A stretch of DNA of 64,000 nucleotides. It comes from Pseudomonas marginalis. GTDB lineage: Bacteria; Pseudomonadota; Gammaproteobacteria; Pseudomonadales; Pseudomonadaceae. The notes under the pieces are model-generated. The model made no database searches. It saw only the letters and a list, made by a program, of their open reading frames with translations, and was not told the origin of the DNA. Within the stretch, counting starts at the first letter, position 1. Each line of letters opens with the position of its first letter. Positions 1-64,000 of the stretch are shown in pieces. The position numbers and the translations under genes were made by a program. The DNA lies in NCBI RefSeq assembly GCF_024169655.1, contig NZ_JALJWV010000001.1, positions 687,001 through 751,000 on the forward strand, in the 5' to 3' direction.

Positions 1-1
1 G

Positions 2-1105
2 TGCGAAACGGAGTATGTGGTGGAAAAGGGCGTCGAATGCTACGAGCGCCTCAAGGGCGGCCTTAATGGTGCGCCGGCCGCCGCGACCAACCCGTTGTCG
101 GTGGGCATTGCCTACGCGACGCTGGACCGTTCGACGGCCGACAAATTGCCACTGATCACCATCAACCACGGCCGCACCGACTCCACCGACGGTAGCGTGT
201 TCCCTTACGTGTTCCCGTTGCAGCTCAACCCGTATTCGGAAGTCTCGGCAATCATCAACTACATCGGCACGCGCGAAGGTGGGGCGGACAAACTCAAAGG
301 CAAGAAGATCGCCGTGCTTTACCACGGCTCGCCGTATGGCAAGGAAACCAATGGCGTCCTGGAAACCCTGGCGAAAAACGCCGGTTTCGAACTGACCCTG
401 CTGGAAGTGCCGCACCCCGGCAACGAGCAGCAATCGCAGTGGCTCAATATCCGTCGCCTCAAGCCGGACTGGGTGATCCTGCGCGGTTGGGGGGTGATGA
501 ATCCGGTGGCGCTGAAGTCCGCGCAAAAGGTCGGTTACCCGGTGGATCACATCATCGGCAACATCTGGAGTAACTCGGAAGAGGACGTGGTGCCGGCAGG
601 CGCGGCCGCCAAAGGCTTCATTTCCATCACCACCCACCCTTCCGGCACAGATTTCCCGGTGCTGCAGGGCATCAAGCAAAGCGTGGTGGACGCCGGCAAG
701 GGCAACCTGGCCGATCCGAAGCGCTTCGGTACGGTGTACTACAACCTCGGTGTGGTGAACGGCATTCTCAACGTCGAAGCCGTGCGCCTTGCGCAGGCCA
801 AATACGGCGCCAAGCCGTTGACCGGCGAGCAGGTGCGTTGGGGCTTCGAACACCTGAACCTCGACGATGCGCGGTTGCAGGCATTGGGCGCCAAGGGCCT
901 GGTACAGCCGTTGAAGTTGTCGTGCGCCGATCATGAAGGCGGCGGTGCGGTGCGCTTTCAGCAATGGGACGGCCAGCGCTGGAACCTGATCAGCGACTGG
1001 GTCCAGGCCGACCGTGCGTTGTTGCGGCCGATCATCGAGGCTTCCGCTGCCCAGTACGCCAAGGAAAAAGGCATCACCCCGCGCAATTGCAGCCAGGAGC
1101 AATAA
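2..1105 (+). CDS. ABC transporter substrate-binding protein, branched-chain amino-acid type (5' truncated)
   Basis: This is the periplasmic binding component of a Liv-type ABC importer. The frame is open from base 2 and reads CETEYVVEKGVECYERLK before continuing, so the gene is cut by the window edge and the GTG at 17 is not its start. The visible part has the type I periplasmic-binding fold pattern of the LivJ/AmiC-like family, with alternating beta-alpha segments such as KGKKIAVLYHGSPYGKE followed by a hinge and a second lobe. The ATPase gene begins 6 bp downstream (ATG 1112), so the two are co-transcribed; permease genes presumably lie upstream of the window. The ligand (branched-chain amino acid, amide or other) cannot be read from the sequence. 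Confidence 0.85.
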   Translation, partial: CETEYVVEKGVECYERLKGGLNGAPAAATNPLSVGIAYATLDRSTADKLPLITINHGRTDSTDGSVFPYVFPLQLNPYSEVSAIINYIGTREGGADKLKGKKIAVLYHGSPYGKETNGVLETLAKNAGFELTLLEVPHPGNEQQSQWLNIRRLKPDWVILRGWGVMNPVALKSAQKVGYPVDHIIGNIWSNSEEDVVPAGAAAKGFISITTHPSGTDFPVLQGIKQSVVDAGKGNLADPKRFGTVYYNLGVVNGILNVEAVRLAQAKYGAKPLTGEQVRWGFEHLNLDDARLQALGAKGLVQPLKLSCADHEGGGAVRFQQWDGQRWNLISDWVQADRALLRPIIEASAAQYAKEKGITPRNCSQEQ

Positions 1106-1111
1106 GGTCCG

Positions 1112-1879
1112 ATGAGCCAGAGCCTATACGCCAACCCACCCTTGCTGAGCGTCGAGCAGGTCGTCGTCTTCTACGAACAGTCGATCCTCGCCTTGCGCGG
1201 CGTCACGCTACAGGTCGGCAAGGGGCAGATGGTGGCGTTGCTCGGGGCGAATGGTGCGGGCAAAAGCACCACCCTCAAGGCCATCTCCAGCCTGGTGCGC
1301 GCAGAGCGCGGTGAAGTGACCGAGGGCCGGGTGGTTTACCAAGGGCACGTGGTCACCGAGAGCGACCCCGCCAACCTGGTGCTGTCGGGGTTGGCCCAGG
1401 TGCTTGAAGGGCGACATTGCTTCACGCACCTGACGGTCGAGCAGAACCTGCTGATCGGCGGCTTTTCCGGGCGACCGTCGCGCAAGGTGTTGAACCAGCG
1501 TCTGGAGCGCATCTACGGCTACTTCCCAAGGTTGCGCCTGCTGCGCAAACGCCTGGCGGGCCTGACCTCCGGTGGCGAGCAGCAAATGGTCGCGATCGGT
1601 CGTGCGCTGATGTCCGAGCCGTGCCTGTTGTTGCTGGACGAACCGTCCATGGGCCTGGCGCCCCAGGTGGTCGAAGAAATCTTCGAGATCCTTGCCCGGC
1701 TCAATCGCAATGAGGGGTTGAGCCTGCTGGTGGCCGAGCAGAACATCAACATCGCCCTGGATTACGCGCATTACGCGTTTGTGCTGGAGAACGGTCGGGT
1801 AGTGGACGAAGGCTCGGCAGCCGAACTGGCGACACGTAAGCAAATGCAGAACTATTACCTGGGCGCTGCGCAGGCTTAG
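1112..1879 (+). CDS. LivF-type ABC transporter ATP-binding protein
   Basis: This is a 255-residue nucleotide-binding subunit that powers the importer with the preceding binding protein. Walker A is GANGAGKST near residue 45, the ABC signature is LTSGGEQQM near 150, and Walker B is LLLLDEPSMGLAP near 172, followed by the H-loop-like region. Length and the motif GLAQVLEGRHCFTHLTVEQNL fit the LivF class rather than LivG. It is the last gene of the operon: a strong hairpin with a T-run follows 17 bp after the stop. Substrate is unknown, and it may be urea, amide or amino acid. Confidence 0.88.
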   Translation: MSQSLYANPPLLSVEQVVVFYEQSILALRGVTLQVGKGQMVALLGANGAGKSTTLKAISSLVRAERGEVTEGRVVYQGHVVTESDPANLVLSGLAQVLEGRHCFTHLTVEQNLLIGGFSGRPSRKVLNQRLERIYGYFPRLRLLRKRLAGLTSGGEQQMVAIGRALMSEPCLLLLDEPSMGLAPQVVEEIFEILARLNRNEGLSLLVAEQNINIALDYAHYAFVLENGRVVDEGSAAELATRKQMQNYYLGAAQA

Positions 1880-1895
1880 GCGGTGTTGCGTGTTG

Positions 1896-1929
1896 AAAAA
1901 GGAAAGGCCGTAAGCCTTTCCTTTTTTTG
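1896..1929 (+). terminator. Rho-independent terminator of the ABC transporter operon
   Basis: The arms AAAGGAAAGGC and GCCTTTCCTTT pair around a short loop and are followed by a run of seven T. It sits just behind the LivF-like gene on the same strand. Confidence 0.85.
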
Positions 1930-2141
1930 TTTGTGTGTCAGACAAGTTTAACGTGTGCCAAGTGTTTACAGTGCAACACCGAGTTCACAAAGTGCGGATT
2001 AATACCTGCGATAAATAGTTGTTAAGTTTATTTAACTAATTGAAATATATGATTTTATTGTGTTGGCATGCTTTTCGGATTGTTGCGGGAAGATCAGCAT
2101 TTTTTGCATCCCTACCGCCTTAATAATTTGAAGAGAGCATC
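1930..2141. other. AT-rich intergenic stretch, promoter-like
   Basis: About 210 bp clearly richer in A and T than the surroundings (for example around 1995-2055). It leads into a Shine-Dalgarno-like AAGAGAG and the broken small reading frame at 2142. No conserved operator could be named. Confidence 0.4.
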
Positions 2142-2207
2142 ATGCGTAAAGTCGCCGCTTTGTCTGCGTTTTTTGCCGTTACCGCGCCCGGTACTCCATG
2201 CCGGTGA
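2142..2207 (+). pseudogene. Broken small exported peptide gene (remnant)
   Basis: After AAGAGAG, an ATG opens MRKVAALSAFFAVTAPGTPCR and then stops. The first 16 residues look like a signal peptide (two basic residues, then a hydrophobic core). A +1 shift near 2198 would join it to LHAGDIRLLPLDLRML, ending at the TAA near 2244, and would restore an Ala-type cleavage region. Either this is a degraded exported protein truncated before the tRNA-trailer repeat, or a chance frame. The good ribosome site and AT-rich upstream region favour a decayed gene. Confidence 0.35.
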
Positions 2208-2279
2208 TATCCGCCTGTTGCCGCTGGATTTGCGCATGCTGTAACCGCGCCATCCATTCCAGCCATAGAGTGGAATCGC

Positions 2280-2357
2280 AGAAACAAGAAAGCCCGCACG
2301 AGGCGGGCTTCTTGGGGATTCATAGACGACCGTGGACGTCTATGGATCGGCGCCTGG
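2280..2357. repeat. Copy A of the tRNA-Met trailer/terminator repeat (degenerate att-like)
   Basis: This contains the hairpin CAAGAAAGCCCGC...GCGGGCTTCTTG (2285-2314), then GATTCATAGAC...GTCTATGGATCGG (2318-2350) with an internal inverted repeat CATAGACG/CGTCTATG. The same order of parts follows the tRNA-Met gene at 23725-23842 and recurs at 6771-6888 and, shortened, at 4378-4443. Here the last part (CGCCTGG instead of TACTTGGTGG) has drifted. It also probably terminates transcription of the chemoreceptor gene, whose stop lies 7 bp away. Confidence 0.7.
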
Positions 2358-2363
2358 AATAGG

Positions 2364-4238
2364 TCAGATGCGGAAACTGCCCACCAGATGCTTCAGCCGT
2401 GCCGCCTGCTGTTCCAGGTCGGCGCAGGCGCGCAGGGTCGATTGCAGGTTTTCCACGCCTTCCTGATTGAGCGTGTTGATCTCGGTAATGTCCATGTTGA
2501 TCGACTCCACCACCGAGGTCTGTTCCTCGGTGGCGGTGGCGACCGACTGGTTCATGCCATCGATCTCGCCGATGCGCTGGGTCACGCTGCTCAAGCGCTC
2601 GCCGACCAGGTTGGCGATTTCCATGCTGTCTTGGCTATGGCGCTGGCTGTCGCCCATGGTGCTGACCGAATCCCGGGCGCCGACTTGCAGCTCCTCGATC
2701 ATTTTTTGCACCTGTTGTGCCGACTCCTGGGTGCGATGCGCCAGGTTGCGTACTTCATCGGCCACCACCGCAAACCCGCGTCCGGCTTCCCCGGCCCGTG
2801 CGGCCTCGATGGCGGCGTTGAGCGCGAGCAGGTTGGTTTGTTGGGAAATACTGGTGATCACCTCAAGGATCTGCCCGATATTCACCGTTTTGCTGTTCAG
2901 CGATTCGATATTCGTACTCGATGCGCTGAGCATGTCCGACAGCTGATGCATTGCGCTGATGTTGCGCTCGACCACTTGCTGACCCTGCTCGGCCATACCC
3001 CGCGCGTCGCTGGCCTGTTGCGAGGCCTGAGCGGCATTACGGGCTATTTCCTGAGCCGCAGCGCCGAGTTCGTTGATGGCAGCGGCAACGCTGTTGGTAC
3101 GGCTGGCCTGTTCGTCGGAGTTGAGCATCGATGAGTTGGAGGCGCTGACCACGCGCATCGCCACCTCGTTGACGTGCTCGGTCGCTGAGGAGACTTCTCG
3201 GATCGAGGTGTGGATACGTTCGACAAAATCGTTGAACGCATTGCCCAGGGTGCCGAACTCGTCTTGCGTGTGGATAACCAGGCGTTTGGTGAGGTCACCT
3301 TCGCCTTGGGCAATGTCCTCCATTGCGCGGGTCATCGCGTGCAGCGGTTGGAGCAGTACGCGGATCAGAAAAGTCAGCAGGACGATGATGAGGATCACCG
3401 CAACGATGGTGGCAATCACCGCCGAATAACGGAATTGGCTCAGCGTCGCGTAAGCCTTGTCTTTATCGATAGACAGGCCGATGTACCAGTTGGCGGAAGG
3501 TAGACCTTTGATCGGTGCGAAGCTCAGCAAGCGGGCTTGCCCATTGACCTGGACCTCGGTCAGCTCGCCGGAAAGTTTCGGTGTGTGTGTAGGGTACAAA
3601 TCCGAAAGCGACTTCATGACCAACGCTTTGTCCGGATGGACCAGGATCTTGCCCTGATCGTTGACCAGGAACGCATAGCCCATGCCGCCAAACTTCAACG
3701 AGTTGATCAGTTCCACCAGACCATCCAACGCCAAGTCACCGCCGACCACACCGATGCTGTTGGAAACCTTGCTGATGACACTAATGACCATCTTGTTGGT
3801 GGCCAGATCAATATAAGGCTCAGTCAGTATGGCGCCGTTGGCGTTCATACCGTCCTTGTACCAAGCGCGGGAACGCGGGTCATAGCCATCGGGCATCTTG
3901 GTGTTCGGACGAATACTGAAACTGCCGTCGACCTTGCCCAGGTAGTCGGTGAGAAAACTTGAGGTCAGGACGCTCTCATCCATCAGCGTCTCGGCATTGG
4001 CAGGCTCCCTGGCAATGTTCTGCGCCAGATTCCTCACCAAATTAATCCGCCCCTCCAGCAGGTTGCGAATATTGGTGGAGGTAGAGTCACCCATTTCAGT
4101 CAAATAGTTTTCCAGGCTGGTGCGAGTGGCATTGCGCTGTAAATAGTCGTTGTACAACGTGAATAGGGTGAAGGCGAGCATCACTATCAGCGACACGGCC
4201 AAAAGAATTTTGTGACTGAAACGAAGACTTTTATTCAT
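2364..4238 (-). CDS. Methyl-accepting chemotaxis protein, dCache-type, probable amino-acid sensor
   Basis: This 624-residue transmembrane chemoreceptor has a first membrane helix at about 10-28 and a periplasmic dCache sensor at about 35-275. A second helix at about 278-298 is followed by a HAMP domain and the cytoplasmic signalling hairpin, whose tip includes [31 protein letters not shown]. In the sensor, RSRAWYKDG followed by [10 protein letters not shown] and, later, GGDLALDG match the arrangement known for amino-acid binding dCache domains (Arg, Trp-Tyr, Tyr-x-Asp, distal Asp), so it probably senses L-amino acids. It stands alone with no che genes beside it, as is usual for Pseudomonas receptors. 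It lies between two degenerate tRNA-trailer repeats (copies A and B). Confidence 0.92.
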
Positions 4239-4377
4239 GGCGTATTGAGTTCACTGGGTCTTTTGGGGGGGACTGTCCAAGCGTATCGGCAGTAGCCCGG
4301 TAAACCTTTAGGTGTGAAGGGGTTGGTGGCCGCGCTGGAGGGGTAGGGGATATGTGGGGGGAAGGTGGAGGGGGGTA

Positions 4378-4443
4378 AGGAGAGGCAGTCAAAAACAAGA
4401 AAACCCGCACGAGGCGGGCTTCTTGAGGTGATTCATGGACTGC
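4378..4443. repeat. Copy B of the tRNA-Met trailer/terminator repeat (shortened)
   Basis: The hairpin CAAGAAAACCCGC...GCGGGCTTCTTG (4396-4425) is followed by AGGTGATTCATGGACTGCTG and then diverges. It matches the copies at 6771 and 23725 better than copy A does in AGGTGATTCAT..ACTGCTG, but it lacks the tRNA 3' end. It lies 46 bp beyond the 3' end of the small winged-helix gene at 4490. Confidence 0.65.
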
Positions 4444-4489
4444 TGCACAGCGAAGGGCGATTTCCGCTCATCCGGTCTTTAATCGATGC

Positions 4490-4783
4490 TTAGGGGCTTT
4501 CCAGCGGCTCAGGTATGAAGCCTTGTTCCCTGAGAGACTTGATTACACCTCGAATGAGATAGTTGTTAGAAAATCCGATCGTGTACTGCCTCGCGCCTGC
4601 GTTTAGCGGTAGAAGCATCCCTTGGTCCACCAGCTTTTTGATCAGGTAAGTCCGTTGATTGCTCGACTGCTGAGGGAGTACGGCTGCTACATCTGCAGAT
4701 TTTACGACCTTCAATTTTATGGCGGCCGACAGTACCGCCTCCTCCGTCTCCGTGATCCATTTTCGTTCCCGTGCGAAGGCCAC
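4490..4783 (-). CDS. Small winged-helix-like protein, possible remnant of a larger protein
   Basis: This 97-residue frame has a probable winged-helix fold: a helix around VLSAAIKLKVV, a helix-turn-helix around SADVAAVLPQQSSNQRTYLIKKLVDQGMLL, then a beta wing around ARQYTIG. The tail IRGVIKSLREQGFIPEPLE resembles the C-terminal wHTH end of some Fic-domain proteins. The start codon is a GTG without a clear ribosome site, and the frame stays open upstream into the next gene. It could therefore be the 3' remnant of a truncated Fic-like gene rather than an intact regulator. Function unknown. Confidence 0.5.
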   Translation of the reverse strand: MAFARERKWITETEEAVLSAAIKLKVVKSADVAAVLPQQSSNQRTYLIKKLVDQGMLLPLNAGARQYTIGFSNNYLIRGVIKSLREQGFIPEPLESP

Positions 4784-4815
4784 GGCAGGGACGAGTATGC
4801 ATTTGGTCAGCCATC

Positions 4816-5532
4816 CTATAGCCCAGCCTGGCTGACAGGGGTAACGCTGCGGGTGTGATAATCGCCCGACGAGTCCTGGATGCAGTAATTCGGGGACATC
4901 GGTTTTTCCTCGCCGGCTTTCAACTCAACCACCTCATTGCGGCACGTTGTCTGGAATGTTTGCGACTGGAATGCCTGCCGGACTTCATAGTCGGCGCCTG
5001 CGCGTGGCACGAAACTCACGGGCGCAGAAGAGCAACTGGACCCGGACGTGACGAACGCCACAAACACGATCAGCGGCTGGCCGGCCGGGACCACACGTTC
5101 ATCGAAGTACCTGCGCGTCTCATCGATCTTCGCGCTGACCGGGGAGGTCGGCATGCCGATGACATTGTTCTGGTAGTCGGAAGGCCACATGCCGAAGATA
5201 TCCGTGCTCTGACCGCTGGGCTCGATACGCGAAGGATTCCATCCTTGCGGCCGCTCGCGGGCGGCCAGCGCTTTTCTGTAAGTGTCGTTGAAATACTGCT
5301 CGCAACTTTGGCCGGATACGAAACCTGCGTATGCCCCTTGCCCGCTGATCAGGCGGATGCGCGCCGTACTGGCGGGGTCGTACTTGGCCATCTCGGCCGG
5401 GTTCTGGACATCGGTTTTCTTGAAGGTGCAGCCCCCGACAGCCAACGGCACGATGAGCAACAGCCCCAGGCGTGCGATGACAGTGCCCAAGCCGGTATGA
5501 ATTGATGAGCGCTTGCTGGCGTCCTGCTTCAT
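4816..5532 (-). CDS. Uncharacterised outer-membrane-type lipoprotein
   Basis: This 238-residue protein begins with a basic N-terminus, a hydrophobic stretch (LGLLLIVPLAV) and the lipobox VGGC at about residues 32-35, so it should be lipidated and anchored facing the periplasm. The mature part contains four further cysteines (in SCEQY, SSCSS, TTCRN and NYCIQ) that could form disulfides. I do not recognise the family. It is transcribed away from the lipoprotein gene at 5791, with a 258 bp shared promoter region that contains a pentanucleotide repeat. It lies in a block bounded by two tRNA-trailer repeats, which suggests acquired DNA. Confidence 0.75.
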   Translation of the reverse strand: MKQDASKRSSIHTGLGTVIARLGLLLIVPLAVGGCTFKKTDVQNPAEMAKYDPASTARIRLISGQGAYAGFVSGQSCEQYFNDTYRKALAARERPQGWNPSRIEPSGQSTDIFGMWPSDYQNNVIGMPTSPVSAKIDETRRYFDERVVPAGQPLIVFVAFVTSGSSCSSAPVSFVPRAGADYEVRQAFQSQTFQTTCRNEVVELKAGEEKPMSPNYCIQDSSGDYHTRSVTPVSQAGL

Positions 5533-5612
5533 TATTTTCTCCCTGTTAGTGGCTCAACCTTGGTAATGACGGGGTTTGGGTAGGCGTTTGCCTTCAAAGT
5601 TCGCGGGTTCGC

Positions 5613-5632
5613 ATTGGATTGGATTGGATTGG
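5613..5632. repeat. ATTGG x4 pentanucleotide repeat in a divergent promoter region
   Basis: Four perfect tandem ATTGG units lie between the divergent lipoprotein genes that start at 5532 (minus) and 5791 (plus). Confidence 0.9.
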
Positions 5633-5790
5633 GGCAAAAAAAGCATGGCGGCGGCCTTTTCTCTCTCCCGATGTGTCGCGCGTACAGTCTGCCCTGTTAT
5701 TCTGATTCAGCAATCCGGCGTGTAGAAAAAATGCTATACGGCATTAAGTGACAGGAATGTCGGCTAATTGATAGTTAGGGAAAACTGAGT

Positions 5791-6351
5791 ATGCGTCGCA
5801 AAATAGCCAACGGGTTTGTGTTTGTCAGCATTGCGATACTCTGTTCCGGCTGCACATCTTATTCGTCCCAGCCGACAATCAACGAACCCGCTGAGCCCGA
5901 AACAAAAGAAATCATCTCCAGCTTCAGTTACGCAATAAACTCCCCATGGAAAGACAGTCGCTTCGGCAAGGACGCATACGCAGCGACACTCAAAGTTATT
6001 CCCGATGTACAGGATACGGGCTCCAGCCTTGCCGCCCCGACCCTGCCGGCATTAGAAATAAAGATCTCGGAATTCTCATCTGGCGGCGCTTGCGGACAAG
6101 ATTACTTGACGGGCCTGAGTCTGGGTTTGATCCCCAGTTGGTGTACGCGGACAAACCTTTTCAAGTTTGATTTTATATTGAATAAGGATCAGCGCTTTTG
6201 CAGGCAGAAAACCTACTCGATAAACTCCACGTCGTTTTCACATCTCACGATGATACCGTTTGCACTATTCAATACGGACAATCAGCCATTGGCGCTCTAT
6301 CAGGCGGCGCTTAAAGATTTTCTTCGGATAGGTCAATGTGCGACGCGTTGA
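5791..6351 (+). CDS. Uncharacterised small lipoprotein
   Basis: This 186-residue protein starts MRRKIANGFVFVSIAILCSGC, a lipoprotein signal with lipobox CSGC at residues 18-21. The mature chain is Ser/Thr rich and has paired cysteines (SGGACGQDY, SWCTRT, RFCRQK, GQCATR). No family is recognised. The next gene overlaps it by 16 bp, so the two are probably translated together. A weak ribosome site (AGGGAAAAC) precedes the ATG. Confidence 0.7.
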   Translation: MRRKIANGFVFVSIAILCSGCTSYSSQPTINEPAEPETKEIISSFSYAINSPWKDSRFGKDAYAATLKVIPDVQDTGSSLAAPTLPALEIKISEFSSGGACGQDYLTGLSLGLIPSWCTRTNLFKFDFILNKDQRFCRQKTYSINSTSFSHLTMIPFALFNTDNQPLALYQAALKDFLRIGQCATR

Positions 6352-6776
6352 GAGGCATGTTAACAGGCTTTGTTTTGCGGCTACGAGGGACTCATTCCAA
6401 GCGTTGGGACGTTCAAAATTTATCTCAGGTGAACGGCAGCTTTTGGCCGATTCTGTTGAAAAAGTCGGCCTTGGTTGCCAGCACAGAAAAATTGGCGCCT
6501 GAGATTGAAATCTTAAAATTCAGCAGAGGTTTGTGTGGGCTCAGTTTTCACGTAGCGACGTACAGAAAAGGTGTTTTCATCAGTCACTATTGGGACAGTT
6601 CGGGCAAAGCGACTTTTTCAACAGAATCGGCCGATTTCTGCCGGTCATGCCCACGAATCGTACTGGTCAAATCCGATGCAAATGACTGGTCCGGTCGAAT
6701 GCAAATAGGTGGGCAAGTCCGTGCACTAACCCAGCTCAGCAATGATCGCCGTTATTTTTGCAGCATGGCCGGATAG
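6336..6776 (+). CDS. Hypothetical protein overlapping the preceding lipoprotein gene
   Basis: This 146-residue frame overlaps the end of the 5791 gene by 16 bp. An in-frame ATG at 6357 is an alternative start. It has no clear signal peptide, but contains a conserved-looking core (EIEILKFSRGLCGLSFHVATY) and a CRSC pair. It ends inside the start of the att repeat at 6771. No family recognised; it could be a partner of the lipoprotein or a decayed frame. Confidence 0.45.
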   Translation: MCDALRGMLTGFVLRLRGTHSKRWDVQNLSQVNGSFWPILLKKSALVASTEKLAPEIEILKFSRGLCGLSFHVATYRKGVFISHYWDSSGKATFSTESADFCRSCPRIVLVKSDANDWSGRMQIGGQVRALTQLSNDRRYFCSMAG

Positions 6777-6888
6777 GGGGAGACAGAGGTGAACAGCCAG
6801 AAACAAGAAAGCCCGCACTAGGCGGGCTTCTTGAGGTGATTCATAGACTGCTGTAGACGTCTATGGATCGGTACTTGGTGGTACACAG
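6771..6888. repeat. Left attachment repeat of the island (copy C of the tRNA-Met trailer)
   Basis: This is an almost exact direct repeat of 23725-23842, covering GGATAGGGG, the terminator hairpin (6804-6833), CATAGACTGCTGTAGAC and ATCGGTACTTGGTGG. It then continues as a decayed tRNA-Met 3' end: TGGTGG-TACACAG...TTGAACTGG is the complement of CCACCA, the acceptor strand and a recognisable GTTCAA T-loop. Identity falls off beyond 6888, as expected for an att site whose other half is the intact tRNA gene. Confidence 0.85.
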
Positions 6889-6950
6889 TCATTTGAACTG
6901 GCCTTGTAGCGCTCTGTATTTAAAGGGTTTTGTATTGTGTCTGTCAGTTA

Positions 6951-6972
6951 GGCATACATGTAGGCATACACG
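6951..6972. repeat. Tandem GGCATACA(T/C)G, candidate integrase arm sites (left)
   Basis: Two copies, GGCATACATG and GGCATACACG, are separated by two bases, about 60 bp inside the left att repeat. The same word occurs inside the right end at 23696-23716. Such placement is typical of arm-type sites of tyrosine recombinases. Confidence 0.45.
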
Positions 6973-7062
6973 CTGCTTGCTTCTGCCTACGGATGTAGTG
7001 GTATTCCCGCTAGGTAAAGCACCACCAGGTGGTAGGTGATGTGTAGCCATTCGGCCAGGTAG

Positions 7063-7284
7063 TCACTTCTTTGCCCGACCTTCTGCCGACAGTGAGGCGA
7101 GGGCAAGGGTGATGAATCCTGCATTCCCATCCAGGGTTTCTAGTGCGCCTCGGATGTTCTGTGCCACTTCTGTAGATCCTCTTTGCTCAACCCAGTTTGA
7201 CAGTTCCTCGATAGCTGCACCCAGCGCCAGTTGGTTTTCATTCATGCGCTTGAGTAATGACGCAAGCAAAGGGGTGTCTTCCAT
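7063..7284 (-). CDS. Hypothetical small helical protein
   Basis: This 73-residue, acidic to neutral, almost wholly alpha-helical protein (LLASLLKRMNENQLALGAAIEELSNWVEQ) has a start codon preceded by GGGAGAAC in the message. No known domain. It is the first gene inside the left end of the island and is transcribed toward the att site. Proteins of this size and position are frequent in Pseudomonas islands, but no function can be assigned. Confidence 0.6.
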   Translation of the reverse strand: MEDTPLLASLLKRMNENQLALGAAIEELSNWVEQRGSTEVAQNIRGALETLDGNAGFITLALASLSAEGRAKK

Positions 7285-7407
7285 GATGTTCTCCCGCCGT
7301 GTTGTCAGGTAATCAATCTACCTCGAGCCAGTGGCATTGCATATCAGATGTCCTCACCACCTGGTGATCGGAAATCACTCTGGTCATCTGGATTCCCTAG
7401 GTGCGTA

Positions 7408-7473
7408 GTTGCATGGACTTGACCACCCATTTGCATTCGACTTGACCAGTCGATTGCATCGGATTTGACCAGC
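7408..7473. repeat. Three ~22 bp repeats TTGCATNNGAYTTGACCA, resembling IS21-type terminal repeats
   Basis: Three spaced units share TTGCAT followed by GA(C/T)TTGACCA (7408-7427, 7430-7450, 7453-7473). Read on the other strand they give TGGTCAA(G/A)TC..ATGCAA. Several spaced repeats of this kind are typical of the ends of IS21-family elements, but no istA or istB gene is present, so this would be a bare remnant. Confidence 0.45.
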
Positions 7474-7629
7474 ACACTGGGTGGCCTTGATCGGCAAAAA
7501 ACGGCCAACAAATGACGATCCTGTGATGCATTGATAGTCTGTATACGCGCTCAGCCGGCTAGGCCTTTTCCGCTTAAACTAAATCAGGCTCAACACCCAA
7601 AACCGAACGCATGACACAAGGATATCCCG

Positions 7630-7941
7630 ATGACCCTAGCTGACTTGCAACGGCTATCAGTATCTCAAAGCGAACTGGTTCTTCCTTATCCTCACGCGAT
7701 CACAGCTTTGCAACTCCTGGAGGCAACCGGCGCCATCCTGATGGGGTGGGAGGGATGGTTACGCTATCCAGACGGCAGGTTGGGACATTCAGACATGCAC
7801 CAAGGCACCACTGACACTTCAGCGCTTTCTTCATCAGAGGCGTATAGCTGGACCAAAGCCTCCATGACCCTGGCGCAAAATGAACACGAACTCCAAAACG
7901 AAACTACCGATATCAAGCTGCTTTTTTGCATCGTGGTGTAG
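7630..7941 (+). CDS. Hypothetical protein (conserved-looking, island-borne)
   Basis: This 103-residue protein has a structured core: YPHAITALQLLEATG, then GWEGWLRYPDGRLGHS, then helices ending in KLLFCIVV. The pattern PYPHA...LLEATGAILMGWEGW...DG..GH looks like a conserved family seen beside toxin or island genes in Pseudomonas, but I cannot name it. It has no signal peptide and no membrane segment, and is single with no operon partner. The start ATG follows GGATATCCCG, a weak ribosome site. Confidence 0.65.
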   Translation: MTLADLQRLSVSQSELVLPYPHAITALQLLEATGAILMGWEGWLRYPDGRLGHSDMHQGTTDTSALSSSEAYSWTKASMTLAQNEHELQNETTDIKLLFCIVV

Positions 7942-8250
7942 GGCCAATTTGGAAAGGTAGTGTGAGAGCACATATCCAGCCCCCCTCCAAAACTGGTGTA
8001 ACCGGTGTTACGAGTGTAACGCCCTTCACCAAACGCCCGGATTCATTGGCCTTCATGCCTGTTACACAGTTGAGCGACATAGCGTACCCCCGATGTAACG
8101 CTGCCCCTGCGTGTAACGCTAAAGTCAGCATCCGGGTGTTGTGGGCAGGCGCTTTGTGCTCGAGCCTACCAAGCGAATTTCGCTGGATTCGCCTTTCGAT
8201 GAGAGGAAATCACGCTGGGGACCCTGAGAGGTTTCGCGTTACACGGGGCA
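7938..8250. repeat. Left copy of a ~300 bp inverted repeat with GTGTAAC array
   Basis: This segment recurs inverted at about 22150-22447 with some 80 percent identity by eye. It contains GTGTAAC or its complement at 7996, 8014, 8061 and 8111, with one-base variants at 8005 and 8092. The pieces ATTCATTGGC, CACAGTTGAGCGACATAGCGTAC and GAGCCTACCAAGCGA are common to both copies. Iterated 7-mers in a conserved block near each end of an element that encodes its own primase-helicase suggest replication or regulatory binding sites. Confidence 0.75.
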
Positions 8251-8279
8251 TGAAACCCGCGGGATCGAGTTAGTGGGAG

Positions 8280-8384
8280 GTGCCGGAAGTTACTGAAATT
8301 TCAATCGTTGAAATTGAAAGGATCTTGAAGAAAAAGGGCCATCGTTACAGCTTCGGTAAAGGTGGCTGTATTTGTTGCGGATAG
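8280..8384 (+). CDS. Possible 34-residue protein with C-terminal cysteine cluster
   Basis: A GTG frame reads as a short amphipathic helix (SIVEIERILKKKGHR) followed by GKGGCICCG. GGGAGG lies directly against the GTG, which is too close for a normal ribosome site, so it may instead be the end of a lost gene. Too short to assign; listed because the helix plus cysteine cluster is unlike random sequence. Confidence 0.25.
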   Translation: MPEVTEISIVEIERILKKKGHRYSFGKGGCICCG

Positions 8385-8400
8385 TGAACACCTTCATTGC

Positions 8401-8444
8401 GTCAACCATGGTGATGGGTGTCAACCACGTCAACCTGTCAACCA
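8401..8444. repeat. Four direct repeats GTCAACC
   Basis: GTCAACC occurs at 8401, 8420, 8429 and 8438, the last three at an exact 9 bp spacing. Close, same-direction heptamers suggest a protein-binding iteron array or operator. It lies 580 bp upstream of the 9024-10060 gene pair. Confidence 0.55.
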
Positions 8445-9023
8445 ACTTAAAAAATCCAGCCGCTAACACGAACGCGCGGGTTCTTTGCCCCGTGCGTTAA
8501 CGACATGGCCAGGGGCCCCATGAGATCCAGATTCATGGGGCTTGATTTTGGCTTCGGATAGACCGGGCTATGACCTTTATCGCTGAGGGTTTATCCACTC
8601 AAGGGGCTAGGGGCTCATAGTGAGTATCACAGGGGATACATGTATTGCGTTGAAATTTATCCTATTGATTTATATGGATTTTAATCAATTCTTGTTCGCT
8701 ATTTTCTTATGAGGTCTTGCGTTCAACTGCATACTTGAAAGAATGGCAGTTCGATATTACGTTTCCGTTGAGACAACGAGCTTTTAACGATGTCGAACGT
8801 ATGCTGTGTTTAGATCTGAAAAGCAGAATCGCTAAAGGCCGGGTGAGGACCGCTGATTTAAGAGCTTAGCGTGTGTGGCAACGGTCTCACCCCATCACCC
8901 TGAGGCGGCTGAGGTGATCAAGAAATGCGGGGGGCTGGGGGCATTGTGGTAGAATTTGCCCTAAGGTGAAAAGAATTGGTCTGTATGTATACAGTTCTAC
9001 ACGAGCCAATCTGGAGAATGAAC
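8445..9023. other. Non-coding stretch upstream of the 9024 gene pair
   Basis: No credible reading frame is seen. The part 8630-8760 is markedly AT-rich (ATTTATCCTATTGATTTATA) and could hold a promoter. No terminator or RNA family recognised. Confidence 0.5.
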
Positions 9024-9206
9024 ATGTTTGGACTGCTTTTTAAGGCTAGCAAGCAAGAGAAGGAGATCCTTGACTCGCTGCGCGAGCTGAAGACGTTGCG
9101 CGTCACCGATCGCGGTGGAATGTCAATCGACTCCAGAGAAATTTTGATGAATGAGCGATTCATTGAAGCTAGCAAAAAAGCTAAGAAAACCGTGGCTAAT
9201 GGCTGA
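9024..9206 (+). CDS. Hypothetical small protein, translationally coupled to a membrane protein
   Basis: This 60-residue protein starts at the ATG at 9024, chosen because GGAG lies 7 bases upstream; the in-frame ATG at 9018 is too close. It is basic, helical and charged (KASKQEKEILDSLRELKTLRVTD, ASKKAKKTVANG). Its stop codon overlaps the ATG of the next gene (TGATG), so the two are a unit. Lower G+C than the flanking core genes suggests transfer. It could be an antitoxin- or adaptor-like partner; no family recognised. Confidence 0.6.
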   Translation: MFGLLFKASKQEKEILDSLRELKTLRVTDRGGMSIDSREILMNERFIEASKKAKKTVANG

Positions 9207-10060
9207 TGGGGCTTCTTCTCATTCTGCCAATTTTGGTTAGCGGATATCTATTCTGCAACGGAAGTATTTATCGTCAGGCCACCATGAGCCGTTACGACGG
9301 TCAGCTTTTGTATATGCTTATCGCTAAGACTGGCGTTATCATTTTTGCCTTTGCTTGTCTTGCGAGCTTTGGGCTGATGTACGCGAGTAAGTATAAGTTA
9401 CTTCTGCCTGTGCTTGGCGAGTACAGTGATTACATAAAGTACGTTAAAGGCTTTCTCACACATAACGAGATAACTGATGCTAAAGGGGCTCCAGTATGGG
9501 CCTTTCTTGCACAAGCATCCGTACTTTCATTTTTACTGGCTTGGTTATTCCCGCGTTTATTCACTCTGCTGCTCATGCTGCGGTATCTCGCGCCGGCGAC
9601 ATCCATCAGGGGGCTAATTTTAGCTTCAAAGGTTCCCTCTCGGCCGCTGACGCGTCAACTTATGAAATCTATGCGAGATGAAGACAATCTCTATATGTTT
9701 TCAATGGATGATCGTAAGGTGTACGTCGGACGTGTATCTGATATTGGCGATCTGCATGAAGCAGGTGGGATGGATGAGGATTTTGAAATTGTACCAACTA
9801 TGAGTGGGTATAGAGACAAGGATACCCTCAAAGTGACATACACTACGGACTATTCCGCAGTGATTGAGGATATGATGTTAAAAAACCGAGAAATCGGGTT
9901 TACGATTGTGCTGTCTCAGAAAAATATTGTTTCGATGAGCCGGTTTGAAGACGAGATTTGGAATCAGTTTAAAGTTCGCCAAGAACTCACTGATAAGCAG
10001 GGTGAGAAGCAGCAAGATGGATTTTTAGAGCGGCTTTCTAAATTCCTAGAAAGACTTTGA
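9206..10060 (+). CDS. Unknown inner-membrane protein with cytoplasmic domain
   Basis: This 284-residue protein has hydrophobic segments near residues 2-18, 38-60 and 98-128 (the last long enough for one or two helices). A polar C-terminal domain of about 140 residues starts near RQLMKSMRDEDNLYMFSMDDRKVYVGRV. That domain has short beta-like strands (KVYVGRV, FEIVPT, LKVTYTTDY, IGFTIVLSQKNIVSMSRFE), as in small barrel sensory or ligand domains. It starts within the stop of the preceding small gene. The layout (small soluble partner, membrane anchor, cytoplasmic domain, island cargo) is like that of several membrane-acting defence systems, but this is only an analogy. Function unknown. Confidence 0.65.
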   Translation: MGLLLILPILVSGYLFCNGSIYRQATMSRYDGQLLYMLIAKTGVIIFAFACLASFGLMYASKYKLLLPVLGEYSDYIKYVKGFLTHNEITDAKGAPVWAFLAQASVLSFLLAWLFPRLFTLLLMLRYLAPATSIRGLILASKVPSRPLTRQLMKSMRDEDNLYMFSMDDRKVYVGRVSDIGDLHEAGGMDEDFEIVPTMSGYRDKDTLKVTYTTDYSAVIEDMMLKNREIGFTIVLSQKNIVSMSRFEDEIWNQFKVRQELTDKQGEKQQDGFLERLSKFLERL

Positions 10061-10439
10061 GTATATGTTTCAGCAAACAGTCTAGTCCCGTCTATAAAAT
10101 CCTCCATTACAGAACAGTTTGTTGCCAGAGCGACTTCAGTTTGGTTACTGTACGAAATCAATCTAGCAGCTTAAATTTGTAAATAGGCGCATGCCTTTCG
10201 GTTTTGCCCCAATTAGACCACCCGGTTAAATTTGCGAATCAATCTAGGCTCTTCAGTGGCGGACAAGTCAGCGATGGCCTGAAGACATCCTGTCGGCATT
10301 CCCCAATTGATTATGTTCATCGTCGTCCTGAATATTACGATGCATTTAGAGACGAGTCTGATGGGCCCGGGAGAGCGCTTCGATTTGACGAAGCGCCCGC
10401 GGCATGTATGACAAAGTGATTTCAGCTCATCAAGAAGTA
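10061..10439. other. Intergenic stretch without recognised content
   Basis: About 380 bp between convergent genes. No reading frame with coding character, no hairpin-plus-T terminator and no repeat were seen. Confidence 0.5.
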
Positions 10440-11309
10440 CTACATCAAGTTTCTCTTTGAGTAATATTCTGACGACATCATAGAAACTTCAACCTCGTAA
10501 AATCTATCGTTCATTATCCATTTGGCGAACCCTAAAAAATCTTCAGTACAATTTACTTCAAAGAGACGCTCTAGTTTAGAACGTCGAATGCAATTCACTT
10601 GAAATTCTGCATGTTCGAAATAATGGCTCATCACTACAAAAAAATAATAGGCGCCTATTTTGAAACTGACTGTAGGAATGGGAAGAGGTGTCATCATAAA
10701 GCCGTGTTTACTGTCATACAAAGAGTGAGCTTTTAGGCCATGAGAAACAGAATAATTTAGTAAATTTTCTTTAATTCGCCCCGCATCAACGGTTTTAAAA
10801 ATTTGCTCAGCGGACAATATGTATACATCAAGTTCAGGTTTTTTACTCGTATCTAGCAAATACGCACGCGCCCTCTGCTCCATTCCCCCATAGCTTTGAG
10901 CGAACTCGTCCTGGGCAGTACTTTTCAATCTTTCCGTTGAGACTATTAGACGCCATGCCACTGAAACTGCAAAATAATAGACCTCGTCCGTAAACTGCTC
11001 CACCTTCTTACGACGGTAGTAACGTTTGTAGTAGTTGTCTGTGAAGTGCTTCTCGAAAAGAGAAACCTTATCCTCGCAGGCCGTACACATAATTTTGAGC
11101 GCAGGCGTATCTGAAACTTTGAGCAAAGGATCATTGTTTAAAAAGAATTCGTTCTTGTTGCTGGCTTTTTTTAGCCAGCGCATGACAAATTTAGGGATGA
11201 TATGACCTTTTTCTTCTAATTCACCTGTACCACAGAGAAGACATTTATCTGGCATCCTCCCCTGTACAAATAAGGTGTCATAAATTCTGTTATTAGTAAA
11301 TTTGCTCAA
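10440..11309 (-). CDS. HNH/zinc-finger-like protein of unknown function
   Basis: This 289-residue protein has CLLCG at 23-27, then EKGHIIPKF at 33-41, then CTACE at 75-79. Two CxxC pairs around a GHIIPK segment match the layout of treble-clef/HNH-like proteins, in which the His would be catalytic and the cysteines bind zinc. A canonical third HNH residue (Asn/His after the second CxxC) is not clear, and the long C-terminal half is unique. The gene is AT-rich and stands alone, which points to transfer. A restriction- or defence-type nuclease is plausible; a structural zinc protein is the alternative. Confidence 0.6.
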   Translation of the reverse strand: MSKFTNNRIYDTLFVQGRMPDKCLLCGTGELEEKGHIIPKFVMRWLKKASNKNEFFLNNDPLLKVSDTPALKIMCTACEDKVSLFEKHFTDNYYKRYYRRKKVEQFTDEVYYFAVSVAWRLIVSTERLKSTAQDEFAQSYGGMEQRARAYLLDTSKKPELDVYILSAEQIFKTVDAGRIKENLLNYSVSHGLKAHSLYDSKHGFMMTPLPIPTVSFKIGAYYFFVVMSHYFEHAEFQVNCIRRSKLERLFEVNCTEDFLGFAKWIMNDRFYEVEVSMMSSEYYSKRNLM

Positions 11310-11839
11310 ACGCTACCTCCTTCTTCAATGCATGTGCGCACTTCATAGAGTATGCACCGCGAACAGAATGGATTCGATCCGTTCTACGATGAAAGCTACT
11401 ACTTTCCGAGTTTCTAGACTTTATTTACCTTAACAGTATCGCTCTTGCATCGTCAGATACCTGGGGATGTTACGCTAGCCACGCAAGGCCACCCAAATGT
11501 TGACCACTTCCGTTGATCTACTATGCAACCCCCTAAGGTCGCTCAGCGCGTCTAAAGCTCCCATAGCGGCTGAAAGATAAGCTTTGTGAGTCCACGTGTG
11601 TTTCACTCTCGGCCCGCCGTAGCTGTTGGCGAATTAGGTTGAGGAGAGGAACTGAGGTCAGGTACACAGAGTGTGCGCAATTTTTGATTCTAGATGTGAG
11701 AAAGAGCGGTATTCACCACCCTCGGAGAGAGGGCTGTAACGTCAATCTCTTGCCCTACGCCGCCAGTCTATGACGGTGATTGACTCCGACTCTGTCGTCA
11801 TCGATGATTGGGCATTACAGACACATAAGGATGATGGGC
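11310..11839. other. Intergenic stretch without recognised content
   Basis: About 530 bp between divergent genes. Frames here are short and lack ribosome sites, and no terminator, RNA or repeat was recognised. The divergent promoters of the 10440 and 11840 genes should lie here. Confidence 0.45.
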
Positions 11840-12145
11840 ATGTATTGGATCGAACGAGGCGCAGACGGTAGCTATCTCCATGATGGGCGAGAGTACCCCC
11901 TACTGACGGAAAACCTCGTAGGGCTTGATAGCTATGAGGTTGAGCGTTCAGAGAACGATTGGGTGAGGATAGTGTTTCCATTTGAGCTGGAAACTGAGCA
12001 TGGATCATTTGCGTGGGACGTTGAGATCATTGAGTATCTGAAAATTGATGCGGCAAGCTTGATAGGTTTTATGATCAGCAGCTTCCCGACAGGCGTTATC
12101 CTCAAGGATGAAGTCGAGCTCCGCCTGCAGGATGGGTGGGCTTAG
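11840..12145 (+). CDS. Hypothetical acidic protein
   Basis: This 101-residue protein starts at the ATG at 11840, 8-9 bases behind AAGGA; a longer TTG-initiated form from 11780 lacks a ribosome site. It is acidic, with alternating strands (YWIERGADGSYLHDGREYPLL, WVRIVFPFELE, VEIIEYLKI). Small acidic single-domain proteins like this are often immunity or inhibitor proteins, but no match can be claimed. It precedes the methyltransferase gene by 79 bp on the same strand. Confidence 0.5.
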   Translation: MYWIERGADGSYLHDGREYPLLTENLVGLDSYEVERSENDWVRIVFPFELETEHGSFAWDVEIIEYLKIDAASLIGFMISSFPTGVILKDEVELRLQDGWA

Positions 12146-12224
12146 CAACACAAATTTGCTTTCCCCACTCGACATGACGCCGCGCATGATTAAAATGCGC
12201 CTCGCTTGAAAGAAGACAGTCCCG

Positions 12225-13286
12225 ATGATCGATGCAGTAGACCTTTTCTGTGGTGCCGGTGGCCTAACCGCTGGCATGCTCAATGCCGGTATCTCAGTAA
12301 GGGCCGGTTACGACATTGAGACCCAGTGCGAATATGCTTACCGGGAGAACAATGGAGCCGCATTTATAGCCGGCGATGTCAAGGACGTTACAGCCGAGGA
12401 ATTGCTGGCCTGGTACCGTCCGGAGCGCTATCGGTTGCTAGCTGGCTGCGCGCCTTGCCAGCCGTTCTCCACTTACAATCAGGGGCGTGATACCCGCACT
12501 GATCGAAAATGGCCGTTGCTCTACCATTTCGCTAGATTGATCGAAGAAACTGAGCCTCATCTTGTCACGATGGAAAATGTGCCTGATGTGACTAAGCACC
12601 AGGTCTATCGGGATTTTGTGAAAAGCATTGAGGATAAGGGTTACGAAATCTGGGACGGGCGAGTTTCTTGCGTGGATTATGGGCTGCCACAGAAGCGGCG
12701 GCGGCACGTTTTGCTGGCATCAAAGCTGGGCTTCCCAATCAGCCTTATTCCACCTACTCACAAGGACGCGCCTGTCACGGTTGATAGTGTCATCGGGCAC
12801 TTGCCGCATATTGCCGCAGGGCAATGTGATCCTAACGATCCTCTTCATCGTTCTGCCACGCTTTCGCCGCTCAACTTGAAACGCATCATTCATTCAAGGC
12901 CAGGTGGAACTTGGAAGGACTGGCCAAAAGAGTTGGTCGCGGAGTGCCATCGTAAAGAGAGCGGCAAGACTTACGCTAATGTTTACGGCCGCATGCGTGC
13001 GGATGAGCCAAGCCCAACAATGACAACACTCTGCTTCGGTTTCGGTAATGGCCGTTTTGGCCATCCAGAACAGGCGAGGGCGCTATCATTGCGAGAGGCG
13101 GCAATTCTGCAGTCCTTTCCTGATGATTACGTTTTCATGGCGCCGGACCAGATTACTTTCAAGGCAGTAGGCCGCATGATCGGTAACGCTGTGCCTGTGC
13201 GATTGGGAGAGGTGATCGGTGAAAGCCTGATGAGCCACGTTAGGGAGTATGAGCTTCAGCGAGTTGCATGCCGAACTCAACTCTGA
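12225..13286 (+). CDS. DNA (cytosine-5) methyltransferase, type II
   Basis: This 353-residue enzyme transfers a methyl group from S-adenosylmethionine to C5 of cytosine in a specific DNA site. It has motif I DLFCGAGG (6-13), the catalytic motif IV CAPCQPFS (75-82, nucleophile Cys78), motif VI MENV (116-119), motif VIII QKRRR (156-160) and a C-terminal motif X AVGRMIGNAVP. The target-recognition segment lies about 215-290, so the target cannot be read. Its 3' end overlaps the convergent vsr gene by 47 bp. With Vsr and the GHKL/nuclease protein opposite, it should protect host DNA from the cognate restriction activity. Confidence 0.93.
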   Translation: MIDAVDLFCGAGGLTAGMLNAGISVRAGYDIETQCEYAYRENNGAAFIAGDVKDVTAEELLAWYRPERYRLLAGCAPCQPFSTYNQGRDTRTDRKWPLLYHFARLIEETEPHLVTMENVPDVTKHQVYRDFVKSIEDKGYEIWDGRVSCVDYGLPQKRRRHVLLASKLGFPISLIPPTHKDAPVTVDSVIGHLPHIAAGQCDPNDPLHRSATLSPLNLKRIIHSRPGGTWKDWPKELVAECHRKESGKTYANVYGRMRADEPSPTMTTLCFGFGNGRFGHPEQARALSLREAAILQSFPDDYVFMAPDQITFKAVGRMIGNAVPVRLGEVIGESLMSHVREYELQRVACRTQL

Positions 13287-13683
13287 GGCGCGCCTCCAAG
13301 GTATCTAGGGCCCTCGTTTCGCACTCCCAAACAACTAATACTTTCCAGCCCAACTCTTGGAGTTGGGCTTCCTTTCGTTCATCGCGATTCATATTAGCCT
13401 CGAATTTTGAAAGCCAGAACTCTTGGCGTGTTTTGGGGGGGGTAGTGTATTCGCAGTTGGTATGCCGGTGCCAAAAGCAGCCATGTACAAAAATAGCAGT
13501 ACGATATTTTGATAGCACTCTGTCTGGCGATCCTGGTAAGTCTCTTCTGTGGAGACGGAACCGCAATCCCAGTGCGTGCAGCCTTGATCGAACGATCAAC
13601 TCAGGCTTGGTATTTTGTCTCCCGACGCGCCTCATGATGGCGGATCGGGAGAGTGAAACACTAGTTTCTTTAAATATTTTCAA
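13240..13683 (-). CDS. vsr: Very short patch repair endonuclease (Vsr)
   Basis: Vsr nicks DNA at T:G mismatches that arise by deamination of 5-methylcytosine at the methyltransferase target. The family features are present in order: SAIMRRVGRQNTKPEL, RFRLHRRDLPGSPDRV (catalytic Asp), FVHGCFWHRHTNC (active-site His and zinc ligands) and LGWKVLVVWECE. I chose the TTG at 13683, because AGGGAG precedes it by four bases and it gives the usual ~147 residues. A longer frame to 13755 would run 86 bp into the upstream gene. With the TTG it overlaps that gene by 14 bp, implying translational coupling. Confidence 0.9.
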   Translation of the reverse strand: MKIFKETSVSLSRSAIMRRVGRQNTKPELIVRSRLHALGLRFRLHRRDLPGSPDRVLSKYRTAIFVHGCFWHRHTNCEYTTPPKTRQEFWLSKFEANMNRDERKEAQLQELGWKVLVVWECETRALDTLEARLRVEFGMQLAEAHTP

Positions 13684-15658
13684 TGATCTCCCTAATGCGT
13701 CCGACCTTTTGTGATGCTTGTAAATAGTCCTCGTAAGCTGAATTGGCTTGCACAACTAGGTCTTTATATGTGGTGATACGGCCGCTCATGTTGCGAAGCC
13801 TTCCTCGATGTATCTCATGCAAAATTGGGGCTTTATCAACGATGAAAACCACATCAATTGATGGGGATTGACCCTGGATTGGTGAGGAGTCCGGATTCCT
13901 CTCAAAATAATCACTTAACGCCATTACATATTTTTCGCCCTGATCTAGTAAAGAGCTAGCCGAGACAGTCAAGCCGGGCTTCTTTAGCTCAATGACTATA
14001 TATCTACCTGCGGTGGTCCTGTAACCAATGTCGAGCCTTGCGCCTTCGGTTGTGTCGGGGCAGGCTGCGCGGAGATGAGCAGTTAATCTAAGCTCCCAAT
14101 CAGTTGCGCTCTCTTTGTATTCCCATTTTGAGTCAACGAGCCATAGATGGTTATATATGTGCTCCTGTACCACTACTTCACGTACTTTATTCTGCTGATC
14201 ATCATCAAGCTTCTTTATTACCGCTAATCGCTGAGAAATAATATCTCTATGGAGCGAGGCTTCCAAATCCTCGACTGTAATCATTATTTCTCGAAACTCG
14301 GATACATTTCGCTCTACGTCAATATTAGCGATAGCGTCTAGGTTGTCCTGAAGTCTAAGTTTTTCAAAGGCTAAGACTTGTGCTTTAACCACTTCTCGTC
14401 TTTGGGTTTTCTGATATTCTTCTGTGCCATTGAAGCGTATGGTGTTAATTTTATTTATAAGCTGTTGAGCTTTTGACTTATGCCTCTTCGAAAGAGTGTC
14501 AAGCCACTCTTGGAGCTTTGGAAATTCTGCAACCATCTGGGCGCCACCAATCTCGCGTCGCCATGTGTCCCAATTGCCAGCAATATCACTTAGGCGTGAT
14601 TTAATGTAGCCTATAAAATCTTGATAGCGTGGATCATCTTCTTGAACTCCTTGACGGCTACTTACCGCTATATCAGGACGATCATTCAAGTCAAGATCAT
14701 TGACTTCTAGCTCGCCAACTAGATAGCTGTTAAAAACCTTTGAGTCATCAATACGTTTCTGTAAGTCTTCTTCGAATAGGCGTCCATTAGCTAAAAGTGT
14801 AATGGTGTTGTTGTTATCACCATCCTTCTTGAGCTGTTCGGGCTTAACTACACTGCCGATAAAGCCATCTACCGACATGCCGCCAGATGTCTTGCCCTCA
14901 AAGTGCCAATGGTATTTTTCTTTTAGGTTTCTACAAGCAGCTCTGGTTATTGCCGCTTTCTTTTCGTCGCCAAAGGTCCAAAGAAATTGAATGTCTGGAT
15001 AGAACTCCCGATCTGCTAGTCCAATGGAAGTGTTGTTGACCTGTACGTTGAAGTTGTTAGTTGCACCTATAACACTGAACCGACGTGCAATTCTACGCCG
15101 CAAAAATGATTCGGTCCTATTTACTCTTTGTTGAAGATTGATAAGTTTGATTATTGTGCCGCTTGCTGGGATTTCATATTTGGAAAAATCCGAAACTCTC
15201 GTTGGTATATATTCTTTCTTGTCCTTAATCTTCTCTTTGAGATCTTCAACTGAGAAAATTAACCCATACGGGTTTGAGCCGGATTTCTTGGTGATAACGA
15301 CAATATTTTTTGCTAGGGAGAACATGGCGAGCTTGCCAATTCCTTTCCTTCCCATGCACTGTCTACCACTGGGTGTTTGAGTTTCACCATAATCCCTCCT
15401 GGGGTAGCCCACAGTTAGGAATTTCGTCTTAAGATCAACATAGTCCATCCCGATGCCGTCATCGGTGATGGTAATCGTATTCAAACTGCTATCAATGACC
15501 ACATCAACATTGTTGGCGTCCGCGTCCCATGCGTTCGCAACAATTTCCGTAAGAACTGCAGGCGTGTTACTGTATAGGTTAATGCCGAGATGATTTAAAA
15601 CGTTCAAGTCAAGCTCTAACTTTAGCGGATGTTCTTCGTTGTCGTTTTCGTTGCTCAT
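13670..15658 (-). CDS. GHKL ATPase fused to a PD-(D/E)XK nuclease domain (restriction-type)
   Basis: This 662-residue protein has an N-terminal Bergerat-fold ATPase: N-box EIVANAWDADA (38-48), G1 DDGIGM (66-71), G2 GRKGIGK (103-109). A long middle with helical segments follows. At 541-560, RLDIGY...YIVIELKKP fits the D-x(n)-ExK core of PD-(D/E)XK nucleases (Asp543, Glu557, Lys559). GHKL proteins of this kind are known as restriction components (BbrUII/HgiDII-like) and as relatives of MORC ATPases. Linked to a C5 methyltransferase and vsr, it is probably the restriction enzyme. ATP-dependent dimer closure around DNA is inferred from the family. Confidence 0.82.
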   Translation of the reverse strand: MSNENDNEEHPLKLELDLNVLNHLGINLYSNTPAVLTEIVANAWDADANNVDVVIDSSLNTITITDDGIGMDYVDLKTKFLTVGYPRRDYGETQTPSGRQCMGRKGIGKLAMFSLAKNIVVITKKSGSNPYGLIFSVEDLKEKIKDKKEYIPTRVSDFSKYEIPASGTIIKLINLQQRVNRTESFLRRRIARRFSVIGATNNFNVQVNNTSIGLADREFYPDIQFLWTFGDEKKAAITRAACRNLKEKYHWHFEGKTSGGMSVDGFIGSVVKPEQLKKDGDNNNTITLLANGRLFEEDLQKRIDDSKVFNSYLVGELEVNDLDLNDRPDIAVSSRQGVQEDDPRYQDFIGYIKSRLSDIAGNWDTWRREIGGAQMVAEFPKLQEWLDTLSKRHKSKAQQLINKINTIRFNGTEEYQKTQRREVVKAQVLAFEKLRLQDNLDAIANIDVERNVSEFREIMITVEDLEASLHRDIISQRLAVIKKLDDDQQNKVREVVVQEHIYNHLWLVDSKWEYKESATDWELRLTAHLRAACPDTTEGARLDIGYRTTAGRYIVIELKKPGLTVSASSLLDQGEKYVMALSDYFERNPDSSPIQGQSPSIDVVFIVDKAPILHEIHRGRLRNMSGRITTYKDLVVQANSAYEDYLQASQKVGRIREIIENI

Positions 15659-15697
15659 GGATCTTCATTCCCTTGTAAGATTTTTTATGCCGCTATT

Positions 15698-16045
15698 TCA
15701 TGCCGCTAAAGGTGCTAAAAATTTTAAATTGGTGGTTCGCTTTTTTAGTTCCTTTTGAGGAGGTGAATATAGATTCTCTAAAACTTTGATTCGGTGAGCA
15801 TTATGTTTTTTATGTGAAAGTAAGCTGTACGGCCACTTAGCCAGCAGTCGCTCAAAATTTAAATTTTCGCAAGATAACGTGAATGTCATCATGGTTTTGG
15901 GTAAGCCAGGGGTAAGAGAGTCGCTTTCAATAGTGCCTCCTACTACGAAAATTGAGGCGTCTTTCTGAAAGGCATAGAAAGTTCTCCTCCATACCGGGAG
16001 ATTTATGCCTGGCAGTTCCAACCCTCCCCAGAGCTCCTCCATCAA
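15698..16045 (-). CDS. Hypothetical protein, possibly degraded
   Basis: This 115-residue frame lies upstream of, and on the same strand as, the GHKL gene (39 bp gap). It contains FQKDASIFVVGGTIES and LSCENLNFERLLAKWPYSLL, which look protein-like, but the TTG/ATG start has no convincing ribosome site. Frames on the other strand overlap it. It may be a small first gene of the restriction operon or a remnant. No family recognised. Confidence 0.3.
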   Translation of the reverse strand: MMEELWGGLELPGINLPVWRRTFYAFQKDASIFVVGGTIESDSLTPGLPKTMMTFTLSCENLNFERLLAKWPYSLLSHKKHNAHRIKVLENLYSPPQKELKKRTTNLKFLAPLAA

Positions 16046-16296
16046 TAGAATCCTTCCGTTCGTGATGGAGCGGATAATGCCAGCCTTTTGGCATCAGCGA
16101 CAACTGCCTGCCAACCTGCGCGTAGGGATTGAAATTGCACGGCATTTCTTTTGCCCAAAGAGTCCTTGGATCGTGATATGCGTGTTCACCCTAGCTTTTC
16201 TGGAAAAGCAGTTGCGGGTGTCATCAATCACCTCTAGTGAGTTCTCTGAGCGCTGTGCGTGGCCGATAGACCGAGGGGAAGGGGCAGAATAGGGTG

Positions 16297-16318
16297 AAAC
16301 AGCCCGCGAGAGCGGGCT
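16297..16318 (-). terminator. Hairpin behind the coiled-coil gene
   Basis: AGCCCGC/GCGGGCT pair around a 4 bp loop, 11 bp beyond the stop of the minus-strand gene at 16329; the following message reads GUUUCACC, a weak U-run. Confidence 0.6.
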
Positions 16319-16328
16319 ACTTCGGGGA

Positions 16329-17186
16329 TTACGCGTCCAGTAATTCCTCTAGGGAGATGTTACGGGCGACCGCTGCCAAATCGGAGCGCTCAAGTCTCGA
16401 ATGGAAGGGACCGAAGCGGGGCACCTCAAGCCCAGACAACGCATCACCCATTCCGCCTTTTTGATAGCTGACGGCAAGTATTCGTGCGCCTACAGCGAGC
16501 AGTTGCTCGGTCGCCGCGTTCCACTCCTCATCCAATGCAAACCCAACCGCGCTCAATGCTGCTGTCTTGGCTTCATCTCCATGTTGGCGTGCATTCGTGA
16601 TTTGGATTTCGAGGGTATCAAGCTCGACTTGCAGAGCACCGAGAATCAGGTCTTGCCTTCTGACCTGCTCGTCCGTCGTTGTCAATTGCTTAGCCGCCTT
16701 TTGCATTTCGCTGCTTGCTGATTTTTCCCCTTCGGCATCGCCGCTTGCGAGGCTTTTAGCGTAGGACGTTGCCGCGTCACGCTCGGCCTGTTGCGCTTTT
16801 TCCAGGGCTTGATCGGCTTCCGATTGAATAGTCTGAAACCGCTCACTCAGGTGCGCTTTTTTTCGTTCAAGCGCTTCGATTTCAACGGTTACATCGGTCA
16901 TTGCTTGAATAGCGTCAGCTTTGATCTGATCAATTTTTTCCAAGCGCTCCAGGTGTTGGATCTTCCGATCAATTGTTGCGAGTTCGCCTGGAATTGCATG
17001 TATGCGGGCTTTGACGCTTGATGATTTTTCCATAGCCTCGCGGCTCTCAGGGCTTCCAATTACGTTGCCATTAGCACTGTATCCGCTTGGTGCATTGCGC
17101 CACTCGGCCTCCAGTTGCGGCAGGCTTTCTTCCAGGGTTTCCAGTTCTTGAATCAAGGCGACTTGTTGCTGTTTTAGCTGGTTCAT
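16329..17186 (-). CDS. Coiled-coil protein of unknown function
   Basis: This 285-residue protein is predicted to be mostly long coiled coils (about residues 1-40 and 60-215). They are rich in Glu, Gln, Lys and Ala in heptad-like order (QVALIQELETLEESLPQLEAEW; ERKKAHLSERFQTIQSEADQALEKAQQAERDA). A short globular C-terminus (VGARILAVSYQKGGMG...RSDLAAVARNISLEELLDA) follows. It lacks Walker motifs, so it is not an SMC or RecF protein. It lies 90 bp downstream of the primase gene and may be in the same operon. A scaffold or DNA-organising role in replication is possible. Family not recognised. Confidence 0.7.
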   Translation of the reverse strand: MNQLKQQQVALIQELETLEESLPQLEAEWRNAPSGYSANGNVIGSPESREAMEKSSSVKARIHAIPGELATIDRKIQHLERLEKIDQIKADAIQAMTDVTVEIEALERKKAHLSERFQTIQSEADQALEKAQQAERDAATSYAKSLASGDAEGEKSASSEMQKAAKQLTTTDEQVRRQDLILGALQVELDTLEIQITNARQHGDEAKTAALSAVGFALDEEWNAATEQLLAVGARILAVSYQKGGMGDALSGLEVPRFGPFHSRLERSDLAAVARNISLEELLDA

Positions 17187-17276
17187 GATGGGATCCTAAA
17201 GGCGAAAGGTTGATTGGTTTTTTTCGCTGGCGGGCCAGGCCAAGGTGAGCCTGCATTCCTCATGGCATGGCCGTTG

Positions 17277-20165
17277 TTAGGCCGCCTGGGCGCCGTGATC
17301 ACCTTGTTCTGGCACTGCGACAACTACATAGCAGCGCTGCAAGCCCAGCCCCGGTAGTCGCACTGCGGTCGAAGCTTTGCCATCCCTTCCTGGCTCTAAA
17401 ACGCCTCGTCGCAGGAGCTCTTTGTTAACCGCACTCAGGTTCATGCCTCGGAAGATTTCGGAGCGCCACGCTTCGGGCAACACGTAGTAGGTGTTGGTGG
17501 TGTGCAGGGCGTCGCCCATGCCATGTTCCATCGTCTTGCGAAAGCCCAACCGATCAATCGTGCGTGGGCCGTGTTCATCGATCTTGGCGGCGGCAGATTC
17601 CCAACGGGTAAAGCGGCTTTCTCCAAATCGCTCGATGACTTGGCGTAGCCGGGCCAAGATCGCGTCACCCTCGAAGTTACCGGCGCCGCCGCGTTCGGCC
17701 AGCCACGCATGCAGGCACACACGTGCGGCGGTCGTGGCCGTACCGTCCGGCCAGCCGGTGACGCCGAAGGCGGTAGCCAACTCTCCGGCTGCTGCCGCGA
17801 GGCCGAAGCGAAGCGCGGCGCGCTGGGCTTGTCCGCTGGCCGAGGCGGGCAGGTTTTGGGTGATGAACTGCTCCACCGTATGGCGAACGATCACCGACCA
17901 CCTGAGCATTTCGCCAGGCGCACACAGTGCGTGCAGGAAGGCAGCAAGGGGCGTGCCGTAGTATTTGGCTACACGCGCCTTGAGCGCATCGGAGAGGGCG
18001 GCAGCGTCCTCAAAACCGTTCAGCACATCGAACATGCCGAGACCTTTACTCGCATCCGCAGGTACTGCGAGCATGCGCACCTCCATACCCGCTTTCAGCT
18101 CCTTGTTGGCATCCGCCATGTGCTGCGCCAACGTCTTCTCGCCGGTCGAGAGAAACAGCAAGCGCCATTCCTGCACCTGTCGGCCCGCTTGTCCTCGGTC
18201 ATTCGCCCGGGCTTTGCCGGTGCCATTGCCGAGCATGTACACCGTTTCGCCAATGATGCGCGGGTCACACATACCGATTTCATCAAGCACCAGGAGGCCG
18301 TCTGAGTGTGCGGCGGCAATGGACTCCAGGGCGTTATCCGTGGAGCGCCACGAACGCACCAGACGCGGCCCGCCATAGACCGAGGCAGCGACCTGCAAGT
18401 GGGTGGTCTTGCCGCCGGAGCTGTCGCCGTAGAGGTGGAAGCCGCCCGACTCATGCCCAAGCAGGTTCAGCAGAGGCCCCGCAAAGGCCACAGAGACGAC
18501 AAACGCCAATCGGTGGTTGCCAACGCACAACGCGCCGATTTGCTGCTGCCATTGCTCCAGAGATCCTGCCTCGCTGATCGGTGGCAACTGGGCACCGGCT
18601 TCATAAAAATGCAGGTGTTCGGCGTGTGAGCCGATCTGTTGTTCGGGCAATAGAAACGCGTTGTCGTGCCAGCCCAAACGCGTTACCAAGCGTGCGCGCT
18701 GGGCGCTGTCGAAGCCGCCGAGATAGCTTTGCAGGTCATTGCGGGCATTGCGCCCTGATCGACTTCCGGCAAGGCGCAGGCCCATGTCTACCAGTGGACC
18801 AAGTACGTCCTTACCGAAGTCGCCGGTCATGGTTCGGGCCGGAATGTTCCAGCGTTTTTTGGCGCCGTCCGGGTCATCAAACTCGACCAACAAACCCCAG
18901 TTGTGGCCCTTGTCGTCGCGAGTGCGAGCGATGATTTCGAGAGGCGAACACACGGGGCGCGCCTCACCATCATCGCCGGAATAAAACACCCCTTCAGGCG
19001 TCAGCCGAAAGCCGCCCGGCAACAGATCATTTTTCGATTTCGCAGGGCGTTTGGCGGGGACCTTGGTCTTTGGTTCTTGAGGCTCAGTGGGCTCAGCAAC
19101 ACTGCCGAAAAACTCGCCGTTGTGCACCAGCTCGGCGACGTGGCCAGCGGTCCAGCCTTTGGCTAACGCATCCGCTGCATCGTCTCCGTCCGCCCATTTT
19201 CCACCCTTGATGAGCGTCGGTTTGCCGCCTTTGCTGCTTGGCTTGAGCTTGAACACGTCGAGCGAGATTCGTTGCATTGAAGCGGCGCCCAGCTCAGTCA
19301 GCTTGAGCTCGATGGAGTCCATGCAGGTCTTGCCGCTGGCATCGTTATCCGGCCACAGCACCACAGCGCGCCCTTTGAGGGGCGTCAGATCGGCCTTGTG
19401 CCAGGAGTTCGAGCCGTTCGGCCAGCAGGTGGCTACGTGGTTGGGCATCAGTTCAGCGGCGGCGTCAGCAGCCTTTTCGCCTTCACATAACACCACTGGC
19501 GCATCGGCCCGCTGTGCCAGTTCATGCAGGCGCAGCAATGGCCGAGGCTCCGGCAACCCTTGCCAGCGCCATTGTGTGGTTTGCCCATCGGAGCGCTTGC
19601 ACCAGGTCAACGGCGCAAAGACCTTTCGCGGCTTGCCGTCTTCATCTGGGTCCAGGTCGAAGCGATACAGCGCCATGACCGGCTGGCCCTGGGCATCACG
19701 ATAGATCCACACCTTGGACGGAACACCGTGTTGCCGGTGTTTGGCAGGGCACTTGTTCATGGCCTCGGCCGGGATCGGTTGAATCGCAATCCACTCCGGC
19801 GTTGCGCTCTTGGCTGGTGTGCTTTTGGTGGTTGCAGATCCTGCGGAAACGCTGAGCAGATCTGCCAGTTTTTTACAGGCATCAACGTCCGTGCCGCCGT
19901 CGATGTAACGCACCAGGTCGATCAGGTCGCCGCCCTTATCGCCGGTGGCAAAATCCGCCCAGGTGCCTTTGCTCAAATTGATCTTGAGCGAGCCAGCGCG
20001 CTTGTCTGAACGCGTCGGATTAGGTGCGGTGTATTCCTTGCCTCCATCAACGCGTTTGCCGTTCGGCAGCCAGTGAGCAAGCACACGGTCGATGTTCTTC
20101 AGTGCGGCACTTTTTACGTCGGCAAAGCTCGGACGTTTTGAGGTGTTGCCGGTGCGCTGATTCAT
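17277..20165 (-). CDS. Primase-helicase of a P4-like element (Toprim + DUF927-like helicase)
   Basis: This 962-residue protein is the likely replication initiator of the element. The N-terminal part (about 45-110, GTWADFATGDKGGDLIDLV) resembles primase zinc-less N-domains. The Toprim core has VVLCEGEKAAD (224-234) and VVLWPDNDASG (268-278), giving the Glu and Asp-x-Asp metal ligands. A DUF927/AAA-type helicase follows from about 390, with Walker A GDSSGGKTT (580-588) and Walker B LLVLDEIG (624-631). The order primase then helicase is that of P4 alpha-like proteins. Its start overlaps the DUF3077 gene by 4 bp, within the operon controlled by the C4 leader at 20928-21004. Confidence 0.9.
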   Translation of the reverse strand: MNQRTGNTSKRPSFADVKSAALKNIDRVLAHWLPNGKRVDGGKEYTAPNPTRSDKRAGSLKINLSKGTWADFATGDKGGDLIDLVRYIDGGTDVDACKKLADLLSVSAGSATTKSTPAKSATPEWIAIQPIPAEAMNKCPAKHRQHGVPSKVWIYRDAQGQPVMALYRFDLDPDEDGKPRKVFAPLTWCKRSDGQTTQWRWQGLPEPRPLLRLHELAQRADAPVVLCEGEKAADAAAELMPNHVATCWPNGSNSWHKADLTPLKGRAVVLWPDNDASGKTCMDSIELKLTELGAASMQRISLDVFKLKPSSKGGKPTLIKGGKWADGDDAADALAKGWTAGHVAELVHNGEFFGSVAEPTEPQEPKTKVPAKRPAKSKNDLLPGGFRLTPEGVFYSGDDGEARPVCSPLEIIARTRDDKGHNWGLLVEFDDPDGAKKRWNIPARTMTGDFGKDVLGPLVDMGLRLAGSRSGRNARNDLQSYLGGFDSAQRARLVTRLGWHDNAFLLPEQQIGSHAEHLHFYEAGAQLPPISEAGSLEQWQQQIGALCVGNHRLAFVVSVAFAGPLLNLLGHESGGFHLYGDSSGGKTTHLQVAASVYGGPRLVRSWRSTDNALESIAAAHSDGLLVLDEIGMCDPRIIGETVYMLGNGTGKARANDRGQAGRQVQEWRLLFLSTGEKTLAQHMADANKELKAGMEVRMLAVPADASKGLGMFDVLNGFEDAAALSDALKARVAKYYGTPLAAFLHALCAPGEMLRWSVIVRHTVEQFITQNLPASASGQAQRAALRFGLAAAAGELATAFGVTGWPDGTATTAARVCLHAWLAERGGAGNFEGDAILARLRQVIERFGESRFTRWESAAAKIDEHGPRTIDRLGFRKTMEHGMGDALHTTNTYYVLPEAWRSEIFRGMNLSAVNKELLRRGVLEPGRDGKASTAVRLPGLGLQRCYVVVAVPEQGDHGAQAA

Positions 20166-20434
20166 GGTGCGGTCCTCGACTCAAGCAGCGCCTCGTTCAC
20201 GTCGTCGATCAGCGCCTTGGCCATCTCGCCGAGGTAGAACGCAGGCCAGCTAAAACGCTCGCCCGCATCGCTGATGGCGGCATCGAGGATCAGTTGATTG
20301 GCGTGGTGCAGAATCTGGGAGACGGCTTCAAGTGCGTCCTCCAGCGGGATACCGGCATTTACCCGAAACAGGTTTTGGCCGTTACCGTTGGCAGGGGAAA
20401 ACTCGGAGCGTCCACGCGTGCTGGAGTGGGTCAT
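20162..20434 (-). CDS. DUF3077-family small protein
   Basis: This 90-residue protein has the core FRVNAGIPLEDALEAVSQILHHAN...FYLGEMAKALIDDVNEAL, matching the two-helix pattern of the Pseudomonas DUF3077 family, whose function is unknown. It overlaps the primase start by 4 bp (ATGA-type) and the preceding gene by 4 bp, so it belongs to a tight replication operon. A related but different small protein follows the second C4 leader at 24059-24298, which links this family to C4-controlled operons. Confidence 0.75.
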   Translation of the reverse strand: MTHSSTRGRSEFSPANGNGQNLFRVNAGIPLEDALEAVSQILHHANQLILDAAISDAGERFSWPAFYLGEMAKALIDDVNEALLESRTAP

Positions 20435-20715
20435 AGCGCACCGCCTTTCTGGTCCATCGGCACAGAAGAGGCATCACCGTACATGGTGAGTGTTTTGATC
20501 AAACCCAAGGTGCCGCGAACGTCCCAAATAACAGACGACAGCACGCGGTTGGATAGCAGGGGTTTATCGCCGTCCAAGTGATCTTCCAACAGCATGAGAA
20601 CTGAATCGGCACGGTCGAGCGCACAGGTGATGGCGTCGATAGGCAGACCGGCTTCGGCGTCTTGGCTGACGCAGAGCAGATCCTCGGGTAGTGCAAAGCC
20701 TGGGAGCATGCTCAT
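20431..20715 (-). CDS. Hypothetical protein of the replication operon
   Basis: This 94-residue protein begins at the ATG at 20715 (MSMLPGFALPEDLLCVS); the longer open frame reaching to 21198 runs through the RNA leader and is not coding. It is helical and acidic (AGLPIDAITCALDRADSVLMLLEDHLDG...LSSVIWDVRGTLGLIKTL), again with the two-helix pattern of DUF3077-like proteins. It overlaps both neighbours by 4 bp, which implies co-translation. Function unknown. Confidence 0.7.
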   Translation of the reverse strand: MSMLPGFALPEDLLCVSQDAEAGLPIDAITCALDRADSVLMLLEDHLDGDKPLLSNRVLSSVIWDVRGTLGLIKTLTMYGDASSVPMDQKGGAL

Positions 20716-20870
20716 TGGGCACCCCCTGCGGCTTCCAGGGCGCGAGCCTTGGACATATGGGCGTTGTAACGGGAAAGGCGTGTAGCGAGGCTGGAGTTGG
20801 CGTGTAAAGCCGCGAGAGCCATTGCTCGATGAGCGGCTGCGCGAATTTTGGACGGATTGAGGGCGTGCAT
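20712..20870 (-). CDS. 52-residue first protein of the C4-controlled operon
   Basis: This small basic protein starts at the ATG at 20870, preceded in the message by AAGGAG with 9 bases spacing. It is helical and alanine rich (KIRAAAHRAMALAALHANSSLATRLSRYNAHMSKA). Its ribosome site lies inside the last pairing segment of the C4 leader, so its translation should be the direct target of the antisense RNA. By position it corresponds to icd of phage P1 or kil of P4, the first gene behind the immunity RNA, and may serve mainly to couple or block growth. That comparison is positional only. Confidence 0.65.
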   Translation of the reverse strand: MHALNPSKIRAAAHRAMALAALHANSSLATRLSRYNAHMSKARALEAAGGAQ

Positions 20871-20879
20871 GTGGTGTAG

Positions 20880-20920
20880 CTCCTTTTCTGTGTAGGAGCT
20901 GCCACTGATCGTCGCCAAAC
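20880..20920 (-). promoter_or_regulatory. C4 RNA target overlapping the ribosome site of the first gene
   Basis: The message segment from 20918 to 20880 carries the complements of both antisense words, and the second one (GAAAAGGA) includes the Shine-Dalgarno sequence AAGGAG (20880-20885). Pairing with C4 would hide this ribosome site; pairing of C4 with the upstream copies at 21065-21086 would free it. Confidence 0.7.
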
Positions 20921-20927
20921 GAATTAG

Positions 20928-21004
20928 GGTGGCAGCTGTGCGCAGGTTGGCGAACCGGGGAAAAGGAACCCGGCAGACCCGAAGGTCTCCCACGCACAGC
21001 CACC
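20928..21004 (-). ncRNA. C4-type antisense RNA heading the primase operon
   Basis: On the minus strand the 77 nt RNA begins GGUGGCUGUGCG and ends CUGUGCG..CAG/CCACC-complementary, so its ends pair (20993-21004 with 20928-20942, with a three-base bulge). Inside is a small hairpin AGACC-UUCG-GGUCU. It carries two short antisense words: UCCUUUUC (20960-20967) and CGCCAA (20947-20952). Each is complementary to a copy upstream in the same transcript (21065-21071, 21081-21086) and to one downstream at the start of the first gene (20881-20888, 20913-20918). This is the layout of the C4 RNA of phages P1/P7 and resembles CI RNA of P4, which silence lytic or replication genes. Confidence 0.85.
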
Positions 21005-21211
21005 ATAAAATAGGAATGCGGGCACAAAAAAAGCGCCTGCAATCGGTATGGGGGCGCCTGTGCGCCTTTTCTATCCGGGTCGCCAAACCCGGTCGCTGAA
21101 TTTGCAGCGACAGCCAGAGAGTAACGCCCGGTTTTTGAAAGTGCAACTGTGCGGATCACTTGCGGATTTTTTCGATGCGGCATAAATTGATCAGGCATGT
21201 AGATTTACCTC

Positions 21212-21241
21212 AACGCCTCCGGTTGCCGCCGGGGGCGTTTT
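21212..21241. terminator. Hairpin between the alpA operon and the C4 leader
   Basis: AACGCC-CCGG and CCGG-GGCGTT pair around a short loop, followed by TTTT on the plus strand. It lies 5 bp behind the minus-strand gene at 21246 and could separate that operon from the C4-primase operon; on the minus strand the U-run is missing. Confidence 0.45.
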
Positions 21242-21245
21242 CATT

Positions 21246-21551
21246 TCAGGCATGGATTTCCCAGCTCAGGGAAACAAAGGGCAAGAAGTCGCTATCGAGG
21301 CAAGCGCGTGCATCCTCGTAGGCGTATATCTGTTGGCCTTCGTCGACGATGATTGCTTGCGGGGCTTGGCAAGGAACTGACAATACGCACCAGATGCCGT
21401 CTGCCCAGCGCATCACCAAAACGTCCCGGCTCAGGCGTTTTTGCTCTGTACGGTAGCGTTCGAAGCGTTGCATCCACCGAGGGGTAAATCCGACTGTTCT
21501 GAGTACAGAAAAGGGCTGCAAGATGGCCCTATTGGCGACACGATTTTTCAT
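21246..21551 (-). CDS. Hypothetical protein paired with AlpA
   Basis: This 101-residue protein starts at the ATG at 21551, which overlaps the alpA stop (ATGA). The sequence FTPRWMQRFERYRTEQKRLSRDVLVMRWADGIWCVLSV...EGQQIYAYEDARACLDSDFLP suggests a small alpha-beta fold with a basic helix. No family can be named. The strict coupling to alpA suggests a role in the control or early function of the element. Confidence 0.65.
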   Translation of the reverse strand: MKNRVANRAILQPFSVLRTVGFTPRWMQRFERYRTEQKRLSRDVLVMRWADGIWCVLSVPCQAPQAIIVDEGQQIYAYEDARACLDSDFLPFVSLSWEIHA

Positions 21552-21865
21552 GCCGCCACCCTGTCTCGAGCTGCGATTCGTGCACGCGTCCAATCTAAAA
21601 CTTCAGCCAGTACCCATGCGACGGGAGCGCTACGGGCGCTACTACCGCTTAGTTTTACTGGAAGTGGGAAGCCGCTATCCGCTTGCTGCATAAGTTTGTA
21701 AATCGTTGGACGTGCTAACCCGACTATGCCCATTACTTCCGGCATACGGATCAAAATCGCTGAAGGATCTGCAGCAGGATGACTGGTTCGCTTGGCGCTC
21801 AGATTGCTCGTTTCGTAAGAGCGGATTTCGGTGGGATTTGCGTACTTGCGGGTGTGGTCTTTCAT
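21548..21865 (-). CDS. alpA: AlpA-family excisionase/transcriptional regulator
   Basis: This 105-residue protein has the AlpA/MerR-like winged helix in its C-terminal two thirds: ILIRMPEVMGIVGLARPTIYKLMQQADSGFPLPVKL, then AVAWVL-type APVAWVLAEVLDWTRARI. In P4-like and CP4-57 elements, AlpA proteins switch on or assist excision by the integrase and act as early regulators. The ~40-residue N-terminal tail is longer than usual, and a later start is possible. It is followed by a coupled small gene and reads toward the C4/primase operon. Confidence 0.85.
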   Translation of the reverse strand: MKDHTRKYANPTEIRSYETSNLSAKRTSHPAADPSAILIRMPEVMGIVGLARPTIYKLMQQADSGFPLPVKLSGSSARSAPVAWVLAEVLDWTRARIAARDRVAA

Positions 21866-21962
21866 GGATAACCCCTGGTTATGGATACAGGGGTATCTAT
21901 CTATACATTTATCTAGACGAAGAAAACCACTTTTCCCCTAGACCGATCAATGTGTAGTCAAT

Positions 21963-22079
21963 ATGGGGGCAACGCAGGGTGAACGCGGCGGTTTAGTAAT
22001 TGCGCAGCTAGCACTGGTCGATCAGGTGGCAGGCGTCAGCGACCTGTCCACGGCAGAGATCATAGAGCGGTTGCGCTGA
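21963..22079 (+). CDS. Possible 38-residue protein, divergent from alpA
   Basis: ATG at 21963 opens a short frame with an amphipathic helix LVIAQLALVDQVAGVSDLSTAEIIERLR. The codon use and helix character look coding, but no ribosome site is clear; it could be the end of a lost gene. No homologue recognised. Confidence 0.3.
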   Translation: MGATQGERGGLVIAQLALVDQVAGVSDLSTAEIIERLR

Positions 22080-22149
22080 GAGAGATTTGAGCAGGCCGCT
22101 GCTTCGCGCCGAATGCAGTACGGTTTGGCGATCAGTCATTGCCAAGTGT

Positions 22150-22447
22150 CTCAGGCGCGGTGTAACCGAAAGTCCCACGCCCTGCGCTTGAAGGGCGGAG
22201 CCAGCGAAGGTCGCTTGGTAGGCTCGGGCGAAAAACGCCTGCCCGCAGCACCTGAGCGCTGACTTTTGCGTTACACGTTGGGGTAGCGTTACATCGGATG
22301 TACGCTATGTCGCTCAACTGTGTAACGGGCGTGAAAGCCAATGAATCCGGGCACTTGGCGAATGGCGTTACACGAGTAACACGCGTTACACCGGATTTAG
22401 AGGGGGGCATGGTAAGTGCTCTCACACTGCCTTCCCAAATTGACCCT
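22150..22447. repeat. Right copy of the ~300 bp inverted repeat with GTGTAAC array
   Basis: This is the inverted counterpart of 7938-8250. GTGTAAC or GTTACAC occurs at 22160, 22270, 22320, 22367 and 22385, with variants at 22288 and 22374. The block covers the last 26 bp of the integrase gene and most of the int-alpA gap. Conservation of both the heptamers and the words between them argues against random recurrence. Confidence 0.75.
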
Positions 22448-23663
22448 GCACTACATTCCCGGCTTCTAGGGAATCGAGATGATCGGCGTACCACTGCATC
22501 ATCTGTGTGCGTTGCTCAAGGTACTGAGCCTTGTTGTAAATCCCTCGAACGCCTTGTGCCTTGTGGCTGAGTTGGGCCTCGATATGGTCAGCTGGATATC
22601 CGTGCTCGTTGAGGATCGTGCTGGCGATGTGGCGGAAGCCATGGCCGGTCTGGCGGCCCTCGTAACCAAGGCGTCTGAGTGCCATTAGGAATACGGTATC
22701 GCTGCGGGGTTTAGTGCGGTCGCTTCTACCTGGAAACAGGAGTGGGTAAGCGCCGGTTATTTGCCGAAGCTCTACTAGTGCTTCCACTGCTTGAGTGCAT
22801 AGTGGCACCAGGTGCTCACGACCTTTCTTGCGACCCTTGCGCTCGACTGGAACGGTCCACAGCCTCTTGTCGAAATCGAACTCTACCCAATGTGCTTCTC
22901 GGAGTTCGCTGGGGCGTACAGCCATCAGGGTCAACAGCCTTAGGCCAAGCTGAACATCTTTGGCGTGGGGATAGGAGCGTATCGCTCGGAGTAACCCTGG
23001 AAGCTCATCGGGGGAGACGTGTGCGTAGTTCTCTGCCTTTCCCGAGGACAGAAATTTATGCACACCCTCCAAAGGATTGTTGACGGCTCTGCCCGTCACG
23101 CGAGCCAGGTCATAAATATCTTTGCAGTAAGCCCTCACACGGCTCATCTGTTCCAGAATCCCCTGACGTTCAAGACCTCTCAATAGCTCCATCCACTCCA
23201 TTGACATGATTGAGGTGTAGGGACGTTTACCGAGCGAGGGGAATACATGGCGTTCGAGTGCGCCAAGTATCCTTTTGGCCGTACCAGCATCCCAGCCGCT
23301 CAGGCGAGACGTGTGCCACTCCCTTGCCATTGCTTCAAAGGTGTCGTTGGCCGCATCGATCTCGGCGGCTTGGCGAGCTTTCTTGGAGGTGATCGGGTTC
23401 TTACCTTCCGATGCGTCTGCGCGTAGATCAGCTGCTTTCTGTCGAGCGAAAGCGCCGCCCACTTCTGGGTAGCCACCAAGACCAAGCCATGACCATTTTC
23501 CGTCCGGCTTCTTGTAGCGTAACTCCCAGGACTTTTGGCCGTTTGGCTTGACCCTGAAATACAGCCCTGGGCTGTCTAGTTCGCGGTATGCCCCGGCCTC
23601 AGGCTCCAGGCTGGAAAGTGTAGTGTCAGCGAGAGGGCGCCGCTTGATGTCGGTGCGTTTCAT
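22422..23663 (-). CDS. P4-type tyrosine integrase
   Basis: This 413-residue site-specific recombinase should insert and excise the island at tRNA-Met. It has an N-terminal DUF4102 arm-binding domain (about 10-90), a SAM-like core-binding region (about 105-200) and a catalytic domain with Arg250 (RPSELR), His341-x-x-Arg344 (HGFRH), His367 (LSH) and the nucleophile Tyr376 (GIYNK). All catalytic residues are present, so the enzyme is probably active. It is transcribed away from the tRNA, 166 bp from it, with candidate arm sites and the right att repeat in between. Confidence 0.93.
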   Translation of the reverse strand: MKRTDIKRRPLADTTLSSLEPEAGAYRELDSPGLYFRVKPNGQKSWELRYKKPDGKWSWLGLGGYPEVGGAFARQKAADLRADASEGKNPITSKKARQAAEIDAANDTFEAMAREWHTSRLSGWDAGTAKRILGALERHVFPSLGKRPYTSIMSMEWMELLRGLERQGILEQMSRVRAYCKDIYDLARVTGRAVNNPLEGVHKFLSSGKAENYAHVSPDELPGLLRAIRSYPHAKDVQLGLRLLTLMAVRPSELREAHWVEFDFDKRLWTVPVERKGRKKGREHLVPLCTQAVEALVELRQITGAYPLLFPGRSDRTKPRSDTVFLMALRRLGYEGRQTGHGFRHIASTILNEHGYPADHIEAQLSHKAQGVRGIYNKAQYLEQRTQMMQWYADHLDSLEAGNVVQGQFGKAV

Positions 23664-23695
23664 CCTTGTATGCCTTCAGTTCAATTATTTATGAA

Positions 23696-23716
23696 TCATA
23701 CACGTGGGCATACACG
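23696..23716. repeat. Tandem (GG/TC)CATACACG, candidate integrase arm sites (right)
   Basis: TCATACACG and GGCATACACG lie between the integrase start and the att repeat, matching the pair at 6951-6972 at the other end; the inverted word GTATGCC occurs at 23668. Confidence 0.45.
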
Positions 23717-23724
23717 GTGGGGAA

Positions 23725-23842
23725 GGATAGGGGTAGATAGAGGTGGACAGCCAGAAACAAGAAAGCCCGCACGAGGCGGGCTTCTTGAGGTGATTCATAG
23801 ACTGCTGTAGACATCTATGGATCGGTACTTGGTGGCTACACA
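23725..23842. repeat. Right attachment repeat (copy D, includes tRNA-Met 3' end)
   Basis: This is a direct repeat of 6771-6888. It runs from GGATAGGGG through the tRNA terminator and the CATAGA..TCTATG hairpin into the acceptor end of tRNA-Met (23830 onward). The two copies differ at only a handful of positions until the T-arm, so recombination between them would leave one intact tRNA with its terminator. Confidence 0.85.
23758..23787 (-). terminator. Terminator of tRNA-Met
   Basis: CAAGAAGCCCGCC...GCGGGCTTTCTTG in the transcript forms a long stem, 43 bp behind the tRNA 3' end. Confidence 0.8.
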
Positions 23843-23906
23843 GGGACTTGAACCCCGGACCCCAGCATTATGAATGCTATGCTCTAACCAACTGAGCTAT
23901 GTAGCC
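23830..23906 (-). tRNA. tRNA-Met (CAT), elongator type
   Basis: This 77 nt cloverleaf on the minus strand has the acceptor GGCTACA/TGTAGCC, D-arm AGCTCAGTTGG, anticodon stem AGCAT/ATGCT with loop containing CAT, T-loop GTTCAAGTC and encoded CCA. The first pair G1:C72 fits elongator rather than initiator Met tRNA. Its 3' end is the insertion site of the island. Confidence 0.95.
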
Positions 23907-24058
23907 AAGTGGCGCGCATTATTCGCGGAGAACGACAAAGCGTCAAGCGTTTTTATTGAATTTTTATCTACGCTTTCAACTGTTTAACGAAAAGCCCCGG
24001 CTGGGCCGACGGGTGGCGGGGGATTTGCAGGTCTCCCGCAGTTGATCGGCGTTGACGG

Positions 24059-24298
24059 TCAGGACGTGCGGGGCATGCAGTCGATGGAGCGGTCGACCAC
24101 GGTTTTGGCCATTTCCAGCAGGTGCCACACGGCGTGGATTTTGGCGCGGTCGTGGGGGGGCAGGTGGTCGCCGCAGTCCAGCACGGTGGCCGAGGCGCTG
24201 TGGATCAGGTGGGCGATGTAGAGCTGGGCGTCTTCGAAGCTGAGGTGTTCGTTGACGGCGAGGCAGTCGATGGGCGGATCGGGGAGTGCTTTGGTCAT
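24059..24298 (-). CDS. DUF3077-like small protein behind a C4 leader
   Basis: This 79-residue protein has the pattern LSFEDAQLYIAHLIHSASATVLD...IHAVWHLLEMAKTVVDRSIDC, two helices as in DUF3077 and related Pseudomonas small proteins. Its ATG at 24298 follows AGGAG in the message, and that ribosome site lies in the pairing region of the C4-type RNA at 24350-24427. It is outside the island, on the far side of the tRNA, so it may be chromosomal or the relic of another element. Function unknown. Confidence 0.7.
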   Translation of the reverse strand: MTKALPDPPIDCLAVNEHLSFEDAQLYIAHLIHSASATVLDCGDHLPPHDRAKIHAVWHLLEMAKTVVDRSIDCMPRTS

Positions 24299-24349
24299 GG
24301 TGTAACTCCTATTGAACGAGAGAGCGACCCCCCACGCTGCTAAACGAGG

Positions 24350-24427
24350 GGTGGTAGCTGTACGCGGGTTAGCAGACCGGTCAATAGGAAAACCAGCGCA
24401 CCCGAAGGTGCCCCACGCACAGCCACC
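24350..24427 (-). ncRNA. Second C4-type antisense RNA
   Basis: This has the same architecture as 20928-21004: terminal pairing GGUGGCUGU with ACAGCUACC, an inner hairpin GCACC-UUCG-GGUGC, and two antisense words. CCUAUUGA (24381-24388) and CUGCUAA (24369-24375) each match one upstream copy (24453-24459, 24466-24472) and one downstream copy near the gene start (24308-24315, 24337-24343). All pairing segments differ from the first RNA, but the complementarity is kept on every side. These are compensatory changes that support real base pairing and separate specificity. Confidence 0.83.
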
Positions 24428-24707
24428 ATAAGCGGTGACATGAACCGTGCGTCTATTGAAACGGGCTGCTAAACCCGATCACTGATTCCAGTGACGGATC
24501 GAAGACTAGCCAGCGGTTTCCACAGGCACAAGGCGCCGGGGATTGTCTAGGAAACGTCCTTCAAATTAAAGCGATCCACCCTGCTGGCCTTTTACAAAGC
24601 ATGACCGCAACCTCGTTAGCTCCCTAACGGGATAGCCTTGCTGCGTGTAAAAGTGGCACATTGTCGCACCTGCACCTGTGCATTCCCCCGCTGTACGGAA
24701 CCCTCTT

Positions 24708-25904
24708 ATGGCTCTTGGCAATTCCCCCGCCGCCGGGCAAACCAGCCCGCTGGTCATGCGGATCATCGGCGCGGTGGCGCTGGCGCATTTGATCAATGAC
24801 TTGATCCAGTCAGTGCTGCCCTCGATCTATCCGATGCTCAAGGCCAGCTATGGCCTGACGTTCACCCAGGTCGGGCTGATTACCCTGACGTTCCAGCTCA
24901 CCGCTTCGCTGTTGCAGCCGTGGGTGGGTTATTACACCGATCGGCATCCCCAGCCGTTTCTGTTGCCGTGCGGGATGGTCTGCACCCTGGTGGGGATTGT
25001 GATGATGTCCCAGGTCGGCAGCTTCCCGCTGATTTTGCTGGCGGCGGCGTTGATCGGGATCGGTTCGTCGACCTTTCACCCGGAGGCGTCCCGCGTGGCG
25101 CGGCTGGCGTCGGGCGGGCGCTATGGCCTGGCACAGTCGACGTTCCAGGTCGGCGGCAACGCGGGCTCGGCGTTCGGCCCGTTGCTGGCGGCGGCGATCA
25201 TCATTCCGTTCGGCCAGGGCAATGTGGCCTGGTTCGGTCTGTTCGCGGTCTTTGCGCTGGTGCTGCTGTATGCGATCAGCCGTTGGTATCGCACGCACTT
25301 GAGCCTGTTCAAGCTCAAGGCCGGTCAGGCGGCGACCCATGGGCTGTCGAAGCAACGCGTGATGGCGGCGCTGGTGGTGCTGGGGCTGCTGGTGTTTTCC
25401 AAGTACTTCTACATGGCGAGCATCACCAGTTACTTCACGTTTTACCTGATCGAGAAGTTCGACCTGTCGGTGGCCAGTTCGCAGTTGCACCTGTTCCTGT
25501 TCCTCGGCGCGGTGGCGGCGGGGACGTTCTTTGGCGGGCCGATTGGCGACCGGATCGGGCGTAAGGCGGTGATCTGGTTTTCGATCCTTGGCGCGGCGCC
25601 GTTCACGTTGTTGATGCCCCATGTGGACCTGTTCTGGACCAGCGTGCTCAGCGTGATCATCGGCTTCGTGCTGGCCTCGGCGTTCTCGGCGATTGTGGTG
25701 TACGCGCAGGAGTTGGTGCCGGGCAATGTGGGAATGATCGCCGGGGTGTTCTTCGGGCTGATGTTCGGTTTTGGCGGGATCGGTGCGGCGCTGCTGGGGC
25801 ACCTGGCGGATAGTCGCGGCATCGAGTACGTGTACCGGCTATGCGCGTTCTTGCCGCTGTTCGGGCTGCTGGCGATCTTGCTGCCGCGCACGAAAAAGGT
25901 CTGA
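24708..25904 (+). CDS. Fosmidomycin-resistance type MFS efflux protein (Fsr-like)
   Basis: This ~398-residue major facilitator has about twelve hydrophobic helices. I take the ATG at 24708 (MALGNSPAAGQ); a start ten codons earlier is possible. Family marks are the first helix AHLINDLIQSVLPSIYPMLKASYGL, STFHPEASRVARLASGGRYGLAQS and GPIGDRIGRKAVIW, as in E. coli Fsr. It would export fosmidomycin-like or other small compounds in exchange for protons. It is a single gene; its promoter lies between it and the second C4 leader. Confidence 0.85.
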   Translation: MALGNSPAAGQTSPLVMRIIGAVALAHLINDLIQSVLPSIYPMLKASYGLTFTQVGLITLTFQLTASLLQPWVGYYTDRHPQPFLLPCGMVCTLVGIVMMSQVGSFPLILLAAALIGIGSSTFHPEASRVARLASGGRYGLAQSTFQVGGNAGSAFGPLLAAAIIIPFGQGNVAWFGLFAVFALVLLYAISRWYRTHLSLFKLKAGQAATHGLSKQRVMAALVVLGLLVFSKYFYMASITSYFTFYLIEKFDLSVASSQLHLFLFLGAVAAGTFFGGPIGDRIGRKAVIWFSILGAAPFTLLMPHVDLFWTSVLSVIIGFVLASAFSAIVVYAQELVPGNVGMIAGVFFGLMFGFGGIGAALLGHLADSRGIEYVYRLCAFLPLFGLLAILLPRTKKV

Positions 25905-25954
25905 TACGGTTGGGCAGATATCCCTCTCGCCCAACGGTTGCCAGCTAGGCTGGG

Positions 25955-26506
25955 CTACGGTTGCAACGGGGTGCGCGTGGCGCGCTTAAGGTGTTCGCGC
26001 GCCCGTGACAGGCGTGAGCGCACGGTGCCGATGGGGATGTCCAGTGCATCGGCGGTGTCTTGATAGCTGCCGTCGGTTTCCAGCGAGGCGTACAGCGTTT
26101 TACGCATCTCGGTGGGCAGGTCCTTGATGGCGACCAGGGTTTTTTCCAGGCGGCGGTTGACCTCGAATTCCCAATCCAGATTCTGGCTGTCTTCCTGGCC
26201 GTGCCACAGCGCTTCATCGAATTCGCAATGTACCGGTTTGGCGTACATGCGCCGGAAGTGGTTGCGGATCAGGTTCTGCGCAATGCCGCACATCCAGGTG
26301 CTAAGGGTTGCCTGGCCACTGAAACGCTCTCTGTTGCGCCAGGCCTCCAGGTACGTCAACTGCAGAATATCGTCCGCATCTTCCGGGTTGAGCACGCGCT
26401 TGTGTATGAAACGCCGGAGCTTCTTTTGCTGGTCGTCCGTCAGGTGGAGCATGAATTGAGGCGAGCCGCCAACAAGGTGAGCTAAAGCACCAATAGGGAT
26501 ATCCAT
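25955..26506 (-). CDS. rspL: ECF sigma factor HrpL/RspL, master activator of the T3SS
   Basis: This 183-residue ECF sigma factor has region 2 at about 25-95 (NPEDADDILQLTYLEAWRNRERF...STWMCGIAQNLIRNHFRR) and region 4 at about 120-175 (ALDIPIGTVRSRLSRAREHLKR). HrpL recognises hrp boxes (GGAACC-N15/16-CCACNNA), and such sites precede sctW and the pilin gene in this cluster. It is divergent from the sctW operon. Its own promoter has a sigma-54 site (26559-26577), so it should be switched on by the HrpR/S-like activator at 43164-44090, as in plant-associated pseudomonads. Confidence 0.9.
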   Translation of the reverse strand: MDIPIGALAHLVGGSPQFMLHLTDDQQKKLRRFIHKRVLNPEDADDILQLTYLEAWRNRERFSGQATLSTWMCGIAQNLIRNHFRRMYAKPVHCEFDEALWHGQEDSQNLDWEFEVNRRLEKTLVAIKDLPTEMRKTLYASLETDGSYQDTADALDIPIGTVRSRLSRAREHLKRATRTPLQP

Positions 26507-26558
26507 GATTTTTTCCTCAGGGTGGACGCGATCGAAATGGTTTCGACGGGAACCCCTT

Positions 26559-26577
26559 TTGCACCGGCTGTGCCAAC
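26559..26577 (-). promoter_or_regulatory. Sigma-54 promoter of rspL
   Basis: On the minus strand TTGGCACAGCCGGTGCAA matches TGGCAC-N5-TTGCA with one mismatch in the -12 box; the invariant GG (-24) and GC (-12) have correct 10 bp spacing. It lies about 55 bp upstream of the rspL start. Confidence 0.75.
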
Positions 26578-26709
26578 CAGAAAAAAATCACAAGACGTTG
26601 ATTTATATAAATAAATATTTTTTATTCAGAGAATTCTGTGCGGTTTTTTGCAAAAGCCCAGGCGGGTTTGTGCCGGTAATTTCAAAATACCGCAGAGGGG
26701 AAATTTGTT

Positions 26710-26738
26710 GGAACCGTAAAGCCTGCGTTTGCCACATA
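26710..26738 (+). promoter_or_regulatory. hrp box (HrpL promoter) of the sctW operon
   Basis: GGAACC, 16 bases, CCACATA: a perfect match to GGAACC-N16-CCACNNA, 31 bp before the sctW ATG. Confidence 0.92.
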
Positions 26739-26769
26739 GGGACACAAACTCTACGTCCTGGCCCGCCCC

Positions 26770-27828
26770 ATGAAAGTCGAATCGCTCAACGATGTGCAAC
26801 AGCTCCAACGCGTGGACCCACCCCGCGTCAGCCCTGACAAAACAGCGGCCACGGCGACAGGTTTCGATGACATTGCGCAGGTTTTCAATCAAGAGGTCGC
26901 GCTCAATAATCAGGCGCTGAGCCGGCGCTCGATGGGCCTGACGGTACCTGCCGTCGAGCAGCTCGTGCGGCTCTATGATCAGCTCGGCCATCCGGCCCAG
27001 GAGCCCCTCGCGTCAATGGCGCGCCGGGTGCGTTCGCAACTGGCGCACAACGTCAGCACGGACAAGTGGCTGGCGCTGACCGGCGGCGACTCGGCCCGCG
27101 CGTTCGTGGTGCTCAAGTATGTGGCAGCGCAAGCCGAGGCACACGCCACCGAGGTGGCCTTGGCGCAAGAGGCGATCGATCGGTTGCAGGTGCGCTACAG
27201 GGGCGAGATCCAGGCCGGCCTGAACATTGCCTCCGCGCTGGAGCAGGCCGCCGGCGACCCGCAAGAGCGCCAGGCCGTGCGAGGGCTGTATTACGCCAGT
27301 GTGGTCACGCGCCAATCCTTGGCAACGATGATGCAATCGTTGTTGGGCCTGTTCGGCGGTGACCGCTTCGCTGACGGCCTCAAAGTGATGCGCCGCGCCC
27401 TGGCCGATGACATCGCCGCGCATTCGCCCTCGGTGCCCACGGCGCGTTTGCGCACGTTGCTGCTGGGGCTGCAAAGCTGCGCTCAGTTGGGCGGGGTGTT
27501 AGCCAATTGCCAGGCATTGCTGGAGCGCCTGAGCACCGATGAGGATTCGGTGAGTCTGTTGCAGCGCCTGTTGGGATATACCTCCACGGGTGTCGATTCG
27601 GGCGAGGTCTTGCGCCTGGCCGAAGACCTCGGTGGCGAGCTGGCGAGCGGCCAACTGGTGTCCCTCAACGGCCTGTACCCGGTGATCCAGCGCCTGCCTC
27701 AGACCTTGTGGCGTGACAGCCGCGGGCGCCAGGAGGCCTTGCACAAATTCTTGTTGGTGATGGACGAGTTCACACGAGTGGAGCGGGGCAACACCCACAT
27801 TGCCAGCGAATTGAGGGGCAGCGCATGA
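26770..27828 (+). CDS. sctW: T3SS gatekeeper SctW (HrpJ/RspJ)
   Basis: This 352-residue soluble protein of the HrpJ/YopN family controls the order of secretion and is itself secreted in plant pathogens. It is mainly helical, with the family pattern RYRGEIQAGLNIASALEQA in the first third and a TyeA-like C-terminal half. It is the first gene of the long operon behind the hrp box and overlaps sctV by 4 bp. Identity rests on position and overall pattern, as the family is weakly conserved. Confidence 0.85.
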   Translation: MKVESLNDVQQLQRVDPPRVSPDKTAATATGFDDIAQVFNQEVALNNQALSRRSMGLTVPAVEQLVRLYDQLGHPAQEPLASMARRVRSQLAHNVSTDKWLALTGGDSARAFVVLKYVAAQAEAHATEVALAQEAIDRLQVRYRGEIQAGLNIASALEQAAGDPQERQAVRGLYYASVVTRQSLATMMQSLLGLFGGDRFADGLKVMRRALADDIAAHSPSVPTARLRTLLLGLQSCAQLGGVLANCQALLERLSTDEDSVSLLQRLLGYTSTGVDSGEVLRLAEDLGGELASGQLVSLNGLYPVIQRLPQTLWRDSRGRQEALHKFLLVMDEFTRVERGNTHIASELRGSA

Positions 27829-29918
27829 AGGTGCTGGCGACCATCAACGCTGTGCTGCTCAAGGTGGCGCGGCGTGCCGAAGTATTGGGCGCGGTGGTGG
27901 TCATGGCCATTGTGTTCATCTTCATCGTGCCGTTGCCGACCTGGCTGGTGGATATTCTGATTGCGCTGAATATCTGTATTTCCTGCCTGTTGATCGTGCT
28001 GGCGCTGTATTTGCCCGGGCCGTTGGCGTTCTCTTCCTTCCCCTCGATTTTGCTGCTGACCACCATGTTTCGTCTGGCGCTGTCGATTGCCACCACGCGT
28101 TTGATCCTGTTGGAGCAGGACGCGGGCGACATCGTGGAAGCGTTCGGCAACTTCGTGGTGGGCGGTAACCTGGCGGTGGGGCTGGTGATTTTCATGATCC
28201 TGACGCTCGTCAACTTCCTGGTGATTACCAAGGGCTCGGAGCGGGTGGCCGAAGTGGCGGCGCGCTTCAGTCTCGATGCGATGCCGGGCAAGCAGATGTC
28301 CATCGACAGCGACCTGCGTGCCGGTTTGATCGACGGCGGCCAGGCGCGTGACAAGCGTGAGCAGTTGGGTCGCGAGAGCCAGTTGTTCGGCGCAATGGAC
28401 GGCGCGATGAAGTTCGTTAAAGGCGATGCGATTGCCGGGCTGGTCATTGTGGTGATCAACCTGTTGGGCGGTTTTTCCACCGGGATGTTCCAGCACGGCA
28501 TGAGCGCTGGCGACTCGATGGCGTTGTATTCGGTGCTGACCATCGGTGACGGCCTGATTGCGCAAATTCCCGCGCTGCTGATCTCGCTGACCGCCGGCAT
28601 GATCATCACCCGTGCGGCGCCGGATGGGCGCAAGGGTGCCAATAACATGGGCGCGGAAATTGCCCGGCAGATGACCAGCGAACCCAAGAGCTGGATGATC
28701 GCGTCGGTGGGCATGCTGGCTTTTGCCGCCTTGCCTGGCATGCCTACGTTGGTATTCATCCTCATTTCGATGATGACGGGCAGCCTCGGTTATTACCTGG
28801 CGCGTCAACGCCAGCGCGAGGAAGAGCCGCAAGCGGAAGCCACCGATGTGGTTCGCCCTGAAGACAACGGCGAGGAAGATTTGCGCGGGTTCGATCCGTC
28901 GCGTCCCTACCTGTTGCAGTTTTCACCGGTTCTGCAAGGCTCCCCCGAGGTCACGGAACTCATCCACGGGATTCGCCAGGCGCGCAATGCGATGGTCGCC
29001 AACATTGGCCTGACGCTGCCGCCGTTCGAAGTCGAACTCGATGCTTCGCTGGCCGACGATGAGATGCGTTTTTGCGTCCACGAAGTGCCGATGATCAAGG
29101 CGTCGGTGGTCATGCTGGTGGCGGTGGAACGCAAGGCGCTGGCAGACGAGCCGGCCCACGCGGTGCAGGGGTTGGCCGAGCGCGACGAGCAGGACTGGCT
29201 GTGGCTGCCGCCCGACGATCCGCTGCTGGATGACCCGCAGTTGGAACGCTTCAGCGCGACCAGCCTGATCATCGACCGCATGAAGCAGGCCATGATGCTC
29301 AGCGGCCCGCAGTTTCTTGGGATTCAGGAGAGCAAGGCGATCCTCGGCTGGCTTGAGCACAACCAGCCGGAGCTGGTGCAGGAGCTGCAGCGGATCATGC
29401 CGCTGTCGCGCTTCTCGGCGGTGCTGCAGCGCCTCGCGGGTGAAGGTGTGCCGTTGCGTGCCGTGCGCCTGATCGTCGAGTCGTTGATCGAGTACGGCCA
29501 GCATGAACGTGAGCCGGACGCCTTGGCGGACTACGCGCGCATTGCGCTTAAATCGCAGATTTTCCACCAGTACAGCGAGGCGGACGGCCTGCATGCCTGG
29601 CTGTTGTCGCCGCAGACCGAAAACGTGCTGCGCGAGGCGCTGCGCCAGACCCAGACCGGGGTGTTCTTCGCCCTCGATAGCGACAGCGGCGCTTCGTTGG
29701 TCAACCTGCTTAACCAAGCGTTTTCCGTGCGGCCCAAAAGCAAGAGTGTGATGTTGGTGGCCCAGGACCTGCGCAGCCCCTTGCGCACGTTACTGATTGA
29801 AGAGTTCAGCCATGTGCCGGTGCTGTCGTTTGCTGAGCTGGGGAGCGCCTCCAAGGTCAAGGTGCTGGGGCGCTTTGACCTTGGCCAGGAAGAGCTGATG
29901 CGAGGAGCGGCGGCATGA
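27825..29918 (+). CDS. sctV: T3SS export gate protein SctV (HrcV/RscV)
   Basis: This 697-residue export apparatus protein forms the nonameric ring that guides substrates into the inner-membrane channel. The N-terminal third has about eight membrane helices with the FHIPEP-type loop (ARFSLDAMPGKQMSIDSDLRAGLID). The C-terminal ~350 residues form the cytoplasmic ring domain (SRPYLLQFSPVL..., ILGWLEHNQPELVQEL, LSRFSAVLQRLAGEGV). Length is normal for the family. The start overlaps sctW. Confidence 0.96.
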   Translation: MKVLATINAVLLKVARRAEVLGAVVVMAIVFIFIVPLPTWLVDILIALNICISCLLIVLALYLPGPLAFSSFPSILLLTTMFRLALSIATTRLILLEQDAGDIVEAFGNFVVGGNLAVGLVIFMILTLVNFLVITKGSERVAEVAARFSLDAMPGKQMSIDSDLRAGLIDGGQARDKREQLGRESQLFGAMDGAMKFVKGDAIAGLVIVVINLLGGFSTGMFQHGMSAGDSMALYSVLTIGDGLIAQIPALLISLTAGMIITRAAPDGRKGANNMGAEIARQMTSEPKSWMIASVGMLAFAALPGMPTLVFILISMMTGSLGYYLARQRQREEEPQAEATDVVRPEDNGEEDLRGFDPSRPYLLQFSPVLQGSPEVTELIHGIRQARNAMVANIGLTLPPFEVELDASLADDEMRFCVHEVPMIKASVVMLVAVERKALADEPAHAVQGLAERDEQDWLWLPPDDPLLDDPQLERFSATSLIIDRMKQAMMLSGPQFLGIQESKAILGWLEHNQPELVQELQRIMPLSRFSAVLQRLAGEGVPLRAVRLIVESLIEYGQHEREPDALADYARIALKSQIFHQYSEADGLHAWLLSPQTENVLREALRQTQTGVFFALDSDSGASLVNLLNQAFSVRPKSKSVMLVAQDLRSPLRTLLIEEFSHVPVLSFAELGSASKVKVLGRFDLGQEELMRGAAA

Positions 29919-29955
29919 GCGCAACCTATATAACCGCGCCGGGGAGGACGTGCTG

Positions 29956-30858
29956 ATGTTTGAGCTGCGCGTGCTGGAAGGTTTGAATCAGGGCGCTGCG
30001 TTGCCGTTGTTTGGCGAGCAGTGGAGCCTGGGTTGCCACGCTGACGCGGATCTGCTGCTGACCGACGCGGGAGTGGTCGAGTATCACGCGCAGTTGCGGC
30101 TGACCGACGGGTTCTGGTCGGTGCAGGCTGAAGCCGGGCTGTTGCAAAGCAGCAGCGGGCAGGCGCTGGCACAGATCGCCGACCTGGCGCTCAATACGCC
30201 GTTTTCGCTGGGCAGCATTCGCCTGTGCGTCGCCTTGGCCGATCAGCCTTGGCCCCGGGCAGCGGCCCCGCAGGCCCCCCCGGCAGCCGAGCCGCGCCGC
30301 GAGGTGCCGGCAACGCTGGTGTTGTCGGCCATCCCGCCGTTTCAGCAGAAGCGCCTGATCAGCCTGGTGCTGGCGTGCGCGGTCATCATCGTGGCGGTCG
30401 GCATGGCGTCCACCGGCGAGCATGAGGCCCAGGCATCGCTGATGCCCGTCGTGCCGCAAAAGCCCAACCTCGCTTCGCCGTTCGAGGTGCGCCAGCAGTT
30501 GCTCAAGATGCTCGGCGAGCGCGAGCTGGACCATCGGATCAGCTTGCAGGTGATCAATGGGCAGATCGCCCTCAATGGCGATGTGTCCCAGGAGGAGGTG
30601 GAGCTCGTCGCGCGCATGCTCAGCCGGTTTGGTGAACAGTTCGACACCGCCGTGCCGGTGATCAGCCGTGTGCGGGTGCGTGACAACGTCCTGCCGTTCA
30701 AGATTTTGCAGATCGTCGGCGGGCCGAGCGGCCATGTGGTGCTGGAACACGGCGATCGTTTGTTCGTCGGCGATGAAGTGGATGGCCTGCGGTTGGTGTT
30801 GATCGACAACAGCAAGGTGGTGTTCGACGGCACGCAACGCTTTGAGGTGAGCTGGTGA
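29956..30858 (+). CDS. sctD: T3SS inner-membrane ring protein SctD (HrpQ/RspQ)
   Basis: This 300-residue protein has an N-terminal FHA-like cytoplasmic domain (FELRVLEGLNQGAALPL...SLGCHADADLLL), one membrane helix at about 138-155 (ISLVLACAVIIVAVGMA) and a periplasmic part with ring-building modules. It forms the outer inner-membrane ring around SctJ. I chose the ATG at 29956, nine bases behind GGAGG; the GTG at 29950 is too close to it. It overlaps sctN by 4 bp. Confidence 0.87.
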   Translation: MFELRVLEGLNQGAALPLFGEQWSLGCHADADLLLTDAGVVEYHAQLRLTDGFWSVQAEAGLLQSSSGQALAQIADLALNTPFSLGSIRLCVALADQPWPRAAAPQAPPAAEPRREVPATLVLSAIPPFQQKRLISLVLACAVIIVAVGMASTGEHEAQASLMPVVPQKPNLASPFEVRQQLLKMLGERELDHRISLQVINGQIALNGDVSQEEVELVARMLSRFGEQFDTAVPVISRVRVRDNVLPFKILQIVGGPSGHVVLEHGDRLFVGDEVDGLRLVLIDNSKVVFDGTQRFEVSW

Positions 30859-32213
30859 GCGGCACGGTGCAGGAGCGTCTCGACGCGTGGCAATTGATTC
30901 AGTCCCAGGGGCTGGCCCGTTTTGCGCCGGTGTCGATGCGCGGTCGTATCCAGCGCGTCAACGGCATGCTGCTGCAGTGCCGGCTGCCACAGGCGCGTAT
31001 CGGTGATCTGTGCCAGGTCGAAAAGAACCCCGGCGATTACATGCTGGCCGAAATCATCGGGTTTGATCAGCAGGATGCGGTGCTCAGTGCCCTGGGCAAT
31101 CTGGAGGGCGTGCGCGTCGGCGCCGCCGTGGAGCGCCTGGGGGTGCCGCACCGGGTGCGGGTCAGTGATGAACTGTTGGGCCAGGTGCTGGATGGTTTTG
31201 GTCGCCCGATCGCAGGCGAGGGCCCGAGTGCGTTTGTCGAAGCGGATACGCCCGACGCGACTGCAGTGTTGTGCGAGGCGCCATTGCCCACGGAGCGCCC
31301 GCGCATCAGCCGCGCGTTGGCCACTGGCGTGCGCTCGATCGATGGTCTGCTGACGTTGGGCGAGGGTCAGCGCGTCGGGCTGTTTGCCGGCGCCGGTTGC
31401 GGCAAAACCACGTTGTTGGCCGAGATCGCCCGTAACGTGGAGTGCGATGTGATTGTGTTCGGCTTGATCGGTGAGCGGGGCCGTGAATTGCGCGAGTTCC
31501 TCGATCACGAACTGGATGACCAATTGCGCGCCAAGGCCGTGCTGGTGTGCGCCACGTCCGACCGCTCCAGCATGGAACGGGCGCGGGCCGCGTTCACGGC
31601 GACCGCACTGGCCGAAGGTTTCCGGCGCAAGGGCAAGCGCGTGTTGTTGCTGATCGACTCCTTGACCCGTTTCGCCAGGGCCCAGCGCGAAATCGGCCTG
31701 GCCGCTGGCGAACCCTTGGGCCGCGGTGGTTTGCCGCCCTCGGTGTACAGCTTGTTGCCGCGCTTGGTGGAGCGCGCCGGGTTAACGCGCGAAGGCGTGA
31801 TCACCGCGATCTACACCGTGCTGATCGAGCAGGACTCGATGAGCGATCCGGTGGCCGATGAAGTTCGTTCGCTGCTCGACGGCCATATCGTGCTGTCCCG
31901 CAAGCTGGCCGAGCGTGGCCACTACCCGGCGGTGGATGTGTTGGCCAGCCTTTCGCGAATTTTGAGCAACGTTGCCGAGCCTGGGCACATCCAGGCCGGT
32001 ACGGCGTTGCGTCGTCTGTTGTCGGCTTACCAGCAGATCGAGCTGATGCTCAAGTTGGGCGAGTACCAGCCCGGTAACGATGAGCTGACCGATCTGGCCG
32101 TGGACAGCCGCCAGGCGGTGGATGGTTTCTTGCGCCAGGACTTACGTGAGCCCTCGCCGATCGCCACGACCCTGGATCACTTGATGGAGCTGACTGCCTA
32201 TGTCCCTTTCTGA
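30855..32213 (+). CDS. sctN: T3SS ATPase SctN (HrcN/RscN)
   Basis: This 452-residue hexameric ATPase strips chaperones from and unfolds substrates at the base of the injectisome. It has an F1-beta-like fold with P-loop GLFAGAGCGKTTLL near 173-186, Walker B VLLLIDSLTRFARAQREI near 260-277 and the family segment LGRGGLPPSVYSLLPRLVERAG. The start is a GTG overlapping the sctD stop, and its 3' end overlaps sctO by 14 bp. Confidence 0.96.
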   Translation: MSGTVQERLDAWQLIQSQGLARFAPVSMRGRIQRVNGMLLQCRLPQARIGDLCQVEKNPGDYMLAEIIGFDQQDAVLSALGNLEGVRVGAAVERLGVPHRVRVSDELLGQVLDGFGRPIAGEGPSAFVEADTPDATAVLCEAPLPTERPRISRALATGVRSIDGLLTLGEGQRVGLFAGAGCGKTTLLAEIARNVECDVIVFGLIGERGRELREFLDHELDDQLRAKAVLVCATSDRSSMERARAAFTATALAEGFRRKGKRVLLLIDSLTRFARAQREIGLAAGEPLGRGGLPPSVYSLLPRLVERAGLTREGVITAIYTVLIEQDSMSDPVADEVRSLLDGHIVLSRKLAERGHYPAVDVLASLSRILSNVAEPGHIQAGTALRRLLSAYQQIELMLKLGEYQPGNDELTDLAVDSRQAVDGFLRQDLREPSPIATTLDHLMELTAYVPF

Positions 32214-32628
32214 AGTCTTGTCGGGTGAAATCGACACCTTGCGGCGTTTGCGTCGCTACCGCGCAGACCGCGCCGAACGTGCGCTGCGCGAGGCCAAGCG
32301 AGCGCAGCAAGCGCTGGTCGCGCATATCCAGCAGGCCCAGGCGACGCTTGAGCAAACGCGCCTGGAAGAGGCCCGACAATGCGCGCAGTTGTTGAGTGAA
32401 CACCAGGGGCAGGTGGTGACCTTCAAGGCGCTGAAAACCTGGAGCGCCAAGGAACACCACTTGTCGGCCGGCACCCGCCGCGAAGAAAGCCAGTTGAAGG
32501 ACCTGCAAGGGCAGCGCGAAGAGCAGGCGGCGCAGGTCGGCAGTGCGCAAAAACAGGTGACGTTGTGTCTGCGCCAGGTGGAAAAAATCCAGGAGCTCTC
32601 CCATTTGCTGACGCAGGAACCGCTATGA
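32200..32628 (+). CDS. sctO: T3SS stalk protein SctO (HrpO/RspO)
   Basis: This 142-residue coiled-coil protein resembles YscO/FliJ. Almost the whole length is a charged helix hairpin (LRRLRRYRADRAERALREAKRAQQALVAHIQQAQATLEQTRLEEA). It acts as the central stalk between SctN and SctV. The ATG lies 14 bp inside sctN, and its stop overlaps the sctP start. Confidence 0.85.
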   Translation: MSLSEVLSGEIDTLRRLRRYRADRAERALREAKRAQQALVAHIQQAQATLEQTRLEEARQCAQLLSEHQGQVVTFKALKTWSAKEHHLSAGTRREESQLKDLQGQREEQAAQVGSAQKQVTLCLRQVEKIQELSHLLTQEPL

Positions 32629-33083
32629 ACCCCGTTTCCGCCATCTCGCCTGAACGCCTGAACCTGCGTGAGTTTCGGCTAGATCGTGTACCGGTGATCG
32701 ACGCCTTGGTGCCGTGGGAGGACCGGCGACTGTTTGCCCAGTTGTTGAATGATGACAGCCACGACGCAGGTCAATGGCCGTCCCTGGCCGGAATCAAGGC
32801 TTCAGGCGATATCTCCCTGGTCGATGCGTTGAGCGAGCGCCTGGTTTCGCGGATTGACGGCGCTTCGCAGTGGCCGCTGACGGCGGTCTTGTACTTGCCG
32901 CACCTGGGGCGGATCGACAGCAGCATCGGTCGAGAGCAGGGCGCCTGGACGATTGAGTTGCAGGCCGAGCGCGAGAGCACGACGCGCTGGCTCAGCGGGG
33001 TACGGCAGCAGTGTGAGCAAAGGCTTGCCGAGAGCCTCGCGCGGCCTGTCAGCCTGCGCTTAACCCCCACGGCGCGGGCATGA
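32625..33083 (+). CDS. sctP: T3SS substrate-switch protein SctP (HrpP/RspP)
   Basis: This 152-residue protein starts at the ATG at 32625 (ATGA overlap with sctO). The C-terminal half (WPLTAVLYLPHLGRIDSSIGREQGAWTIELQAE...CEQRLAESLARPVSLRLTP) corresponds to the T3S4-like switch domain of HrpP/YscP, which controls the change from pilus to effector export. The ruler part is very short, as in hrp1 systems with long pili. Confidence 0.8.
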   Translation: MNPVSAISPERLNLREFRLDRVPVIDALVPWEDRRLFAQLLNDDSHDAGQWPSLAGIKASGDISLVDALSERLVSRIDGASQWPLTAVLYLPHLGRIDSSIGREQGAWTIELQAERESTTRWLSGVRQQCEQRLAESLARPVSLRLTPTARA

Positions 33084-34093
33084 TGATGCCCGCTCTGGCG
33101 TTGCCCTCGGTCAAGGGCGATGTGGCGGCGGCCCGTCTGCGGTTGGGGCGCGGATTGCGTATGCCGTATCAGGTGGGCGAGCTGCGTGGCGAGTTACGGC
33201 TGGAGCCCGGCGCTGCCCCCGTGGGCATCCAGCCGCTGTGTTTCGAAACCGCCTGCGGCGTATTGGGGTTCAGTGAGCCGGGGCCGCAATTCAGCTTGCT
33301 GGGTGAATGCCCGGTGACGTTGGCACAGGCGGGCAACGATCCGGACTCCTGGTTCTGGGCCTTGTTTCAGCATCATTTGAGCGCCCAGGTGCGGGCGCTG
33401 TTGGGGCATTTGCGGCTACTGCCCTCTGCGCGGCCATTGAACTTCGGTTGCCGGCTGTGCGTGACGCTCGGCGCGTCCCACGTCGTGGGTTACCTGTGGC
33501 TGTCGGCGCAGAGCTTTCTGGCGTTGTGCGAGGCCGGGGCGTGGCGCCGCATGGCCAGCCCGATGCCGGCGCGTTTTCAGTTGGCGCTGCCCGTGACGAT
33601 CGGGCGCCTGCGCGTCCCCCTCAGCCAATTGCGCGGTCTGCGGGCCGGCGACGTGCTGGTGTTCGAACAGGCGTTTTTCCAAGCCCATGGCGAGGGTCAT
33701 GTGCAGGTCGGCGGGCACCGTCTGTGTGTGTTTATTGATGATGAATCCGGGCCTATCTGCCTGACCCTTACTTCGATCGAGGAAGCGCCTTTGGACGACG
33801 ATTTTGCAACACCGCCCTACTCGGGACATGAAGACGACACGCCGGTGATGGATGTCTTTGGGCATGAGCCGTTCGATGAACTGAGCATGGCGCTCAATGT
33901 GCGATGCGGCACGCTCAACCTGACCCTCGGCGAGCTGCGCAACCTGGCGCCCGGCGCGGTGCTGGGCATTTCCGGGTATGCACCGGGCATGGCCGGGTTG
34001 TATTACGGCGACCGCCCGCTGGGCGTGGGGCAATTGGTGGAAGTGGACGGGCGCTTGGGGTTGCAGATGTCTCGTGTGATCTTTTCCCGATGA
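33080..34093 (+). CDS. sctQ: T3SS cytoplasmic ring protein SctQ (HrcQ), unsplit form
   Basis: This 337-residue C-ring/pod protein of the FliN/YscQ family has two SpoA-like domains near 185-245 and 265-335. The last reads [26 protein letters not shown]...[16 protein letters not shown]. In P. syringae this is split into hrcQa and hrcQb; here one uninterrupted frame covers both. An internal ATG at 33848 (MDVFGHEP) could give a separate HrcQb-like product. It overlaps sctP and sctR by 4 bp each. Confidence 0.9.
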
Positions 34094-34743
34094 GTTTTCA
34101 AGGGATAGACCCGATTGTTCTGGCCATGTTCGTGGGCGCATTGTCGTTGATGCCCATGCTGTTGATCGTCTGCACCGCGTTCTTGAAGATCGTGATTGTG
34201 CTGATGATCACCCGCAACGCGATCGGTGTGCAGCAGGTGCCGCCGAGCATGGCCATCAACGGCATCGCGTTGGCGGCGACCCTGTTCATCATGGCGCCCG
34301 TGGGGTATGAGATCGCGGAGGTCGTCAAGGTGACGCCCCTGGACTTGAGCAGTGTGAGCACGCTGCAACAGACCGGGCTTGAAGCGGTGCAGCCGTTGCG
34401 GGCTTTTATGGTGCGTAACAGTGACCCGGACATCCTCACCCACCTGCTGGAAAACACCGCGCGCATGTGGCCGCCGGCCATGGCGCAGGAGGTCCAGCGT
34501 GAAGACCTGATCCTGCTGGTCCCGGCGTATGTGTTGTCGCAGTTGCAGGCGGGGTTCGAGATCGGGTTCCTGATCTACATCCCCTTTATCGTGATTGACC
34601 TGATTGTCTCCAACCTGCTGCTGGCGCTGGGTATGCAAATGGTCTCGCCCATGACCATTTCGCTGCCGCTCAAATTACTGCTGTTTGTGATGGTGTCCGG
34701 CTGGTCGCGGCTGCTGGACAGCCTGTTCCTTTCCTATCTCTGA
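34090..34743 (+). CDS. sctR: T3SS export apparatus protein SctR (HrcR/RscR)
   Basis: This 217-residue membrane protein forms part of the SctRST pore complex. It has the family signatures [37 protein letters not shown] and, near the end, [21 protein letters not shown] with LGMQMVSP. The ATG at 34090 overlaps the sctQ stop; a longer frame from 33904 is a read-through of sctQ. It is intact, unlike the partial clusters known from some P. fluorescens strains. Confidence 0.95.
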
Positions 34744-34750
34744 GCTGCCT

Positions 34751-35014
34751 ATGGAACCGATCGTACTGTTCAAGCAGGGCATGCTGCTGGTGGTGGTGCT
34801 GACGGCGCCGCCGCTGATTGTCGCGGTGATCGTGGGCGTCCTGACGTCGCTGATCCAGGCGTTGATGCAGATACAAGACCAGACGCTGCCCTTCGGTATC
34901 AAGCTGGTCGCCGTTGGCATCACGCTGGTGGTGACCGGGCGCTGGATTGGCCTGGAGTTGGTCCAGTTGATCAACCTGACGTTCGACATGATCGCCCGTT
35001 CGGCTTTGAATTGA
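34751..35014 (+). CDS. sctS: T3SS export apparatus protein SctS (HrcS/RscS)
   Basis: This 87-residue protein has two membrane helices (LLVVVLTAPPLIVAVIVGVL and LVAVGITLVVTGRWIG) linked by the conserved loop SLIQALMQIQDQTLPF. It belongs to the FliQ family and is part of the export pore. It lies 7 bp behind sctR and 9 bp before sctT. Confidence 0.95.
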   Translation: MEPIVLFKQGMLLVVVLTAPPLIVAVIVGVLTSLIQALMQIQDQTLPFGIKLVAVGITLVVTGRWIGLELVQLINLTFDMIARSALN

Positions 35015-35023
35015 GGCGTGCCC

Positions 35024-35812
35024 ATGCTGCTCTATCTTGATTTTATGCCGAGCCTGCTGATTGGCATGGCTCGCATTTACCCCTGCGCTTTTCTCGTCGC
35101 GGCGTTCTGTTTCCAGCACATCCGCGGCATGCCCAGGCACGCCGTGGTGATGGTCATGGCATTGATGCCGGCGCCGGGTATTCACGCGGCGCTGGCGGGC
35201 CAGGAGCTCTCCGCGATGATGTTGGGCGCGCTGGTGTTCAAGGAGGCGATCCTCGGCTTTTTGCTGGGCGTGTTGCTATCGATGCCGTTCTGGATGTTCG
35301 AGTCGGTCGGGGCGCTGCTGGATAACCAGCGGGGGGCTTTGGCCGGTGGGCAGCTCAACCCGTCGCTGGGTCCCGACGCAACGCCGATAGGGCACATGTT
35401 CAAGCAACTGGCGATTTTTTTATTGATGGTCAGCCTGGGCCTGGGCGCGCTGACTCAGGTGATCTGGGACAGCTACCTGATCTGGCCGCCTACGGTGTGG
35501 TTTCCATTGCCGGCGGCCAATGGCTTCAGTGTGTTTGTCGAGCTGGTCGGCGACACCTTCACCCACATGATGCTGTACGCCGCGCCCTTTATCGCCGTGC
35601 TGCTGTTGCTCGAGTTCGGCGTCGCGCTACTGGGGATCTACAGCCCGCAACTGCAGGTGAGTACGCTGGCCCCGCCGATCAAGTGCCTGGCCGGCATCGG
35701 TATTTTGCTGCTGTATTTCGCGCTGCTGCAGGACTTGATCGTCGGACGCATGGCGCTGCTCGGTGACCTCAAGCACTTCCTGGGCCTGCTGTTCAAGGGG
35801 CCTTGGACATGA
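35024..35812 (+). CDS. sctT: T3SS export apparatus protein SctT (HrcT/RscT)
   Basis: This 262-residue protein of the FliR family has about six to eight hydrophobic helices and the conserved LDNQRG motif (ALLDNQRGALAGGQLNP). It forms the apex of the export pore with SctR and SctS. The ATG at 35024 has GAGG 7 bases upstream; the GTG at 35018 is less likely. Its stop overlaps the sctU start (ATGA). Confidence 0.94.
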   Translation: MLLYLDFMPSLLIGMARIYPCAFLVAAFCFQHIRGMPRHAVVMVMALMPAPGIHAALAGQELSAMMLGALVFKEAILGFLLGVLLSMPFWMFESVGALLDNQRGALAGGQLNPSLGPDATPIGHMFKQLAIFLLMVSLGLGALTQVIWDSYLIWPPTVWFPLPAANGFSVFVELVGDTFTHMMLYAAPFIAVLLLLEFGVALLGIYSPQLQVSTLAPPIKCLAGIGILLLYFALLQDLIVGRMALLGDLKHFLGLLFKGPWT

Positions 35813-36906
35813 GTGACTCGGGGGAAAAAAAACACCCCGCCAGTGCCAAGAAACTGCGTGACCAGCGCAAGAAAGGCCAGGTCGCGCAGAGCCAGGACGT
35901 GCCCAAGTTGCTGGTGCTGACGGCCTTGAGCGAGATCGCCTTGTTCACGGCCGACACCAGCATGCAGCGCTTCCAGCAGATGATGGCGCTGCCGATAGCG
36001 CGAATCGGGCAACCGTTTGTGCGTGCCCTGGAAGAGGTGCTGACGGAGGCGTTGGTGTTGTTTTTCTCCTTCGGCCTGATGATGGTCGGGGTCGCGATCG
36101 GGGTGAAGTTGATCAGCAGTTGGATGCAGTTCGGGCTGCTGTTCGCCCCCGAGTCCCTGAAGCTGGACTTCAATCGCGTGAACCCGCTTACCCAGCTCAA
36201 GCAGATGTTCTCCGCCCAGTCCCTGATGAACTTGTTGATGGGCATCGGCAAGTCATTGCTCCTGGGCTTGATACTCTACGTGGTGATTGGCCCGTCACTG
36301 GGGCCCCTGATCAACCTTGCCAACAGCGATCTGCAAACCTACATCCTCGCGCTGATCACACTCTTTCGGCACTTGTTGCATGCGTGTCTGGGGGTGCTGT
36401 TGGTGCTGGCGCTGATCGACCTGACGTTGCAGAAATACTTTTTTGCCAAGCGCATGCGTATGACCCAGGTCGAGGTGGTCAAAGAGTACAAAGACATGGA
36501 GGGCGACCCCCACGTCAAAGGCCAACGGCGCTCGTTGGCCTATCAATTGGCCCAGGAAGAACCCAAGAAAAAGCTGCCCAAGCTGGAGGAGTCGGACATG
36601 CTGGTGGTCAACCCGACGCACTTTGCCGTCGCGTTGTATTACCGCCCCGGCCAAACGCCGCTGCCGAAATTGGTGGCCAAGGGCACGGACGCGAATGCGC
36701 GTAAGCTGATCGATCGAGCCAAGGCGGCGGATGTCCCGGTGATTCAATGCGTATGGTTGGCCCGCACGCTGTACGAGGCAAAACTGGGGGCGAGCATTCC
36801 GCGCGAGACCTTGCACGCGGTGGCGTTGATCTACCGGACCTTGCGCGACCTTGACGATGAGGCCAAGCGTGAAACCCTTGAGTTGCCGGAGTTGGAGCAG
36901 CGCTGA
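35809..36906 (+). CDS. sctU: T3SS autoprotease and specificity switch SctU (HrcU/RscU)
   Basis: This 365-residue protein has four membrane helices in the first ~210 residues, followed by a cytoplasmic domain with the self-cleavage motif NPTH (MLVVNPTHFAVALYY). The N-terminus (GEKKHPASAKKLRDQRKKGQVAQS) is typical of the family. Cleavage between Asn and Pro changes export from pilus to effectors. It is the last gene of the rightward operon; its stop abuts that of hrpV, read from the other strand. Confidence 0.95.
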   Translation: MSDSGEKKHPASAKKLRDQRKKGQVAQSQDVPKLLVLTALSEIALFTADTSMQRFQQMMALPIARIGQPFVRALEEVLTEALVLFFSFGLMMVGVAIGVKLISSWMQFGLLFAPESLKLDFNRVNPLTQLKQMFSAQSLMNLLMGIGKSLLLGLILYVVIGPSLGPLINLANSDLQTYILALITLFRHLLHACLGVLLVLALIDLTLQKYFFAKRMRMTQVEVVKEYKDMEGDPHVKGQRRSLAYQLAQEEPKKKLPKLEESDMLVVNPTHFAVALYYRPGQTPLPKLVAKGTDANARKLIDRAKAADVPVIQCVWLARTLYEAKLGASIPRETLHAVALIYRTLRDLDDEAKRETLELPELEQR

Positions 36907-37278
36907 TCAGCGGCTGGCGAACCCATCCAAGGCTTCAAGGTCGGCCAGCGACAGCATCCGGCTGAGGATTTGATCCACGGCCTCACGCTGGGCAGGCAGG
37001 GCGTGCCAGATGAGCAGTGCGCCCTGGGTATCGAGGCAGATATAGCAGCCGTCAAACGCCATTGCCTGATCGAAGCGGCGCTCCAGCACGCGTTGCAGTT
37101 GCCCGGCGCGCAAGGCCGCCTGGGTGATTTTCAAGGCCAACCCCGGGCGGGCGTTGGCATGCTGTGTGTGCAGGGAGATGCCCTGGCACAACGGCAGATG
37201 AGCGGCATCGCCGCTCACCAGGCTATCGAAGAATGCCCGCCGATGCCGCTCATCGTCAGGCACCCTCCCGGTGTTCAT
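36907..37278 (-). CDS. hrpV: HrpV/RspV, negative regulator of the hrp cascade
   Basis: This 123-residue protein starts at the ATG at 37278 (MNTGRVPDDERHRRAFFDSL), which overlaps hrpT by 4 bp; the longer frame upstream is not supported. In P. syringae HrpV binds the HrpS activator and damps transcription, and HrpG relieves this. Identification relies on position between sctU and hrpT, size and the pattern FDGCYICLDTQGALLIWHALP. Confidence 0.78.
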   Translation of the reverse strand: MNTGRVPDDERHRRAFFDSLVSGDAAHLPLCQGISLHTQHANARPGLALKITQAALRAGQLQRVLERRFDQAMAFDGCYICLDTQGALLIWHALPAQREAVDQILSRMLSLADLEALDGFASR

Positions 37279-37478
37279 CGCTCCAGCGACACCGTTTGAT
37301 AGTCCGAACGCTCCCCGGACGGGCCGGGTTCGACGCGCATCTGTGGCGGCCACCAGATCACCATCTTATCGCTGGTCGATTGTGGGCGTGAGCAGGAGTC
37401 CCCTTTGCAGGTCGGGGTGCAACCGCTGATGAACAACACGGCAGTCATCAGGGTGGCGCACAACAGTCTTGGGTTCAT
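37275..37478 (-). CDS. hrpT: HrpT/RspT, T3SS lipoprotein
   Basis: This 67-residue lipoprotein has a signal sequence with lipobox ISGC at residues 17-20 and a short mature part with two more cysteines. HrpT assists assembly of the HrcC secretin in the outer membrane as a pilotin-like partner. It overlaps sctC (4 bp) and hrpV (4 bp), the same order as in P. syringae. Confidence 0.82.
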   Translation of the reverse strand: MNPRLLCATLMTAVLFISGCTPTCKGDSCSRPQSTSDKMVIWWPPQMRVEPGPSGERSDYQTVSLER

Positions 37479-39616
37479 GGCGTGGTCTTCCGGGTTGGCG
37501 TGAGCAGGGATGGGCGCGGCACATTCAGGTGTTCATCCTTCACCACGGGGCGCATGGCGATAAACACTTCGGCTTCTTCACCCGGCCTGAGCCAGGCGCG
37601 CGGCCAAACGGTGACCGCCAGGGTCTGGCTGTTGCTGCATTCCTTTTCATCGATGCGCACATTGCGCTTGTACTGATTGCGCAGCACCACGACGGCCACA
37701 TTGAACTGCGGCCCGGTGTACCACTGGCTGCGCTCGCTATTGAGCGCCAACAGCTCGCGAGGGGCACACAACGTGTTCAACGCCAGCGGCATCGCTGCGG
37801 CCTTGAAGGCCTTGGGCACTTGGCCGCTGACCAGGTGCGCCAGGGTGCTGGTGATTTCGTTGCGGTTGATCACCGGCTGATGCGGCTCCAGGCGTCGTGC
37901 CAAGGGTTTTAGCGCGGCTTGCAACTCGCGTTGGTCGGCTTGAGGCAAATAACGTGACGGGTCGGACTGATCGCCGATCACGCGTGGGGTGAGAATGAAC
38001 AACCGTTCGCGCCGGTTGTTCTGGCGCTCCGTCGAGGAGAACAGCGCTTTGCCCAGCAACGGAATATCCCCCAGCAAGGGGATCTTGTTTTGCCTGTCCG
38101 CACTATTCGTCACATGGAACCCGCCCACCACCAGTGAGCGTTTTTCCGCCATGACGGCCTGGGTGCTGATCTTGCCTCGACGCACATCGGGGCCGAAGCG
38201 TTCGGGGTTGGACTCGTCGAAGTTACCGTCTTCGATATCCACCGCCAGATGGATCTGATGGCCGCCGCGGCTGGTGATGACGCGGGGCACGACCTGGAAA
38301 CTGGTGCCGACGGTGATGGGCAAGATGGTCGCGTTTTCGGTGCCGGCCGTCAGGTATTGGGTGCGGTTGAAATCAATCACCGCCGGTTGGTTTTCCAGGG
38401 TGAGCACTGACGGGTTGGAAACCATGGTTGCCAGCCCGCGAGCTTCCAGGGCGCGCACGTCGGCGTAAAAACGCTCGCGATTTTCGATCGACAATTGTGA
38501 TGAGGTGCCGGGTGCCATGTTGACGGCGCCGCGGAAGCGACTGTTTTGAAACCCCCAGTTGACGCCGAATTCGCTTAATTGCGAGCGTTCGATGTCGAGG
38601 ATGATTGCGTCGATTTCCACCAGCTTGCGCGCCACATCGAGCTGACTGATCAGGTCGCGGTACATCCCCTGACGCTCCGGCAGGTCATAAATCAGAACCG
38701 CGTTGTTGCGCACGTCGGCCTCGACGCGGATTCGGCTGGGGTTGACCGGCGCCCGGGAAGTCACCGATATGCCGGCGTCCACCGGCCCGGTGGGCGCGGG
38801 TGTGCTGAGCATTTGCCCCAGCAGCGGGTTGCTCAGGCGCGGGAACGCAGGCGCCAGCGGCGCGGGCTGGGACTGCGCGGCGGAGCGTTGAGCCATGCCC
38901 GTGAGCATCGTGGGATTACGCGGGTCCAGCAGCCCGCGCAGCATGGTGGCGACGCCTGGGAGGGTGATTCTTTCGTTGCGGTATTCAATTTGGCGGTCTG
39001 CGGCATTGGCGAACTTGAGCGGGTAGCTCAACACGCTCTGCTTTTCGTCCGGGGAGCGGCGCTGGCTGCTGAACTGCTTGATCTGTTCGATATAGCGCCG
39101 GGGACCGGAGACCAGGACGACGCCGTCCTCCGGCAATTCACCCCAGCCAAAACGACTGTCGAGCAGGCCGATATCGGTCAGTGCTTGCTTGAGGTCGGCA
39201 ATGGTTTCGGACGACACCTCCAGGCGTGCGGACTCCTGCTGATCAAGGGTGCTGATGTGCAGGGTGTTGTTGTAGAGATACCACTGGAAGCGGTGTTCTA
39301 CGCCAAGCCTGTCGAGCAGCGACTGCGGGGTATTGGCGCGTATCTTGCCATTGACGTTGCCCTCCAGCAGGCCCTCGATCTGGAGTTGGGTGCCAAATGT
39401 CTGGGCAAAATCCTCGAGGACTTCACGCAGTGGCTTGTACTGGGCTTCATAGGCGTATGCCGTGTTCTTCCATTCTGCGGGGATGGCGGCGAGGGCGTCT
39501 TGCGCCGGGGCCAGCAAACAGGTCAGGGCGATCAGGTACCGCCAATCGGCTCGTCGTGATGAAGTTTCAGGCGGGTCAATGCGCAAGCTGTCGCGCTTGT
39601 GGATCTTGTTGTGCAT
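37475..39616 (-). CDS. sctC: T3SS outer-membrane secretin SctC (HrcC/RscC)
   Basis: This 713-residue secretin has a signal peptide of about 43 residues (hydrophobic LIALTCLLA, cleavage near ALA-A). N-terminal N0/N1 modules follow (EVLEDFAQTFGTQLQIEG...NTLHISTLDQQ), then an N3-like region and the C-terminal beta-barrel gate with LVEIDAIILDIERSQLSEFGVNWG and GGFHVTNSADRQNKIPLLGDIP. It forms the outer-membrane ring of the injectisome. A later start near the signal peptide is possible, since the first ~20 residues are polar. Confidence 0.94.
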   Translation of the reverse strand: MHNKIHKRDSLRIDPPETSSRRADWRYLIALTCLLAPAQDALAAIPAEWKNTAYAYEAQYKPLREVLEDFAQTFGTQLQIEGLLEGNVNGKIRANTPQSLLDRLGVEHRFQWYLYNNTLHISTLDQQESARLEVSSETIADLKQALTDIGLLDSRFGWGELPEDGVVLVSGPRRYIEQIKQFSSQRRSPDEKQSVLSYPLKFANAADRQIEYRNERITLPGVATMLRGLLDPRNPTMLTGMAQRSAAQSQPAPLAPAFPRLSNPLLGQMLSTPAPTGPVDAGISVTSRAPVNPSRIRVEADVRNNAVLIYDLPERQGMYRDLISQLDVARKLVEIDAIILDIERSQLSEFGVNWGFQNSRFRGAVNMAPGTSSQLSIENRERFYADVRALEARGLATMVSNPSVLTLENQPAVIDFNRTQYLTAGTENATILPITVGTSFQVVPRVITSRGGHQIHLAVDIEDGNFDESNPERFGPDVRRGKISTQAVMAEKRSLVVGGFHVTNSADRQNKIPLLGDIPLLGKALFSSTERQNNRRERLFILTPRVIGDQSDPSRYLPQADQRELQAALKPLARRLEPHQPVINRNEITSTLAHLVSGQVPKAFKAAAMPLALNTLCAPRELLALNSERSQWYTGPQFNVAVVVLRNQYKRNVRIDEKECSNSQTLAVTVWPRAWLRPGEEAEVFIAMRPVVKDEHLNVPRPSLLTPTRKTTP

Positions 39617-39630
39617 AGAGGCTTCTCTGA

Positions 39631-40023
39631 TTAGTACAGCAACGAACGTAGGGAGGTGGGGTTGCGTTGAGGCGCCGCTCTGTGAAGGCGCGCGACGGTG
39701 GCGCGCCAGGTATCGCGTTGGTTGAGCAGGGACTCGAGACAGCGCTGCAGCAGCTGTTCGTCGTGCTTGTCATGCAGGCAATGCAGCAGCCAGAGCGCGC
39801 CACTGGCTGGCGCCTGAGCGAGAGCGCCCTGAAAGTGATCCAGGCTGACCTCGCCCAGTCGCAGCCAGGTCATCAGCAGTGATTTATCTGGGCGAAGTGG
39901 GGTCAGCTGAACACTTAGCAGCAGGCTGTTCGAACAATGACGCAGGACAATTTCGTCATTGTTTTCGAATAACCTTAACTCTCCAGTGCCGCGTCTCAAG
40001 CACTCGGCCAGCAGCGCTTTCAA
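39631..40023 (-). CDS. hrpG: HrpG/RspG, T3SS chaperone-like regulator
   Basis: This 130-residue acidic protein has the alternating strand pattern of class I T3SS chaperones (ELRLFENNDEIVLRHCSNSLLLSVQLTPL...GALWLLHCLHD). In P. syringae HrpG sequesters HrpV and so activates HrpS. It lies directly between hrpF (1 bp gap) and sctC, in the hrpC operon order. Assignment is mainly by position. Confidence 0.72.
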   Translation of the reverse strand: MKALLAECLRRGTGELRLFENNDEIVLRHCSNSLLLSVQLTPLRPDKSLLMTWLRLGEVSLDHFQGALAQAPASGALWLLHCLHDKHDEQLLQRCLESLLNQRDTWRATVARLHRAAPQRNPTSLRSLLY

Positions 40024-40024
40024 T

Positions 40025-40243
40025 TTACTGTCCGCTGTCCAGGCCGGACTTCAGGAGCATATGTTTTACGCGGGTGTGTTCGTTGAAGACGTATTCGGAT
40101 GTTCGATGCTTGGCGACGAGATCGAAAAAAAACGCCATGTCTTCGTCCGCCCCGGAATTGCTTTCTGCTGCTTGGGTGAGGTCTCTTTTAACCACCCGTG
40201 CGTCGTTTAGAAGCCGATTGGTATAACCGTCGTAATAGTTCAT
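40025..40243 (-). CDS. hrpF: HrpF/RspF, small T3SS protein
   Basis: This 72-residue helical protein (LLNDARVVKRDLTQAAE...AFFFDLVAKHRTSEYVFNEHTRVKHMLLKSG) is required for pilus assembly in P. syringae and is proposed to chaperone the pilin. It is the first gene of the hrpF-hrpG-sctC-hrpT-hrpV operon; a near-consensus hrp box lies about 30 bp upstream. Confidence 0.72.
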   Translation of the reverse strand: MNYYDGYTNRLLNDARVVKRDLTQAAESNSGADEDMAFFFDLVAKHRTSEYVFNEHTRVKHMLLKSGLDSGQ

Positions 40244-40269
40244 GGATTCACTCCGTTGGGATGTTCTCC

Positions 40270-40297
40270 TTTTTGGTTTGTATGTCGAATTGGTTCC
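40270..40297 (-). promoter_or_regulatory. Near-consensus hrp box before hrpF
   Basis: On the minus strand GGAACC, 15 bases, CCAAAAA: the -35 part is perfect and the -10 part has one mismatch from CCACNNA. Confidence 0.6.
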
Positions 40298-40329
40298 ATG
40301 TGTGGCAATTTATATTTCATTAAGTGTGT

Positions 40330-40926
40330 TTAAAGCCCATCGTTTGAATGGCTGTCGTCAGGCTTCAGGAATAGGTTGACCAAGGACGTCCAGTCGATCC
40401 GAAAGTCCCCCTCTTCGGTATTCAATATGAGCGATTGCGGTTTGATCGTATTGTCCGCGCGCAGTGTCCAGTGCGTACTGCCGCGGTTGGCCAGGCAGGC
40501 CCGCACGGCCTCCAATTCGAGCGGATGGCAAACCAGTGCGGCCTTGACCGCTGGCACATGGCTCGCCAGCAACTGCTTGATCAGGGCAGCCATGCGTTGG
40601 GGGGCGGGGGTGTCTTCAAGCAGCAGGTGAATGGCCTGGTTGGCGATGGCGGTGGCGTATCGTTCAAGGTTGTCACACAAGGCCTGACGCTCGACTTCCC
40701 AGCGTTTGAGTTGCGCGTTGGCACGTTGCCATACTTCCAGGCTGGCTTTTTCGAGCAGCTCTTCGCGCTGGGCGTGTGCCGCCTTCAGCAATTGCCTGGC
40801 CTCGGCCTTTGCCTGATCCACCACACTGCTGGCCTGTGTGTAGCTCGCCAGTGTTTCGCAAGAGATCATGCTCCCCGGCAGGGGCGGCGCGCCGCCTGGC
40901 GAGTTGATTTTATATCGACATAACAT
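40330..40926 (-). CDS. sctL: T3SS stator protein SctL (HrpE/RspE)
   Basis: This 198-residue protein of the FliH/YscL family has an N-terminal coiled coil (VDQAKAEARQLLKAAHAQREELLEKASLEVWQRANAQLKRWE) followed by a C-terminal V-ATPase E-like domain (LASHVPAVKAALVCHPLELEAVRACLAN). It links the ATPase SctN to the cytoplasmic ring. It is the last gene of the pilin operon. Confidence 0.85.
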   Translation of the reverse strand: MLCRYKINSPGGAPPLPGSMISCETLASYTQASSVVDQAKAEARQLLKAAHAQREELLEKASLEVWQRANAQLKRWEVERQALCDNLERYATAIANQAIHLLLEDTPAPQRMAALIKQLLASHVPAVKAALVCHPLELEAVRACLANRGSTHWTLRADNTIKPQSLILNTEEGDFRIDWTSLVNLFLKPDDSHSNDGL

Positions 40927-40928
40927 CG

Positions 40929-41486
40929 TTAATCTCCGTGCTCCTTTGAGGCAGCAGCACTACCGTTCCTGTTCATTGCGCCAATACGCCACACCACCGC
41001 ATGCCAAAGGGTGTCGAGGCGGCTATGGGAGTCACCGAGCGAAAGCGCCTTTTCTTCCAGATCCAAAATGCGCCGGCGGGGAAAGCGCAACCTGATGCGC
41101 TGCCAGGTGGCCGGTGTGACCCAGGCGCAGAGCAATTGCAGCGGGTCATTGTCGGGCTGCACCATATCCAGAGGCAGGGCCTTGGACAGCCTGTTGCACC
41201 ACTGTCGATGGTTGTCATCGAGTGTTGTTGCATAGGCGGGACGGCAGATGCCGTCAATCAGTGCGAGCCCCAGGTCGAGTTGATTCGCTGAGGCGAGTGC
41301 CAGTTGCAGGAGTGCGGGATCGGGCATTGGCGGCAGGCACGGGGCAACACCATAAGGTGCGCCCGCGACGACCTGCCGGCTGCGATGCAGCTCAGTTAGC
41401 GCGGCGTGTTGATCGGGGGTTTTCCAGTCTTCGTGGGCACACAACCAAGGCGTGGCCCACCATTGGGCCCATGAGAGATTACTCAT
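40929..41486 (-). CDS. sctK: T3SS sorting-platform protein SctK (HrpD/RspD)
   Basis: This 185-residue protein starts at the ATG at 41486 (MSNLSWAQWWATPWLCAHEDWK), which overlaps the end of sctJ by 8 bp; an ATG three codons earlier is an alternative. HrpD corresponds to YscK/OrgA-type proteins that anchor the sorting platform to SctD. The C-terminal segment WQRIRLRFPRRRILDLEEKALSLG is the best conserved part. Confidence 0.8.
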   Translation of the reverse strand: MSNLSWAQWWATPWLCAHEDWKTPDQHAALTELHRSRQVVAGAPYGVAPCLPPMPDPALLQLALASANQLDLGLALIDGICRPAYATTLDDNHRQWCNRLSKALPLDMVQPDNDPLQLLCAWVTPATWQRIRLRFPRRRILDLEEKALSLGDSHSRLDTLWHAVVWRIGAMNRNGSAAASKEHGD

Positions 41487-42285
41487 TGCGTGCATGGACA
41501 GGCGCATCCAGGGATGGGCCGTCCGGCAGCGCGTCTGCGGCTCTTTGTGTGCGTCTATGCCAGAACACGCCCCCAGCAACCATCAGCACCAAGGCGATCA
41601 GTGCGAATATCACGCTGGCCCGCCAAAAACCGATGTCATCTCCGGGCACCAGGAAAGGCCCGAAGTAAGCCAGTTTTTGCTGCTCCAAATAGGCGGTCGC
41701 AGGTACGAAGACGACGGTCAGTTTTTGCGGGTTTTCCACTGCGGCGGTCATCCCCGGGATACTGCTCGCAACCATCCTGCGCACACGGGCCCTGATGTTG
41801 TCGGGGTCGAGTCGGGGATCATGTTTGATGAACACCGAGGCGGACGCCGGTTGTACGGGTTCTCCCGGAGCGACGCGCTCGGGCAGCACCACGTGTACGC
41901 GAGCGACGATGACGCCATCGATGTTCGATAACGTGGTTTCCAGCTCTTGGGACAAGGCATAGATGTAGCGTGCGCGTTCTTCAAGCGGCGTAGAGATCAC
42001 GCCTTCTTTGCGAAAGGTGTCGCCCAGCGTCGCGCGCGCGACCCGAGGGAGGCCGGCGGCCTCCAGCGTTCGCACGGCGCGGCCGATATCGGTGGCGTTG
42101 ACCACCACGACAACGCCATCTTTCGCGGGAACTTTGGTGGCGCGGATATGTTTGTCTGCCAGTTCGGCAACGACCTCATTGGCCTCCTGTTCGGTTAACT
42201 GACGATGAAGTTCGACACGATCACTGCAGGCATTGAGCAAGAATGAGAGCGACAGGATTACCAGGATAAGCAGCGGGCGAGTCAT
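41479..42285 (-). CDS. sctJ: T3SS inner-membrane ring lipoprotein SctJ (HrcJ/RscJ)
   Basis: This 268-residue lipoprotein has lipobox LNAC at 17-20, a periplasmic ring domain with the family block YIYALSQELETTLSNIDGVIVARVHVVLPE and ASVFIKHDP, and a C-terminal membrane helix near 224-243 (ASVIFALIALVLMVAGGVFW). It forms the inner ring of the injectisome base. Confidence 0.94.
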   Translation of the reverse strand: MTRPLLILVILSLSFLLNACSDRVELHRQLTEQEANEVVAELADKHIRATKVPAKDGVVVVVNATDIGRAVRTLEAAGLPRVARATLGDTFRKEGVISTPLEERARYIYALSQELETTLSNIDGVIVARVHVVLPERVAPGEPVQPASASVFIKHDPRLDPDNIRARVRRMVASSIPGMTAAVENPQKLTVVFVPATAYLEQQKLAYFGPFLVPGDDIGFWRASVIFALIALVLMVAGGVFWHRRTQRAADALPDGPSLDAPVHARNE

Positions 42286-42291
42286 GTTGGC

Positions 42292-42657
42292 CTACTGCAG
42301 GTTGCTGATTTTATCGATGCACTGCGCGGTTTTACCGACGCTCTTCGATAACATATGCGTCAGCAGGAGGGCATCGGAAAGTTGGCCGGGATATTTTCGC
42401 GCCTCGTCCAGTTTGTTCTTGCTGCTTAATGCACGCAGGCTTTTGGTCATACGCTCAGTCACGGAATTCAGCTTGCCTGCGGCCTCGGAAAGCATGCTCT
42501 GTGGCATCGCATGATTGATCGCCGTACTCGGGAGTGAGGACGGCGTGAGAGTTGAGTTGAAAAAGTTTACATCGGTGGCCGAGGTGGATGCCTCCTGTGT
42601 TCCGGAGGCGCCAGGGAGTTGATTGGTTTCAGTCGAGCGGATGCTTCCTATCATCAT
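42292..42657 (-). CDS. sctI: T3SS inner rod protein SctI (HrpB/RspB)
   Basis: This 121-residue protein is polar and Ser/Thr rich in its first half and helical in the second (LSEAAGKLNSVTERMTKSLRALSSKNKL...HMLSKSVGKTAQCIDKISNLQ). That agrees with the rod proteins that connect the export gate to the pilus. It sits between the pilin and sctJ as in other hrp1 clusters. No harpin gene (hrpZ) separates it from the pilin. Confidence 0.8.
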   Translation of the reverse strand: MMIGSIRSTETNQLPGASGTQEASTSATDVNFFNSTLTPSSLPSTAINHAMPQSMLSEAAGKLNSVTERMTKSLRALSSKNKLDEARKYPGQLSDALLLTHMLSKSVGKTAQCIDKISNLQ

Positions 42658-42729
42658 GTTGCCCCTGTTAGATAAGGGTTAGAAGATGAGCGTGTTTAGG
42701 GTTGTTGCTGACAACGCTCGTGGCGGCGT

Positions 42730-42760
42730 GACCTTCCCGGCATAGCCTGTCGGGAAGGTC
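42730..42760 (-). promoter_or_regulatory. Strong hairpin behind the pilin gene, inside the operon
   Basis: GACCTTCCCG and CGGGAAGGTC form a perfect 10 bp stem with an 11-base loop, 17 bp beyond the pilin stop. No U-run follows on the minus strand, so it is more likely an mRNA-stabilising or processing hairpin that lets the pilin be made in excess. Confidence 0.65.
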
Positions 42761-42776
42761 AGCAAAGGTTCAGCTA

Positions 42777-42986
42777 TTACAGACGGAGCATGTCAGCAGC
42801 TGCTTTAATACCGTTGGTATTAGCGTTCTCTGCTGCTTTAAATGCGTTTTTTACGCCGTCTATGCGCTTCTTTGATTCTGCAGCCTCCATACCTGCATCT
42901 GCCTCTTCAGCAGACATGTCGCCACCCATAGATGAAGCTGCATTGGCCATAGCTGAATAGCCCCCACCGATCGCACCAATAGTCAT
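42777..42986 (-). CDS. hrpA: Hrp pilin (HrpA/RspA-like)
   Basis: This 69-residue protein has a Gly/Ala/Ser-rich first half (TIGAIGGGYSAMANAASSMGG) and a helical, charged second half ending KAAADMLRL, as in the Hrp pilins. It should be the main subunit of the T3SS pilus. Pilins vary fast, so the call rests on size, composition and position as first gene of the leftward operon. GGAG lies 8-9 bases before the ATG, and a hrp box lies about 90-115 bp upstream. Confidence 0.8.
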   Translation of the reverse strand: MTIGAIGGGYSAMANAASSMGGDMSAEEADAGMEAAESKKRIDGVKNAFKAAENANTNGIKAAADMLRL

Positions 42987-43075
42987 GTTTTTTTCTCCAT
43001 GCTTAATGTTAGTTCACTGGGTTCAGCGATGCATCAAACGACGCGATTGCACACTTGCACCGCTGTTCCATAACT

Positions 43076-43103
43076 TATGTGGTTGATGTTTTTTATGCGT
43101 TCC
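43076..43103 (-). promoter_or_regulatory. hrp box before the pilin operon
   Basis: On the minus strand GGAACG, 15 bases, CCACATA: one mismatch in the -35 part, perfect -10 part, about 90 bp upstream of the pilin start. Confidence 0.8.
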
Positions 43104-43163
43104 ATGGATGGCGGGTGGGTATGTTTCAAAAAGTGTATTTACGTTCGGCAAGGTTGTCATGTC

Positions 43164-44090
43164 TCAGCTTAGTGATATTCCCAAATGCTTTATTCGGTGG
43201 TAGAGCGTTCGCTTGGCGACGCCTAACGCTATTGCCACACTGTCCACACAGTGGTCGTGTTGACGAAGCGACTCTTCAATCAGCGATTTCTCCATCTGTT
43301 GCAGTCGCGTCTTCAGGTTCATTTCAAGTTCATGTCGGGTTATCACCGCCGTTGATAACGGCGGCAGGCCCAACACGAAGCGCTTGGCCGTCGAGCGCAG
43401 TTCGCGCACATTGCCCTTCCACGGGTGGCACAGCAGTTGTTGTAATAGCTGCTTGCCGGGGGGCGAAGGTGCGGCGAGCCGGAAGTGCTCGGCCTCTTGC
43501 TCAATCATGCTCAGGAACAAGGGAATGATCCGCTCTCGCCGATCCCGCAAGGCTGGCAGGTGGATATTGACGACATTCAGACGGAAGTAGAGGTCGCGTC
43601 GGAAAGTGCCTTGCTCGACCATTTCGTGCAAGGCGTGCTGGGCCGAGGCGATCACGCGCATGTCTACCGGGATAAAGCGTGTGGAACCCAGGCGTTCGAC
43701 CCCGCGCGATTCCAATACACGTAACAGCTTGGCTTGCAGTGACAGCGGCATGCTGTCGATTTCGTCGAGGTACAGGGTGCCCAGATGGGCGGCTTCGACA
43801 AACCCCGCCCGCGATTGCATGGCGCCCGTATAGGCGCCGCTGTTGACGCCGAACAATTGGCTTTCCGCAAGGGTTTCCGGGATGGCAGCACAGTTAACTG
43901 CAACGAAGTTTCCTTTGCGACGGGACAGGTGGTGTATGCGTTGCGCCAACGTATCTTTACCTGTGCCGGTTTCTCCCAATAGCAGAATGTCGATATCGAG
44001 AACGGCCGTGTTGTTGACCGTCATTTCGATGACCGGGCAATCGCTAAAGGCCATGTCCGTTATAGGACCGTTTTCGCAGAGCGTCGACAT
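43164..44090 (-). CDS. rspR: Sigma-54 enhancer-binding protein HrpR/HrpS-like (RspR)
   Basis: This 308-residue AAA+ activator has no N-terminal receiver domain. Walker A is GETGTGKDTL, the sigma-54 contact loop is GAYTGA (consensus GAFTGA), Walker B is GTLYLDEID, and the C-terminus ends in a Fis-type helix-turn-helix (VDSVAIALGVAKRTLYHRIKHLG). I chose the ATG at 44090 because GGAG lies nine bases upstream; the GTG at 44117 lacks one. P. syringae uses two such proteins (HrpR and HrpS) as a hetero-complex; here one gene is present. It should activate rspL from the sigma-54 promoter at 26559. Confidence 0.9.
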   Translation of the reverse strand: MSTLCENGPITDMAFSDCPVIEMTVNNTAVLDIDILLLGETGTGKDTLAQRIHHLSRRKGNFVAVNCAAIPETLAESQLFGVNSGAYTGAMQSRAGFVEAAHLGTLYLDEIDSMPLSLQAKLLRVLESRGVERLGSTRFIPVDMRVIASAQHALHEMVEQGTFRRDLYFRLNVVNIHLPALRDRRERIIPLFLSMIEQEAEHFRLAAPSPPGKQLLQQLLCHPWKGNVRELRSTAKRFVLGLPPLSTAVITRHELEMNLKTRLQQMEKSLIEESLRQHDHCVDSVAIALGVAKRTLYHRIKHLGISLS

Positions 44091-44117
44091 AGTGTTGTGC
44101 TCCGATACTGTTGCCAC

Positions 44118-44649
44118 TTCAGGGGGGCAATTAACCTATGGTCCGGCGCGCAGTTAAACAGGAAACCTTAGTGTTGTCATGATGCGCTGCTTGAGCTGTA
44201 GAGACGCTCGGGTATTTGAACCGCAAGAACTATAAAGTTGCAAGTGCTGCTTGGGCTAGTTGCCCGTGGTTAGTGTAAGACAAATCTTAGAGTGATGAAG
44301 AATAGTTGGGGAGTCTGATGAGGGGGCAGATATGTTGCGGTGTGTGTTCTAGAATGCCTGTTATTTTATAATGTGTGGCGATGTTTCACTCTCTTGATGC
44401 ATCGCCCTTTTATCGTGCGGCTTCTACCGCAATCTACGTTTGCACGTTAAATGAGCCGGCTAGACAGCCCACTACCCGCACAAAAAGCCGCCAGGGTTGC
44501 CCCCCTCACTCCGCACATTGATAGCCATTAAAAAAAGCAGCCCTTTGGCACCGATAACATCGTTTCTCGGGCGCACGGGTTTTCAATATATTGGCCGCCA
44601 GATCCGATTAATGACTCAACATTCACCACACTCAGTGCGAGTAGTCTTA
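44118..44649. other. Intergenic stretch between T3SS and amino-acid cluster
   Basis: About 530 bp between divergent genes. It should contain the promoters of rspR and of the gamma-lyase gene. No operator, RNA or repeat was recognised. Confidence 0.5.
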
Positions 44650-45927
44650 ATGAATAATAAACCTGACAGCACAAGGCTTGATAACGCCGGAGCGGGGACC
44701 CGAGCGGTCTGGGGTGGGGAGCAAGTCAGGCACCCCTACAATGCCACTCAAACACCTATCGTGGTCAGTGCCGCTTACGGTTACGACGACATCGACGTCT
44801 GGTACGACGTTGCTCTGGGCAACGCTCCGGGCTTTATCTACAGCCGCATGAGCAACCCGACGGTCGAGACCCTCGAAGCAAAAATCCGCGAGTTGGAAAA
44901 TGCCGAGTCCGCCGTGGCCTTCAGCAGTGGCATGGCGGCGATCAGCAGTGTGCTTTACACCTTCCTGGCCCACGGTAATCGTGTGGTGTCCACTAAGGAC
45001 AGCTATGGCGGCACCAACAAGATTTTCGAAGAGTTCCTGCCGCGCATGGGTGTGGAGGTGAGCTTGTGCGAGACGTTCGATCACGAGGAGATCGAGCGTG
45101 AAATCGCCAAAGGCTGCCAGTTGGTGTACCTGGAAACACCGACCAACCCGACCCTGAAAATCCTCGATATCCAGCGTCTGGTGGCTGCGGCCAAGCGCGT
45201 CGGTGCCGTGGTGGTGGCGGATAACACCTTCGCCACGCCGCTGAATCAAAACCCGCTGGCGCTGGGCGTGGACGTGGTCATCCACAGCGCGACCAAGTTT
45301 CTCAGTGGTCATGGCGATGTGCTCGGCGGCCTGGTATGCGGCAGCGAATCGTTGATGGAAAAGGTGCGGCATTACCGCGAAATCAACGGTGCGACGCTCG
45401 ATCCCTTCTCGGCCTACATGATCATCCGCGGCATGAAGACGCTGGTGCTGCGTCTGCGTCAGCAGCAACACAGTGCCCGCGCCCTGGCAGAGTTTCTCTG
45501 CACCGAACCGTTGGTGGCGTCGGTGAATTATCCCGGCTTGACCAGTCACCCGAACCACGCGGTGGCGTGTGCGCAAATGTCCGGTTTCGGCGCCATCGTC
45601 AGTTTTGTTCTGGTCGGTGGCATGGACACGGTCAAGGTGCTGTTGCCGCGCCTGCGCTTTGCTCACTGCGCGGGCAATCTTGGCGCGGTGGAAACCATTT
45701 ACGGGCCGGCTCGGACCACCAGCCATGTGGAAAACACGCTGGAGGAACGTCTGGCCCTGGGTATCTCCGAAGGGCTGGTACGCGTCTCCGTCGGCATCGA
45801 AGACACCGATGATTTGCTCGACGATCTGCAGCAGGCGTTTGCCTTTGTCAGGCATTCACGGGGTGAACAGCTACCCGCAAGCAAACAGCCCTCAATCAAT
45901 CAAACGTGCACTGAGGTAGCCAGTTGA
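44650..45927 (+). CDS. Cystathionine gamma-synthase family PLP enzyme, candidate canavanine gamma-lyase
   Basis: This 425-residue enzyme is chosen from the ATG at 44650 ([16 protein letters not shown]); a longer frame to 44497 has no ribosome site. It has the fold-type I PLP features: the substrate segment [20 protein letters not shown], Asp191 ([10 protein letters not shown]) and the PLP lysine Lys216 ([12 protein letters not shown]). The family includes cystathionine synthases/lyases and methionine gamma-lyase. The neighbours (homoserine dehydrogenase, aldehyde dehydrogenase, permease) suggest a gamma-lyase or gamma-hydrolase that releases homoserine. A canavanine gamma-lyase of this family is known from Pseudomonas. 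Substrate is inferred. Confidence 0.8.
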
Positions 45928-46078
45928 AGTTTTAACGTTACTCCCTCACGACAGGGCCGTTAGTGAGGCGTTCATGAAGCGGAATAATAATAAAACCCAG
46001 TGGCGACATTTTTTGACTCTGCCCAATCACTCAGCGCAGACGTTAATGCGTGCCCCGCCAACTTTCATGAGAACAACC

Positions 46079-47509
46079 ATGTCCATACAAGAACAGCAAC
46101 TCAACCCGCGTGCCGGTTTCAAACAGGAAATGCAGACGCGCCATATTGTCATGTTGGCATTGGGCGGCGTGATTGGTACCGGGCTGTTTCTCACGTCCGG
46201 ATACACCGTTAACCAGGCCGGTCCGTTAGGTGCGGTCATTGCTTACATCATCGGCGCGCTCATGGTCTACATGGTCATGATGTGCCTGGGCGAGTTGGCG
46301 GTGCAGATGCCGGAAACCGGCTCCTTCAGCACCTACGCCACGCGCTTTCTCGGCCCGGGTACCGGCTACACCGTGGCCTGGCTGTATTGGCTGACGTGGA
46401 CCGTGGCCATCGGCTCGGAATTCACCGCCGCCGGTATCCTCATGGTGCGCTGGTTCCCGGACACGCCGGTGTGGATCTGGAGTGCGCTGTTCGCTGGCGT
46501 GGTGTTCCTGACCAACGTGATCTCGGTGCGTTTGTTTGCCGAGACCGAGTTCTGGTTGTCCTTGATCAAAGTAGTGACGGTGGTGGTGTTCCTGATAATC
46601 GGCGGCGCGGCGATTCTTGGCCTGTTGCATATCGATCAGGCGCACAGTGCCGGCCTGGGTAACTTCACCCGCGAGGGCTTGTTCCCCACCGGTTTCATGT
46701 CGATTGCCATGACCCTGTTGGCGGTGTCCTTCGCCTTCTCCGGTACGGAGTTGATCGGTATCGCTGCCGGTGAAACCAAGGACCCTCAGCGCAATGTGCC
46801 ACGGGCCATTCGCACGACTGTGTTGCGTCTGGCGATCTTTTTCGTCGGCACCATTTTTGTCCTGGCGACGCTGTTGCCCCGCGAGCAGGCCGGGTTGGTG
46901 GAGAGTCCGTTTGTCACTGTGTTCAGCTACATCGGCATTCCTTACTCCGCCGACATCATGAACTTCGTGATCATCACGGCGCTGTTGTCTGCGGCCAACT
47001 CCGGGTTGTACGCGGCCTCGCGGATGCTCTGGACCTTAAGCGACCAGGGACACCTGCCTAAGCAGTTCTCTAACCTGACCCGCACGGGGACGCCGTTGAA
47101 TGCCATCGTATTGAGCATGTTCGGCGGCGGCGCCTCGTTGCTCAGTAGTGTGTTTGCCGCTGACACCGTCTACCTGGCGCTGGTGTCGATTTCCGGGCTG
47201 GCGGTCGTGGTGGTGTGGATGAGCATCGCTGCGAGCCAGATCGCATTCCGCCGTCACTATGTGGCCAATGGCGGTGATGTCCGCGACCTCAAATTCCGCG
47301 TCCGGGGTTATCCGTGGGTGCCTCTGGGAGCGCTGGCCTGCTGCAGCCTGGCCTGCGTCGGGATCGCTTTCGACCCCGAGCAGCGGGTGGCGCTGTACTT
47401 CGGTTTGCCATTCATCGCCTGGTGCTACTTCGTGTATTACATTACCCGCAAGAGCCGCGAGCGACGCTTGTCGCTTGCCCCCTTGGCACAACCGTCCGAT
47501 GCATTCTAG
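46079..47509 (+). CDS. APC-family amino-acid permease (LysP-like)
   Basis: This ~476-residue transporter has about twelve hydrophobic helices and starts [41 protein letters not shown], the standard amino-terminal pattern of the amino-acid/proton symporters of the LysP/GabP type. Other marks are [17 protein letters not shown] and [13 protein letters not shown]. LysP-like carriers take basic amino acids, which would suit lysine or an arginine analogue such as canavanine. The start at 46079 is preferred on family alignment; earlier in-frame ATGs exist. Confidence 0.87.
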
Positions 47510-47560
47510 ACAGGGTGGGCAAGCGTGCTCGGTGCGGGGGGCGTCAATGAGGTCCAGACC

Positions 47561-48451
47561 ATGAAGCAAAAGCCGTTACCCCCATTGAACTGGCTGCGGG
47601 CATTCGAGGTGTCTGCCCGCTGTCTGAACTTTACCCACGCCGCCGAGGAACTGTTTTTGACCCAGGGCGCGGTCAGCCAGCAGATCCGCCAATTGGAAAG
47701 CCATCTGGGGGTGGCGCTGTTCAAGCGCTTGCCCCGTGGCTTGGGGCTGACCGAGGAAGGCCAAGCCTATCTGCCGGTGGTGCAGGATGCGATCACTCGG
47801 CTGGCGGTGGGGACCAACGAGATTTTTGGCCAGCACAAACGCCGGCCGATCAAGGTGCGTGGCAGCCTGGCGTTTTTCGTCCATTGGCTGGCGCCCAAAC
47901 TGGTCGACTTTCGTCAGGCCCATCCCCATGTCTACATCCGCTATATCAGCAACATTTGGGTCAAGGAGCTGGATGGCGAAGACGATATGGAAATTCGTTG
48001 GGGGCATGGTCAATGGCCCGGCCTGGTCTCGCAACGGCTGACCTGGGACACCTTGTTTCCGGTCTGCTCGCCCGCCCTGATGGCGCGCTCGCCGCTGAAG
48101 GTCGCAGCCGATGTGGCCCACCATCCGTTGCTGCATGTTCTGGGTTACGAAGAGGGCTGGGGTTACTGGTTGAACATGGTCGGAGCGGACACTGTCGATT
48201 CGTCGACCGGCATGCAGTTCGACACGCTGATCTGCACCTTGCGCATGGCCGAGTTGGGGCAGGGGATTGCCCTGGCCCGCTCCTCGATGGTCGACGAAAT
48301 GCTCCAGGACGGGCGTCTGGTTGAACCCTTCGCCCAGCGCATCGAAGCCAGCGAATCGTTTTATCTGGTCCGCGGTTCGGGGGCCGACCAGCATCCCGAC
48401 GCGGTCATGTTTTCTACCTGGCTGGTCGAGCAGGCACATCGTTACAAATGA
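47561..48451 (+). CDS. LysR-type transcriptional regulator (GcvA-like)
   Basis: This 296-residue regulator has an N-terminal winged helix-turn-helix (LPPLNWLRAFEVSARCLNFTHAAEELFLTQGAVSQQIRQLESHLGVALFKRLPRG) and a periplasmic-binding-like effector domain. The PLxWLRAFE..AR..NFT start is that of the GcvA subgroup. It lies inside the cluster between permease and threonine-synthase-like gene, so it probably controls the cluster in response to its substrate. Confidence 0.9.
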   Translation: MKQKPLPPLNWLRAFEVSARCLNFTHAAEELFLTQGAVSQQIRQLESHLGVALFKRLPRGLGLTEEGQAYLPVVQDAITRLAVGTNEIFGQHKRRPIKVRGSLAFFVHWLAPKLVDFRQAHPHVYIRYISNIWVKELDGEDDMEIRWGHGQWPGLVSQRLTWDTLFPVCSPALMARSPLKVAADVAHHPLLHVLGYEEGWGYWLNMVGADTVDSSTGMQFDTLICTLRMAELGQGIALARSSMVDEMLQDGRLVEPFAQRIEASESFYLVRGSGADQHPDAVMFSTWLVEQAHRYK

Positions 48452-48467
48452 ATGGCCGGGGTCAACC

Positions 48468-49847
48468 ATGCACTATGTGAGTACACGAAGTTCGGCCATC
48501 CAGGTCGATTTCGAAAAAGTCGTGTTATCCGGCATTGCCGAGGACGGCGGACTGTTCGTGCCCTTCGAGTTACCGCTGTTCGAACCCCAGGACATGGCCA
48601 ATTGGTCGATCTTGCCGTATGACGAACTGGCCTATCGGGTCATGAGTCCGTTTGTGGGTGGGGCCATCCCTGAGGTGGATCTCAAACGCATGCTCAAAGA
48701 GGCGAGCCGCCGCTTCAGTCATCGCTCCGTGGCGCCCTTGCATCAGGTCGACCGCAACGAGTGGGTGCTGGAGCTGTTCCACGGACCTACCCGTTCCTCG
48801 AAGGATTTTGCCGCCCAGTTGCAGGCGCAGTTGGTGCAGTATTTTCTGCACAAACGCCAGCGACGCGCGGTGCTGCTCGGCGCTACCAACGGTGATACCG
48901 GGCTGGCGGCCATCGAGGCGTTCAAGCACTGTGACGACGCCGTCGTGGTGGTGTTCTATCCGGCGTCCGGCGTACCACAGCATCAGTTGCAGCATCTGCA
49001 GGCGGTGGCTCACCCGAATGTCCACACGTTCGCGGTCAACGGTAGCTTCGATGAGTGCCAGACCATCGTGAACCGGCTGTTCCGGCAGTGGCCATGCACG
49101 CAGCACGAGGCAGTCAGTTTCAACTCCAGCAACTGGGTCAGTGTGTTGGCGCAACTGGTGTTTTATTTCCACGCCGTGCTGCAACTGGGAGGCGCTCAGC
49201 GTCTGATTGGTTTCAGCGTGCCCGCCGCGAGTTTTGCCGAGGTCTATGCCGGTTACATTGCGCAGAAAATGGGCCTGCCGATCACCCAGATGATCGTTGC
49301 GACCAATCAGAACGACGCATTGCATCAGTTGTTTCTGAAGAACCACTACTCCAGGTTGCGAACCAACAAGACGCTGTCGCCGGCCATGGACCTGTCGATT
49401 TTTTCCAACCTTGAACGTTTCCTCTGGGAGCTCTACGGGCATGACGATCAGGCGGTGAGCGCGCTGATGGCCGCGTTCGAATCCAGCGGCGAGATGACCA
49501 TCGCCAACGAGTGCTGGTTGCAGGCGCGGATGATCATCGACTCCTACGCGGTCAGCGATGACGAAACCCTGCAGGAAATGACCTCGCTGTACCGTGACAC
49601 CGGTTACGTCATTGATCCTCACACCGCCACCGGCGTCCTGGCAGCTCGACTGTACCGGCGCAGCCTGGTCGCGCCGATGGTCACCCTGGGGGAAATCTCA
49701 CCGGCCAAATCGGCCGTGCTGCTCGGCGAACTGGGGATCGGTGCGCCGGCGCCACACAGCCCGCTCGCAGAGCCGCGACCGGCACAGCATTACCGAATTC
49801 AACCGGACGACCTCGACACCCTCCATCAGCTGCTCGGCGCGCTGTGA
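48468..49847 (+). CDS. Threonine-synthase-like PLP protein
   Basis: This 459-residue protein begins at the ATG at 48468 (MHYVSTRSSAIQVDFEKVVLSGIAEDGGLFVP), 16 bp behind the LysR gene. It has the threonine-synthase fold with the PLP lysine in GPTRSSKDFAAQL and LGATNGDTGLAAIEAF. It differs from housekeeping ThrC in the glycine-rich phosphate loop and is probably a second copy dedicated to this cluster. It may use phosphohomoserine or another homoserine-derived compound; the true reaction is unknown. Confidence 0.82.
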   Translation: MHYVSTRSSAIQVDFEKVVLSGIAEDGGLFVPFELPLFEPQDMANWSILPYDELAYRVMSPFVGGAIPEVDLKRMLKEASRRFSHRSVAPLHQVDRNEWVLELFHGPTRSSKDFAAQLQAQLVQYFLHKRQRRAVLLGATNGDTGLAAIEAFKHCDDAVVVVFYPASGVPQHQLQHLQAVAHPNVHTFAVNGSFDECQTIVNRLFRQWPCTQHEAVSFNSSNWVSVLAQLVFYFHAVLQLGGAQRLIGFSVPAASFAEVYAGYIAQKMGLPITQMIVATNQNDALHQLFLKNHYSRLRTNKTLSPAMDLSIFSNLERFLWELYGHDDQAVSALMAAFESSGEMTIANECWLQARMIIDSYAVSDDETLQEMTSLYRDTGYVIDPHTATGVLAARLYRRSLVAPMVTLGEISPAKSAVLLGELGIGAPAPHSPLAEPRPAQHYRIQPDDLDTLHQLLGAL

Positions 49848-49869
49848 CGGCGTTGCAATAGGAGGTCAC

Positions 49870-50307
49870 GTGAAGCGCATTCTGGACCCGCTCGATGAAC
49901 GTATCATCGCCGAGCTGCGGCTCAATGCCCGGGCGGCCCACGCCGAGCTGGCGACCAAGGTCAATCTGTCGCGCAATGCCGTGCGCCAACGGATCGAACG
50001 GCTCGAGCGCGACGGTGCGATACAGGGGTATACGGTGCGCACGGGGGAGGGGCGACAAGCCTCTTCGAGCATCAATGCGGTGATTTTTGTCTATCGCTAC
50101 GACCGCATGCGCGGCGCGGATGTGCTGCAGGCTTTGCGGGCAATACCGGAAGTCATCGCGTGCGATGTCATGAGCGGCGAGTTTGACCTGATGCTGCGCG
50201 TCGGCGCTGCGAGCCCGGAGCGGGTGCATAAGGTCTGGAATGAAATCTCCGCGCTGCCGGGAGTGGAAAACACGGTGACTTCATTCGTTTTATCGTCTGT
50301 CGTCTAG
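49870..50307 (+). CDS. Lrp/AsnC-family transcriptional regulator
   Basis: This 145-residue regulator starts at the GTG at 49870, four bases behind GGAGG. It has an N-terminal helix-turn-helix (LDPLDERIIAELRLNARAAHAELATKVNLSRNAVRQRIERLERDGAI) and a C-terminal RAM-like ligand domain (INAVIFVYRYD...VIACDVMSGEFDLMLRVGA). It is a second local regulator in addition to the LysR protein and probably senses an amino acid. A strong terminator follows 17 bp after the stop. Confidence 0.9.
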   Translation: MKRILDPLDERIIAELRLNARAAHAELATKVNLSRNAVRQRIERLERDGAIQGYTVRTGEGRQASSSINAVIFVYRYDRMRGADVLQALRAIPEVIACDVMSGEFDLMLRVGAASPERVHKVWNEISALPGVENTVTSFVLSSVV

Positions 50308-50323
50308 CCGGTTTTTTGCTGTG

Positions 50324-50352
50324 AAAAAGTCAACCTCGGTTGGCTTTTTTTA
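50324..50352 (+). terminator. Rho-independent terminator behind the Lrp gene
   Basis: AAAGTCAACC/GGTTGGCTTT stem with a two-base loop and a run of T. Confidence 0.85.
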
Positions 50353-50484
50353 TGCCCGGACGCTTTGCCCAGGCACTGGTCAAAACGCCCATGAAATAGA
50401 GCAAATTGGCATATTTCACTGCCCAGGACGCGTCCCTAATCTAGTGCCCAACAACCCATCACTCAGATCAAGGGCAATAAAAAT

Positions 50485-51528
50485 ATGACTGAATACAAAC
50501 TGGCGCTGGTCGGCTTCGGTGGTGTCAACCGGGCGTTGGCTCAGCTGATTGCCGAGCGTAACGAAAGCTGGAAAAACGAACTGGGTTTTACCCTGAAAAT
50601 CGTCGGCGTCACTGATCTGTTCCTCGGTTCGGTGATCGGTCTCGACGGCTTGGATGCGGCGTTGCTGGCCCATCTTCCGGCGGTCAAGGGTGCCTTTGCG
50701 CAACTGCCGGGTGGCGAAGCCGTAGCCCTCAACGAAGCGGTGATCAAAGCGTCCGGTGCGGACATCATTGCCGAAGCGACCTTTACCAACCCGGTGGATG
50801 GCGAGCCGGCGACTTCGTTCTGCCGCTGGGCGCTGGAGAACGGCAAACATGTGGTCACCACCAACAAGGGGCCGATTGCCCTGCACGGTGGCGAGCTGAA
50901 AGACCTGGCCCAGCGCAATAACGTCGCCTTTGAATACGAAGGTTCGGTGATGAGCGGCACACCAGTGATCCGCCTCGCCAGGCAGTTGCTGGCGGGCAGT
51001 TCGGTTGTCGGTTTCGAGGGGATTCTCAACGGCACGTCCAACTTCGTCCTGACCCGCATGGAAGGCGGCCTGGGTTTCGCCGAGGCGGTCAGTGAGGCAC
51101 AGGCATTGGGGTATGCCGAAGCCGACCCAACGGCGGATGTCGAGGGGCATGATGTCCGTCTGAAGGTGGTAATTCTGGCCAACGAACTGCTGGACGCCAA
51201 GCTGAACGTCAACGATGTCAGTTGCCGCGGTATTGCCTCACTCGGCCTTGGTGACATCGAAAAAGCCCGGCAGGACGGGGCACGCTGGAAGCTGATCGGC
51301 GCGGTCACGCGGCATGCCGATGGTTCGGTCAGTGCCAGTGTCGAGCCGCGCCTGTTGAACCATGATCATCCGCTGGCCGGTATCTGCGGCGCCACCAATG
51401 CTGTGTCGTTCGCCACCGATCTGCTCGGTGCGGTGACGGTTTCGGGGCCGGGAGCTGGGCGCACGGAAACAGCGTTTGCGTTGCTGTCGGACATCATCAG
51501 CATCCATCAGTCTGTTGCGCACAACTAG
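50485..51528 (+). CDS. Homoserine dehydrogenase, short form without ACT domain
   Basis: This 347-residue enzyme interconverts homoserine and aspartate semialdehyde with NAD(P). It has a Rossmann start ([18 protein letters not shown]), [20 protein letters not shown] and the catalytic pair Asp223/Lys227 ([14 protein letters not shown]). It lacks the C-terminal ACT domain that gives threonine feedback in biosynthetic enzymes, which suits a catabolic enzyme running toward semialdehyde. It is followed 10 bp later by an aldehyde dehydrogenase that could finish the route to aspartate. Confidence 0.88.
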
Positions 51529-51538
51529 GAGAACGCCT

Positions 51539-52951
51539 GTGAAACGATCGAGTCTTGCGCTGGCTGCCGTGGCGCCGCACATCGAAGTCTTCAACCCCTT
51601 TGACGGGACTGTTATCGGGACCGTCGCGGATGTCTGTGCATCGCAGGTGCCGCAGTTGCTGGTGCGGGGTCGCAGCGGTGCGCAAGCCTGCGCCGAACTG
51701 CCGCGTCATCGTCGGGCACGCATTCTCGAACAGGCCGCCTTGCACATCGAACGCGATGCCCCGGCATTTGCCCGGCTGATTGTCGAAGAAGCCGGCAAGC
51801 CCCTTAAACAGGCGGAAAAAGAGGTCAAGCGCTGCGTCAACACCCTCAAGCTTTCTGCCGAAGAGGCCAGGCGCAATGCCGGGGAAGTGGTGCCGTTCGA
51901 TGCCTATGAGGGCTCCGAGTCGCGCCAGGGCTGGTTCTCCCGCGAGCCGCTGGGCCTGATCGTGGCGATCACCCCGTACAACGATCCATTGAATCTGGTG
52001 GCGCACAAGCTCGGTCCGGCCATTGCCGGCGGCAACGCGGTGATTCTCAAACCGTCTGAGCTGGCGCCGTTGTCGGCGATCAAATTGGTCTCGTATCTGG
52101 TTGAGGCCGGGTTGCCCGAGTCGGTGGTCACTGTCGCCACCGGCGGCGCGGAACTGGGCAAGGCCTTGGTCGCCTGCCGTGAGGTGCGGATGATTTCCTT
52201 TACTGGCGGCTTCGTCACCGGCGAGCAAATTGCCCGCACGGCCGGCCTGAAGAAGCTCGCCATGGACTTGGGCGGCAATGCGCCGGTGATCGTCATGGCG
52301 GACTGCAACCTTGCGGCCGCCGTCGACAGTTGCCTGTCCGGGGCCTTCTGGGCGGCGGGACAGAACTGCATCGGCACTCAGCGCCTGCTGATCCAGGCCT
52401 CGATCTACGAGCTGTTCCGCGAGCACTTCGTCAGCCTGGCGCAGAAACTGGTGACCGGCGACCCATGGCTTGCCAGCACCGACATCGGCCCGATGATTAC
52501 CCCCCAAGCGGCGCAGAACGCCGAGCAGGTGGTAAACGAAGCGTTGAAGGACGGTGCCCGGTTACTTTGCGGCCACCGGCGCCAGGGTTCGTGCTACGCC
52601 GCGACCGTGCTGGAAAACGTCGATCATGCCAGCCGCCTGTGGCGCAACGAAGTGTTTGCCCCAGTGGTGGTGTTGCAGCCTTTCGAAACCTTCGACGAGG
52701 CCATCTCGTTGGCCAATGAACCCGAATACAGCCTGCACGCGGGGATCTTCACCAATGATCTGGCGACGGCGATGAGTGCGGCGCGGCGGATCGAGGCGGG
52801 TGGCGTGATGATCAACGACTCGTCCGACTATCGTTTCGATGCGATGCCGTTTGGCGGCTCCAAGTACGGCAGCCTCGGCCGGGAAGGGGTGCGCTTTGCC
52901 TATGAGGAAATGACCCAGCCCAAAGTGGTGTGTCTGAACACCCTGGGTTAA
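51539..52951 (+). CDS. NAD(P)-dependent aldehyde dehydrogenase, probably for aspartate semialdehyde
   Basis: This 470-residue ALDH-superfamily enzyme starts at the GTG at 51539 with GGAG seven bases upstream; the longer frame into the dehydrogenase is not used. It has the cofactor segments [31 protein letters not shown] and [12 protein letters not shown], the nucleophile Cys in [11 protein letters not shown], and [10 protein letters not shown]. At the usual general-base position the motif reads MDLGGN, with Asp instead of the common Glu. Coupled to homoserine dehydrogenase, oxidation of aspartate semialdehyde to aspartate is the simplest role; phosphonoacetaldehyde-type relatives are an alternative. 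Confidence 0.85.
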
Positions 52952-53122
52952 GCGATTCAAGGCAAATAAAACCAGGTCGTTTGGCATTGGGAAGGTCTGG
53001 TCACCCGCCCAATGCTCTTTTCTAGCATCAGCCGTGCATTATCTGCCGCGTCGCACAGGCACCTCCCGGTGGTTCTTGTTATCCTGACCGGCCTCTTTCA
53101 TGGACGAATACCGAGACAAGCC

Positions 53123-53566
53123 ATGGCTAACCTCACCCCGTCACGCCTCGGGACGATGCTTCAGGGGCTGCTCTTTGCCCTGATTGGTATCGTCTTGTTG
53201 GGCATTGCCGTCAATCTCACGCTTGAACGACGCGAATTCCTCGCCCACGCACAGACCGCCGATGGCATCGTCAGCCGCTTGAATGCCGGTGGTTCGCATC
53301 CCGAGATCGCCTTCACCACCCGCAGTGGTGAAAAGATTTCCTACCCCCAGGGCGGCTTTATTTTTGGCTATCAGCAGGGTCAGCCGGTGCGGGTGTATTA
53401 CCTGCCCGAGCAGCCGGCCAGTAGCGCCGTGGTCGATACCCCTGCCGCACTGTGGGCCACTCCCGGGTTACTCGGTTGTATGGGGCTGTTGTTCACCCTT
53501 GCCGGCCTGTTAAGGGGCATCGGTCAGCGCGGTCGCGGCGCAGTTCATTCACATAAAGGACTTTGA
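53123..53566 (+). CDS. DUF3592-like membrane protein
   Basis: This 147-residue protein starts at the ATG at 53123 (MANLTPSRLGTMLQGLLFALIG). Two membrane helices (about 12-28 and 112-130) flank an extracytoplasmic beta-rich domain (TADGIVSRLNAGGSHPEIAFTTRSGEKISYPQG...VRVYYLPEQP), the layout of DUF3592 proteins. Function unknown. It ends 3 bp before the next gene, so the two form a pair. Confidence 0.7.
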   Translation: MANLTPSRLGTMLQGLLFALIGIVLLGIAVNLTLERREFLAHAQTADGIVSRLNAGGSHPEIAFTTRSGEKISYPQGGFIFGYQQGQPVRVYYLPEQPASSAVVDTPAALWATPGLLGCMGLLFTLAGLLRGIGQRGRGAVHSHKGL

Positions 53567-53569
53567 ACG

Positions 53570-54157
53570 ATGAGCTACAACATCCCGATCCCGCTCAATG
53601 CCAGTCGCTGGCAGTATCAGACCGCCAGCGGTGGCGGTCTGACCATCGCCCTGGTGGCGGGCAGTGGCGGTTCGATCATCCTGCGTTCGCCCCAGGGCGA
53701 GAACGTCAGCTACCGCTACGGCGGCGTCGGGGTGGGGCTCGGATTTGGCGCGCGCCTGCCGCGTTTCGGCAAGATCAATATTCAAGTCAAGGGTAAGAGC
53801 GTAGGGGCAGCCGGTGCGGCGGAGGCTTTTCCTAGCACTGGCATGGTGTTTGTCAGCGACGCCCTGGTCGGCCGTGACCTGACCAGTGACGACATCACCG
53901 GGCCTTGCCTGTATACCGAAGTGGGGGCGGGGCTGGTGGTCGGCGGTTCGGCCATGGCGCTTTTGTTCGGGCTTGATCCCAAGCTGCTGGCGTTGGCGGC
54001 GGTTCTAAGCGCCAACCCGGCGACCTCGCTCATTGCCTCCGCCACGGTCAACCGGCAGTTGCTGCAGTCGGCCAAGGGCGCGGTGGTCATGGCCGGCATG
54101 AACGCTGGCGTGCAGGCCGGTGGTGGCGCCGTGATCAGCATGGGCTATCTGTTCTAG
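53570..54157 (+). CDS. Unknown glycine-rich protein paired with a DUF3592-like gene
   Basis: This 195-residue protein begins with a polar beta-rich half (MSYNIPIPLNASRWQYQTASGGGLTIALVAGSGGSIILRSPQGENVSYRYGG) and ends with Ala/Gly-rich segments that may be weakly membrane-active (ALLFGLDPKLLALAAVLSANPATSLIASA, GAVVMAGMNAGVQAGGGAVIS). The glycine-zipper-like C-terminus is reminiscent of pore-forming or phage-tail-like modules, but no family is recognised. It is 3 bp behind the DUF3592-like gene. Confidence 0.6.
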   Translation: MSYNIPIPLNASRWQYQTASGGGLTIALVAGSGGSIILRSPQGENVSYRYGGVGVGLGFGARLPRFGKINIQVKGKSVGAAGAAEAFPSTGMVFVSDALVGRDLTSDDITGPCLYTEVGAGLVVGGSAMALLFGLDPKLLALAAVLSANPATSLIASATVNRQLLQSAKGAVVMAGMNAGVQAGGGAVISMGYLF

Positions 54158-54186
54158 TCGTGCAGAGCGGGTCGATATAGCGCCCA

Positions 54187-54218
54187 CAAAAAAGCCGCGA
54201 ATAAACGCGGCTTCTTTG
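54187..54218. terminator. Bidirectional terminator between the 53570 gene and ychF
   Basis: AAAAAAGCCGCG/CGCGGCTTCTTT stem with A- and T-rich ends on both sides; serves the convergent genes. Confidence 0.85.
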
Positions 54219-54231
54219 ATTCCGACAACGC

Positions 54232-55332
54232 TTACACGTTGAAGCGGAAGTGCATCACATCGCCATCTTTGACGATATATTCCTTACCTTCCAGGCGCCA
54301 TTTACCGGCCTCTTTCGCACCGGCTTCACCCTTGTACTGGATGAAGTCGTTGTAGGCGATCACTTCGGCGCGGATAAAGCCTTTTTCGAAGTCGGTGTGG
54401 ATCACGCCGGCAGCCTGTGGCGCGGTGGCGCCGACCTTGACGGTCCAGGCGCGGACTTCTTCGACACCGGCGGTGAAGTAGGTCTGCAGGCTGAGCATTT
54501 CGTAACCGGCGCGGATCACGCGATTCAGGCCAGGCTCTTCCAGGCCCAGGGCCTCGAGGAACATGTCCTTTTCTTCGCCGTCATCGAGCTCGGCGATTTC
54601 CGCTTCGATCTTGTTGCACACCGGAACCACGATCGCGCCTTCTTCGTCGGCGATGGCCTTGACCACGTCGAGCAGCGGGTTGTTCTCGAAGCCGTCTTCG
54701 GCGACGTTGGCGATGTACATCACCGGCTTGGTGGTCAGCAGGTGGAAGCCCTTGACCGCGGCCTTCTCGTCAGCGCTCATGGTCTTCATCAGGCTGCGTG
54801 CCGGCTTGCCCACGGTGAAGTGAGCGATCAGTTGCTCCAGCAGGCCTTTCTGGACCACGGCGTCCTTGTCACCACCCTTGGCGTTACGCGCAACTTTCTG
54901 CAGTTGCTTCTCGCAGCTGTCGAGGTCGGCGAAGATCAGTTCCAGGTCGATGATCTCGATGTCGCGTTTCGGGTCGACGCTGTTGGAGACGTGAATCACG
55001 TTCTCGTCTTCAAAGCAGCGGACCACGTGGGCGATGGCATCGGTTTCGCGGATGTTGGCCAGGAACTTGTTACCCAGGCCTTCACCTTTCGACGCACCGG
55101 CCACCAGGCCGGCGATGTCGACGAACTCCATGGTGGTCGGCAGGATGCGCTTGGGGTTGACGATCAGCGCCAGTGCATCCAGGCGCGTGTCCGGCATCGG
55201 CACGATACCCGTGTTGGGTTCGATGGTGCAGAAGGGGAAGTTCTCCGCCGCAATACCGGACTTGGTCAGCGCGTTGAACAGGGTGGATTTGCCGACGTTG
55301 GGCAGGCCGACGATGCCGCAATTGAATCCCAT
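54232..55332 (-). CDS. ychF: Redox-regulated ATPase YchF (OLA1 family)
   Basis: This 366-residue P-loop NTPase has G1 [15 protein letters not shown] near the start, the G3-like segment [19 protein letters not shown], a coiled-coil insertion and a C-terminal TGS domain ([41 protein letters not shown]). It associates with ribosomes and influences the oxidative stress response. It lies downstream of pth, the usual order in gammaproteobacteria. Confidence 0.96.
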
Positions 55333-55354
55333 GGTGTTTCCCCTCGGAAAAGAG

Positions 55355-55939
55355 TCAGGCCTTCTGGCTGTGCAGGTTTTTCATCGCACGGTTCCATTCC
55401 CCGGCGAGGATATCCGGCAGCACGCCGAGGGCAAAGTCGATGCAGGCATCGAGTTTTTCCTGTTCGGCGCGTGGCGCACGACCCAGGACGAAATTTGAAA
55501 CCATACTGGCAACGCCTGGGTGGCCAATGCCGAGCCGCAGACGGTAAAAGGTATTCTGATTGCCCAACTGCGCGATGATGTCGCGCAGGCCATTGTGCCC
55601 GCCATGCCCGCCGCCTTGCTTGAGCTTGGCAACGCCGGGTGGCAGGTCCAGTTCGTCATGGGCCACCAGGATTTCTTCGGGTTTGATCCGGAAGAACCCC
55701 GCAAGCGCCGCGACAGCCTGGCCGCTGCGGTTCATGTAGGTGGTGGGAATCAACAGACGAACATCCTGACCCTGATGCGAAAAGCGTCCGGTCAGGCCAA
55801 AATACTTGCGATCGGCCACCAGGTTTACACCTTGGGCGTGGGCGATGCGCTCAACAAAAAGGGCCCCCGCGTTATGCCGGGTCTGTTCGTATTCGGCGCC
55901 TGGATTTCCCAGGCCAACGATCAGTTTAATGGCAGTCAC
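55355..55939 (-). CDS. pth: Peptidyl-tRNA hydrolase
   Basis: This 194-residue enzyme releases peptides from prematurely dissociated peptidyl-tRNA. It has the family start [19 protein letters not shown] with the catalytic His, [10 protein letters not shown], and [30 protein letters not shown] with the catalytic Asp. It lies between rplY and ychF and is probably co-transcribed with them. Confidence 0.96.
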
Positions 55940-56105
55940 GACAGGGGCCCTTCCTTTGGAGTTGTGGATAACATTGCCGACCTGAGTGCGGCGAAAGTGG
56001 ACGACAAGAGATCATTTACCCAAGAGTAAACGCCGCGTTATCGCCCGCTTTCTCGCTACGTTTCGGTCCGCGATGTTTCCTCAAGCTCCGGCAATACAGA
56101 GTGAA

Positions 56106-56705
56106 TTACTCTGCAGCGCCTTCTTCAGCTTCTGGAGCAACGCGTGGAGCGTGAACGTTGGCAACCGCTTTGTCATCACCGTGAACCAGTGCGACAAACT
56201 CAACGCCTTTAGGGGCTTTGAGGTCGGACAGGTGGATGATTTCGCCGATTTCCATGGCCGACAGGTCGACTTCGATGAACTCAGGCAGGTCTTTCGGCAG
56301 GCAGGTCACTTCGATCTCGGCAACAACGTGCGAAACTTCGCCGCCTTTCTTGATCGGAGCTTCTTCACCAACAAAGTGCACAGGCACGATGGCGGTCAGT
56401 TTCTGGCCGGCAACGACGCGAACGAAGTCAGCGTGCAGCACGTGGCCTTTAGCTGGGTGACGTTGCAGCGCCTTGATGATGACGTTCTGCTTGGTGCCGC
56501 CGATGTTCAGCGAGATGATGTGGCTGTAGGCCGCATCGTTTTCCAGCAGTTTGGCAACTTCTTTAGCCAGCATGCTGATGGATTCAGGGGCTTTTTCGCC
56601 ACCGTAAACTACAGCTGGAACCAGGCTTGCGAGACGACGCAGGCGGCGGCTCGCACCTTTCCCCAGGTCGGAACGCACTTCAGCATTCAGAATAAATTCG
56701 TTCAT
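56106..56705 (-). CDS. rplY: 50S ribosomal protein L25 (long CTC form)
   Basis: This 199-residue protein starts at the ATG at 56705 ([25 protein letters not shown]). The N-terminal L25 domain binds 5S rRNA; the C-terminal extension ([52 protein letters not shown]) is the CTC domain typical of pseudomonads. It lies between prs and pth. Confidence 0.96.
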
Positions 56706-56770
56706 GTTGTATCTCCAAAATAACCACATTCGCCCCAGCGTTTGCGACCAGCGCTAAAGGCGATATGGGC

Positions 56771-56810
56771 AAAAAAGCCCCGCCCCAACAATATGCTGGG
56801 GCGGGGCGCT
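56771..56810 (-). terminator. Terminator behind prs
   Basis: GCCCCGCCCCA/TGGGGCGGGGC stem followed on the minus strand by a run of six U; 34 bp beyond the prs stop. Confidence 0.88.
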
Positions 56811-56843
56811 TTTCGTCAGTGAGGTGATCCGTTGGTTTGACCC

Positions 56844-57785
56844 TTAACGGAACATCGCGCTGATCGATTCTTCGTTACTGATGCGGCGAACCGCTTCGGC
56901 AACTACCGGTGCGATATCCAGTTGACGGATACGCGAACAGGCTTGAGCTGCAGCGGACAACGGGATGGTGTTGGTCACCACCAGTTCGTCCAGCATTGAG
57001 TTCTCGATGTTCTCGATCGCTCGGCCCGACAGCACAGGGTGTGTGCAGTAGGCGAAGACTTTTGCCGCACCGTGCTCTTTCAAGGCTTTAGCCGCGTGGC
57101 ACAGGGTGCCGGCGGTGTCGACCATGTCATCAACCAGAATACAGGTACGCCCTTCGACATCACCGATGATATGCATCACTTCAGAGTGATTGGCTTTCTC
57201 GCGGCGTTTGTCGATGATCCCGAGATCAACGCCCAGGGATTTGGCAACAGCCCGTGCACGCACGACGCCACCAATGTCCGGGGACACGATCATCAGGTTT
57301 TCAAAGCGCTGGTCTTCGATGTCATCCACCAATACGGGGGAGCCGTAGATGTTATCTACCGGAATATCGAAGAACCCCTGGATTTGGTCAGCGTGCAGGT
57401 CAACCGTGAGAACACGGTCGATGCCTACCACGGTGAGCATGTCAGCCACGACTTTCGCGCTGATAGCTACACGTGCGGAACGCGGACGGCGATCCTGACG
57501 GGCATAACCAAAGTAAGGGATTACAGCTGTGATTCGAGTCGCTGAGGAGCGGCGGAAGGCATCAGCCATCACGACGAGTTCCATCAGGTTATCGTTGGTC
57601 GGAGCGCAGGTCGGCTGAATAATGAAGACGTCTTTACCGCGAACGTTTTCATTGATCTCGGCGGTAATTTCGCCGTCGGAAAATTTCCCGACAGAGATGT
57701 CACCGAGAGGGATATGCAGCTGACGAACGACACGTCGAGCCAGATCGGGGTTGGCGTTCCCCGTAAAGACCATCATCTTGGACAC
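56844..57785 (-). CDS. prs: Ribose-phosphate pyrophosphokinase
   Basis: This 313-residue enzyme makes PRPP from ribose 5-phosphate and ATP for nucleotide, His and Trp synthesis. It shows the family start [16 protein letters not shown], the flexible-loop residues [10 protein letters not shown] and the PRPP-binding loop [11 protein letters not shown]. It lies just downstream of tRNA-Gln, in the ispE-tRNA-prs order common in Pseudomonas. Confidence 0.97.
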
Positions 57786-57831
57786 GCGCAGTACCTAGAG
57801 GCTGAGGGTAACCTGGATGAGTAAAGGAAAA

Positions 57832-57906
57832 TGGCAGGGGCGGCTGGATTCGAACCAACGCATGGCAGGATCAAAACCTGCTGCCTTACCGCTTGGCGAC
57901 GCCCCT
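57832..57906 (-). tRNA. tRNA-Gln (TTG)
   Basis: This 75 nt cloverleaf on the minus strand has the acceptor AGGGGCG/CGCCCCT, anticodon loop TTTTGAT with anticodon TTG, T-loop GTTCGAATC and encoded CCA. It sits between ispE and prs. Confidence 0.94.
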
Positions 57907-57943
57907 GTATCTGTTGCAACGAGTACCCAGTACTCGGTTCCTT

Positions 57944-58795
57944 TTAGAGCAGACTTTGCAGCTTGCGATGCAACATCGAAACGTTGCTTCCCTTTGCTAC
58001 AAACCCTGTAAGGGTCTCTGTAAGAAGGGCCGAGACTTTATCAGCTTCAGCTTTGTTTGGGAAGCCCCCAAACACACAACTTCCAGTGCCGGTTAATTTT
58101 GCTTCGGTAAATTTACCTAACAAATTCAAAGCGTTACGTACTTCTGGGTAACGCCTTGCTACAACCGGTAAGCAGTCATTTCGACTGTTTCCCTTGGGAA
58201 CGGGGCGCACTTTAATGGGAGGAGAGTTACGTGTCAACAGTGGATCTGAAAAAATTTCTGCTGTACTTACAGATACTTGCGGGACAAGCACGACATACCA
58301 CGGCTCTTCCGGGTATTCAGGGGTGAGTTTTTCCCCCACACCCTCGGCAAAAGCAGCGTGTCCGCGCACGAAAACCGGGACGTCGGCACCCAGGGTCAGG
58401 CCCAGCGTGGCCAGGCGATCGAGGTCCCAGCCGAGCTTCCACAAGTGGTTCAGACCCAGCAGTGTGGTCGCGGCATTCGAGCTGCCGCCACCGATGCCGC
58501 CGCCCATGGGCAGGACTTTATCGATCCAGATGTCGATGCCGAGCGTGCAGCCGGATTGTGCCTGAAGTTTTTTCGCGGCCTTCACGATCAGGTTGCTGTC
58601 GTGGGGCACGCCTTCGAGTTCGGTGTGCAGTCGGATCACGCCATCGTCGCGTATGGCGAACGTCAGTTCATCGCCGTAGTCGAGAAATTGAAACAGCGTC
58701 TGCAACTCGTGGTAGCCGTCTTCACGGCGACCCAGAATGTGCAGCATCAGATTGAGTTTGGCCGGGGAGGGCAGGGTCAGTTTCTCTACGCTCAC
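57944..58795 (-). CDS. ispE: 4-diphosphocytidyl-2-C-methyl-D-erythritol kinase
   Basis: This 283-residue GHMP kinase of the MEP isoprenoid pathway phosphorylates CDP-methylerythritol. It has the substrate start [24 protein letters not shown] with the catalytic Lys/His region and the ATP loop [15 protein letters not shown]. It starts immediately downstream of lolB (1 bp gap) and is followed by tRNA-Gln. Confidence 0.96.
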
Positions 58796-58796
58796 G

Positions 58797-59414
58797 TTAT
58801 TGCCCCAGCTTGCGCGGTTGCCAGTCCTTGATCACCAGCGTGACGTCAAGGTCGGTGCCGTGCAGTTTGATCCGCTCAGGCAGCCAATAACCGCTCTGTT
58901 GCACGTAGCTCAGGTATTCGACCTTCCAGCCGTCCTGTTCCAGGGACGCCAGGCGGCTATCGCCATTGAGGCTCAGGCGGCTTTTGCTGTCAGGTGCGGG
59001 CAAACCGCGTACCCACCAGACCAGGTGCGACACCGGCAACTTCCAGCCGATCTGTTCTTCCAGCAGCGCCTCCGGGGAGGCGGCTTCGTAGCGACCCTGG
59101 TTGGCCACTTCGAGGCTGACTTGCCCCGGTCGGCCGGTCAGGCGGGCGGCGCCTCGACCCAGCGGGCCGGACAGGCGGATATCGTAGTAATCCTGGCGTT
59201 GCAGCCAGAACAAGGTGCCGCTGCCGGAATCTTTCGGCGCGCGTACCCCGACTTTGCCTTCGATCTGCCAGCCATCAATGCTGCTGAGCTGTGCCTTGTG
59301 CTGTTTCCATTGCGCCGGGCTGCCCTGGCCTTCAACGGATTCGCGGGCGCCAAAGCCCGCACAACCGGCGAGCAAGGCGATGAAGCTGAAAACAATAAAG
59401 TGGCGCAAGAACAT
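58797..59414 (-). CDS. lolB: Outer-membrane lipoprotein insertion receptor LolB
   Basis: This 205-residue lipoprotein has lipobox LAGC (15-18) and a barrel fold that accepts lipoproteins from Lol[39 protein letters not shown] is the best conserved part. It lies 4 bp behind the TPR gene and directly before ispE, the normal Pseudomonas order. Confidence 0.93.
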
Positions 59415-59418
59415 AAAC

Positions 59419-61143
59419 TTAAAGGGTCTCGGAACCGGTCAGGCGCTTGATGGTGCTGCGCAGGATGGGGCTTTCGGGTTGTTCCTTGAGGAACTTTTCC
59501 CAGATTTGTCGGGCTTCGCGCTGTTTGCCGTTGGCCCAGAGCACTTCGCCCAGGTGTGCAGCGACTTCCTGGTCGGGGAAGCGCTCCAGCGCCATGCGCA
59601 GCAGGCGCTCAGCCTCGTCCAGGTTGCCCAGGCGGTAATTCACCCAGCCCAGGCTGTCGAGTACGGCCGGGTCTTCCGGGTTGAGCGTGTGGGCCTGTTC
59701 GATCAGCACCTTGGCTTCGGCGTAACGCGTGGTGCGGTCGGACAAGGTGTAACCCAGGGCATTGAGCGCCATGGCGTTTTCCGGGTCGCGCTTGATGATC
59801 AGGCGCAGGTCTTTTTCCATCTGTGCCAGGTCATTGCGTTTTTCCGCCTGCATCGCGCGGGTGTAGAGCAGGTTCAGATCGTCGGGGTATTGCAGCAAGG
59901 CTTGTTGCAAGACTTTCCAGGCGCGCTCGCCCTGATTGTTGGCCGACAAGGTCTCGGCCTGGATCAGGTACAACTGGATCGCGTAGTCCGGCTCAGCCTC
60001 GCGGGCCGCGGCCAGGCGTTTTTCCGCCTCGTCGGTGCGCCCGTTGCTCATCAGGATGTCGGCCTGGCGCAACTGGGCGGGTAGGTAATCGTTGCCGGGA
60101 CCGACCTGGGCGTATTCGAGCAGGGCGGCCTGGGGGTCGTTGTTTTCTTCGGCGATGCGGCCGAGGTTCAGGTGCGCCGAGTCCACGTGGCTTTCGCGCT
60201 CGATCAGCTCTTCCAGGTAGCCCTTGGCCTCGTCCCAGGCCTTGGCTTCCAGGCACACCAGCGCCAGGGAGTAGCGCAATTCGTCATCGTCCGGGTATTG
60301 CTGGACCAGGTTGGCGAACTGCACTTTGGCGTCCTCCATGCGGTCCTGCTCCACCAACATACGCGCGTAAGTCAGGCGCAGACGCTTGTCGTCCGGGTAT
60401 TTCTTGATGCTTTTTTCCAGCAGCGGAATCGCTTCCTTGCCGCGATTGAGGTTCTGCAACAGGCGGGCGCGCAGCAGGATCGGCGCAATCTCGCCTTCTT
60501 CCGGCGGGTTCTGTTCGAGCAGCTTCAGCGCGGCTTCGGCTTCGTCGTCCTGTTGCAGCAGTAAGGCCTTGCCGAACACGAGCTGGCTGTTCTTCGGGTG
60601 TTTTTGCAGCAGGCGGTCGAAACTCTTCATCAGTCCGTTGCGCGTGTCCGGGTCGGTGTCGGCCGCCGACAGCGCAAGAAAGTCGAAATGCGTGTCGCCC
60701 TTGCCCTGCAGGACTTTCTCCATATAGGCCATGGAGTCGTCGTAGCGCCCGGAGCGCGCCAATTGAATGGCCGCCGCCCGTTGGGCTTCCAGATCGTCCG
60801 GCGCGTTTTTCGCCCAGATCAGCGAGGTGTCCAGCGCAGCCTGGTCGGCCCCCAGGTACTCGGCGATGCGAAACGCCCGCTCCGAGATGCCCGGATCTTG
60901 CGTATTGATGGCCTGGGTCACGTAATTATCCAGCGCAATATCGAAACGATTGCGCTGGCCGGCCAGTTCTGCGGTCAGCAGGCTGTACACCGTTTCTTCG
61001 CTGAACGAGGAGTAAACCTTGGGCTTTTCAGGGGCTGGGGTGCTCTCTTCCACCGGCGGTGTACCGTCCGGCGACACGGGGGCCATGGCCTGGCAGCCGT
61101 TGAGGAAGACAAAAGCAAGGAGCAACGCGGAGGATCTATTCAT
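59419..61143 (-). CDS. TPR-repeat lipoprotein
   Basis: This 574-residue protein has lipobox LNGC (14-17) and then about ten or more tetratricopeptide repeats from about residue 130 to the end (for example [47 protein letters not shown]). It is the conserved TPR protein found upstream of lolB in pseudomonads. It probably acts as a scaffold at the outer membrane; the specific partner is unknown. It is divergent from hemA. Confidence 0.9.
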
Positions 61144-61325
61144 ATAGGAAGAGGACGACTAACCTGCGGTCGGATCATCATGACACAAGCCTTCGGCCAA
61201 ACATAACCGAGTCTCAATGGATGCCTTTATAGGCACAACGCATAGGGACAATAGACGACGGTGGTTGTTCTGAATCTATCGAAGTAGGACAATTGTCGGC
61301 TTTCCGACATCATCAGCGATATTGA

Positions 61326-62615
61326 ATGGCCTTCCTTGCACTCGGTATTAACCACAAAACTGCCTCCGTAGACGTGCGCGAGCGCGTGGCGTTTACGCCT
61401 GAGCAGTTGGTTGAGGCCTTGCAGCAGCTCTGCCGACTCACCGACAGCCGCGAAGCTGCGATCCTTTCGACCTGTAATCGCAGCGAGCTTTATATAGAGC
61501 AGGAGCATCTTTCAGCGGATGCCGTACTGCGCTGGCTGGCCGATTACCACCATTTGGACGTCAACGACCTGCGCGCGAGCGCCTATGTGCATGAGGACGA
61601 TGCGGCAGTTCGTCACATGATGCGTGTGGCGTCCGGTCTCGATTCGCTGGTATTGGGCGAGCCGCAGATCCTCGGCCAGATGAAGTCCGCCTACGCCGTG
61701 GCGCGTGAGGCGGGCACTGTGGGGCCGCTGCTGGGGCGCCTGTTCCAGGCCACGTTCAATTCCGCCAAGCAGGTGCGTACCGACACTGCCATCGGGGAAA
61801 ACCCGGTGTCCGTGGCATTTGCCGCCGTCAGCCTGGCCAAGCAGATTTTCAGCGACTTGCAGCGCAGCCAGGCCTTGCTGATCGGTGCCGGTGAGACCAT
61901 CACCCTGGTCGCCCGTCACCTGCACGACCTCGGCGTGAAGCGTATTGTCGTCGCCAACCGTACCCTGGAGCGTGCCAGCATCCTGGCCGAACAGTTCGGC
62001 GCCCACGCTGTGCTGTTGGCGGATATCCCGGCCGAACTGGTGCGCAGCGACATCGTCATCAGTTCTACCGCCAGCCAGTTGCCGATCCTGGGTAAGGGCG
62101 CGGTGGAAAGCGCGCTGAAGCTGCGCAAGCACAAGCCGATCTTCATGGTAGATATTGCCGTTCCGCGCGATATCGAGCCGGAAGTCGGCGAGTTGGACGA
62201 CGTTTACCTGTATAGCGTCGACGATCTGCACGAAGTGGTCGCCGAAAACCTCAAGAGTCGCCAGGGCGCGGCCCAGGCCGCCGAGGAAATGGTCAGCGTC
62301 GGCGCCGAAGATTTCATGGTGCGCCTGCGCGAACTGGCAGCGGTGGACGTGCTCAAGGCGTATCGTCAACAAGGCGAACGCCTGCGCGACGAGGAGTTGA
62401 GCAAGGCCCAGCGTTTGTTGGCCAATGGTGGCAACGCCGAAGACGTGCTGATGCAACTGGCCCGTGGCTTGACCAACAAATTGCTGCACGCCCCCAGCGT
62501 ACAACTGAAAAAACTCACTGCCGAAGGCCGCCTCGATGCGCTGGCCATGGCGCAGGAACTCTTTGCCCTCGGTGAGGGCGCGTCAGATAGCTCTTCGGAT
62601 AAAAAACCGCAATGA
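61326..62615 (+). CDS. hemA: Glutamyl-tRNA reductase
   Basis: This 429-residue enzyme catalyses the first step of the C5 route to tetrapyrroles, reducing glutamyl-tRNA to glutamate semialdehyde. It has [18 protein letters not shown], the catalytic cysteine in [11 protein letters not shown], the NADPH-binding [15 protein letters not shown] and a C-terminal dimerisation helix. It overlaps prfA by 4 bp, as usual in this group. Confidence 0.97.
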
Positions 62616-63694
62616 AAGCGTCACTGCTCAACAAACTGGACGTGCTCCAGGACCGTTTCGAAGAACTGACCGCCTTGCTCGGCGACGGCGAGGTCATCTC
62701 CGATCAGGCCAAGTTCCGTGCTTATTCCAAGGAATACGCCGAAGTTGAGCCCATTGTGGTCACCTACCAGAACCTGTTGAAAGTACAGGCCGACCTGGAG
62801 GGCGCCCAGGCGCTGCTCAAGGACAGCGACCCGGACATGCGTGAAATGGCCGTGGAAGAAGTCCGTGAAGCCAAAGACAAACTGGCCGAACTCGAAGGCG
62901 ACCTGCAACGCATGCTGCTGCCCAAGGACCCCAACGACGGGCGTAACGTCTTCCTCGAAATCCGCGCCGGCACTGGCGGCGACGAGGCGGCGATTTTCTC
63001 CGGCGACCTGTTCCGCATGTATTCGCGCTATGCCGAACGTCGCGGCTGGCGCGTCGAGATCCTGTCCGAGAACGAGGGCGAACACGGTGGCTATAAAGAA
63101 GTCATCGCCCGCGTCGAAGGCGACAACGTGTACGGCAAGCTGAAATTCGAATCCGGCGCGCATCGCGTACAGCGGGTGCCGGCCACCGAATCCCAAGGCC
63201 GTATCCACACCTCGGCATGTACCGTGGCGGTGTTGCCCGAGCCGGACGAGCAGGAAGCCATCGAGATCAACCCGGCGGACCTGCGCGTCGACACCTACCG
63301 TTCATCCGGTGCCGGCGGTCAGCACATCAACAAGACCGACTCGGCGATCCGCATCACGCACTTGCCGTCGGGCATCGTGGTGGAGTGCCAGGAAGAGCGT
63401 TCCCAGCACAAGAACCGGGCGCGGGCCATGTCCTGGCTGTCGGCCAAGCTGAATGACCAGCAGACCAGCGCCGCCGCCAACGCGATTGCCAGTGAGCGCA
63501 AACTGCTGGTGGGTTCGGGCGACCGTTCCGAGCGCATCCGCACCTACAACTTTGCCCAGGGCCGGGTCACCGACCACCGGGTCAACCTCACGCTCTACTC
63601 CCTGGACGAGATTCTCGCCGGTGGCATCGACGCGGTGATCGAGCCATTGCTCGTCGAATACCAGGCCGACCAATTGGCGGCGATAGGTGAATAA
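62612..63694 (+). CDS. prfA: Peptide chain release factor 1
   Basis: This 360-residue factor terminates translation at UAG and UAA. It has the PAT stop-codon motif in [15 protein letters not shown] and the GGQ motif in [20 protein letters not shown], whose glutamine is the substrate of the downstream PrmC methyltransferase. It overlaps hemA by 4 bp and is followed directly by prmC. Confidence 0.97.
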
Positions 63695-64000
63695 ATGACC
63701 ATCATCGCCAGCCTGCTCCGCGCCGCCGAGCTGCCCGACTCGCCCACCGCACGCCTGGACGTGGAGCTGTTGCTCGCGGCTGCCCTGGGCAAGTCCCGCA
63801 GTTACCTGCACACCTGGCCGGAAAAAATCGTCAGCAGCGAAGCTGCGCTGACCTTCGCCGATTACCTGCAACGCCGCCGCGCCGGTGAGCCGGTGGCCTA
63901 CATCCTCGGCCAGCAAGGCTTCTGGAAGCTGGACCTGGAGGTCGCGCCCCACACGCTGATTCCGCGCCCGGACACCGAACTGCTGGTCGAGGCGGCCCTG
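63695..64000 (+). CDS. prmC: Release-factor glutamine methyltransferase PrmC (3' truncated)
   Basis: This starts at the ATG immediately after the prfA stop and runs off the window after 102 codons. The visible N-terminal helical domain (SLLRAAELPDSPTARLDVELLLAAALG) and the beginning of the catalytic domain (GEPVAYILGQQGFWKLDL...TLIPRPDTELLVE) match PrmC/HemK, which methylates the GGQ glutamine of RF1 and RF2. The NPPY motif lies beyond the window. Confidence 0.92.
   Translation, partial: MTIIASLLRAAELPDSPTARLDVELLLAAALGKSRSYLHTWPEKIVSSEAALTFADYLQRRRAGEPVAYILGQQGFWKLDLEVAPHTLIPRPDTELLVEAAL

Follow-up and report, generated by a model that had tools for sequence, protein, structure and literature searches.

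Phages P1 and P7 encode an antisense RNA, C4 (RF01695, immI), that folds into three stems, carries its address in two words, a' and b', and is processed by RNase P to about 77 nt. In the phage P1 leader, the elements follow one another in the order b1-a1, C4, b2-a2 and ribosome site. P1 and P7 are said to be told apart by 4 nt of a' (Citron and Schuster 1990, cited in the available part of PMC5320573). Outside phages, 21 Group 1 C4-like sRNAs with a variable a' loop have been reported from Acinetobacter baumannii, with read depth as a sign of processing (Weiss et al. 2016, in the available part of PMC5320573).

We studied a C4-type leader in Pseudomonas marginalis, in a window of 64,000 nucleotides, by which we mean the whole stretch of DNA analysed. 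We are confident, if not certain, that the segment 24059-24606 is a self-contained C4-type antisense switch with private words, one of eight in this genome and part of an accessory family across Pseudomonas. The anatomy is directly visible, and on the minus strand b1, a1, C4 with its a' and b' loops, b2, a2 with the ribosome site and the gene at 24059-24298 stand in the same order as in P1:

24347-24433, minus strand: C4 antisense RNA (RF01695); Rfam 83.4 bits, model positions 1-87 of 87; stem P1 and P2 pairs covary in 46 C4s
24388-24381, minus strand: a' word CCTATTGA, the address loop; pairs with a2 at -16.1 kcal/mol
24375-24369, minus strand: b' word CTGCTAA; pairs with b2 at -11.9 to -12.0 kcal/mol and also with b1
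24398-24411, minus strand: P2 inner stem GCACC TTCG GGTGC; both-side changes at three pairs in 20, 24 and 17 of 46 C4s
24343-24337, minus strand: b2 target TTAGCAG; from the sequence and the own-versus-foreign pairing test
24315-24306, minus strand: a2 target TCAATAGGAG, overlapping the ribosome binding site; from the sequence and shuffle tests
24472-24466, minus strand: b1 upstream target TTAGCAG; from pairing and an RF03163 (c4-a1b1) match at 24458-24509 of 38.8 bits (cut-off 46.7)
24459-24453, minus strand: a1 upstream target TCAATAG; from the pairing analysis, one letter shorter than the word quoted earlier
24503-24531, minus strand: putative sigma-70-like promoter TTGTGC-17-TAGTCT, read from the sequence
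24059-24298, minus strand: gene of 79 aa, DUF6124-like, ATG at 24298; Pfam 25.1 bits, predicted two-helix hairpin
24059-24606, minus strand: whole cassette; homology edges against related loci and presence or absence among relatives
20925-21010, minus strand: island C4 with different words; Rfam 85.4 bits

Both C4s of the window lie above the Rfam cut-off of 45 bits. The match of the 24306-24475 leader to RF03163 (E 1.6e-8) stays under the cut-off for that model, as does its match to the isrK model (24.3 bits, cut-off 50); the island copy reaches 64.8 bits with RF03163. TTGTGC of the putative promoter is conserved in an upstream alignment of 92 leaders, in which the -10 element is closer to TATCCT. 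Because the a2 word and the ribosome site form one piece (TCAATAGGAG), part of every a' pairing is generic and directed against the ribosome site, and the rest is the address.

The initial annotation had seen in the window two C4 leaders, 3.4 kb apart, with concerted changes in their pairing words, and had proposed two switches that do not cross-react. The distance is correct, the quoted words are present in the sequence, apart from the missing letter in a1, and the word changes are real. The genome in fact holds eight C4s. The island words are CCTTTTC/GAAAAGG and CGCCAA/TTGGCG, and the claimed change of the inner stem, from AGACC/GGTCT in the island copy to GCACC/GGTGC here, is borne out by the alignment of 46 C4s. 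Measured as predicted stacking sums of contiguous helices, which are not affinities, a' pairs with its own a2 at -18.0 (island) and -16.1 kcal/mol (our leader) and with the other's a2 at -8.2 kcal/mol in either direction; for b', the own pairing stands at -14.4 and -12.0 and the crosswise pairing at -5.8 and -8.9 kcal/mol. The crosswise helices are thus weaker than the own ones in all four comparisons, and as a prediction, the absence of cross-reaction stands. The two copies also differ in context: the C4 at 20925-21010 sits among integrase, AlpA and DUF927 genes, and that at 24347-24433 between tRNA-Met and an MFS gene. The island leader (17277-21111) contains the C4, an isrK-like leader (58 bits) and a short frame that we take to be Icd-like, followed by DUF3077 and DUF927 genes. 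Beside the cassette, at 25955-34743, lie a type III secretion cluster, of which HrpJ, FHIPEP and an EscN-type ATPase were matched and the rest assigned by position, and a gene for a sigma factor of the ECF type.

The complementarity goes well beyond chance. When the C4 (L003) was kept fixed and the letters of the downstream 62 nt were shuffled singly, an equally good a2 arose in 9 of 5000 shuffles, an equally good b2 in 153 and both together in none. Across 187 leaders, the own a2, b2, a1 and b1 give stronger contiguous helices than partners re-dealt among leaders; with re-dealing confined to one genome, none of 2000 rounds was as good for any of the four targets in G005 (42 leaders), G097 (35) or G049 (55), and with the eight leaders of the window's genome the counts were 0 for a2, 0 for b2, 2 for b1 and 10 for a1. 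Among 44 distinct leaders of the protein family of our gene (7 of 51 having been dropped as identical or below 40 bits), the mean own a'/a2 and b'/b2 helices were stronger than in all 5000 re-dealings. The upstream copy behaves likewise, with 0 of 5000 shuffles each for a1 and b1 once the windows were re-set to the closer spacing of this family; the original, island-type windows missed that spacing and gave 1 and 51 of 5000. The covariation called for earlier is there as well: in an alignment of 46 C4s from two Pseudomonas genomes (all 8 of the window's genome and 38 of the 55 of G049, the a' stem, P3, lying outside its consensus), 13 of 23 predicted pairs have changed on both sides, three inner-stem pairs in 20, 24 and 17 of the 46. 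Pairing is kept despite different words, and the base pairing that had been read from the concerted changes is supported. In sum, compensatory change keeps the conserved stems, the target that a' and b' match covers the ribosome site, and a second a1-b1 copy lies upstream.

Such leaders are numerous. At least one C4 match was found in 110 of 119 Pseudomonas genomes, 17 of which had at least 33 scored matches, and genomes searched singly gave 42 (G005), 35 (G097), 36 (G010), 37 (G116) and 55 C4s (G049), 52 of the last above the Rfam cut-off. In a sample of the class, C4 occurred in 20 of 276 genomes, the window's own included, with a largest count outside the genus of at least 10; none of 14 control genomes had any. 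In the window's genome, L005 (5711764-5711846) has a C4 with b1, a1 and b2, without a convincing a2 or a gene behind it, and is an orphan or decayed switch. Three C4 matches form a local array within 0.5 kb of G116 (2201331, 2201610 and 2201705, the last under the cut-off). Outside Pseudomonas, one genome has 6 C4s, 4 of them inside 1.4 kb, and there (L377, at about 1701 and 2654) two tandem leaders precede similar 119-aa genes; their a' is the same and their b' words differ, and the target of each leader matches the words of that leader. In G097, three leaders (L040, L047 and L058) have one a' core in common, CCTTGATT, each with a b' word of its own.

The diversity of the words is accompanied by matching targets. 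Among 212 of the 213 C4s of six genomes (one partial match in G010, at 35.6 bits, was left out), the cognate target, a2 and b2 together, ranks best or tied in the genome for 170 C4s, and the cognate C4 for 178 leaders; for 42 C4s, some other leader in the genome is a better fit than the cognate one. A cis target fits the own C4 in 185 leaders, the remaining 27 failing the pairing cut-offs. The cassettes mostly carry different words, so each probably silences its own gene. In the protein family of our gene, which spans 34 named and 22 unnamed loci with 44 distinct intact leaders, we grouped the words into about 14 a' and five b' types, with matching targets in nearly all. Of the named loci, 3 have no C4 match, 1 has a distant match only and 3 score 26-30 bits, among the latter L269, where most of the C4 between a' and a2 is missing. 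The exact b2-a2 pair of our leader, sought as a single pattern without mismatches, occurs once in its genome, in that leader itself; going by its letters, the locus qualifies well as a C4 switch, and its address is private.

The addresses turn over as blocks. Because near-identical genes carry different, internally matched word sets, the words evidently change together while gene and promoter stay. Two loci colinear on both sides, L263 of P. grimontii and L275 of a P. viridiflava isolate, are 92% identical at the DNA level in the gene and 84% in the promoter part; their leader blocks, at 74%, differ in both words. Between L267 and L273, identity is 92% in the upstream flank, 89% in the promoter part and 96% in the gene, against 48% in the downstream flank, which is not shared; the leaders, at 73%, have other words. 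For L276 and L274, an identity of 94% in the gene goes with 67% in the leader. The pattern could arise if the block recombines or if compensatory changes are fast.

The cassette as a whole is accessory, present or absent between relatives. In 24 of 34 related loci, homology to it breaks off at 24605/24606, and in 13 of these it also ends at 24066 on the gene side. At the tRNA-Met/MFS locus, relatives have the cassette (L295), a diverged or interrupted match (L296, L297 and L299), a tandem (L298), only the upstream edge (L300, L301, L303 and L306) or no cassette (L302 and L304, with about 90 and 65 bp against about 620 in the window); L311-L323 could be aligned on the MFS side only. That a transposon ends at 24606, as the sharp boundary might suggest, was considered and set aside, as the MFS side also stops near there (24613) in cassette-free genomes. 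Along the 5' edge of the subfamily (24540-24606 and L261-L284), the sequence is conserved as a block, which in several loci has the inverted repeat TTGCTGGC...GCCAGCAA; sequences resembling Pseudomonas REP elements often stand beside it. A grouping of loci by their flanks, in which downstream genes joined 115 of 187, gave way to another.

Whether copies within a genome are kept apart was examined with and without matching for relatedness. Without it, 36 of 4426 ordered within-genome pairs have words that fit across copies, against 103 of 10048 between-genome pairs, which is no clear deficit. The identity-matched tests drew on 178 leaders that pair with their own C4 and precede a gene of 50 aa or more (variants of the criteria also on 197 without the pairing condition). 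Where the proteins are at least 60% identical, 6 of 418 within-genome pairs have fitting words, as do 38 of 405 between-genome pairs; at 90% or more, the counts are 3 of 49 and 16 of 57; and when the promoter part, too, reaches 75% identity, 2 of 39 and 18 of 57. As the pairs are not independent, we shuffled genome labels inside protein clusters, where 10 of 5000 shuffles were as low, and drew one pair per leader, with a median one-sided p of 0.005 at 60% identity (90th percentile 0.035) and 0.028 at 75% (0.124). The outcome varies with the definition of a fit: under stricter pairing limits, 29 and 32 of 2000 label shuffles were as low; with a shared 6-mer plus identical b', 72; with a shared a' 7-mer, 85; and with b' alone, 782. 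Loose limits (tolerance 3.0/2.5 and 4.0/3.0 kcal/mol) gave 562 and 545 of 2000 and do not support avoidance. Individual pairs differ in their words despite near-identical proteins, such as L091 and L130 (99%), L350 and L375 (99%), and L119 and L333 (98%, with a promoter part 95% identical). Strict criteria supporting it and loose ones not, the data suggest, at the level of predicted pairing, an avoidance of cross-silencing among close paralogues of one genome, which gene conversion between copies could mimic.

The genes behind C4 mostly encode small proteins of the DUF6124/DUF3077 type. Clustering of 187 downstream frames gave 120 DUF6124/DUF3077-like members, 27 of a second small-protein group, 14 Bro-N-like and 13 short proteins that we take to be Icd-like. 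In Pfam, 89 of the 91 proteins of at least 60 aa from 98 leaders of three genomes (those of L184 and L186 were left out) included 54 matches to DUF6124, 11 to DUF3077 and 5 to Bro-N; five of the scanned proteins match phage anti-repressor families. The converse search, in six genomes, found a same-strand C4 upstream of 128 of the 150 DUF6124 matches listed (of 160) and 26 of the 27 DUF3077 matches checked (of 41), the rest being weak and many of them overlapping DUF6124; only 2 of the 150 have an internal stop. Our 79-aa protein scores just under the DUF6124 (PF19619) cut-off of 27, with 25.1 bits (E 1.6e-5), and its 70% identical paralogue L008 reaches 36.9 bits. Its predicted structure is a two-helix hairpin (pLDDT 83.9), for which a fold search returned no PDB or viral match at E of 0.001 or below (best 0.62 and 0.18); Tsi2, among the weak fold matches, was not taken as evidence. 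No relative was found among solved structures, and a scan of the 89 proteins against NCBIfam returned none either. The second small-protein group (L002, L042 and relatives) has starts like MNRYMPLTGHD, and L002, the one member tested, has no Pfam match. Seven leaders from seven Pseudomonas genomes (L018, L020-L022, L024, L025 and L028) share one a' word before a gene that resembles a Bro-N anti-repressor, an assignment resting on Pfam for L018.

From these parts, the working of the locus can be sketched. Transcription would run from the putative promoter through the upstream target b1-a1, the C4, the downstream b2-a2 and the small gene. By analogy with phage P1, the C4 would be cut out of its own leader transcript and its loops would pair with b2 and a2, so that the ribosome site is hidden and the gene kept off, and the private word set would leave the island gene and the other copies of the genome unsilenced. 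The family has spread across Pseudomonas as accessory cassettes, and its specificity blocks turn over as co-adapted units. A bolder reading, which we put forward tentatively and regard as possible rather than probable, is that a phage immunity switch gave rise, on Pseudomonas chromosomes, to genome-wide sets of address-coded cassettes that silence themselves and are insulated from one another; selection on the address would drive near-identical copies to different words, with whole blocks exchanged while gene and promoter stay, and each address would answer its own trigger RNA, or shared words would let a selfish copy be lost.

The same observations invite other interpretations. The cassettes could be selfish and addiction-like, with the C4 as antitoxin and the small protein as toxin, and shared words would then free a copy for loss. 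The presence or absence at one locus and the different words of close paralogues within a genome would fit, and in P1 the icd gene downstream of c4 inhibits cell division. We nevertheless think this unlikely, given that a homologue in G034 (L197) has an open frame and yet a decayed C4 (20.6 bits), that no toxicity is known and that the PADLOC defence-system models matched none of the 89 proteins.

Chromosomal C4s might instead be an immunity bank that silences in trans the early operons of incoming phages or satellites with matching words. A role in phage immunity is described for the C4s of P1 and P7 (Citron and Schuster 1990, cited in PMC5320573), and immunity is one of the two readings that the available part of the latter paper (Weiss et al.) proposes for A. 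baumannii. Against this, each C4 has its own target beside it, and chromosomal C4s fit viral-contig targets in 59 of 6394 cases, about the background of 103 in 10048 unrelated chromosomal pairs. The comparison, of 139 chromosomal C4s with 46 viral-contig leaders, covers a narrow set, several members of which have cassette-like genes: one exact scaffold pattern (50 stretches) gave 56 C4s with enough downstream sequence, 49 of them distinct and 46 with strong own pairing. We hold the bank to be improbable, and the "immunity" specificity initially attributed to the outer copy, a free-standing cassette, finds no support in these counts.

Nor do we expect the C4s to be ordinary trans-acting sRNAs whose main targets are other mRNAs of the chromosome, although Weiss et al. 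call such a role potentially more likely for the A. baumannii C4-like sRNAs with their variable a' loops (in the available part of PMC5320573): the fitting cis target of 185 in 212 leaders makes this very improbable, and the single occurrence of the b2-a2 pair in its genome, from a weak search with one exact pattern, points the same way. That the cassettes are drifting phage debris and their word differences neutral decay is scarcely credible, for all the patchy distribution, the remnants at some loci and the orphan C4 of L005, since drift would break pairs and not exchange them, pairing is kept through changes on all sides, and internal stops are confined to 2 of the 150 DUF6124 matches listed.

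If self-silencing by private addresses is correct, DUF6124 and DUF3077, both families of unknown function, would be outputs of a phage-type RNA switch present in dozens of copies in some Pseudomonas. The leaders would form a natural collection of matched antisense-target pairs that could serve as orthogonal RNA regulators, and comparisons between near-identical genes could trace how specificity evolves when several words change in concert. The cis targets may also offer an answer for the Acinetobacter C4 copies read as sRNAs without known targets.

Set beside known systems, the locus shares with P1 and P7 the three-stem fold and the address in a' and b'. In immI, icd and the antirepressor gene ant lie downstream; our locus lacks the icd-ant operon, has a DUF6124-like gene instead and is a free-standing chromosomal cassette with many copies per genome, the L018-type Bro-N leaders coming closest to the P1 arrangement. 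It resembles c4-a1b1 (RF03163) in its upstream target copy with a hairpin, under that model's cut-off here and above it in the island copy. The P4 CI RNA with seqA and seqC is likewise an antisense RNA cut from a leader with targets on both sides, there described with premature termination; this RNA and IsrK of Gifsy-1 go with other genes than ours (both in the available part of PMC4825925), and the isrK model stays under its cut-off at our locus. In a type I toxin-antitoxin system, an antisense RNA would silence the adjacent small gene and the protein would be toxic; what the sequence of our locus shows is complementarity between the C4 and the leader. The A. baumannii C4-like sRNAs share with Pseudomonas the many copies in one genome and the variable a' loop, but they are assigned no cis target or gene in the available part of PMC5320573, which proposes other targets, whereas most of those in Pseudomonas come with a small gene and a cis target that matches. 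Among the best-ranked matches in the open-licence literature, no paper describes an expansion of C4 in Pseudomonas, and none deals with DUF6124. C4 itself is already known; what is new here is its many copies, with mostly different addresses, block-wise turnover of those addresses and small genes of their own.
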